Assembly (NCBI RefSeq): GCF_001696715.1 | Contig: NZ_MBFM01000001.1 | Coordinates: 701,383 to 734,774, forward strand | DNA length: 33,392 bases | Direction of reading: 5' to 3' | DNA from: Thauera phenolivorans | GTDB taxonomy: Bacteria > Pseudomonadota > Gammaproteobacteria > Burkholderiales > Rhodocyclaceae | Shown: positions 1-33,392 of the stretch, piece by piece | How the letters are laid out: every line of letters starts with the position of its first letter | How positions within the stretch are numbered: position 1 is the first letter of the stretch | Notes under the pieces: model-generated | Database searches by the model: none | Told to the model about the DNA's origin: nothing | The model's input: the letters and a program-made list of their open reading frames with translations, nothing else | Position numbers and translations under genes: made by a program

Positions 1-65
1 TCCACGAGCATTTTTCCGCCCCCTTCGACCCGCAGGACGACAAGGTGCTGTGGCTCGAGCCCTGA
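1..65 (+). CDS. C-terminal end of an unidentified protein (partial)
   Basis: Reading from base 3, an open frame encodes twenty residues ending in LWLEP and a TGA stop at 63-65. It enters from outside the window. The stretch is acidic and aromatic and looks like an ordinary protein C-terminus, but it is too short to assign to a family. It converges on the minus-strand DUF3616 gene. A short GGCCG/CGGCC hairpin just after the stop could help terminate transcription, although there is no T-run. Confidence 0.45.
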   Translation, partial: HEHFSAPFDPQDDKVLWLEP

Positions 66-107
66 GGCCGGCTTCGGCCCTTCGTGCACACGCCGGCGGC
101 CCCAGCC

Positions 108-1196
108 TCAGCCACGCCGCAGCATGTCGCCGAAAACGACGCCTTCGCCCGCCTTGCGATCCGGGCCCGGCGTATCGTAAAGCGCGATCCAGTCCGCACC
201 CTTCTTCGCGAGCGAGGCGGGCAGCCTGCAGAAGGCCTCGGCCTGATCGGTCCCGCGTCCGTGCGGCAGGGGGAGCATTGCTTCGACCCCGGTCTCGAAG
301 CGCACCGGGGCGCGGTTGGCCGCCAGGCAGGGCTTCGCGCCCGCCCACCTGAAGACGTGGATGTCACCGTCGAGCACCATCGTCGGACCGGCAAGGATGT
401 AGAGGTCGTCGCCCGAATAGTGCAGATCGCGGACCCCGAGCCCCTCGAGCTGCAGGAAGTGCTTCCTGATCAGGGTGCCATCGTCGTCGAGCGGCACCAG
501 CCGCAGATGCTTCCGCCGCGCTTCGACCTCGATCTCGAGCACTGCGGTCCATCCGCGCAGCACCGGCCCGCGCAGCCCGAGCAGCAGCCGGTGGCCGTCC
601 GCGGCGATGCCCTCGATGTCGAAGCCATTGTCCTTGCCCGGCAAGTCCAGGTACGGCGCGAAATGGGGATCGTCCGCAAGCGCGCGGATCAGCCGGTTGG
701 AATCGGCATTCCCCTTCAGCCTCGACGCACGCCGGCCGTCCTTCGTTTTTCGGACCACGCAGGGCGCGCCGTCGGCGTCGATCTCGATCGGCAGGCGCGC
801 CAGCAGGCGTCGATTGGGGTCGAGCTTGAGCTTCGCGAGCCGGCGTGCGTTCCGCCCGTCGCCGCGGTCGTCCTTGGGCTTCTTGCGCTTGAGCCCGTGC
901 GACCCCGCCACCCAGAGGTAGCCATCGGCGACCGACATGCCCTCGATGTCGGCCTCTTCGCCAGCATCGCCGGGCAGGTCGAGCAGTTCGGCGAGCGGGA
1001 AGCGGCGCCCCTCGCCAAATCGCAGCAGCTCTCCGCCCACCGGTTCGAGATGGCGCAGGCGGTCGACCGCGCAGGCCTCGTCGCCCGCCACCCACAGCCA
1101 GTCATCGGTAAAGGCAGCGCCGGAAAGGTCCGAATGCACCTCCCTGCCCGGGGAGAACTCGAGGCGGATGGCGTTCGTTATGCGTTCGATGGACAT
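108..1196 (-). CDS. DUF3616 domain-containing protein
   Basis: A 362-residue protein resembling the DUF3616 family, thought to form a beta-propeller-like fold; no biochemical role is established. Recurring blade-like signatures are visible: DLSGAAFTDDWLWVAGDE near the N-terminus, EADIEGMSVADGYLWVAGSH near residue 80, FDIEGIAADGHRLLLGLRGP mid-protein and LEGLGVRDLHYSGDDLYIL near residue 270. Each has the E-G-hydrophobic pattern seen in phytase-like and SdiA-regulated propellers. The start at 1196 is chosen over an upstream codon at 1226 because GAGG lies a suitable distance before it. There is no signal peptide, so the protein is probably cytoplasmic. It is divergent from the amidotransferase gene at 1457. 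Confidence 0.8.
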   Translation of the reverse strand: MSIERITNAIRLEFSPGREVHSDLSGAAFTDDWLWVAGDEACAVDRLRHLEPVGGELLRFGEGRRFPLAELLDLPGDAGEEADIEGMSVADGYLWVAGSHGLKRKKPKDDRGDGRNARRLAKLKLDPNRRLLARLPIEIDADGAPCVVRKTKDGRRASRLKGNADSNRLIRALADDPHFAPYLDLPGKDNGFDIEGIAADGHRLLLGLRGPVLRGWTAVLEIEVEARRKHLRLVPLDDDGTLIRKHFLQLEGLGVRDLHYSGDDLYILAGPTMVLDGDIHVFRWAGAKPCLAANRAPVRFETGVEAMLPLPHGRGTDQAEAFCRLPASLAKKGADWIALYDTPGPDRKAGEGVVFGDMLRRG

Positions 1197-1456
1197 CGAG
1201 TCGGCCCTCGGTAGTTGACGGCGCACAGGCGACGATCGCGCCGCCCCTCCTACTCCGCCGCAGGCATGAATGTTAGCCTCTCACGGGATTGCGTGGATGA
1301 CCGCCGGCCGCGTGAAACGCGGGGCTGAACCCGAACGCGGAGCACGTTCGGGTGCCTGCGGACGACGCGCGCTGCATCCGGTCCTGGCCTGTCTCGTCGC
1401 AGGCCAACGACGGAGCCGATCGCGGTGTTTTCCCTGCGCTTGACGGAGCTGACCTC

Positions 1457-2176
1457 ATGAAGATCGCCCTGGCCCTGCGCCACATCCACTTCGAAGACCT
1501 CGGTACGCTGGCGCCGCTGCTGCGCGAGCGCGGCTTCGAGGTGCGCTACCTCGATCCCGCCGTGGACGAGCTGTCGGCGGTCGATGCGGGATCGGCGGAT
1601 CTCGTCGTCGCCCTGGGCGGCCCGCTCGGCGCCTTCGACGAGAACGTCTATCCCTTTCTGGCGGCCGAGCTGCACCTGATCGAGCGGCGCCTGGCCAGCG
1701 GCCGTCCGCTGCTCGGCATCTGCCTGGGCGCGCAGCTGATCGCGCGCGCGCTCGGGGCCGCGGTGGCGCCCATGGGCTACAAGGAAATCGGCTTCGGCGC
1801 ACTGACGCTGACGGACGACGGCCGGGAGTCCACGCTGGCGCCGCTCGGCGGCGTGCCGGTGCTGCACTGGCACGGCGACCGCTTCGCGCTGCCCGCGGGC
1901 GCCAGGCTGCTGGCCGGCACCGACCGCTGCGCGCAGCAGGCCTTCGCGATCGGCGACGCGGTGCTCGGCCTGCAGTTCCACCTCGAAGCCGACGCCAGCC
2001 GCATCGAGCGCTGGCTGGTCGGCCACTGCTGCGAGCTCGCCCAGGCCGGCGTCGACCCGCGCGCGTTGCGCGCGGACGCCCGGCGCCATGGTGCGGCGCT
2101 GGCGGCAGCGGCGCGCCTCGTCATCGGCGGCTGGCTCGACCGGCTGCAAGGCGCGAACGCTTCCGCGGCGGACTGA
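1457..2176 (+). CDS. class I glutamine amidotransferase family protein
   Basis: A 239-residue stand-alone class I glutamine amidotransferase (GATase1), the family that hydrolyses glutamine to supply ammonia to a partner or that acts as a gamma-glutamyl hydrolase. The nucleophile elbow GICLGAQ places Cys89, and LQFHLEA supplies His175 and Glu177, completing the Cys-His-Glu triad. An oxyanion-type GGPLG stretch lies near residue 54. The ATG at 1457 follows GGAG at 1445-1448; upstream in-frame codons lack this. It is similar in size to GMP synthase-like amidotransferases with no synthetase domain attached. No neighbouring synthetase gene indicates its acceptor, so the substrate is unknown. Confidence 0.85.
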   Translation: MKIALALRHIHFEDLGTLAPLLRERGFEVRYLDPAVDELSAVDAGSADLVVALGGPLGAFDENVYPFLAAELHLIERRLASGRPLLGICLGAQLIARALGAAVAPMGYKEIGFGALTLTDDGRESTLAPLGGVPVLHWHGDRFALPAGARLLAGTDRCAQQAFAIGDAVLGLQFHLEADASRIERWLVGHCCELAQAGVDPRALRADARRHGAALAAAARLVIGGWLDRLQGANASAAD

Positions 2177-2206
2177 CGGGCATCCTGCGGGAGCGCTGCG
2201 GGCTTG

Positions 2207-2430
2207 TCGGACCGCTTCGAACACGCCCGCAGGACCCATCCCGATGCACATGCACATGCTGATCATGCCGTGGCGCAGGCGTGCGTCGCGCTGCATCGCC
2301 GCCATCAGGGTGGCCGTGCGGATCACCCCGGTCGCCCCCAGGGATGACCGAGGGCGATCGCGCCTCCCCGGAGATTGATCTTCGCCGGGTGGAGCCCGAG
2401 CTGGCGTGCAACCGCTAGCGCCTGGGCGTG
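2207..2430 (-). pseudogene. remnant of a thiolase (acetyl-CoA acyltransferase) C-terminus, frameshifted
   Basis: Read on the minus strand from about 2430, the frame gives AQALAVARQLGLHPAKIN followed by the thiolase hallmark GGAIALGHPWG. It then shifts frame at a run of five Gs (plus-strand C run 2335-2339) and continues as ATGVIRTATLMAAMQ and later GMGPAGVFEAV. These match the last ~75 residues of the thiolase family, including the GGAIALGHP active-site His motif. The catalytic C-terminal Cys region is degraded: the usual CIGxGxG reads CMCIGMGP. The rest of the enzyme is missing. The remnant starts inside the 3' end of the tautomerase gene, so the upstream part was probably lost in a deletion that joined the two. 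Confidence 0.75.
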
Positions 2431-2834
2431 GCGCGCGCGGCGATCTCGTCGCGGCGCCTCACGCTCGCGGGCTCGCCGCCGATCGACCAGTTCTCGGGCT
2501 GCACCGGGACGATCCCGCCCCGGACGAGGCTGCGCTCGACACCGAGCACGTCGGCGACGATGTCGGTGAATCCGGCTAGCAGCCGGTGGCGCTCCTCGAG
2601 CGGCCGCCCTTCCATGACGATGAAGCTGAAGTACGGCGCCCGCGTCCCCTCGCGGCTGACCGGCACCCCGCCCACCGCGGTCAGCTCGGGACGGTAGAGG
2701 TGGATGAAGGCCCGGACACGGTCGATCGGGCAGCGCAGCACGTCGGCGAAGAAGCGGCTCGCTTCGGTGAGCAGGCGCTCGTGCTGCTCGGTAGCGTAGT
2801 GCCCCTCGGCGAGATGAAAATGAAGAATTGGCAT
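2415..2834 (-). CDS. fused two-domain tautomerase family protein
   Basis: A 139-residue protein of the 4-oxalocrotonate tautomerase superfamily with two beta-alpha-beta units in one chain. The amino-terminal Pro (MPILHF) that acts as the general base is present. The position equivalent to Arg11 of 4-oxalocrotonate tautomerase is His, so the substrate probably differs. A second unit begins near YFSFIVMEGRPLEERHRL and runs to GIVPVQPENWSIGG, with no Pro start of its own. The gene follows the SDR gene by 18 bp and appears to be the last gene of the dmpC operon. The final residues (ATPRR) overlap a thiolase remnant in another frame, so this C-terminus may be recent. It resembles cis-CaaD or MSAD-type fused tautomerases in layout only. 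Confidence 0.75.
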   Translation of the reverse strand: MPILHFHLAEGHYATEQHERLLTEASRFFADVLRCPIDRVRAFIHLYRPELTAVGGVPVSREGTRAPYFSFIVMEGRPLEERHRLLAGFTDIVADVLGVERSLVRGGIVPVQPENWSIGGEPASVRRRDEIAARATPRR

Positions 2835-2852
2835 GCTTGGTTGTTCCTCGGT

Positions 2853-3620
2853 TCAGGGCAGGCCGCGCCGACGGCCGGCGTCCAGCATCAGGGTGGAACC
2901 CGTCATCGCATCAGCCTCGGGTGCAAGCAGGAGCGCAACCGCCCACGCCACCTGCTGCGGCGTGACGAAGGCGCCGATCGACGACTCCGCCTTCATTTCA
3001 TCCAGCACGGCATCGACGGCGATCCCACGCAGCGTGGCGCGGTTGGCGGCCACGCGGTGCAGGCGTGCGGTGTCGGCAGGCCCCGGCGCGATGGTGTGGG
3101 CGGTGATGCCGCGCGGACCGTAGGCGAGGCTGAGCTGCCGCATGACGTTGATCAGCGCCGCGTTCGCCACCCCGGCCGCGGCGGCATAGGCGGTGGGCTC
3201 GAGGCCGTAATGGCCGCCGATCGCGACCAGTCGCGCGCCCTCGGCCAGCCGCGAGTCGGCCGCGCGCACGACGCGCAACATGCCGCCCACCTTGATGTTC
3301 ACCGCATCAACCACCGACTCGGTCGCTGCGGCCAGGATGCCGCCGGCCACGGCGACACCTGGACCGTGCACGACCATGCGGACCGGCCTGTCGAGTACGG
3401 CGGCGATGCGCGCGACCGCCGCGTCGGACGCAATGTCGGCCTCGCACGCCACGATGTCCGGATCGCCGCCGGCGAGCACTGCCAGCGACGCCGCGCTGCG
3501 CGCGACGGCGATGACGCGCAGGCCTTCGGCGCGCAGCCGCGCCACGATCGCCTGGCCGAAGTCGCCGGTGGCACCGACGACCACCGCCAGCTCCCGGCCT
3601 GTCTCTCTCGAATCCGTCAT
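2853..3620 (-). CDS. SDR-family protein lacking the canonical Ser and Lys
   Basis: A 255-residue Rossmann-fold short-chain dehydrogenase/reductase homologue. The dinucleotide-binding loop GATGDFG lies at residues 16-22, a structural Asn at 109 (VNIK), and a C-terminal GSTLMLDAG typical of classical SDRs at 241-249. The catalytic region reads AIGGHYGLEPTAYAAAAG: the usual Ser is Gly, and the residue four after Tyr145 is Ala149 instead of Lys. Oxidoreductase activity by the standard mechanism is therefore doubtful. The start at 3620 is preceded by GGAGG, and the upstream codon at 3656 lacks that support. It lies 55 bp after dmpG and 18 bp before the tautomerase gene, and so is probably cotranscribed with the meta pathway. 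Its role is unknown. Confidence 0.8.
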   Translation of the reverse strand: MTDSRETGRELAVVVGATGDFGQAIVARLRAEGLRVIAVARSAASLAVLAGGDPDIVACEADIASDAAVARIAAVLDRPVRMVVHGPGVAVAGGILAAATESVVDAVNIKVGGMLRVVRAADSRLAEGARLVAIGGHYGLEPTAYAAAAGVANAALINVMRQLSLAYGPRGITAHTIAPGPADTARLHRVAANRATLRGIAVDAVLDEMKAESSIGAFVTPQQVAWAVALLLAPEADAMTGSTLMLDAGRRRGLP

Positions 3621-3675
3621 CGCAGCCCTCCTTCCTTCTTGTCGTTGACCGGGCATATGGCCCAGGTCCCGGCGC

Positions 3676-4734
3676 TCAGGCCGCGGCGTCCGTCAGCAAG
3701 CCGCGCGCCTTCGCCATCGTCATCGCGGTGTCCTGGATCATGTCTTCTTGACCCGCGATCATCTTCTTGTGGCCAAGCTCGACCAGGATGTCGCGCGCCG
3801 GCACGCCAAAGCGTTCGGCGACCCGCTTGGCATGAAGGAGGAAGGTCGAGTACACCCCGGCGAAGCCGAGCGTCAGCGAGTCGCGGTCGACCCGGACGAT
3901 GTGGTCCATCATCGGCACGACGAGGTCCTCGGCCACGTCCATGAGCTTGAACAGATCGACACCGGTCTCGATGCCCATGCGCTCGCATACGGCGAGGAAG
4001 ACTTCCAGCGGCGTGTTGCCGGCCCCCGCGCCCAGCCCGGCGACAGAGCCGTCGATCCGGCTTGCCCCGGCGGCGATCGCCGCGAGCGAGTTCGAGATGC
4101 CCAGCCCTAGGTTGTGATGGCCATGGAAACCGATTGCGGTCTCGGGCGCGAGCACCTCGCGCAGGGCCTGGATGCGGGCGGTGACGTCCTCCGGCAGCAT
4201 GTAGCCAGCGGAGTCGGTGACGTAGATCGTCTGCGCCCCGTACGACTCCATCAGCTTGCCTTGCCGGGCGATGCCGGCCGGGTCGTTGAGGTGGGCCATC
4301 ATCAGGAAGCCGGTGGTGTCCATGCCGAGCTTGCGGGCGTAGGCGATGTGCTGCGGCGAGGTGTCGGCCTCGGTGCAATGGGTGGCGACGTGCACGCTGC
4401 GCGCGCCCGCATCGAAGGCCGACTGCAGCTCGCGCATCGTGCCGAGCCCCGGCACGAGCAGCACCGAAACCTTCGCCCGCTTCATCCGCGACGCTACCGC
4501 CGAGATGTACTCTTCATTGCTCGCGAGTGCGAAGCCGTGTTGCAGCGAATTGCCGCCGAGCCCCGCGCCGTGCGTCACCTGCAGGTAGGGGATGCCGGCG
4601 TCGTCGAGCGCGGTGGCCACCTTGACCATCTGCTCGACGCTGATCTGTTCGCGCTTGGCATGCATGCCATCGCGCAGGCACATGTCGTGCAGGATGACCT
4701 TGCGGCCCTTGAGCGCGGTCGAATCGATGTTCAT
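3676..4734 (-). CDS. dmpG: 4-hydroxy-2-oxovalerate aldolase
   Basis: A 352-residue class II pyruvate aldolase of the DmpG/BphI/MhpE family. It cleaves 4-hydroxy-2-oxovalerate to pyruvate and acetaldehyde and channels the aldehyde to DmpF. The N-terminal motif [14 protein letters not shown] contains the catalytic Arg21, metal ligand Asp22 and base His25. GFHGHHNLG near residues 202-210 supplies the two metal-binding His residues (204 and 206). Length matches the family. It overlaps dmpF by four bases (ATGA), typical of a tightly coupled aldolase-dehydrogenase pair. The next gene downstream is the SDR homologue after 55 bp. Confidence 0.96.
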
Positions 4735-5645
4735 GCTGCCTCCCTGATCTTGAGCTGAATTTTTCCGGCGAGGATCTCCTCGGCGAACATCTCGGCGGTG
4801 CGCGTCGCCGCGGCGGTCATGATGTCGAGGTTCCCGGCATATCGCGGCAGGTAGTCGCCGAGGCCGGCGACCTCCATGAACACCGACACCTTGTTGCCGT
4901 CGAAGGCGGGCCCGTTCACCAGCCGGTAGCCCGGCACGTAGGTCTGTACCTCGGCGATCATGCGCAGGATCGATTCGGTGATGCGGGCCTGGTCGGGCTC
5001 GTCGTCGGTCACGCAGTAGATCGTGTTGCGCATGATCATCGGCGGCTCGGCCGGGTTGATCACTGCCAGCGCCTTGCCGCGGCGGGCACCGCCCACCACG
5101 CAGATGGCGTTCGAGGTCGTGAAGGTGAATTCGTCGAGGTTAGCGCGGGTGCCGGGACCAACCGACTTCGACGCCAGGCTGGCCACGATCTCGGCGTAGT
5201 CGACGCTCTGCACGCGAGACACCGCATTGACGATCGGGATCGTCGCCTGCCCCGCGCAGGAGATCATGTTGACGTTCATCTCCACCCGGTCGGCATGCTC
5301 GCGCAGGTTCACCGTCGGCACGCAAAGCGGGCCGATCGCGGCCGGCGTGAGGTCGATCATCATCACACCGAGCGCGTTGAGCTTGCGGCTGTTTTCGGCG
5401 TGCACATAGGCACTGGTGGCGTCGAACGCGATCTGGATGCCGTCCTCGAGGACGTACGGCAGCAGGCCGTCGATGCCCTCGGCGGTGGTCTTCAGCCCCA
5501 TCTCGCTGGCGCGCCGCAGCCCCTCGGACTGCGGGTCGATCCCCACCATCCACACCGGCTCGAGCACCGCGCTGCGCTTGATCTTGTAGATCAGGTCAGT
5601 GCCGATGTTGCCAGACCCGATCAGGGCGCACTTGATCTTCTTCAT
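4731..5645 (-). CDS. dmpF: acetaldehyde dehydrogenase (acylating)
   Basis: A 304-residue acylating acetaldehyde dehydrogenase of the DmpF/MhpF/BphJ family. It oxidises acetaldehyde with NAD+ and CoA to acetyl-CoA, the last step of the meta pathway. The nucleotide-binding GSGNIGTDL lies at residues 10-18 and the nucleophilic cysteine at residue 130 in [12 protein letters not shown]. It forms a channelling complex with DmpG in characterised homologues. Its ATG overlaps the dmpI stop (the bases TGATG are shared), and its stop overlaps the dmpG start, so translation of the three is probably coupled. Confidence 0.96.
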
Positions 5646-5869
5646 CAGTCCTGTTCCTCGCTGATCGGCGCGCTTTGTGCGGCCGTGCGTTGTGCCATCG
5701 TCTGGCCGGCGACGAAGAAGCCGTCGGCACGGTGTTCGGTGATCATGATCCGGACCGCGTCCACCCTGACCCCCAGGCTGTGCACCAGGGCGTCGGTGAC
5801 CGCCCGCGCCGCCGCCGACTTCTGCTCGGCGGTGCGGCCTTCCATCATGTGCATCTCGATAATCGGCAT
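5645..5869 (-). CDS. dmpI: 4-oxalocrotonate (2-hydroxymuconate) tautomerase
   Basis: A 74-residue tautomerase that interconverts the enol and keto forms of 4-oxalocrotonate. All four classical functional residues are present, counted after removal of Met: Pro1, Arg11, Arg39 and Phe50. The chain is about ten residues longer than the usual 62-63, with a polar tail ending in SEEQD. It lies 13 bp after dmpH and its stop overlaps the dmpF start. Compare the second, two-domain tautomerase at 2415-2834 at the end of the same operon, where the Arg11 equivalent is His. Confidence 0.94.
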
Positions 5870-5882
5870 TGCTCAGTCCCCT

Positions 5883-6686
5883 TCACTCGACGAAACGCAT
5901 CGACACGCTGCCCAGTTCCTGGAAGCGCGCGACCACGTTGTCGCCGGGCTTGACCGCGACCGCCTCGGTGATGCCACCGCTCATGACGAAGCTGCCTGCG
6001 GGCAGGTGCTCGTCCATCTCAGCAAGGATGTTCACCAGCATCGCGATCGCCTCCGTCGGGTGGCCGAGCACCGCGCCGGAGGCGCCCATCGCCACCATCT
6101 CGCCGTTCTTCTCGAGCACCACGCCGAGCGTGCGCAGGTCCAGTTCCTCGGCATAGCGGGCGCGACCGCCGGCGACGAAGCGCGCCGACGAGCCGTTGTC
6201 AGCGACCACGCTGGCAAGATCGAACTTGAAGCCGGAGAAGCGCGAGTCGATGATCTCGACCGCCGGCACCACGTAGTCGGTCGCTGCAAGCACGTCTTCA
6301 CGGCTGCAGCCGGGGCCGCGCAGTTCCTTCTTCAGCACGAAGGCCACCTCGCACTCGACGCGCGGATGCACCAGGTCGCAGGTGGAGATCGCCGAGTTCT
6401 CGGGCCGCGCCATACGGTCGGTGAGGAAGCCGATCGAGGGAACGTCCACCCCCATCTGTTGCATCTTCGCCTTCGAGGTCAGGCCGGCTTTCCAGCCGAC
6501 GAGCCGGTGGCCCTGGGCGATGAACCGGCGGCGCAGTTCGCTCTGCACCGCGTAGCCGTCGGCGATTGTCATCGCCGGATACTCGTCGGTGAGTTTGGGG
6601 ATCGCGTAGGCGCGGGTCTGCGCGCCCTCCACGCGTTCGCACAGGCGCACGATGTCCTCGCGCGCCAGGGTCAGATTGGCCTTCAT
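5883..6686 (-). CDS. dmpH: 4-oxalocrotonate decarboxylase
   Basis: A 267-residue member of the hydratase/decarboxylase branch of the fumarylacetoacetase superfamily. It decarboxylates 2-oxo-3-hexenedioate to 2-oxopent-4-enoate and acts in complex with DmpE in characterised pathways. The metal-binding signatures are visible as HPRVECEVAFVL and VPAVEIIDSR. I separate it from DmpE by its N-terminus (GYAVQSELRRRFIAQGHRLVGWKAGLTS) and by order. The start at 6686 has GGAAGGAG upstream and overlaps the dmpE stop (ATGA). The open frame extends further upstream to 7001 but there it only shadows dmpE. Confidence 0.93.
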   Translation of the reverse strand: MKANLTLAREDIVRLCERVEGAQTRAYAIPKLTDEYPAMTIADGYAVQSELRRRFIAQGHRLVGWKAGLTSKAKMQQMGVDVPSIGFLTDRMARPENSAISTCDLVHPRVECEVAFVLKKELRGPGCSREDVLAATDYVVPAVEIIDSRFSGFKFDLASVVADNGSSARFVAGGRARYAEELDLRTLGVVLEKNGEMVAMGASGAVLGHPTEAIAMLVNILAEMDEHLPAGSFVMSGGITEAVAVKPGDNVVARFQELGSVSMRFVE

Positions 6687-7480
6687 GCCGCACTCCTTCC
6701 GGAAAACTTCACCCGGCAGCTTCCGAGGCCGCCGACAGTGCATACGAGTTCGTCGCCGTCGGCGACCGGCACCAGCGCCGACTGCGAGCCCGACAGGATC
6801 ACTTCGCCGGCCTTGAACGGAATGCCCAGGGTGCCGAGCGTATTCGCCAGCCAGGCGACCGCGTTCGCGGGCGAGCCCTGCACCGCGGCGCCCACGCCGG
6901 TGGAGAACAGCTCTCCGTTCTTTTCCACCAGCATGCCGGCGAGCGTGATGTCGAGTTTGCGCGGGTCGCCCTTCGTGCGGCCGAGCACATAGACGCCGCA
7001 CGAGGCGTTGTCCGCCACCGTGTCCTGGATCTTGATGTTCCAGTCGGTGACGCGCGAATCGACGATCTCGAAGCAGGCCAGCACGTAGTCGGTGGCACGG
7101 ATCACGTCCATCGCGGTGACGCCCGGGCCCTGCAGGTCTTGCTTCAGCACGAAGGCGAGTTCGGCCTCGGCCTTGGGCTGGATCAGGGTGCCGAGGTCGA
7201 TCGTGTCGCCCTCCTGGTACACCATGCCCGAGGTCAGCATTCCGAAATCGGGCTGATAGACTCCGAGAAAATCCTGCACCGGCTTGCTGGTGGCGCCGAT
7301 CTTCTTGCCGACGATGGTTTCACCGGCCGCCACACGGCGCGCCACGAAGCGCTCCTGGATGCGATAGGCGTCCTCGATCGTGATGTCGGGTTCGCGCTCG
7401 CGCAGCGGCGGCACGGTGCGGCGGGCGAGCCAGGCTTCGTAGAGCTCGTCGCCGTATTGCGTGATCTTGTTGTCGTCCAT
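6683..7480 (-). CDS. dmpE: 2-oxopent-4-enoate (2-hydroxypenta-2,4-dienoate) hydratase
   Basis: A 265-residue vinylpyruvate hydratase. It adds water to 2-hydroxypenta-2,4-dienoate to give 4-hydroxy-2-oxovalerate, the DmpG substrate. The metal ligands fit Glu105 and Glu107 in AEAELAFVLK and Glu138 in CFEIVDSR. The start at 7480 (MDDNKITQYG) lies 8 bp after the dmpC stop; the longer open frame back to 8464 is only the antisense-like shadow of dmpC coding. It overlaps dmpH by four bases, in keeping with the DmpE-DmpH complex known from homologues. Confidence 0.93.
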   Translation of the reverse strand: MDDNKITQYGDELYEAWLARRTVPPLREREPDITIEDAYRIQERFVARRVAAGETIVGKKIGATSKPVQDFLGVYQPDFGMLTSGMVYQEGDTIDLGTLIQPKAEAELAFVLKQDLQGPGVTAMDVIRATDYVLACFEIVDSRVTDWNIKIQDTVADNASCGVYVLGRTKGDPRKLDITLAGMLVEKNGELFSTGVGAAVQGSPANAVAWLANTLGTLGIPFKAGEVILSGSQSALVPVADGDELVCTVGGLGSCRVKFSGRSAA

Positions 7481-7488
7481 GGAAGGCC

Positions 7489-8949
7489 TCAGAGCTTGAC
7501 GCAGATGTTGCGGGTCTCGGTGTAGAACTCCAGCGAATGGACGCCGCCCTCGCGGCCGATGCCCGATTGCTTGGAGCCGCCGAAGGCGGTGCGCAGGTCG
7601 CGCAGGAACCAGCTGTTGATCCAGGTGATGCCGACCTCCACACGCGCCGCGACGCGGTGGGCACGGGACAGGTTCGTCGTCCAGATCGTGGTCGACAACC
7701 CGTATTCGTTGTCGTTGGCCAGCGCCACCACCTCGTTCTCGTGGTCGAACGGACGGATGTGGCAGCACGGCCCGAAGATTTCCTCGCGCACGACGGTGGC
7801 GGTTTCCGGCAGACCGGTCCAGATCGTCGGTTGCACCCAGGCGCCGTCGGCCAGGTCGGCCGGCACGTCGGGCACGCCGCCACCGGTCACCACGGTGGCG
7901 CCCTCTTCCACAGCCTTGCGGTAGTAGGAAAGGACCTTCTGGCGGTGTTCCTGGCTGATGAGCGGGCCGTAATTGGATGCATGGTCGTCCGGACGGCCGA
8001 ACTTCACGCCTTCGGCCTTCGCCTTCAGCGCCTGCACGAAGCGCTCGAAGATCGGCCGTTCGACGTACACGCGCTCGGTGCCCAGGCAGACCTGCCCCGA
8101 GTTGAGGAAGGACGAACGGAAGATGCCGTCCACCGCGGCGTCGAAATCGCAGTCGGCGAACACGATGCCGGCATTCTTGCCGCCCAGCTCGAAGGACACG
8201 TCGCGCATCCCCTTCGCCGCCGCCTGCATGATGGCCGTTCCGGTGGTGGTCTCGCCGGTGAAGGTGATGGCGTCCACACCGCGGTGCTGGGTCAGGAATT
8301 CGCCCGCCGAGTCCGGCCCGAAACCGTGGATGACGTTGAACACGCCTTTCGGCACGCCGACCGCGTTCATCACCTCGCCGAGCAGCGTCGTCGTCAGCGG
8401 GGTTTCCTCCGACGGCTTGACCACCACGGTGTTGCCACAGGCCAGCGCCGGACCGACCTTCCACGTCATCAGCAGGAAGGGCGCATTCCAGGGCGAGATC
8501 ACGCCGACCACGCCCTTGGGCACGCGGATCGAATAGTTCAGCGCACCGCGGCCATCCGGCGTCGGGGTCTGGAAGGATTCGCTCGGCACGTTCTTGACGA
8601 CGTCGGCGAACACCTTGAAGTTGGCCGCACCGCGCGGGATAAAGGCATGCGTCATCACGTGATGCGGCTGGCCGGTGTCGGCCATTTCGGCCTCGACGAA
8701 GTCGTCAAAGCGGCGCGTGATCTCGTTGGCTACGCCGTACAGCAGCTCGACGCGCTGGTCGGTGCTCAGCCCGCCCCACTCGCCCGTCAGCGCGGCGCGC
8801 GCGGCCTTGACCGCGGCATCCACCTCGGGGCGGCCAGCCTCGGCGATCGACGCGATGACGCGGTTATCGAGCGGCGAACGCTTGTCGAAACGCTTGCCAC
8901 TCTCGGCGGCGACGAATTCGCCGTTGATGAAGTTCTGGATGGAACGCAT
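7489..8949 (-). CDS. dmpC: 2-hydroxymuconic semialdehyde dehydrogenase
   Basis: A 486-residue NAD+-dependent aldehyde dehydrogenase that oxidises the ring-cleavage product 2-hydroxymuconic semialdehyde to 4-oxalocrotonate. Family motifs include SPWNAPFLLMTWKVGPALA in the cofactor site, the catalytic Glu in SFELGGKNAG and the nucleophilic Cys in NSGQVCLGTERV. The ATG at 8949 is preceded by a strong GGAGGGGGAG. It is the first gene of the lower operon, and a perfect ATAC-N7-GTAT box lies 158 bp upstream. No DmpD-type semialdehyde hydrolase gene exists in the window, so this enzyme is the only visible exit for the ring-cleavage product. Confidence 0.94.
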   Translation of the reverse strand: MRSIQNFINGEFVAAESGKRFDKRSPLDNRVIASIAEAGRPEVDAAVKAARAALTGEWGGLSTDQRVELLYGVANEITRRFDDFVEAEMADTGQPHHVMTHAFIPRGAANFKVFADVVKNVPSESFQTPTPDGRGALNYSIRVPKGVVGVISPWNAPFLLMTWKVGPALACGNTVVVKPSEETPLTTTLLGEVMNAVGVPKGVFNVIHGFGPDSAGEFLTQHRGVDAITFTGETTTGTAIMQAAAKGMRDVSFELGGKNAGIVFADCDFDAAVDGIFRSSFLNSGQVCLGTERVYVERPIFERFVQALKAKAEGVKFGRPDDHASNYGPLISQEHRQKVLSYYRKAVEEGATVVTGGGVPDVPADLADGAWVQPTIWTGLPETATVVREEIFGPCCHIRPFDHENEVVALANDNEYGLSTTIWTTNLSRAHRVAARVEVGITWINSWFLRDLRTAFGGSKQSGIGREGGVHSLEFYTETRNICVKL

Positions 8950-8985
8950 GGATCTCCCCCTCCTGGTTGACTCGGTGCAGCCGAA

Positions 8986-9017
8986 ACCGGCGTTTGCAAC
9001 CGGCGCTTACCGCCGGT
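8986..9017 (-). other. alternative hairpins in the dmpC leader
   Basis: ACCGGCG occurs at 8986-8992 and again at 8999-9005, and its complement CGCCGGT lies at 9011-9017. In the minus-strand transcript the last arm can pair with either of the other two, giving mutually exclusive hairpins about 40-70 nt before the dmpC start. A regulatory function is possible but not shown; such repeats also arise by chance in GC-rich DNA. Confidence 0.3.
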
Positions 9018-9106
9018 CGTCGTGCGACACGGGCAGGTCGCGAAGTACAGATCACAGTCTAGGAAGATCGCGAGATACCATCTAATACTTTCTTTCTTTA
9101 CTCTCC

Positions 9107-9121
9107 ATACTCGAAAGGTAT
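9107..9121 (-). promoter_or_regulatory. LysR-type operator ATAC-N7-GTAT upstream of dmpC
   Basis: The bases at 9107-9121 form a perfect ATAC-N7-GTAT dyad, the consensus bound by BenM and CatM. A weaker relative (AGTA-N7-GTAT on the minus strand, 9075-9089) lies 32 bp closer to dmpC, about three helical turns away. This is the usual arrangement of a recognition site plus an activation site. The same perfect dyad occurs at 19974-19988 beside the BenM-like lysR gene. No sigma54 -24/-12 element is present here, so LysR-dependent sigma70 transcription of the lower operon is the likely mode. Confidence 0.65.
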
Positions 9122-9172
9122 CAGAAGCCGCCGCGCATCCCGCGACGTGTGCCTCTTCCCCCCGCGCAAGGC

Positions 9173-10204
9173 TTATGACGCTCGCCAGCCGGCCCCTGCC
9201 GATGCAAACCGGCTGCGATAGGCCGCCGGCGTCATCCCCACCTGGGCGCGGAACAGCCGCGTGAAGGAGCTACCGTTGAGGTAGCCGACGAGGGCGGCGA
9301 TTTCCTCGATGCCGAGCCTGTCGTGGCGCTCAAGGAGCATCCGGGCGGTGTCCACGCGCAGCTTCTGGAGGTAGGCGAGTGGCGTCGTGCCGAGCACGCT
9401 GCCGAAGCGCCGGATCAGCGTGCGTTCGCTGACTGCGAGCGCGGCCGCCAGCGCCGGCAGCCTGACCGGTTCCGCAAGGTGCTTCTGCAGCCAGTCCTGG
9501 GCGCGCGCGACCATCGGGTCGCCATGTTCAGTTTCCGCCTGCAGCGGCAGGAAGGGCAGTTGGGTCGTCTGGCTGGTGTCGATCAGCATCGTCTTCGCCG
9601 TCAGCCCGGCTACGCCCGGCCCGCAGAAGTGCTCCACCATGCGCACCGCCTGCAACAGGTAAGAGGCCGACGCGCCCGCACAGCACAGACGATCCGCTTC
9701 GGTCACCATCGCCCGCAGTTGCAGGTCGATACTCGGAAAGCGAGCGCGGAATAGCCGTTCCAGCCACCACGTCGTCGTGGCTGTCCTGCCCCGCAGCAAG
9801 CCGGTCTCTGCGAGCACGAAGGTGCCGGTGCAGTTGGCCGCCAGCATTGCGCCGCCTTGCCATTGGGCGCGCAACCACTCGCGATGCGGCGCGGATGCAT
9901 CCAGCAGGCGCTCGAATGCGGCGCGCCCTGCGTAATACAGCCCAGGAATGAAAACGAGGTCGAACGCTTCATCGGGAAGCGCCGAATCGACACCGAGCGT
10001 CAGACCGTTGCAGGCGGTCACCGGCCTGCCGTCGCGTGCGACGAACTGCCAGGCGAACGGTCTGGCCAAAGCAACGCCGCTCATGCGCTGGTGGCGGTGC
10101 AGGTGGGCATTGGCGACCTGCAACACGTCGGCGAAGCCCGCGAGACTGGAGGCGTAGCAGCCGTCGAGGGCGAGAATCGCGGCGCGCCGGGGCGGCATCC
10201 TCAT
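9173..10204 (-). CDS. GlxA-family AraC-type transcriptional regulator
   Basis: About 343 residues with two domains. The N-terminal half is a DJ-1/PfpI (class I amidotransferase-like) domain with the elbow AANCTGTFVLAETGLL. The C-terminal ~100 residues are an AraC-type double helix-turn-helix, with LAAALAVSERTLIRRFGSVLG and IAALVGYLNGSSFTRLFRAQVGMTPAAYR. Such GlxA-like proteins regulate catabolic genes in response to unknown or nitrogenous ligands. The start is uncertain: ATG codons at 10204 and 10198 are both possible and neither has a strong ribosome binding site. It is divergent from the quinone oxidoreductase gene at 10303 and is a natural candidate for its regulator. Confidence 0.88.
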   Translation of the reverse strand: MRMPPRRAAILALDGCYASSLAGFADVLQVANAHLHRHQRMSGVALARPFAWQFVARDGRPVTACNGLTLGVDSALPDEAFDLVFIPGLYYAGRAAFERLLDASAPHREWLRAQWQGGAMLAANCTGTFVLAETGLLRGRTATTTWWLERLFRARFPSIDLQLRAMVTEADRLCCAGASASYLLQAVRMVEHFCGPGVAGLTAKTMLIDTSQTTQLPFLPLQAETEHGDPMVARAQDWLQKHLAEPVRLPALAAALAVSERTLIRRFGSVLGTTPLAYLQKLRVDTARMLLERHDRLGIEEIAALVGYLNGSSFTRLFRAQVGMTPAAYRSRFASAGAGWRAS

Positions 10205-10302
10205 GTTGGCAGTATCCGCACAAAGATCGTCATTATCGCCAGTACGGGCGCTGCGCACGCCACTCTACAGTGGGGTCATCTTCCATCGCTTCGGAGCCGT
10301 CC

Positions 10303-11016
10303 ATGAATGTCCTGATCGTGCATGCCCACAACGAACCCAAGTCCTTCAACACCTCGATGATGAATCTCGCGGTCGAGGTGCTGCAGGGCGAGGGGCACGA
10401 AGTCCTCGTCTCCGACCTGTACGAGATGAAATTCAACCCGGTCGCGAGCGCCGACGACTTCCGTGATCGCGCCAACACCGACCACCTTGTGTACGCACTC
10501 GAGCAGCGCCATGCCTTCGCCAGCGGCACGTTCGCGCCCGACATCGCCGCCGAACTCGAGAAGATCAAATGGGCCGATCTCGTCATCTTCAACTTCCCGA
10601 TCTACTGGTACAGCATGCCGGCGATCATGAAGGGCTGGATCGACCGCGTGTTCGTCTCCGGCTACTGCTACGGCGGTACCCGCATCTACGATCGCGGCGG
10701 CCTCAGGGGCAAGAAGGCGATGCTCGCGTTTTCGCTCGGCGGCCAGGCACACATGTTCGGCCCGGGCGCGGTACATGGCGAACTCGAGGTGCTGCTGCAG
10801 CCCATTCAGCGCGGCATGCTCGGCTATGTCGGCCTGACCGTCCTGCCGCCCTTCGTCGCCTTCCACGTGCCCTACATCAGCGCCGAGGCGCGCCGGGACT
10901 GCCTGGAACAGTATCGCGCGCACCTGCTGACGCTCGAACAGCGCGCGCCGCTCGCGTTTCCGTCGTTGGACGATTTCGACGATCGGCTGCAGCCGAGGGT
11001 GGCGGCCGCCTCCTGA
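10303..11016 (+). CDS. NAD(P)H dehydrogenase (quinone), flavodoxin-fold family
   Basis: A 237-residue protein of the NQO1/NQO2/MdaB-like flavodoxin-2 family, which reduces quinones by two electrons using NAD(P)H and FAD or FMN. The N-terminal MNVLIVHAHNEPKSFN is the phosphate-binding strand-loop. NFPIYWYSMPAIMKGWIDRV is the highly conserved active-site segment, followed by FSLGGQAHMFGPGAVHGE. The ATG at 10303 has GGAG six bases upstream. Its placement between the phenol upper and lower operons suggests, by inference, reduction of quinones formed by autoxidation of catechols. A strong hairpin terminator follows at 11049-11066. Confidence 0.9.
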   Translation: MNVLIVHAHNEPKSFNTSMMNLAVEVLQGEGHEVLVSDLYEMKFNPVASADDFRDRANTDHLVYALEQRHAFASGTFAPDIAAELEKIKWADLVIFNFPIYWYSMPAIMKGWIDRVFVSGYCYGGTRIYDRGGLRGKKAMLAFSLGGQAHMFGPGAVHGELEVLLQPIQRGMLGYVGLTVLPPFVAFHVPYISAEARRDCLEQYRAHLLTLEQRAPLAFPSLDDFDDRLQPRVAAAS

Positions 11017-11048
11017 GACGCCTCACGGTGGCACGGCAAGAACGGAAA

Positions 11049-11066
11049 CGGGGGCTTGCGCCCCCG
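11049..11066. terminator. bidirectional hairpin between quinone oxidoreductase and dmpP
   Basis: CGGGGGC at 11049-11055 and GCCCCCG at 11060-11066 form a perfect seven-pair GC stem with a TTGC loop. T-rich sequence follows on the plus side and AAA precedes it, serving the minus direction. It lies between two convergent genes (stops at 11016 and 11087) and can terminate both. Confidence 0.75.
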
Positions 11067-11086
11067 ATTCCATTTCTATCGCACAG

Positions 11087-12148
11087 TTAGATCGCCTTGA
11101 ACAGCGGGCTGCGCACTTGCTGGGCGTCAGCCGCCGACAGGAACTTCTCGGTGTAGATGTCGCGCTCGAACAGCCGTCCCTGCATCAGGGTACTGATGCA
11201 GGCGTCGATCATGAGCGGCGGACCGCACAGGTAGGCCTTGTGACCGCGGAAGTCGTTGTCGAAGGCGCTCTTTGCCGCTTCATGCACGAAACCGCGAAAG
11301 CCCCGCCAGTCCGAAGCCTCTGGCTCGTGCGATAGCGCCGGCACGTAGCGGAAGTTGGGGTGGGCTTCCGCCAGCGCGAGGAACTCCTCGTGGTAGTAGA
11401 GCTCCTCACGCGTCCGCTGGCCATAGACCAGCGTGATCGGCAGCTCGAAGCCCTCGCCGAGCAGGTCGAGGATCATCGAGCGCGGGCTCGACAGGCCGGA
11501 TCCGCCGGCCATGAAGATCACCGGCACCCGCGCCGACTTCTTGACGAAGAAGCGCCCGTAGGGTCCCGAAACGCGGGTTCGCTCGCCCACCTTCATCCGC
11601 TCGTGCACATAGCCGGTGCCCTGGCCGCCCGGCACGATGCGGATGTTGAGTTCGATGTCACCCGCCTGCGAAGGCGCGCTGGCGATCGAGAACGCCCGGC
11701 TGCCGATCCCGTCCGGCAGTTCTAGATTGACGTACTGTCCGGCCTGGAACCGGATTCCCGCCGGCTCATCGAGCTTGATCCAGACGCCCTTGATGGTCGG
11801 CGTCAGGGTCTCGATGCGGGTTACCACGCCGTCGAAATCCCGCACCGGCAGGTTCTCGGCGTCGGGATCGTCCTCGATGTCGGCCTCGATCACAAGGTCG
11901 CTCTGCGCGGTAGCGCAGCACGCAAGGCACTTCTGCTCGTCGCGCTCGAAATCCATCAGGGCGAAGCTCGACGCCTGCCCGTGCTCCACCTCGCCATCGA
12001 CGACCTGCACCTTGCAGGTCGCGCACAGGCCGTGGCAGCACGCGTGCGGGAGATAAATCCCGGCACGCAGGGCCGCGTCGAGGATGGTCTGGCCATCCTC
12101 GATCTCGATCGTCTGACCCAGTGGCTCGATGGTCAGCTCGTAGCTCAT
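11087..12148 (-). CDS. dmpP: phenol hydroxylase reductase component P5
   Basis: A 353-residue NADH-dependent reductase that passes electrons to the phenol hydroxylase oxygenase. The N-terminal plant-type [2Fe-2S] ferredoxin domain has the pattern Cys37-x4-Cys42-x2-Cys45 with Cys77 completing the cluster. An FAD domain follows with RAFSIAS, then an NAD-binding domain with AGGSGLSSPRSM and LCGPPLMID. The length matches DmpP. The ATG at 12148 follows GGGAGAAGGGC. It is the last gene of the upper operon, 13 bp after dmpO. No XylT/DmpQ-type ferredoxin gene follows it, unlike in the classical pVI150 cluster. Confidence 0.95.
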   Translation of the reverse strand: MSYELTIEPLGQTIEIEDGQTILDAALRAGIYLPHACCHGLCATCKVQVVDGEVEHGQASSFALMDFERDEQKCLACCATAQSDLVIEADIEDDPDAENLPVRDFDGVVTRIETLTPTIKGVWIKLDEPAGIRFQAGQYVNLELPDGIGSRAFSIASAPSQAGDIELNIRIVPGGQGTGYVHERMKVGERTRVSGPYGRFFVKKSARVPVIFMAGGSGLSSPRSMILDLLGEGFELPITLVYGQRTREELYYHEEFLALAEAHPNFRYVPALSHEPEASDWRGFRGFVHEAAKSAFDNDFRGHKAYLCGPPLMIDACISTLMQGRLFERDIYTEKFLSAADAQQVRSPLFKAI

Positions 12149-12161
12149 CTGCCCTTCTCCC

Positions 12162-12518
12162 TTAAGCCGCGTCGCGCAGCGTGTTGAGGCCCGGGGTGCG
12201 GAAACGCAGCTGTTCCTTGTGGCCGATGCCGTTCTCTTCGATGCTGCGCTCGAAGTCGGGCGTCCAGGGTTTGCCCAGCTTGAGCCATTCGACCTTACTC
12301 CAGTCGATCGAGGCCGCATCCGGATCCGGCTGCATCAGCGCGCTCAGCGGGCCGCGGACGAGATCGCCCAGCTTCATCTGCGGCTCGACGCAGAACATGA
12401 ACGGTGCGGCGAACAACATGTGGTAGTCCCACGCCACATAAACGAGCTGCTTGCCGTGGTAGTTCTCGACGCGGTCGCGCGAAACGCCGACGTATTCCTT
12501 CAAGGCTGCTACTGCCAT
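12162..12518 (-). CDS. dmpO: phenol hydroxylase component P4
   Basis: A 118-residue gamma subunit of the oxygenase core (DmpLNO). It carries the family signature VAWDYHMLFAAPFMFCVEPQMKLGDLVR near residues 28-55. It has no catalytic residues of its own and helps build the (alpha-beta-gamma)2 hydroxylase. The start at 12518 (MAVAALKEYVG) has AGGAGAATC upstream. It is separated from dmpN by 75 bp that contain a GC-rich hairpin, the largest gap in the operon. Confidence 0.93.
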   Translation of the reverse strand: MAVAALKEYVGVSRDRVENYHGKQLVYVAWDYHMLFAAPFMFCVEPQMKLGDLVRGPLSALMQPDPDAASIDWSKVEWLKLGKPWTPDFERSIEENGIGHKEQLRFRTPGLNTLRDAA

Positions 12519-12564
12519 CCTGATTCTCCTTTGAGTACGATTCGCCGCGGCGGCGAGCATCCCT

Positions 12565-12593
12565 GCCCGCCACCGCCGCACAGCCGCGCGGGC
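12565..12593 (-). other. intercistronic hairpin between dmpN and dmpO
   Basis: GCCCGC at 12565-12570 and GCGGGC at 12588-12593 pair across a GC-rich 17-base interior that can form further pairs. It starts right after the dmpN stop and has no T-run. It may protect the upstream transcript or tune the ratio of dmpN to dmpO; full termination is unlikely because dmpO and dmpP follow with no new promoter seen. Confidence 0.3.
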
Positions 12594-14114
12594 TTATTCG
12601 TTGGACGTCGCCAGGCCGCGCCAGGCGTCGAAATTGCGCTGGTCGTTGGAGCCGACGTAGTCCCCGTTGTCCTGACCATCCTTGAGATTGACCCAGTCCA
12701 TCCAGGCGCCGAGATCGCCCCGGATCGGATCCTGATGGATCTGCGGCATCGGCAGCCATGCCTGGATGTACTTCTCCGGCTCGTTCTCGAAGATGTGCTG
12801 GCAGCCATCGGAGCAGAAGTGGTAACGCTCGCCCTTGTACTCCACCTCGCGGTGGCAGATCAGGGTCGGGTCCTCGGGCTCGGTGAACACGGTGGGTAGC
12901 TGGCAGGTCTGGCACAGCTTGGGCAGGCCGTAGTTCTTGTACGGCGTACCGGCCGCGGCCAGCTTCTTGATGTGATCCCAGCGCGGACGGTAGTACTTGT
13001 CGAAGGTGGTCGGGTACTTCTTCGACAGCCAAGCCATCTCGTCATCGGACGGGATCCAGCTGTGGAACGAGGTGCCGAAGCTCCACTGGTACAGACCGAG
13101 CATGAACTGGTGCGACATGTGGTCGATCGCCTTCTCCGCATCATCCCAGCCCTTGGGCGGGCGGATGCCGTAACGGGCGAGATCGTTGAACAGCGCGGTG
13201 CCGTTCTCGATGCCGTACATGTTCCATGCCTCGCGCCAGGACATCACGCGCTTGGGCAGCATGTAGTCCATCATCGTGCTGACCAGCCCGAGCACGCGGA
13301 AGCCGCGCCAGAACCACTTGTCGAACCAGGCCTGAACGATGGGAACGTTGGCCGGATCCTGCTCGAGCAGGAACTTGATGCACTCGAGACCGAGCGTCAT
13401 GTGCCGGGCCTCGTCCGACTGCGCGGAAAAGCCGAAGGTGACGGTGGCCATGTCGCCGTTGTAAGCCGCCCCCGACATGAAGGGCACGAACAACAGGTTG
13501 GTCAGCACGTATTCGAACGAGAAGCCGATCGCGACCATGAACTCGAACGGGCCGGCCGACATCGCGTCGTCGAAGAACGAGCGCGGCACCGACGTGTACC
13601 AGATGCGGTCGCGCTGGTCGGAAAACGCGTGGAAGCCGTCGTAATACTTGTTGTAGTTGGACAGCGCGTGAATCTGCGTCTGCGCATGACGGATCTCGTC
13701 GATCGCCTGCATCTGACAGGCGACCTGGGTCCCGACGCCGGGAAACTCGCGCCCGGCGCGGGCGAAGCCCTTGTGCGCGGCGTACTCGCCCGGGCTGATC
13801 GCCTGCAGGAAGATCTTCAGTGCCGACAGGTAGCGGGCGTCGGTGAGGTTGAGATGGCCGTTGTTCTGCGCATGGGCATCCACGATCGCATAGAACTTGC
13901 GCTCCTTCTCCGCCTGGTATTTCCAGTAGGCATCCATGGTGAGGCGGAAGGGATCCTCCCACTTCTCCCAATCGTGGATCTTGATGCCCTCGTACCCGAC
14001 GTAGGGGTACAGCGCTTCCTTCGTGTGATAGCTCGGTTCCCAGCCCAGGTCTCGGGTCATCACGCGATAGCGTTCCTTGAGGCCAAGCTTCTTCTTCGCG
14101 ACTTTCATTTCCAT
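12594..14114 (-). CDS. dmpN: phenol hydroxylase oxygenase large subunit P3
   Basis: A 506-residue alpha subunit of the soluble diiron phenol 2-monooxygenase, which hydroxylates phenol to catechol. Diiron ligands are visible as Glu110 (PGEYAAH), Glu140 and His143 (DEIRHAQ), Glu201 (FSFEYVLTN), and Glu235 and His238 (SDEARHM). A C-terminal zinc-type cluster of Cys and His residues follows (KLCQTCQLP, then a distant CH and HFCSDGC). I chose the ATG at 14114 (MEMKV) because GAGGAG precedes it at good spacing. It lies 14 bp after dmpM. Confidence 0.96.
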   Translation of the reverse strand: MEMKVAKKKLGLKERYRVMTRDLGWEPSYHTKEALYPYVGYEGIKIHDWEKWEDPFRLTMDAYWKYQAEKERKFYAIVDAHAQNNGHLNLTDARYLSALKIFLQAISPGEYAAHKGFARAGREFPGVGTQVACQMQAIDEIRHAQTQIHALSNYNKYYDGFHAFSDQRDRIWYTSVPRSFFDDAMSAGPFEFMVAIGFSFEYVLTNLLFVPFMSGAAYNGDMATVTFGFSAQSDEARHMTLGLECIKFLLEQDPANVPIVQAWFDKWFWRGFRVLGLVSTMMDYMLPKRVMSWREAWNMYGIENGTALFNDLARYGIRPPKGWDDAEKAIDHMSHQFMLGLYQWSFGTSFHSWIPSDDEMAWLSKKYPTTFDKYYRPRWDHIKKLAAAGTPYKNYGLPKLCQTCQLPTVFTEPEDPTLICHREVEYKGERYHFCSDGCQHIFENEPEKYIQAWLPMPQIHQDPIRGDLGAWMDWVNLKDGQDNGDYVGSNDQRNFDAWRGLATSNE

Positions 14115-14128
14115 GGTGGGCTCCTCGC

Positions 14129-14398
14129 TCAACTGTTCCAGGTCAGGGTGAACGCGTCTTCGTCCTCGTCCACATGGCCGGATAGCGTGATCAGGTTGAT
14201 CTGCAGCTCCTGCAGGTCGTACTCGCGGCCGAGCCTCTCCTCGATGCTCTCGCGACGGATGACCAGGCGGTTCGGCGCATCGATCTTCACCATCGCCGGC
14301 TGGCGGTGGACGACCGCCTGGGGGTTGTCGTGCGCGATCGCTTCGATGATCGGCCGGGTGTCTTCGTTGGTCTGCAGTGCAATGAATACGGTGGACAT
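14129..14398 (-). CDS. dmpM: phenol hydroxylase regulatory component P2
   Basis: An 89-residue cofactorless effector protein of the MmoB/DmpM family. It binds the oxygenase and is needed for efficient turnover. It begins MSTVFIALQTNEDTRPIIEA and contains LQELQINLITLSGHVDEDED near the C-terminus, both typical. Length matches DmpM (about 90). It is packed 10 bp after dmpL and 14 bp before dmpN. Confidence 0.94.
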   Translation of the reverse strand: MSTVFIALQTNEDTRPIIEAIAHDNPQAVVHRQPAMVKIDAPNRLVIRRESIEERLGREYDLQELQINLITLSGHVDEDEDAFTLTWNS

Positions 14399-14408
14399 GG
14401 GCTTTCTC

Positions 14409-15401
14409 TCAGAGGGCGATGCCGGTTTTCTGGATGCGGGCCTTGAGGACCGCGAGTTGTTCGCCGACCGCGTCGTCGGCGTGCGGACCGATGGCCTGTT
14501 CCACGATCGGCACCATCGCCGAGGCGGCCCGGCTGCTCCAGTCCTTGATCCAGCCCTGCAGCACCTCGCGGTTGTGCTCCGATTCGGCGGCCGCCACCTT
14601 GAGCACCGCATCGATCCACTTGCGGGTTTCGACGGACCAGTCGCTCATGAACTGGGTCAGCATCGCCACCGCGGAGGCGCCCCTGGCCGACAGGAAGTCA
14701 TCGACGATGCGGTCGTACACCAGCGGATACAGCAGCCCGTCGAGCGCGACGTTCTGTGCCACGAACAGCTCGAACGGGTCGCGCACCATCATCGTGTCCT
14801 CGACGTAGCGCCGCAGCGGCTGCCAGGCCGCGCCCTCCAGCCACGCCGCCTTGCCGGCGTCGAGCGCCTCCAGGTCGCCGAGCAGCAAGCCCAGGCGGGA
14901 CAGGTACTGGGCGATGCCGAGGTTGTCCATCGCGTGGTACATGCACGGCTGGGTGAAGGTGGTGCCGTAGCCGTAGCCGCAGATGAAAGTGTTGTTGAGG
15001 TTGGCCCCCCACGCGGCATGGCGCAGCGGCACCAGGACTTTCAATGCGACGTCGCGCAGTTCCGCCGGCAGCATCTCGCCCAGGCCGTGCGACTCGACGA
15101 AGTCGAAGTTGGACTCGGCGGTGTCCTGCTGGCGCGCGCGCGCCAGGGTGTAGGTGCTGTAGTAGAACTGGCGCGGATCCTTCAGCGCGTACCAGTCCTC
15201 CATTACGATCTTCGTGATGCTCGCGTCGTAGAGCTGCTGCTCGGGATCCCAGGTGGGCAGGTAGTGCAGGTTCTCGGTCGCCTGGATGTCGTAGCTGCCC
15301 TCCTGGTAGCGCGACGCCGGCTTGTCGCCGAAGCGGCGCGCGAGATGGTCGAAGGTGTTGCGCCGGGGCTCGATGCTGACCGTGCGAAGGTCGATTTGCA
15401 T
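14409..15401 (-). CDS. dmpL: phenol hydroxylase component P1 (beta subunit)
   Basis: A 330-residue beta subunit of the oxygenase core. It has the ferritin-like fold of the alpha subunit without a functional diiron site. Characteristic stretches include RRFGDKPASRYQEGSYDIQ near residue 22, NLHYLPTWDPEQQLYD near residue 47 and NLNNTFICGYGYGTTFTQP near residue 137. The ATG at 15401 is preceded by AGGAG. It lies 44 bp after dmpK and 10 bp before dmpM. Confidence 0.94.
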   Translation of the reverse strand: MQIDLRTVSIEPRRNTFDHLARRFGDKPASRYQEGSYDIQATENLHYLPTWDPEQQLYDASITKIVMEDWYALKDPRQFYYSTYTLARARQQDTAESNFDFVESHGLGEMLPAELRDVALKVLVPLRHAAWGANLNNTFICGYGYGTTFTQPCMYHAMDNLGIAQYLSRLGLLLGDLEALDAGKAAWLEGAAWQPLRRYVEDTMMVRDPFELFVAQNVALDGLLYPLVYDRIVDDFLSARGASAVAMLTQFMSDWSVETRKWIDAVLKVAAAESEHNREVLQGWIKDWSSRAASAMVPIVEQAIGPHADDAVGEQLAVLKARIQKTGIAL

Positions 15402-15445
15402 GTGTGTCTCCTGAGAGCCCCGCCGGCGGCGGAGCCCGTTGCTCG

Positions 15446-15733
15446 TTATCGGAAGCGGGTGTGGGTCGCGTCGCCGAGACGCCAGTTGAAGTCGTCGGGC
15501 GTGCCCTCGCCCGCATTCGTCTCGGTCGCCGCCAGAAACTCCACCGCGTTGGTCGCGCAGAATTCTGCGAAGGCGTCGCGTGCAAGAATCAGCTCGGCGA
15601 AGATCTCGGGCTCGCCGATGGCGAAGTCGAACTCGACGAAGCCGCCCGCCCGCTCGCCGGTGACCCGCACGAAACGGCGCGTGGCGTCGAGCGCGGCCGG
15701 CTTCATTTCCAGCGACTGGTCGGACTCGGTCAT
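15446..15733 (-). CDS. dmpK: phenol hydroxylase assembly component P0
   Basis: A 95-residue DmpK-family protein. Homologues are needed for assembly of the active oxygenase, probably by helping iron insertion, but not for turnover. Typical sequence includes FVRVTGERAGGFVEFDFAIG and LARDAFAEFCATN. The start is a choice between GTG at 15745, which abuts the dmpB stop, and ATG at 15733; I prefer the ATG, which gives the more usual length. It follows dmpB by 12 bp. Confidence 0.88.
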   Translation of the reverse strand: MTESDQSLEMKPAALDATRRFVRVTGERAGGFVEFDFAIGEPEIFAELILARDAFAEFCATNAVEFLAATETNAGEGTPDDFNWRLGDATHTRFR

Positions 15734-15745
15734 GACCGCGGCCAC

Positions 15746-16675
15746 TCAGCTCACGACCGTGAGGAAGGTCTCGTGCAGCTTGCGCTGCGGGTAGTCGAGC
15801 CCCTGACCGAAGTTGTCGAAGGTCCAGGTCATCGTTTCGTAGTCGGGATAAGGCAGGTGCCCGCCCATGAAGGTCTCGAAACGGTTGCCCGACGGATCCC
15901 AGGCGTAGATCGTGCAGCCACGGGTGACGCCGTGGCGGGTCGGACCAATGTCGACCGGCACCTGGTTCATCGACATGATGTCGCCGGCGCGCAGCACCTG
16001 GTCCCAGCTCTCCATCAGGAAGGAGCAGTGATGCAGCTTGCCCTTCTCCGGATACTCCGCGAACGCGATGTCATGCACCTTCTGGCCGCAGGACAGCCAG
16101 ATCGCGGCGTTGGCGTTGCCGTCGGGCGTGAGCACGCGCTCGACGAGGTAGAAGCCGAGCACCTCGGTGAAGATCTTCTGCACCTCGGCCACGTTCGGAC
16201 CATAGAGCAGCGCATGATCGAGCCGCACCGGGCCGATGCCGTGCTCGCGCTCCTTGCACCACGGCGCCGGATTGATCAGCGGGATGCCGTTGCCGACCTT
16301 CGATTTCTCGGCGTACAGCTCGATCAGATGCCCGGACGGCAGCTCGAACCGCACCCGCTCGCCGGTCTCCAGCATCTCGCCGGCCGGGATGCGCTCGGTG
16401 CTCAGGCCATAGGCCTGCAGATCGGCATCGAACTTGTCGAGCGTCGCCTTGTCGAGCACACGGAAGCCGAAGAAGTCGATCCCCGCGCTGTCCGCCTCGC
16501 GAATCACGTAGCTGTTGTGGTCGCGCTCGTCCCAGCACTTGAAGTACACCCGCCCCTGCGCATCGCGCCCGGTTTCCACCAGCCCGAGCACATCGCGGTA
16601 GAAGCGCGCGCTCTCGTCGAGATCCAGCACCCGCACCTGTGCATGCCCAGGTCTCAGAACACCAGTCATTGCCAT
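15746..16675 (-). CDS. dmpB: catechol 2,3-dioxygenase
   Basis: A 309-residue extradiol dioxygenase of the XylE/DmpB (I.2.A) type that opens catechol next to the hydroxyls to give 2-hydroxymuconic semialdehyde. Fe(II) ligands correspond to His154 (LDHALL), His216 (LHHCSF) and Glu267 (RFETFMG). Second-shell residues His201, His248 and Tyr257 are also in place. Two vicinal-oxygen-chelate domains are present. The ATG at 16675 has GAGGAG upstream. It is the first gene after the sigma54 promoter, ahead of dmpK. In the classical dmp operon dmpB instead follows dmpP and dmpQ. Confidence 0.96.
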   Translation of the reverse strand: MAMTGVLRPGHAQVRVLDLDESARFYRDVLGLVETGRDAQGRVYFKCWDERDHNSYVIREADSAGIDFFGFRVLDKATLDKFDADLQAYGLSTERIPAGEMLETGERVRFELPSGHLIELYAEKSKVGNGIPLINPAPWCKEREHGIGPVRLDHALLYGPNVAEVQKIFTEVLGFYLVERVLTPDGNANAAIWLSCGQKVHDIAFAEYPEKGKLHHCSFLMESWDQVLRAGDIMSMNQVPVDIGPTRHGVTRGCTIYAWDPSGNRFETFMGGHLPYPDYETMTWTFDNFGQGLDYPQRKLHETFLTVVS

Positions 16676-16772
16676 CTTTTCGTCTCCTCGGATGGGTTGT
16701 GCAATCGGCCGATTCCGGCCCTTTCTGGAAGCCTGCAATCAGCAAGGCTTATTCAAACTTCAGCATTACTAA

Positions 16773-16788
16773 TGCAGAGACCGTGCCA
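16773..16788 (-). promoter_or_regulatory. sigma54 (-24/-12) promoter of the upper operon
   Basis: On the minus strand TGGCAC (16788-16783), five bases, then CTGCA (16777-16773) match TGGCAC-N5-TTGCW with one mismatch. GG and GC are the required ten bases apart. Transcription would begin near 16762, about 87 bp before the dmpB start. The divergently encoded partner expected for this promoter type, a DmpR-like activator, lies immediately upstream on the same strand. An AT-rich stretch at 16800-16865 could bind IHF. Confidence 0.8.
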
Positions 16789-16958
16789 CAAAATCCAAGC
16801 GCCTGATTTATTTGTGTTTTATTGAAAAAATCGGTGACTGCAGGAAAATCGAGATTTACGTATTTGTACATCGCCCGTCTGCTGCCTTACAAAAGCGTCA
16901 CGGTGCGCCGCAACACCCCCGGCTCGGGCAGACGACCGCGCGATCCGCCCGGCCCATG
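16789..16958. other. intergenic region between the dmpR terminator and sigma54 promoter
   Basis: This stretch should contain the DmpR upstream activating sites, which in known Po/Pu promoters lie about 120-200 bp before the start of transcription. I do not find a clear copy of the TTGATC-type inverted repeat. The best imperfect dyad is around 16852-16873 (GATTTACG facing TGTACATC). The segment 16800-16865 is AT-rich against a GC-rich background. There is no gene. Confidence 0.4.
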
Positions 16959-16979
16959 AAAAAACCGCCCGAAGGCGGT
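16959..16979 (-). terminator. rho-independent terminator of dmpR
   Basis: On the minus strand ACCGCC (16979-16974), a TTCG tetraloop and GGCGGT (16969-16964) form a six-pair stem. A run of Ts follows directly (plus-strand As 16959-16964). It lies 64 bp after the dmpR stop and insulates the regulator from the sigma54 promoter downstream. Confidence 0.88.
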
Positions 16980-17043
16980 CGAGGTGGGGTTTGCGCAACG
17001 ACGCGCGGGCGCCTTCCATGCCGGAAGCCGCGGGACGGCGCGC

Positions 17044-18738
17044 TCAGTCGGGGGGGTCGCGGTCAGCCTGCTTCAGGCGATAGGCGAGCTGGCGGCGGGT
17101 GATCCCCAGCAGCTTCGCCGCGTGCGTCAGATTGCCCTGGGCGCGTTGAACCGCCAGCTCGAGCAGTTGCGTCTCGTGCGTCTGCAGGTCGAAGCCGTCG
17201 TGCAGCAGCGAGTCGTAGAGCTGCCTGCGCTCCGCCTCGCTCGCGTCGGCCACCATGCCCTTGCGATCGATCTCCACCCCTGCCTGGTGCGCCGGCAGCC
17301 CGCCCGCGAACAGGTGCTCGACCTCGATCTGTTCGCCGGGCGGCACGAGCAGCACGCCGCGCTCGATCAGGTTCTCGAGTTCGCGCACGTTGCCCGGCCA
17401 GGCCTGCGCCACCAGCGCCTGCATCGCGCGCTCGGTGATGCCGAGCACCTTCTTGTGATATATCGGCGCGTATTTGTTCACCAGCGCGGTCGCGAGCAGG
17501 GGAATGTCGCCCTTGCGCTCCCGCAGGGGCGGAATCGTGACCGGATAGGTGGCGAGCCGGTAGTAGAGGTCGGCGCGGAAGCTCCCGTCCGCGATCGCCT
17601 GCTGCAGATTGACGTTGGTGGCGGCGATCAGGCGCACGTTCACCTTGCGCGTCTGCTGGTCGCCGAGGCGCTCGATCTCCCCGGTCTGCAGGACGCGAAG
17701 GAGCTTCACCTGGGCGGAGGGCGATAGATCGCCGACCTCGTCGAGGAAGATCGTGCCGCCATTGGCGCGCTCGAAGCGCCCCGGCCGCGACTGCTGGGCG
17801 CCGGTGTAGGCGCCCTTCTGCACGCCGAACAGTTCGGATTCGATCAAGTCGTGCGGAATCGCCGCGCAGTTGATGGCGACGAAGGGCTGCTCGCGCCGGT
17901 CGCTGTGCTCATGCAGCCAGCGCGCGAACATCTCCTTGCCGACCCCGGTTTCGCCGAGCAGCAAGACGTTGATCGGACTGTTCGCCGCCTTGCTGGCGAG
18001 GTCGAAGGCCGCCCGAAAGCTGGGCGAGTCGCCAATCAGGTCGTCCGCCTCGTGGCGGGCGGCGAGCGAGGCCTTGAGCTGCCTGACGTCGTCCTGCAGG
18101 CGGCGCAGCGTGCATTCGACGTTGTCGGGCTTGAAATAGTCGAGATAGCCGTCGTCGAAATCCCACAGCTCGGCGGGCTTGCCCACGATGCGGCAGCGTG
18201 CCGCGCCGGCGCCGGCGCCGGCGCCGGCACACTCCACCTCGCGAAAGACCACGAAGCGCTTGAGAAAATAGCTGACGTAGCCCGAGGCGTAGCCGACGAG
18301 GCTCCAGCACACCGGATCCTCGCTGTGCCCAAAGGACTGCAGGTGGGACTCCACCTCCCAGGAATTTTCCCAGGCGACTTCACCGAAGAAGGTGCCGCGC
18401 TCCCAGTCGATCTTGGCGTCGAGGATCGTCGCCTTGACGAGGCCCTCGAAGGCGTGCAGTTCGGGGCCGATCCGGAACGCATCGTAGGGATCGCATTCGC
18501 CGGCCAGCTTTGACGCAAGATCCGCGTCCTGCGTGCCGGACGCGAAGCCCATCCGCAGCAACAGGCCGCGGGCCCGCTTCACCCCCAGCGTATCGAACAG
18601 CTCCCGGCGCAGGGCGCCGAACGCCTGCGCGTGGAACATCAGCATCCGGCTCTCGCCGAGCCAGATGTGCCCGCTCTCGAGATTGAAGCGAAGCCTCGAA
18701 CGCAGGTTGAATTGCTCGATCAGTCTTTGCTGCGTCAT
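17044..18738 (-). CDS. dmpR: DmpR/XylR-type sigma54-dependent phenol-responsive activator
   Basis: A 564-residue NtrC-family activator. The N-terminal XylR_N/V4R sensor spans about 1-210. A linker near 211-230 and a AAA+ domain follow, with Walker A GETGVGKE (262-269), sigma54-contact loop GAYTGA (309-314, with Tyr for the usual Phe), Walker B GGTIFLDEVGD (327-337) and the arginine-finger region. A Fis-type HTH ends the protein. Matched to MopR, His95 and Trp123 correspond to the phenol-contacting residues, and Cys144, Glu167, Cys170 and Cys182 to the zinc ligands. The last two Cys are 12 apart here against 8 in MopR, because of an Ala-Gly repeat (171-178). The start at 18738 gives the DmpR length. 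It should activate 16773-16788. Confidence 0.94.
   Translation of the reverse strand: MTQQRLIEQFNLRSRLRFNLESGHIWLGESRMLMFHAQAFGALRRELFDTLGVKRARGLLLRMGFASGTQDADLASKLAGECDPYDAFRIGPELHAFEGLVKATILDAKIDWERGTFFGEVAWENSWEVESHLQSFGHSEDPVCWSLVGYASGYVSYFLKRFVVFREVECAGAGAGAGAARCRIVGKPAELWDFDDGYLDYFKPDNVECTLRRLQDDVRQLKASLAARHEADDLIGDSPSFRAAFDLASKAANSPINVLLLGETGVGKEMFARWLHEHSDRREQPFVAINCAAIPHDLIESELFGVQKGAYTGAQQSRPGRFERANGGTIFLDEVGDLSPSAQVKLLRVLQTGEIERLGDQQTRKVNVRLIAATNVNLQQAIADGSFRADLYYRLATYPVTIPPLRERKGDIPLLATALVNKYAPIYHKKVLGITERAMQALVAQAWPGNVRELENLIERGVLLVPPGEQIEVEHLFAGGLPAHQAGVEIDRKGMVADASEAERRQLYDSLLHDGFDLQTHETQLLELAVQRAQGNLTHAAKLLGITRRQLAYRLKQADRDPPD
18205..18228. repeat. (GCCGGC)4 hexanucleotide tandem repeat inside the dmpR sensor domain
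   Basis: Four perfect copies of GCCGGC lie head to tail and encode (Ala-Gly)4 at residues 171-178 of the regulator. The repeat sits between two predicted zinc-ligand cysteines. Gain or loss of one unit keeps the reading frame and changes the loop by two residues. Confidence 0.9.
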
Positions 18739-18806
18739 GCCTGCATGTCTCCACCCGGGCTTGGCGCCGCCGGCACTTTCCAGGCCGAGCGGCGCCAGGT
18801 GCACTG

Positions 18807-18812
18807 ATTATC
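18807..18812 (-). promoter_or_regulatory. possible -10 element for dmpR
   Basis: GATAAT on the minus strand (18812-18807) lies about 70 bp before the dmpR start, in the gap after the outer-membrane protein gene. No good -35 hexamer is found 16-18 bp upstream, so the assignment is weak. Confidence 0.3.
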
Positions 18813-18920
18813 CCCTTTCAGCCGAGGCGACGTCGCGCGTGCGGACGCATGCAAGCGCACGCCTCGGCGCGGTCGCCAGCCCACGCGCGGCGGGTCACCA
18901 CCGCGCACCACCGAAGGCGG

Positions 18921-19850
18921 TCAGAGCGACAGGACCAGTTTCAACCAGACCTTGTCGCCGCCGAATCGGTTCTCGGCTTCGACCTCGCGGTGCCATTCGC
19001 CGGTGAAATGGACCCCGTCCTTGGTCCGGTAGGTCACGCTCGGCCCGATCGCGAAGACGTCGCCCTTGCGACCGGCGGACCACAGCCCCGGCCGGGCCGG
19101 GATGGTGCGACCGTCGATCTCGTCGTTGGTCACCTGCTTCAGGTAGTAGCCCGACAGCCCGAATCCCCAGGGGCCGACATGCTTGCCCACCAGGTAATCC
19201 ATGTGGAATTCGTCGCCGGACTGGTAGTCCATCTTCGGCGCGCCCGGCGCGGGACGGAAATCCGTGTTCTCGGACTTGATGTTGTACATGAACTTGGCGG
19301 ACGCCTCCCAGCCGGTGTCCGACAGGTAGGTCACGCCGACTAGCGGCACCATGCTCCAGTAGTTGGCGCCGATGCTGCGTCGCGCATCGTTCGAGTCGTA
19401 CCTGCCGGTCGGCAGATTGAAGTCGATGCCGGCGACCCAATGCCAGTTCTTGCTGTGCCAGGCCAGGGCGAAGGGGTTGATGGTGATGTCCCCCACGCCC
19501 GCGACGCGCTTGTCGCCGCCGCCCAGGTCGGTGCGCTGATGCACCAGCGGCACGATCACATGCCAAGCCCAGTTGCCGCCCAGGATCCGGCGCTCCGACA
19601 CGTGCAGATAGCGCAATGCATCGAACCACGCACGCGCCGAGGTGCCCGCCACCGTGTCGCCGTTGCCGTCCTTCAATTCGGCATCGTAGTAGCCGAAGTA
19701 GTTCAGGAAATAGCCGCCCGGCGGCGGCAACGCCCCCGAGTACCAGGTATCGGCGCCGTTCGGATACTGGTCCGCGCCTTCCTTGGCCTGGGCATTGCCC
19801 ACGAGTGCGCACGCCAGTGCGAGCGCGGTCAGCGAAATACGTCCGTTCAT
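18921..19850 (-). CDS. outer-membrane protein of the phenol meta-pathway family
   Basis: A 309-residue protein of the SphA-like transporter family named after MetA-pathway phenol degradation genes (Phenol_MetA_deg). A Sec signal peptide is evident at residues 1-22, ending ...NAQA before KEGADQYP. The mature part alternates in a beta-barrel manner and ends in KLVLSL, close to the usual C-terminal outer-membrane strand. Such proteins are thought to admit hydrophobic aromatics, but the direct evidence in the family is limited. The start at 19850 has GGAGGGG upstream; the codon at 19892 does not. It is divergent from lysR with a 187 bp gap holding a LysR box. Confidence 0.88.
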   Translation of the reverse strand: MNGRISLTALALACALVGNAQAKEGADQYPNGADTWYSGALPPPGGYFLNYFGYYDAELKDGNGDTVAGTSARAWFDALRYLHVSERRILGGNWAWHVIVPLVHQRTDLGGGDKRVAGVGDITINPFALAWHSKNWHWVAGIDFNLPTGRYDSNDARRSIGANYWSMVPLVGVTYLSDTGWEASAKFMYNIKSENTDFRPAPGAPKMDYQSGDEFHMDYLVGKHVGPWGFGLSGYYLKQVTNDEIDGRTIPARPGLWSAGRKGDVFAIGPSVTYRTKDGVHFTGEWHREVEAENRFGGDKVWLKLVLSL

Positions 19851-19926
19851 GATCCCCTCCTCTCCATCGCCGGATCGTTGTCTTCGATTCACGGCAGTTC
19901 CGGCACCGCTGCGATGGCGAGGAAAT

Positions 19927-19944
19927 TAAGTCTTGCGGGACTTA
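19927..19944. promoter_or_regulatory. inverted repeat TAAGTC-N6-GACTTA in the porin/lysR gap
   Basis: Perfect six-base arms (19927-19932 and 19939-19944) with six bases between them lie 77 bp upstream of the outer-membrane protein start. It could be an operator for that gene or a hairpin in its leader. No known regulator site is matched. Confidence 0.35.
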
Positions 19945-19973
19945 CCGTCCAATACCGATAATTTTCCCGCTTG

Positions 19974-19988
19974 ATACCTCCAGAGTAT
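19974..19988. promoter_or_regulatory. LysR-type operator ATAC-N7-GTAT beside lysR
   Basis: A perfect ATAC-N7-GTAT dyad lies 49 bp before the lysR start. A half-match (ATAC-N7-TTTT, 19952-19966) is 22 bp away, two helical turns. The position fits autorepression of lysR and possible activation of the divergent outer-membrane protein gene, as for other BenM/CatM-type regulators. The same perfect dyad lies upstream of dmpC at 9107-9121. Confidence 0.65.
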
Positions 19989-20037
19989 CGAAAGAGGCAC
20001 TGCATCCCGCTTCCGACCCACACAGGGAACGCCCGCG

Positions 20038-20943
20038 ATGGACCTTCGACATCTCCGTTATTTCATCGCCGTGGCCGAGGAAGGCAACCTCGGTCGCGCC
20101 GCGCTCCGGCTGCACATCTCACAGCCGCCGCTCACCCGCCAGATCCAGCAGCTCGAGGACGAGCTCGGCGTATGTCTCTTCCGGCGCACGCCCAAGGGCA
20201 TGGAGCTGACCCAAGCCGGCGAACTCTTCCTCGAAGAAGCCCGCAACATCCGCGCAGTGGTGGAACAGGCGACCGAGCGCACCCAGCGCGCCGGTCAGGG
20301 CAAGCTCGGGCGGCTCGACGTCGCGATCTTCGGATCTGCGATCCTGGACGCGATCCCCAAGCTGCTGCTCTCGTTCAGGAACACCCACCCCGAGGTCAAA
20401 GTGGTGCTCCACACGATGACCAAGGCCGAGCAGCTCGACGCCCTGCGCCAGCGGCGGATCACCGTGGGCTTCAATCGCATGCTCGGCCCGATGGCCGAGA
20501 TCGGCACCGAGCTGGTCACCACCGAGTCCCTGCTGCTGGCGGTGCACGAACGCGATCCGCTATCCGCGCTTCCCGCCATTCCATTCCGCGCCCTGGCGGA
20601 CAATCCGGTGGTGCTCTTCCCCACCGGCGCCCGCCCCAACTTCGTCGACAAGGTCATGGCGCTGTGCCACGAGCGCGGTTTCGAGCCGCTCGTCTCGCAG
20701 GAGGTCGGCGACGCGGTGACCGGCGTCGCCCTCGTGGCCAGCGGCTTCGGTGTCTGTCTGGTGCCCGAATCGGCGACCACGTTGCAGATCCCGGGCGTGC
20801 TCTACCGCCCGTTCGTCGACGCTCCGTCGCAGGCGTTCGTCGACCTGAGCTGCGTCTTCCGCGTTGACGACCAGTCGCCGATCCTGCGCGCTTTCCTCGA
20901 CACGGTGCGGGCGTTCCGGGAGCGCCAGAGCGCCCGCCCGTAG
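20038..20943 (+). CDS. LysR-family regulator, BenM/CatM-like
   Basis: A 301-residue LysR-type transcriptional regulator. The N-terminal winged HTH covers residues 1-60 ([22 protein letters not shown], then [18 protein letters not shown]), with the Gln-Pro-Pro-Leu-x-Arg stretch typical of the aromatic-responsive CatR/BenM/CatM branch. The effector domain ends in a BenM-like segment ([17 protein letters not shown], then [17 protein letters not shown]). Characterised relatives sense cis,cis-muconate or benzoate. Here no ortho-cleavage gene is nearby, so the inducer may instead be a meta-pathway compound. The ATG at 20038 follows GGGAACGCCCGCG. A terminator follows at 20949-20994. Confidence 0.9.
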
Positions 20944-20948
20944 CCGCA

Positions 20949-20994
20949 GGCAGGCCTGCGCGCCGCGACTGCCGGCGGGCAGGCCTGCCCTTTT
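20949..20994 (+). terminator. terminator of lysR
   Basis: GGCAGGCCTGC (20949-20959) pairs perfectly with GCAGGCCTGCC (20979-20989) across a 19-base loop, followed by CTTTT. Each arm is itself nearly palindromic. It lies directly after the lysR stop. Confidence 0.75.
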
Positions 20995-21077
20995 CACCGC
21001 ACCGAAAGAAATAGCTATCTTTCTCCGGGGACTTCCCCCATACTCCGCCGCAGCGATATTCAAGTCGTGTCGTTTGT

Positions 21078-21108
21078 TTGATGGTTTATCCGATTTGTCG
21101 GTTTTAAT
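21078..21108 (+). promoter_or_regulatory. probable sigma70 promoter and leader of the cold-shock gene
   Basis: TTGATG (21078-21083) and TTTTAAT (21102-21108), 18-19 bp apart, resemble -35 and -10 elements in an unusually AT-rich patch. They would give a leader of about 70 nt before the ATG at 21185, with a GCCCC/GGGGC hairpin at 21141-21156 just ahead of AGGAG. Structured leaders are common in csp genes. Confidence 0.45.
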
Positions 21109-21184
21109 CCCCCAAGTCATACCTCGCCGTCTTGAAACTCGCCCCATTCAGGGGGCTTTCCCCAATTCTCAGGAGATTCAAGAC

Positions 21185-21391
21185 ATGGCAACAGGTACCG
21201 TCAAGTGGTTCAACGATTCGAAGGGCTTTGGTTTCATCACGCCGGAAGCCGGTGGTGAGGACCTCTTCGCCCACTTCTCCGCCATTCAGGGCCAGGGTTT
21301 CAAGACCCTCGCGGAAGGCCAGCGCGTCAGCTTCGACGTGACCACCGGCCCGAAGGGCCTGCAGGCGTCGAACATCCGCGCTGCCGACTGA
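21185..21391 (+). CDS. cold-shock domain protein (CspA family)
   Basis: A 68-residue single-domain OB-fold protein that binds single-stranded nucleic acid. RNP1 is KGFGFI and RNP2 is DLFAHFS (the usual form is VFVHFS). The start [17 protein letters not shown] is typical, and AGGAG precedes it. Length is normal. It is monocistronic, with a structured leader upstream and a strong terminator downstream at 21444-21477. Which of several expected paralogues it is cannot be told from this window. Confidence 0.96.
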
Positions 21392-21404
21392 ACTGTGTTG
21401 CGGC

Positions 21405-21423
21405 CCCGCGCTTGAAGCGCGGG
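21405..21423 (+). terminator. first hairpin after the cold-shock gene
   Basis: CCCGCGCT and AGCGCGGG form an eight-pair stem with a three-base loop 14 bp after the stop codon. No T-run follows directly, so it is probably an accessory to the strong terminator at 21444-21477 or a 3' end stabiliser. Confidence 0.5.
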
Positions 21424-21443
21424 CCGTCTTCACGGATCGACTC

Positions 21444-21477
21444 AAGGCCCGACAAGTGTCGGGCCTTTTGTTTTTTT
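21444..21477 (+). terminator. rho-independent terminator of the cold-shock gene
   Basis: AAGGCCCGAC (21444-21453) and GTCGGGCCTT (21458-21467) form a perfect ten-pair stem around AAGT. They are followed by TTTTGTTTTTTT. It is the clearest intrinsic terminator in the window. Confidence 0.95.
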
Positions 21478-21496
21478 CAGGCACGGGAGAAGTCGC

Positions 21497-22216
21497 TTGC
21501 TCGGTTATGAGGTCAAGTTCCAGACCGTCGGCGTCGCCGGCGGCGCCGAGTTGAAGATAAGATCGCTGCTCGATCTCCTTCAATTCCACGACCCGCTGGG
21601 CGAAGCCGAGGCGGCGGGGATTTCCTCGGCGACCTGGCCGCTCTTCGGCCAGCTCTGGCCTTCGGCACAGAAGCTCGCCGGGCTGATGCAGACCCTCGAT
21701 CTGCGCGGGCGGCGAATCCTCGAGACCGGCTGCGGCCTCGGCCTGGCCAGCCTGGTCATCCACCGACGCGGCGGCGATTCGACGGCAAGCGATTGCCATC
21801 CCCTGGCCGAAACCTTCCTGCAGGCCAACCTGGCGCTCAATGACTTGCCGCCGCTGAAGTACGGCACCGGCATCTGGGGCAGAGCCAATCCCGGGCTCGG
21901 CGAATTCGACCTGATCATCGCCAGCGACGTGCTCTACGAGCGCAGCCACCCGGAACAGCTGTCCGAATTCATTCAGGCTCACGCCGCCCCCGCGGCCGAG
22001 GTCCTGATCATCGATCCACGGCGCGGTAACCGCAGCGCGTTCAATCGCCTCATGGGCGAACTCGGTTTCGGCCTGACCGAAACCCTGATCGAAACGCCGC
22101 TGGAAGACGGCACGCCTTACCGCGGCCGCCTGTTGCGCTATCTCAGGGGCTCGCCCCACGCGACCATCCCCATCGAACAAGGAGTTTTCAATGTCCCAGC
22201 TCATCCAACGAACTGA
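21497..22216 (+). CDS. class I SAM-dependent methyltransferase, protein-lysine methyltransferase-like
   Basis: A 239-residue seven-strand methyltransferase. Motif I is ILETGCGLGLASL (residues 74-86), Asp99 follows strand 2, and FDLIIASDVLYE (137-148) resembles the DxxY-type motif of METTL21/ETFB lysine methyltransferases. The target is unknown. The start is a TTG at 21497 preceded by GGGAGAAGTCGC; no in-frame ATG occurs early, and an upstream start is blocked by the cold-shock terminator. Its 3' end overlaps the next gene by 26 bp, implying translational coupling. Confidence 0.8.
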   Translation: MLGYEVKFQTVGVAGGAELKIRSLLDLLQFHDPLGEAEAAGISSATWPLFGQLWPSAQKLAGLMQTLDLRGRRILETGCGLGLASLVIHRRGGDSTASDCHPLAETFLQANLALNDLPPLKYGTGIWGRANPGLGEFDLIIASDVLYERSHPEQLSEFIQAHAAPAAEVLIIDPRRGNRSAFNRLMGELGFGLTETLIETPLEDGTPYRGRLLRYLRGSPHATIPIEQGVFNVPAHPTN

Positions 22217-22553
22217 ACTCAAGACCTTCTACTACACGCCGGTCCATTGCCCGTTCTGCGGCGTACGCGTCATGGGCGCCGACCCGCAGGACGAGACCCG
22301 CATCACCGCCTGTCCGCACACGCTGTTCATCGCCCACGACACGGCGTTCGAGTATCGCTCCGCGCGCCTGGACAAGAACCTCGAATTCGACGGCCTGTCG
22401 GAACGCGAGATCGAGGCGAAGTGGCACGAGGACGAGCACGGCATCGACGGCCTCACCGACAAGGTCAGCCTGGCCGATGCGATCAAGGTCGCCGCCTACG
22501 CCCCCGCTCCCTCGGCGTATGGCTCCTACTACGGCTTTGCGCCGGTCGAATAG
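22191..22553 (+). CDS. conserved hypothetical protein with a CPFCG zinc-like motif
   Basis: A 120-residue protein that I do not recognise. VHCPFCGVRV near residue 20 and TACPHTLFIAHD near residue 40 together could form a small Cys3His zinc site. The rest is acidic and mixed in charge, with a Ser/Tyr/Ala-rich tail (APAPSAYGSYYGF). There is no signal peptide or membrane segment. The ATG at 22191 has AAGGAG upstream. It overlaps the methyltransferase gene at its 5' end (26 bp) and the convergent VTC-fusion gene at its 3' end (25 bp). Coupling to the methyltransferase suggests that it could be its partner or substrate, which is a guess. Confidence 0.7.
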   Translation: MSQLIQRTELKTFYYTPVHCPFCGVRVMGADPQDETRITACPHTLFIAHDTAFEYRSARLDKNLEFDGLSEREIEAKWHEDEHGIDGLTDKVSLADAIKVAAYAPAPSAYGSYYGFAPVE

Positions 22554-24331
22554 GTCGCGTCGACGGTCGCCGCCCTGCGCCGCAGGACGGTGAAGGTGGT
22601 GCCGCGGCTCGACCTGCCGCGATCGTCGCTGACGATCATCACGCGGCCCTCGCCGAGCGAGGTCAGGCCCTCGAAGTTGTCGGCCTCGGCCGGGCGGTCG
22701 AGGACGGCGAGCTCGCGCACCGGACAGACCTGCCCGTCCGCGCACGCGGCCAGATCGACCTCGCTCAGCACCACCATCAAAGTCCTGCCCTTGCCCTTGC
22801 CCGCTTCGGCGCGCTCGAGCACCAGCAGGCGGCCGTCGTCCATCACGTCCATGCCCTTGAGGCGCGCGTTGCGGGCCGGATGGCTGGGAAAGGACCAGGC
22901 GCGATCGCGCCCGACCACCCGGTGGTGGCCCGCGCGCTCGCCTTCCAGCGGCGCCTCGGCGGCCACCAGCAAACCGTGCTCAGGATGCATGGCGACCGCC
23001 TCGAGCATCGCGTTGTCGCGACGGAAGCGCGCCGGATCGTCCAGCCCGCCGGGCAGCGGCAGGATGCCGAGCGGCTGGCCGGCGAGGGAGTAGCGGATCA
23101 CCCGCGGCTCGCCTTCGGTCGACACCAGCAGTTCGCTGTTGCCCTTGATGCCGTCGTCGGCGCCGGTCACGGCGAGGCCTTCGGCATCCACGCCGGCGCC
23201 GCTGCCCGGCGGCGGCGCGAGCCGGCTGGCCGCGATCGGCTCGACCTCGAGCTGGCCGCTGGCGCCGAGCTCGACGCTGAAGCGGAACAGCACGCCACGA
23301 TCGGAAACCGCATACAACCGCCGCTCGTCGGCATCCCAGGCCAGGCCCGAAAGCTCGGAGATGCGCTCGCCGTCCACCGCGGCACCGATCACCCGCAGGG
23401 TGGCCGCGACCGTGAGCGGTTCGGCGGCCTCGGCCTGCATCAGGGGCGCAAGCAGGGCCGCAGCGATCGACAGCATGCCCGCGAGCCGGCGCAGCGGCCG
23501 ACGTGCGACGCGGTGCGCGACCGCGTGCGCCGGGGTCGCCACGGGGCGACGCGGCGGCTCGACCTCGAGCTTGCGCAGCGCGGGCAGGAACTTGTTGTGG
23601 CGCTCCACCGCTTCCAGCGCTGCCATGCCCACGCAGTACTTGGAGCAACGCGAGGTCGGGTGCTGGTGCAGCGCGCGCAGGATCTTGTCGGCGATGCCGT
23701 TGCCATTGGCCGACTTGGTCTCGACGATGAAGACATCGGGCGGGGTCATGCGTTGCCGCCCGCCCTTGCGAAACAGCAGCCTGCTGTCGATGGTCATGCG
23801 TTCGCCGCCTTCCCGCGCCACCAGCGTCACGCGCTGATAGCGCATCTCGATCACCGCCTGCAGCGTGTGGCGGAAGGGCTCGCCGTACTGCTTGCGATAG
23901 GCCGAATCCACATGGGCACAGGCCTGTTCGTCGAGCATCCCGTACTTGTCCACCGTGTAGTCGAGCCGCTTCTTGACGGTGATGCCGCGCTTGTCCTTGA
24001 GCTTGACCTCGACGAAGCACAGCTGCGCGTCGGTGTATTTGCGCACCCGCACCTTGCAGCGGCGGCGCCGGCCCTGGTGGTGGTCGTAGTAGCTGTGGAG
24101 CTCCTCGTCGTCGAAGTAGCAGGTCTCGTAGGTGAAGGCGCGCTTGCCGTCGATCTCGAGGACCTCGAAGTGCTGCGCCAGTTCGGCGAGCGCCTCGCGC
24201 AGCACGCTCTCGCGCACCACGTACTTGTTGTCCAGGCGTTCGAGCATGGCGGCCTTGACGTTCAGGGCCGCGAGCGTGATCGGGGTGAATTCGGCGAACA
24301 GGGGTCGCGCACGGTCGATGGTGTGGCTCAT
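22529..24331 (-). CDS. VTC polyphosphate-polymerase domain fused to a phytase-like domain
   Basis: A 600-residue three-part protein. Residues 1-255 match the VTC domain, the fold of the yeast polyphosphate polymerase Vtc4: ERLDNKYVV (31-39), KVRVRKY (93-99), FVEVKLKD (107-114), VKKRLDY (119-125), MRYQR (163-167), DSRLLFR (182-188) and VETKS (203-207) supply the tunnel of basic residues plus the metal-binding Glu. Residues 275-303 form an Arg-rich hydrophobic segment like a signal anchor, ending AEAA. Residues 305-590 resemble the esterase-like phytase family (ELSGLAWD, LYAVSDRG, DAEGLAV, DNFEGLTSLGEGRVMIVSDD). Predicted topology is polymerase inside and phytase-like domain in the periplasm. 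It follows the DUF4956 gene by 30 bp. The reading frame is continuous, so this is one protein unless there is an internal start. Confidence 0.82.
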   Translation of the reverse strand: MSHTIDRARPLFAEFTPITLAALNVKAAMLERLDNKYVVRESVLREALAELAQHFEVLEIDGKRAFTYETCYFDDEELHSYYDHHQGRRRRCKVRVRKYTDAQLCFVEVKLKDKRGITVKKRLDYTVDKYGMLDEQACAHVDSAYRKQYGEPFRHTLQAVIEMRYQRVTLVAREGGERMTIDSRLLFRKGGRQRMTPPDVFIVETKSANGNGIADKILRALHQHPTSRCSKYCVGMAALEAVERHNKFLPALRKLEVEPPRRPVATPAHAVAHRVARRPLRRLAGMLSIAAALLAPLMQAEAAEPLTVAATLRVIGAAVDGERISELSGLAWDADERRLYAVSDRGVLFRFSVELGASGQLEVEPIAASRLAPPPGSGAGVDAEGLAVTGADDGIKGNSELLVSTEGEPRVIRYSLAGQPLGILPLPGGLDDPARFRRDNAMLEAVAMHPEHGLLVAAEAPLEGERAGHHRVVGRDRAWSFPSHPARNARLKGMDVMDDGRLLVLERAEAGKGKGRTLMVVLSEVDLAACADGQVCPVRELAVLDRPAEADNFEGLTSLGEGRVMIVSDDRGRSSRGTTFTVLRRRAATVDATYSTGAKP

Positions 24332-24361
24332 GTCGGTCTCCGGGGCTCGGGCGGGTGATGC

Positions 24362-24946
24362 TCAATGCTTGCGGTAGAAGACGTTGATGCGCGCCATGTC
24401 GTTGATGTAGTCGAGCGTGGTGATCTGGTAGGACATCACCTCCACGCCGAGACGGGCAGAGAGATCGGCGCGCATGACCTCGGGCCTGGACAGGGCGTGG
24501 GCGTCGATCTTGTCGAGGGTGATCTTGACGCCGTCGGCCGAGCGCAGGATGCGCGGGTGGTCGATGATCCAGGCCGCGAGCAGGATCAGCGCCGCGACGG
24601 TGGCGACGAACTCGAGGGTCGTGCCCTGCACCGAACAGATCACCGCGATCGCCACGCTGCCGAAGAAGTAGGTGATCTCGGTCTTGCTGATCTGCTCGGA
24701 ACGCAGCGAGAACAGCGCCAGGATGGCGAACAGGCCGAAGCCGGCGGCGACGCTGAATTCCACCGAGGACAGGATGGTCAGCACCGCGAACGCGAAAATG
24801 TTGAACATCGCGGCGGCGGTGACCAGCTCCTTGTCACGATAGCGGCGGTAGTACATGCCGAACACCAGGGCGACCATCGCGGCGATGTCGATCGCGAAAC
24901 GGGCGACGAGTTCGATGACGACGGCCTGGCTGAAGTCGGGGCTCAT
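24362..24946 (-). CDS. DUF4956 membrane protein
   Basis: A 194-residue membrane protein with about four or five hydrophobic segments in the first 130 residues (near 11-30, 43-61, 66-82, 92-110 and 113-130). A soluble C-terminal domain follows (DGVKITLDKIDAHALS and LGVEVMSYQITTLDYINDMARINVFYR). It fits DUF4956, a family commonly found next to VTC-domain genes in bacteria, suggesting a membrane partner for the polymerase, perhaps in polymer export or anchoring. The start at 24946 has GGAGAG upstream. A Pho-box-like repeat lies 111 bp upstream. Confidence 0.82.
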   Translation of the reverse strand: MSPDFSQAVVIELVARFAIDIAAMVALVFGMYYRRYRDKELVTAAAMFNIFAFAVLTILSSVEFSVAAGFGLFAILALFSLRSEQISKTEITYFFGSVAIAVICSVQGTTLEFVATVAALILLAAWIIDHPRILRSADGVKITLDKIDAHALSRPEVMRADLSARLGVEVMSYQITTLDYINDMARINVFYRKH

Positions 24947-25056
24947 TTTTTCTCTCCAACGGTTGGGGTTGTGCGGGCTTCTCGCCGGGCGTGCTCTCGT
25001 ACGCCCTTGCACCGACAACGCGCTGGAGGCGCGGCTATTCCCGCCGCGTCCCGGTT

Positions 25057-25075
25057 CTTACATTTTCGTTACAAA
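25057..25075 (-). promoter_or_regulatory. Pho-box-like direct repeat upstream of the DUF4956-VTC operon
   Basis: On the minus strand TTGTAAC (25074-25068), GAAA, ATGTAAG (25063-25057) form two seven-base direct repeats with an AT-rich four-base spacer, an 11 bp period. This is the layout of a PhoB box (CTGTCAT-N4-CTGTCAT), with TGTAA for TGTCA. It lies in an otherwise GC-rich gap ahead of the DUF4956 gene. GGAATA follows about ten bases later and could be a -10. Assignment to PhoB is inference. Confidence 0.5.
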
Positions 25076-25164
25076 CCCCGCTGCGCCGCCTCACCGCATG
25101 GCGCACAGCGCCTGATGGAAGCCGTCCGCGGCACCGGCCGCGTGGCGACGGCCTCGACCAGCCC

Positions 25165-26511
25165 TCAGCCCGCAACTTCGGGCCGGGGATTTTCGAGGAA
25201 GAAGCGCATCATTTCCCCGGTCGCATCCGGTCCCTTCGGATCGGTATAGGAGCCACTCGCGCTGCCGCCGGACCACGCATGGCCGGCACCGTGGATGAGC
25301 CAATGCTCGGCGATCGCCTGGCCGTCGATTCGCTGGTAGAGGGTGCGGGTGTACGCATGGCCCTGCGGCACCTGTCCGCGCTGCACGGTGACGCGCGGTT
25401 CGGGCGCGCCCTGCGTGCGCTGCGGCGCGGTGGGCGGCATGCACTGGGAGATCACCTGGTCGCCGTTGCCCGGATGGACGGTGGTGTCACGGTCGCCATG
25501 GAAGACGATGGCGGCGACCGCCTGCGCGCCGGCGATGGTTCGGGCGTCACCCCCTAGCGGCGCGGCCCGCCCCTGTTGCATGGCCGCCAGCGCGGACGGC
25601 AGATCGCGCGCGACCGCGTGCGGCAGCCCGGAATGGATGCCGACTGCCGCGTACAGCTCGGGGTAGGTGACCGCCATCGTCATCGCCATCGCGCCGCCCG
25701 CCGACAGGCCGGCGACGTAGATGCGGCGCTGATCGACCGCGTGGGAGTCGCATACCTGACACGTCATGCCGGCGATGATCGACGGCTCGCCCTGATCGCG
25801 CTGCTGGTCGCCGCCCTTGAACCAGTTCCAGCACTTCGAGACGTTCGCACCGCCCGTCTGCGCCGGGTAGAGCACCAGGCAGTGCCGCTTTTCGGCGAGT
25901 TCGTTCATCTTCGTGCCGGCGGCGAAATCGTCCGGGTCCTGCGTGCAGCCGTGCAGCATCACCACCAGCGGCAGCGGCTGGCCGTGATACGCACTCGGCA
26001 CATACAGCCTGTAGGCCCGCGTGCCGGCGTGATTGGTAAAGGACGCGGTGAGGAACTGCGCACCCTCGGGCAAGGGCGCCGGGGCGCCCTTCGCCATCGG
26101 CTGCGCGAACGGCCCGTGCAGGGGCTGCCATTGGCCACGCAGCGCGGCGCCATCGAATCGGGGCCAGGCCGGACGAGCCGGCGACGCAGCCGCCGCCGCG
26201 GCGGATGGACCGCGCCGCGGCTGCTGCCGTGGCCTGGCCGCGGGCTCGGGGTCGACGATGACGAAGTCGGCATCGGTCGCCGGGCCGTCCTCACGCCTGG
26301 CGCGCGTGGCGCGGTGGCCGGCGGGCTCGGCGTCCATGAGGAAGACGTCGTGCTCGACCGGCGTCCCGGTGTGCGGTGTGGCGCCGGCGGCGGGCTCGGT
26401 CCCGTGGCCGCCATTGAGGGTGCGCTGGATGAGCGCGGTCGCCTCGAGCAACTGTCCGGCGCGGGTGAGGCGCAGGGCTTCGAGCATTGCGGAATTCATC
26501 GGTGCGTTCAT
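25165..26511 (-). CDS. PHB depolymerase-family esterase
   Basis: A 448-residue protein. The C-terminal ~300 residues form an alpha/beta-hydrolase of the esterase-PHB/LpqC depolymerase type: oxyanion segment LHGCTQ (186-191), lipase box GLSAGGA with Ser270, an Asp in FHGDRDTTVHPGN and a His in GAGHAWSGG. The N-terminal ~140 residues are low in complexity, rich in Ala, Pro and Arg, beginning with a short amphipathic helix (MLEALRLTRAGQLLEATALIQ). There is no signal peptide, so an intracellular substrate such as a native PHA granule is possible. The ATG at 26511 has AGGAGAG upstream. It follows the CopG-like gene by 69 bp. Confidence 0.87.
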   Translation of the reverse strand: MNAPMNSAMLEALRLTRAGQLLEATALIQRTLNGGHGTEPAAGATPHTGTPVEHDVFLMDAEPAGHRATRARREDGPATDADFVIVDPEPAARPRQQPRRGPSAAAAAASPARPAWPRFDGAALRGQWQPLHGPFAQPMAKGAPAPLPEGAQFLTASFTNHAGTRAYRLYVPSAYHGQPLPLVVMLHGCTQDPDDFAAGTKMNELAEKRHCLVLYPAQTGGANVSKCWNWFKGGDQQRDQGEPSIIAGMTCQVCDSHAVDQRRIYVAGLSAGGAMAMTMAVTYPELYAAVGIHSGLPHAVARDLPSALAAMQQGRAAPLGGDARTIAGAQAVAAIVFHGDRDTTVHPGNGDQVISQCMPPTAPQRTQGAPEPRVTVQRGQVPQGHAYTRTLYQRIDGQAIAEHWLIHGAGHAWSGGSASGSYTDPKGPDATGEMMRFFLENPRPEVAG

Positions 26512-26580
26512 TGCGGAATCTCTCCTGTGGCGCCGGCTCGCGAGCGAAAGCCGCCGAGCCGGCGCGTGACACCCTGGGGG

Positions 26581-26997
26581 TCAGTGGATGCGATCGGCCA
26601 GCGCGGCCTTGACCGCCGGGCTGGCGTGGAAGGCGCCCAGCACGACGATCGAATCGATCGTGGCGAGGGCGAGTTCGGGCGGCACGTCGTTGGCGATGCT
26701 GGCCAGGCCCAGCACCTGGATCTGCAGGGTCTGCCCGGCGGCGCGCAGCGCCTCGAGATCGGCACGCGTGTAGCGCTGCAGCCCGAGGACGAAGGTCTTG
26801 CGCGCCACCGTTTCCCGCACCACCTCGGCGTGGGTGGCCAGCTGGTTGCGGATGGCGGTGCGGATCAGGTCGGTGCGGTTGGAATAGAACCCCTCCTGCA
26901 CCAGCAGATCGATCTGCCCGAGGTCGACGACGCCGAGGTTGATGGTGATCTTCTCGCTGACTTCGCCGGCTTTCTGACGCAACTCGTGGACGCTCAT
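26581..26997 (-). CDS. CopG-like ribbon-helix-helix regulator
   Basis: A 138-residue protein. The N-terminal ~60 residues look like a ribbon-helix-helix DNA-binding domain (KITINLGVVDLGQIDLLVQEGFYSNRTDLIRTAIRNQL), with the strand, turn and two helices of the CopG/ParD/NikR type. The C-terminal part has no recognised fold and is rich in Ala, Leu and Val. I prefer the ATG at 26997 because AGGAG is six to seven bases upstream of it but directly abuts the ATG at 27003. A perfect palindrome covers its promoter region (27009-27028). It probably regulates itself and the downstream depolymerase. Confidence 0.75.
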   Translation of the reverse strand: MSVHELRQKAGEVSEKITINLGVVDLGQIDLLVQEGFYSNRTDLIRTAIRNQLATHAEVVRETVARKTFVLGLQRYTRADLEALRAAGQTLQIQVLGLASIANDVPPELALATIDSIVVLGAFHASPAVKAALADRIH

Positions 26998-27008
26998 CAC
27001 CATCTCCT

Positions 27009-27028
27009 TACCATCTATATGGATGGTA
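27009..27028 (-). promoter_or_regulatory. palindromic operator TACCATC-N6-GATGGTA
   Basis: Two perfect seven-base arms (27009-27015 and 27022-27028) flank TATATG, with the inner TATAGA on the minus strand resembling a -10 element. The site lies directly upstream of the ribbon-helix-helix gene. Short inverted repeats overlapping their own promoter are typical for this regulator class. Confidence 0.65.
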
Positions 27029-27150
27029 GTTTAGGCTCATGAGGTGTCCTGTCAAGCACGATCCGTCTGCGCACCGGGGTTTCAGCGTGAGCTGCAGGCG
27101 CGGGCGGCGCGCCGTCAACGCGGATTCGGCGTCGTTCGTCCCGGACGCTT

Positions 27151-27205
27151 GATGCCGTTAAGCATCGCGCCTTCCGTGGAATGGCGCGATGATCCCTGTT
27201 TTTTT
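27151..27205 (+). terminator. terminator-like leader structure before the hemolysin III gene
   Basis: CATCGCGCC (27163-27171) pairs perfectly with GGCGCGATG (27183-27191), and TTCC/GGAA extends it inward. Seven bases later comes a run of seven Ts (27199-27205). A competing hairpin GATGC (27151-27155) with GCATC (27162-27166) would use the same bases and prevent the terminator stem. No plus-strand gene lies just upstream, so the structure lies in the leader of the gene at 27243 and may attenuate it. Confidence 0.55.
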
Positions 27206-27242
27206 GTTGGTACCCTGAAGCTCAGAGGCAGCGGAGGCAAGG

Positions 27243-27866
27243 ATGACGACGCTGGAACGATTCAACTCGCTCAGCCACTTGCTGGGAGCGGTGGCGGCCA
27301 CGGCGGGCACGGTCCTGCTGTTGCTGGTGGCGGGGCCGCAGGGCGATCCCTGGCGGCTGACCAGTTTCAGCATCTATGGTGCCTCGCTGATCCTGCTGTA
27401 CGCCGCGTCGTCGCTGTCCCACGCGCATGACGGCAGCCGCCGCGGCATCCTCACCCGGCTGGACCACTGCAGCATCTATGTGCTCATCGCCGGCACCTAC
27501 ACCCCGTTTACCCTCGTGACCCTGCGCGGCCCCTGGGGCTGGTCCCTGTTCGGCGTGGTGTGGGGCCTGGCCCTGCTCGGCGTCCTGATCGATCTGCTAT
27601 GGAAGCAGGAGCGGCGCATCGTGCCGGTGGTCATCTATCTGATCATGGGCTGGCTGGTGGTGCTAGCCGTCGAGCCGCTGCGGCGATCGATGGATCCGGT
27701 GGGCTTCGATCTACTGGTGGCGGGCGGGCTCGCCTACACCCTGGGGGTGCCGTTCTTCGCCTTGGCCCGCTACTGGCCCATGCTCCACGCGATCTGGCAC
27801 GTGCTTGTGCTCGCCGGCAGCGTGCTGCATTACCTGGCGATTCTCTGGTATGTGGCGCCGGGATAG
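27243..27866 (+). CDS. hemolysin III-family (PAQR-like) membrane protein
   Basis: A 207-residue polytopic inner-membrane protein with about seven transmembrane segments, of the HlyIII/TrhA/YqfA group. The family's metal-site residues are visible: SSLSHAH near residue 56-62, RLDHCSIYVLIAGTYTPF near 72-89 and HAIWHVLVLAGSVLHY near 182-197. In E. coli the relative TrhA is linked to membrane-energy homeostasis; haemolysis is not its general function. The ATG at 27243 has GGAGG upstream. It converges on the SulP gene with no strong terminator seen between them. Confidence 0.9.
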   Translation: MTTLERFNSLSHLLGAVAATAGTVLLLLVAGPQGDPWRLTSFSIYGASLILLYAASSLSHAHDGSRRGILTRLDHCSIYVLIAGTYTPFTLVTLRGPWGWSLFGVVWGLALLGVLIDLLWKQERRIVPVVIYLIMGWLVVLAVEPLRRSMDPVGFDLLVAGGLAYTLGVPFFALARYWPMLHAIWHVLVLAGSVLHYLAILWYVAPG

Positions 27867-27943
27867 GCGCGCGCATTTGAACGCAAGGCGACCGGCAACG
27901 GTGATTGCTTTCCTGCGCGGGCCGGGGTTGTCGATCCGGCGCG

Positions 27944-29734
<1,791 letters not shown>

Positions 29735-29794
29735 GGGCGTCTCTGGGTCGGATCCTGGTTGGCGGCGCAATTCGGGCGACACGGCCGCGCCGCG

Positions 29795-30508
29795 CTAGTG
29801 CCCGGGCCCGCCCTCGGCCAGGCTGCCGTCCCTGGCCGGATCCATCCTGCCGCCAACGGCGGCACCTTCACCGCCACCCCCGCCCCTGCCGCCGCCGGCC
29901 CGGTCGCCCCCGCCTGCCGCCGCCCTGCCCCTGGCGCCGGCGGCCCCACCGCCTGGACGCGTCGGCCCCTGCTTCGGAATCTCCAAGCCGGCGGGGACGG
30001 GCTCGAGGTCGAGCACCTTGCGAATGAAGTCGCGCAGCGAGACCACCAGTGCGTCGGTATGGACCGGGCGCCCCGCGGCGAGATCGGTCGCCGCCTGGGC
30101 CGCCATCCGCACCTGCTCCTCGTTGCCGAGCAGGATCACGTCCGACAGCGCTGCTTCGACAGCATCACGGATCCGTCGCCTGCGATCGGACGAGCCCGAG
30201 GACGCAGTCTCCTCGCCCGTATCCGCGCCTCCGCCCCCGGCGGCCTCGGCCGGGGTCCGCTGGCTCAGGAGTTCACGCAGGTGGGTGGGATCCACCACCA
30301 GATCACCGGTGAAGGAGCCGCCCAGCGTCTTGTAGGCGGCGATCAGGGTGCGCAGGCGCTCGTTGATCTGACGGTTCTCGCGCTGGCGGCGCTGCTGCAC
30401 CGACTCCATCACCAGCAGGCGGATGCCCACCATGACGAAAGTGACCACCACCAGCCCGAGCACCGTCGTCATCACCGCCTGCCACGAACTGAAATCCAGA
30501 ATGCGCAT
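29795..30508 (-). CDS. conserved membrane-anchored protein of unknown function
   Basis: A 237-residue protein with one N-terminal membrane segment (VMTTVLGLVVVTFVMVGIRLLV, about residues 12-33). A basic, coiled-coil-like stretch follows (ESVQQRRQRENRQINERLRTLIAAYKTLGG). The middle part contains RRIRDAVEAALSDVILLGNEEQVRMAAQAATDL and LVVSLRDFIRKVLDLEPVP. The last ~55 residues are almost all Gly, Ala and Arg. I do not know a function. The ATG at 30508 is chosen because the membrane segment directly follows; the open frame extends 62 codons upstream without a better start. Probably cotranscribed with the SulP gene. Confidence 0.72.
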   Translation of the reverse strand: MRILDFSSWQAVMTTVLGLVVVTFVMVGIRLLVMESVQQRRQRENRQINERLRTLIAAYKTLGGSFTGDLVVDPTHLRELLSQRTPAEAAGGGGADTGEETASSGSSDRRRRIRDAVEAALSDVILLGNEEQVRMAAQAATDLAAGRPVHTDALVVSLRDFIRKVLDLEPVPAGLEIPKQGPTRPGGGAAGARGRAAAGGGDRAGGGRGGGGGEGAAVGGRMDPARDGSLAEGGPGH

Positions 30509-30887
30509 TTTGGAGGCCTCGCTCCGGGCTCGGCTGCCCGAACCCCATGGGATGTCCGTCCGCTCGAAACCCCGGATCCGAACCATCCATTCGCCATCGA
30601 ACAAGGCGAAAGCCGGCTGGACGGAAGCAGTCGTCGCCTGCATTCTACTTGCAGACCGATGCCGCCCGCCTGTGTCAGCGAACTGCTGATTCATTCGGAC
30701 GCCCTCCCCCGCACGATCGATGCGTCGATCCTGGCGCGCCAGCGATTACCCGCGCTCGATACCCCGGGTGCATCCCGATTGCCACGGAATCGGGGACCCT
30801 CGAACAGCCGAAAAGAACGATTTCTCCATTGGCAAAACAGCGATAATGGCAGGCTGCTCGCTTTGAACGCAATTTCAGGATTCCCGC
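30509..30887. other. intergenic region upstream of the OsmC-YcaO gene
   Basis: A 379-bp gap between divergent genes. Both promoters should lie here. A GATAAT at 30842-30847 is about 40 bp before the plus-strand gene and could be a -10, but no matching -35 is found. I see no RNA gene or repeat. Base composition falls toward the right end, in step with the lower GC of the following gene. Confidence 0.5.
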
Positions 30888-32678
30888 ATGGAAATTCAGG
30901 TCAATTTTCTCGACAAGCTTCGTCTCGAGGCCAAGTTCGATGACTTCACCGTGGTCGCAGATCAGCCTATCCGCTATAAGGGAGATGGCTCGGCGCCCGG
31001 CCCGTTTGATTACTTTCTGGCTTCGTCGGCCATGTGTGCGGCTTACTTTGTGAAGCTGTACTGCGAAACGCGCAATATTCCTACCGACAACATCCGCCTG
31101 TCGCAGAACAATATCGTCGATCCTGAAAACCGCTACAAACAAATCTTCAAGATCCAGATCGAGCTGCCGTCGGATATCTCCGCCAAAGACAGGCAGGGCA
31201 TCCTGCGCTCCATCGACCGTTGCACGGTGAAGAAGGTGGTGCAGACCGGGCCTGAATTCGTGATCGAGGAAGTCGAGAATCTGGATGCGGATGCCCAGTC
31301 CTTGCTGACGCTGACTCCGGATCCGGAAGCGAGCACCTATATCGCAGGAAAGGATCTGCCGCTCGAGCAAACCATCGCGAATATGTCGAGGGTTCTGGCG
31401 GGCCTGGGCATCAAGATCGAAATCGCTTCGTGGCGCAATATCGTTCCCAACGTGTGGTCATTGCACATCCGCGATGCGCACGCGCCGATGTGCTTCACCA
31501 ACGGCAAGGGCGCCACCAAAGAAAGCGCGTTGGCCTCGGCCCTGGGTGAATTCATCGAGCGGATGAACTTCAACCATTTCTACAACGACCAGTTCTGGGG
31601 GGAGCACATCGCCAACGCGGCATTCGTGCATTATCCGAATGAGCGCTGGTTTCTACCTGGCCCTGATGATGCGCTGCCGGCTGAAATTCTCGACGACTAC
31701 TGCCTGCGGATCTACGACCCCGAGGGCGAGTTGCGTGGCTCGCATTTGTACGACACCAACTCGGGCAACGTGGCGCGCGGCATCTGTTCGCTCCCGTATG
31801 TGCGTCAGTCGGACGGCGCGGTGGTGTATTTCCCGTCCAACCTGGTCGACAATCTGTTCCTCAGCAATGGCATGAGTGCCGGAAATACGCTGGCCGAAGC
31901 ACAGGTGCAATGCCTGTCGGAAATCATCGAGCGCGCGGTCAAACGTGAAATTCTGGGCGGTGAAATCGCACTGCCCGATGTGCCGCACCAAGTACTGGCG
32001 AAATATCCCGGCATTCTGGCCGGCATCGAGGCGCTGGAGAAGCAGGGCTTTCCGGTGCTGGTGAAGGATGCGTCGATGGGAGGGGCGTTTCCGGTGATGT
32101 GCGTCACCTTGATGAACCCACGCACGGGCGGAGTGTTCGCCTCTTTCGGGGCGCACCCGAGCATGGAGGTGGCGCTGGAACGCAGCCTTACCGAGTTGCT
32201 GCAGGGGCGCAGTTTTGAAGGCCTGAACGATTTACCCGCGCCCACCTTCGAAAGCAACGCCGTAACCGAGCCGCACAACTTCGTCGAGCACTTCATCGAT
32301 TCCAGCGGCGTGGTGTCATGGCGTTTTTTCAGCGCAAAAGCCGATTTCGATTTCGTCGAGTGGGACTTCTCCGGCCAGGGTGAAAACTCCAATGCCGAGG
32401 AAGCCGCGGCCTTGTTCGGCATTCTCGAGGGCATGGGCAAGGAAGTGTACATGGCAGTGCATGACCAGCTCGGCGCAACGGCCTGCCGCATCCTGGTGCC
32501 GGATTATTCGGAAATCTATCCGGTGGAAGACCTGATCTGGGACAACACCAACAAAGCACTGTCGTTTCGCGCCGACATCCTGAACCTGCATCGCCTCGAC
32601 GATGCCAGCCTGGAAGCACTGCTCGAGCGACTGGAAAGCAGTGAGCTCGATGACTACACCGACGGGCACCTCGAATAA
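30888..32678 (+). CDS. OsmC-YcaO fusion protein, short form
   Basis: A 596-residue two-domain protein. Residues 1-140 are OsmC-like (PGPFDYFLASSAMCAAYFVKLY with the redox-type Cys). From about residue 150 it is the YcaO fold: the ATP-binding features of E. coli YcaO are recognisable in ASWRNIVPNVWSLHIRD, FTNGKGATKESALASALGEFIER, SNGMSAGNTLAEA, CLSEIIERAVK and FGAHPSMEVALERSLTELLQGR. YcaO enzymes activate amide backbones; in E. coli YcaO is linked to RimO-dependent methylthiolation of ribosomal protein S12. The protein ends at DDYTDGHLE, whereas E. coli YcaO continues with a helical, TPR-like tail of about 150 residues. GC content is visibly lower than in neighbours. AGGA lies seven bases before the ATG. 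Confidence 0.88.
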   Translation: MEIQVNFLDKLRLEAKFDDFTVVADQPIRYKGDGSAPGPFDYFLASSAMCAAYFVKLYCETRNIPTDNIRLSQNNIVDPENRYKQIFKIQIELPSDISAKDRQGILRSIDRCTVKKVVQTGPEFVIEEVENLDADAQSLLTLTPDPEASTYIAGKDLPLEQTIANMSRVLAGLGIKIEIASWRNIVPNVWSLHIRDAHAPMCFTNGKGATKESALASALGEFIERMNFNHFYNDQFWGEHIANAAFVHYPNERWFLPGPDDALPAEILDDYCLRIYDPEGELRGSHLYDTNSGNVARGICSLPYVRQSDGAVVYFPSNLVDNLFLSNGMSAGNTLAEAQVQCLSEIIERAVKREILGGEIALPDVPHQVLAKYPGILAGIEALEKQGFPVLVKDASMGGAFPVMCVTLMNPRTGGVFASFGAHPSMEVALERSLTELLQGRSFEGLNDLPAPTFESNAVTEPHNFVEHFIDSSGVVSWRFFSAKADFDFVEWDFSGQGENSNAEEAAALFGILEGMGKEVYMAVHDQLGATACRILVPDYSEIYPVEDLIWDNTNKALSFRADILNLHRLDDASLEALLERLESSELDDYTDGHLE

Positions 32679-32689
32679 CCCGAGGTTTT
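32668..32689 (+). terminator. short terminator at the end of the OsmC-YcaO gene
   Basis: ACCTCG (32668-32673) and CGAGGT (32681-32686) form a six-pair stem that encloses the TAA stop, followed by TTTT. It suggests that the short reading frame has a settled 3' end, although the sequence could also belong to the end of the adjacent insertion element. Confidence 0.5.
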
Positions 32690-33392
32690 CAGTGAATCCC
32701 ACCGCGCAATGATGACGGCGACCGAGTTTGGTCCAATTTCTCTGGCAACCCACCGTGTTTCTCGGCGGAGTTGCCCCGTTTTTGCCTCGAATCGCCCCAG
32801 GCATCGGCGATTCGGCCCATTTCGGGCGTCAGAAGGCCTCGATTCCGGCCTTCCGGAAGTAGACCAGCCGCTTCAGGTTGTAGCAGGCGGTCATCATCGT
32901 CATCGCGAAGCTGGCCCGCGCCTGGCCGATGGTGCGCAGCAACTTGCCACCCATCTGCTCGAGGGCGCCGAACACGTGCTCGACCCGGGCGCGCGTTTTG
33001 GCGATGCGCTGGTTACGCCGCTGCTGGCACTCGGACAGCGGCTTGTTACGCTTGCCCTTCCTCTGGATCTGATTCCGGAAGCCCTTCTCTTTGAGCCAGG
33101 CTTCACGCGCCTCGGACGGGTAGCCCCGGTCGGCATAGACGTCCCGACTCGTATTGCCCGCATCGAAGACGTTGTCGAAGTGCTGGCTGTCGTGCGTACT
33201 CGCCGTGTCGGTCTCGATTCGGCGAATGATCTTGTATTTCTTGTCGACGTTGATCGAGAGCTTGTAGCCGAAGTGGCTCTTGCCGTGCTTCTTCGTCCAG
33301 GTCGCGTTGATGTCCTTCTGGCGCCGCTTCGCAGGCTTCCAGTCGGCGGGCATCGCACCTTGCTCGATCAGCGCCTTCTCGCCTCGGCTGTT
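32690..33392 (-). mobile_element. IS5-family insertion sequence, one end (continues beyond window)
   Basis: The transposase fragment at 32829-33392 plus about 140 bp of flanking sequence down to the end of the OsmC-YcaO gene fit one end of an IS5-type element. The exact boundary is not determined: the other end is outside the window, so the terminal inverted repeats and target duplication cannot be compared. 32690 is an estimate. Confidence 0.6.
32829..33392 (-). CDS. IS5-family transposase, C-terminal part (5' end outside window)
   Basis: At least 187 residues of a DDE transposase of the IS5 family. The open frame runs off the right edge, with codons for NSRGEKALIEQGAMPADW upstream of the first internal ATG at 33353, so the real start is outside. 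Visible motifs include RRQKDINATWTKKHGKSHFGYK, the second catalytic Asp in VYADRGYPSEAR and the catalytic Glu in KTRARVEHVFGALEQMGGK. The first Asp lies beyond the window. The visible part has no stop or frameshift and may be active. Confidence 0.9.
   Translation of the reverse strand, partial: NSRGEKALIEQGAMPADWKPAKRRQKDINATWTKKHGKSHFGYKLSINVDKKYKIIRRIETDTASTHDSQHFDNVFDAGNTSRDVYADRGYPSEAREAWLKEKGFRNQIQRKGKRNKPLSECQQRRNQRIAKTRARVEHVFGALEQMGGKLLRTIGQARASFAMTMMTACYNLKRLVYFRKAGIEAF

Follow-up and report, generated by a model that had tools for sequence, protein, structure and literature searches.

Does one protein of Thauera phenolivorans tie polyphosphate synthesis inside the cell to the gain of phosphate outside it? 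The question is raised by a single open frame, found in the 33,392-nucleotide stretch of DNA that was analysed (the window), in which a VTC domain is followed by a phytase-like domain. The first-pass annotation took the frame for a membrane-anchored fusion and proposed that it would be a new type of machine. We compared the frame with known VTC proteins, with its counterparts in related genomes and with the genes that surround it.

The two halves of the fused frame and the segment between them

The frame occupies 22529..24331 on the minus strand (the strand had not been given before). It starts with ATG, encodes 600 aa and contains no internal stop, in agreement with the uninterrupted 600-residue frame first described. 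A Pfam search, as the annotation had proposed, confirmed both families well above their cut-offs. The VTC domain (PF09359) covers residues 32-239 (23615..24238, minus) with 118.7 bits against a cut-off of 23, and the phytase-like domain (PF13449) covers residues 324-570 (22622..23362, minus) with 121.3 bits against a cut-off of 27.6. These were the only two Pfam domains detected at E 1, with no SPX or transmembrane domain among the matches, and the protein matched no NCBIfam family. In its own genome the fused protein gave a single match.

The VTC half has the triphosphate-tunnel fold and its conserved tunnel residues. Across 22 diverse bacterial VTC proteins, 17 alignment columns were invariant, including K36, R95, R97, E108, K110, K120, R167, D182, E204, K206 and K231. 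When PDB sequences were searched with the profile of these 22 relatives, yeast Vtc4 was matched at 6.4e-20; a narrow VTC profile or the single sequence gave no PDB match. The Vtc4 residues in the same motifs, counted along chain 8i6v_E, are K200, R264, R266, E279, K281, K294, the YxR arginine, the RxxxD aspartate, E426, K428 and K458. A passage of PMC9911596 gives R264, R266 and E426 as the residues mutated to inactivate VTC, and K458 is named catalytic in a passage of PMC4641920. Loss of the tunnel residues on alignment had been named as a result that would refute the proposal; they are kept. The structural model of the whole frame was confident across the VTC half, and its first 13 Foldseek matches were Vtc2/3/4 chains (E 8.9e-12 to 3.5e-9). 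The target-normalised TM of these matches, at most 0.57, was low because the query holds two domains. A separate observation concerns D34 (24230-24232, minus), an acidic residue that is invariant in 30 close bacterial VTC proteins and whose Vtc4 equivalent is Thr198.

The Thauera VTC half thus has the tunnel fold and the aligned active-site residues in common with Vtc4, the catalytic subunit of the yeast VTC complex. Eukaryotic VTC subunits carry an N-terminal SPX domain and a C-terminal transmembrane domain, whereas Pfam matched neither in the Thauera protein, whose gene adjoins that of a DUF4956 membrane protein. Judging by family and position, the likeliest role of the VTC half is polyphosphate synthesis in the cytoplasm. 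A passage of PMC4641920 notes that tunnel enzymes whose centre is similar can also be hydrolases.

The phytase-like half is predicted to form a beta-propeller, and WD40-type propellers ranked after the Vtc chains in the Foldseek list. The model was weak by pLDDT at residues 373-411, 415-421 and 429-441 of this domain, and a phytase-like profile searched against PDB sequences found no solved relative (best E 0.8). The domain resembles the PF13449 family ('Esterase-like activity of phytase') in its score and in the signal-peptide-like segment in front of it. It differs in that the relatives have it as a separate protein, whereas in T. phenolivorans the domain is the C-terminal half of a VTC protein. 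Judged by family and position, this half is most likely exported and acts on phosphorylated matter.

Between the two domains lie residues 275-303 (23423..23509, minus; VARRPLRRLAGMLSIAAALLAPLMQAEAA), with an Arg-rich start and then a short hydrophobic run at 283-298. The signal-peptide-like character of this segment is indicated by its sequence, its hydropathy and a comparable segment in relatives. Its best 19-residue Kyte-Doolittle mean is 1.49, which is a signal-peptide-like value and not a strong transmembrane one. Read by eye, the hydrophobic run is followed by an AEA↓A site (AxA) that fits signal peptidase I, so the segment may be cleaved. In the predicted structure the linker at residues 265-300 had a pLDDT below 50. 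A hydrophobic stretch ahead of the phytase-like domain was present in 34 of 36 sequences, the fusion included, at a 12-residue mean of at least 1.8; the other two sequences had means of 1.71 and 1.46, and the count is an uncontrolled one. The positive-inside rule is established for membrane topology. Since the hydrophobic run is preceded by an Arg-rich stretch and followed by an acidic one, a topology with the N-half inside and the C-half outside is favoured.

Taken together, segment 275-303 most plausibly represents the signal peptide of a second gene, retained in the fusion. Cleavage is therefore likely, and a lasting tether less so. We read the segment as a cleavable signal within the fused protein; a permanent anchor is possible but weakened by the modest hydropathy and the AxA site that follows. 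Of the membrane anchor originally described, the Arg-rich and hydrophobic segment is real and its charges agree with an N-in/C-out arrangement; the claim of an anchor as such is set back by the hydropathy, the AxA site and the place of the segment, where relatives have the signal peptide of their separate phytase-like protein.

Separate genes in relatives and the origin of the fusion

To count the same fusion elsewhere, we used the fused protein as a query and found 52 related loci, of which 45 carry a VTC gene. A phytase-like match on the same strand as VTC was present in the fetched stretches of 35 of these 45 relatives, a proportion that is biased upwards because the fused protein served as the query and search patterns were taken from both of its halves. 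In none of the 35 were the two encoded in a single open frame. The phytase-like match lay downstream of VTC within 575 bases in 25 of them and before VTC in two; in the remainder a transporter or porin gene stood between. Five relatives (L010, L019, L023, L035 and L051) had a four-base overlap of the two genes at an ATG, which suggests coupled translation. The ten VTC loci without a same-strand phytase-like gene at E 1e-5 comprised one with the gene on the opposite strand and nine with none in the fetched stretch; among these nine, L040 has a weaker phytase-like match and the stretch of L013 ends just past VTC.

In the genus sample the genes were present in three of 29 genomes and fused in one, T. 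phenolivorans. A whole-protein search of 369 class genomes gave matches in 44, and both halves were spanned only in the source genome. Counting the source genome each time, 9 of 369 class genomes contained VTC, as did 8 of 398 phylum genomes (7 of them over the cut-off) and 1 of 399 order genomes. In these samples the longest frame with any other VTC match had 378 residues, and that match fell below the cut-off.

The two nearest relatives, Thauera sp. 28 (L008) and Thauera UBA9855 (L009), are 83-87% identical per half and indicate how the fused frame may have arisen. In UBA9855 the VTC stop is followed by a 41-base spacer that includes a strong ribosome site (anti-SD -8.0), and then by the ATG that opens the signal peptide. 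The spacer of Thauera sp. 28 measures 94 bases, and the second gene there has its own start. In T. phenolivorans none of the stop, spacer, ribosome site and second start remains, and the VTC tail reads on into ARRPLRRLAGMLSIAAALLAPLMQAEA, a sequence similar to the UBA9855 signal peptide, ARHPLNALMLAITLGATPVIAADA. The distance from the VTC match to the phytase-like match is 124 bases in T. phenolivorans, compared with 153 and 281 in the two relatives.

Presence in one genome only would also be expected if a sequencing or assembly error hid a stop or a frame shift between two normal genes. The details of the junction argue against this. The other two frames run from the VTC end to nucleotide 889 or 1349 of the gene with no near stop, so that undoing a simple base-call error would not yield two ordinary genes. 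The spacer does not merely differ by one base: it is shorter, and its sequence is different. The in-frame starts tested lack a ribosome site, and the source assembly has 14 contigs and is rated 100% complete and 2.54% contaminated. With shifted frames that give no sensible two-gene layout, read-through or a base-call error is unlikely, and we regard a hidden error of this kind as very improbable.

Alternatively, the phytase-like half could be made mainly by internal initiation at the GTG of codon 264, in which case the fusion would have little effect. This codon is in frame and ahead of the signal-like segment, and a start there would give a 39-residue signal peptide. Its anti-SD value is -2.2, close to the background median of -2.4, and those of the other in-frame starts, at codons 286 and 298, are both -1.7; the VTC start has -6.6. 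Since codon 264 has no ribosome site, we rejected it as an internal start and consider this explanation quite improbable.

Both halves appear to be under constraint. From T. phenolivorans to the two relatives, dN/dS was 0.24 and 0.23 for VTC and 0.26 in both comparisons for the phytase-like half; between Thauera sp. 28 and UBA9855 it was 0.28 for VTC and 0.16 for the phytase-like half. Unshared amino-acid changes (T. phenolivorans, sp. 28 and UBA9855, respectively) numbered 17, 14 and 11 in the VTC half and 29, 14 and 15 in the phytase-like half. These values, which span time before the fusion as well, suggest that both halves are constrained; the second may have been somewhat relaxed after fusion, or the branch may just be longer.

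How, then, does the two-sided machine fare, in which the fused protein would stay in the membrane and couple phosphate release outside to polyphosphate synthesis inside? The single frame with zero stops, the low dN/dS in both halves, the charge pattern favouring N-in/C-out and the phosphate cluster formed by the neighbours all speak for it. It is countered by the absence of any fusion among relatives that have both genes, by the lack of another long VTC frame in the class, phylum and order samples, and by the hydropathy and AxA site of the segment. We consider it unlikely. A fusion of two normal neighbours in a single genome does not support a new type of machine, and all 35 relatives with both genes on one strand encode separate proteins, the pattern that the annotation itself had named as refuting.

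A conserved DUF4956, VTC and phytase-like cluster

The gene of a 194-aa DUF4956 membrane protein (24362..24946, minus; PF16316, 165.1 bits) lies 30 bases upstream of the fused frame. DUF4956 was matched in 44 of the 45 relatives, L051 being the one without a match. The model of the protein (pLDDT 76.4) has five N-terminal helices and then a small alpha/beta domain. A fold search gave nothing significant among the matches listed (best E 0.052, probability at most 0.75); the alpha/beta matches to the C-terminal part were short and too weak to use, and a DUF4956 profile found nothing below E 0.3 among PDB sequences. A passage of PMC7112168 describes gene sets of CotH, a poly-phosphate polymerase and DUF4956 beside Gram-positive pel clusters. 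In the sets as described there, a polyphosphate-polymerase-like gene stands with DUF4956, as in the Thauera cluster; the pel-side sets have CotH, DUF4832 and Pel genes, whereas the Thauera-type cluster has the phytase-like gene together with Pho-box-like sites and, in some relatives, a phosphate porin or PHO4 transporter. Gene neighbourhood, these CotH sets included, makes DUF4956 a candidate membrane partner of VTC.

Phosphate transport genes recur at these loci. By single-sequence tblastn, uncontrolled against random loci, a PHO4 transporter was found in 11 of the 45 stretches, an OprP/O porin in 8, and one or both in 17; three of the genes counted, in L026 or L027, sit on the other strand. 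Pfam confirmed phosphate transport genes at L046 (5821-7431) and L015 (5773-7215 and 7203-8390). We also assembled a less biased set of 16 VTC matches over the cut-off from 14 genomes of the class and phylum samples, excluding the source genome and the one sub-cut-off match; several of its stretches end at contig ends. Here a phytase-like gene adjoined VTC at one of 16 loci (L130), and L122 had a separate 747-residue phytase-like frame 3.3 kb from VTC. A PHO4 transporter adjoined VTC at three of the 16 (L119, L130 and L132) and a phosphate porin lay by VTC at one (L124). A DUF4956 gene was within the stretch at seven and adjacent at four. From these counts, a phytase-like partner is a trait of the close VTC group, and phosphate transport genes recur more widely.

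Two further observations concern these genes. Bacterial VTC genes of several groups adjoin PHO4 transporters or OprP/O porins (L046, L015, L130, L132, L119 and L124). L119, from a distant VTC group, has its PHO4 transporter beside VTC and no DUF4956 match in the stretch.

A consensus scan found a Pho-box-like site, TTGTAACGAAAATGTAAG, upstream of DUF4956 (25057..25074, minus; 15 of 18, two mismatches). It is the best site in the whole window: 15 of 18 was reached in two of 221 tiles, both of which contain this site. Both Thauera relatives have this site too, conserved at a similar distance in diverged surroundings. To extend the comparison, 300 bases upstream of DUF4956 were scanned on both strands in 44 stretches, those of T. 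phenolivorans and 43 relatives; L014 (gene cut by a contig end) and L051 (without DUF4956) were left out. Sites with at most one mismatch to TGTCA-N6-TGTCA, a consensus that agrees with a passage of PMC3465305, were present in 20 of the 44 (L012, L013, L016, L018, L019, L025, L026, L029, L031, L032, L034, L037, L039, L041, L042 and L044-L048). By comparison, 60 first-order Markov shuffles gave a mean of 0.33 (at most 3), and 60 sets of random stretches from the same loci gave a mean of 0.92 (at most 4). The count ignores kinship, but the sites are spread over Hydrogenophaga, Rubrivivax, Aminobacter, Rhodobacteraceae and Nitratireductor. The strict pattern TGTNA-N6-TGTNA was found in 8 of 45 stretches, a count that includes L014 with its upstream stretch misplaced, against a background of 67 in 9000.

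PPK1, PstS and PhoB are encoded elsewhere in the T. phenolivorans genome, PhoB being matched with 367.3 bits against a cut-off of 296.2. The strict Pho pattern was absent near pstS, phoB and ppk1 of this genome. Against the Pho-box reading, a good box is lacking at pstS, where the best site scores 13 of 18, and the phoB and ppk1 regions reach 15 of 18. Within 22100-25400 no sigma-70-like promoter was found, and there was one terminator-like site against 1.3 expected by chance.

Other genes of the window are noted here in their own right. Just upstream, 25168-26511 (minus) encodes a PHA depolymerase of the 'extracellular catalytic domain type 1' family (NF050058, 326.6 bits), with no N-terminal signal peptide evident by eye. 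An aromatic-catabolism region (17047-18804, 12597-14132 and 11090-12319, all minus) has a XylR_N/sigma-54 activator near a phenol-hydroxylase-family component and a 2Fe-2S/FAD/NAD reductase. At 30888-32675 (plus) there is an OsmC-YcaO two-domain frame (YcaO 213.1 bits, OsmC 36.8 bits).

A proposed working of the cluster and its meaning

Collectively, these results make it probable that the frame is a one-genome fusion of two neighbours in a conserved DUF4956, VTC and phytase-like phosphate cluster, working in the following steps. The VTC half would make polyphosphate from ATP in the cytoplasm, and the internal Sec-type signal would send the phytase-like half through the membrane. Signal peptidase would probably cut after A302 and free the phytase-like half into the periplasm, and the VTC half would then keep a hydrophobic tail; without the cut, the halves would stay tethered across the membrane. 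In many hosts the cluster is probably under PhoB control and may tie phosphate gain outside to polyphosphate synthesis inside. The link between outside phosphate and inside polyphosphate proposed in the first-pass annotation is therefore plausible for the operon, given the transport genes at 17 of 45 loci and the Pho-box-like sites, and is not supported for a fused machine.

A bolder and rather doubtful reading is that the cluster is a bacterial counterpart of the eukaryotic VTC complex, induced by phosphate starvation, in which polyphosphate would be made at the inner face, DUF4956 would serve as membrane partner or channel and the propeller in the periplasm would feed or handle phosphate, with T. 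phenolivorans having a fused, tethered pair. Our literature search found no paper on the VTC and phytase-like combination or on this bacterial cluster.

The fusion is rare, its interest is probably local, and it hints that the polymerase and its secreted partner share one job. More broadly, bacterial VTC genes of this group are part of a phosphate cluster that has Pho-box-like sites, and the T. phenolivorans genome encodes PPK1 as well. If the VTC proteins make polyphosphate, this would be a second, Vtc4-like bacterial route to the polymer, with a candidate membrane partner.
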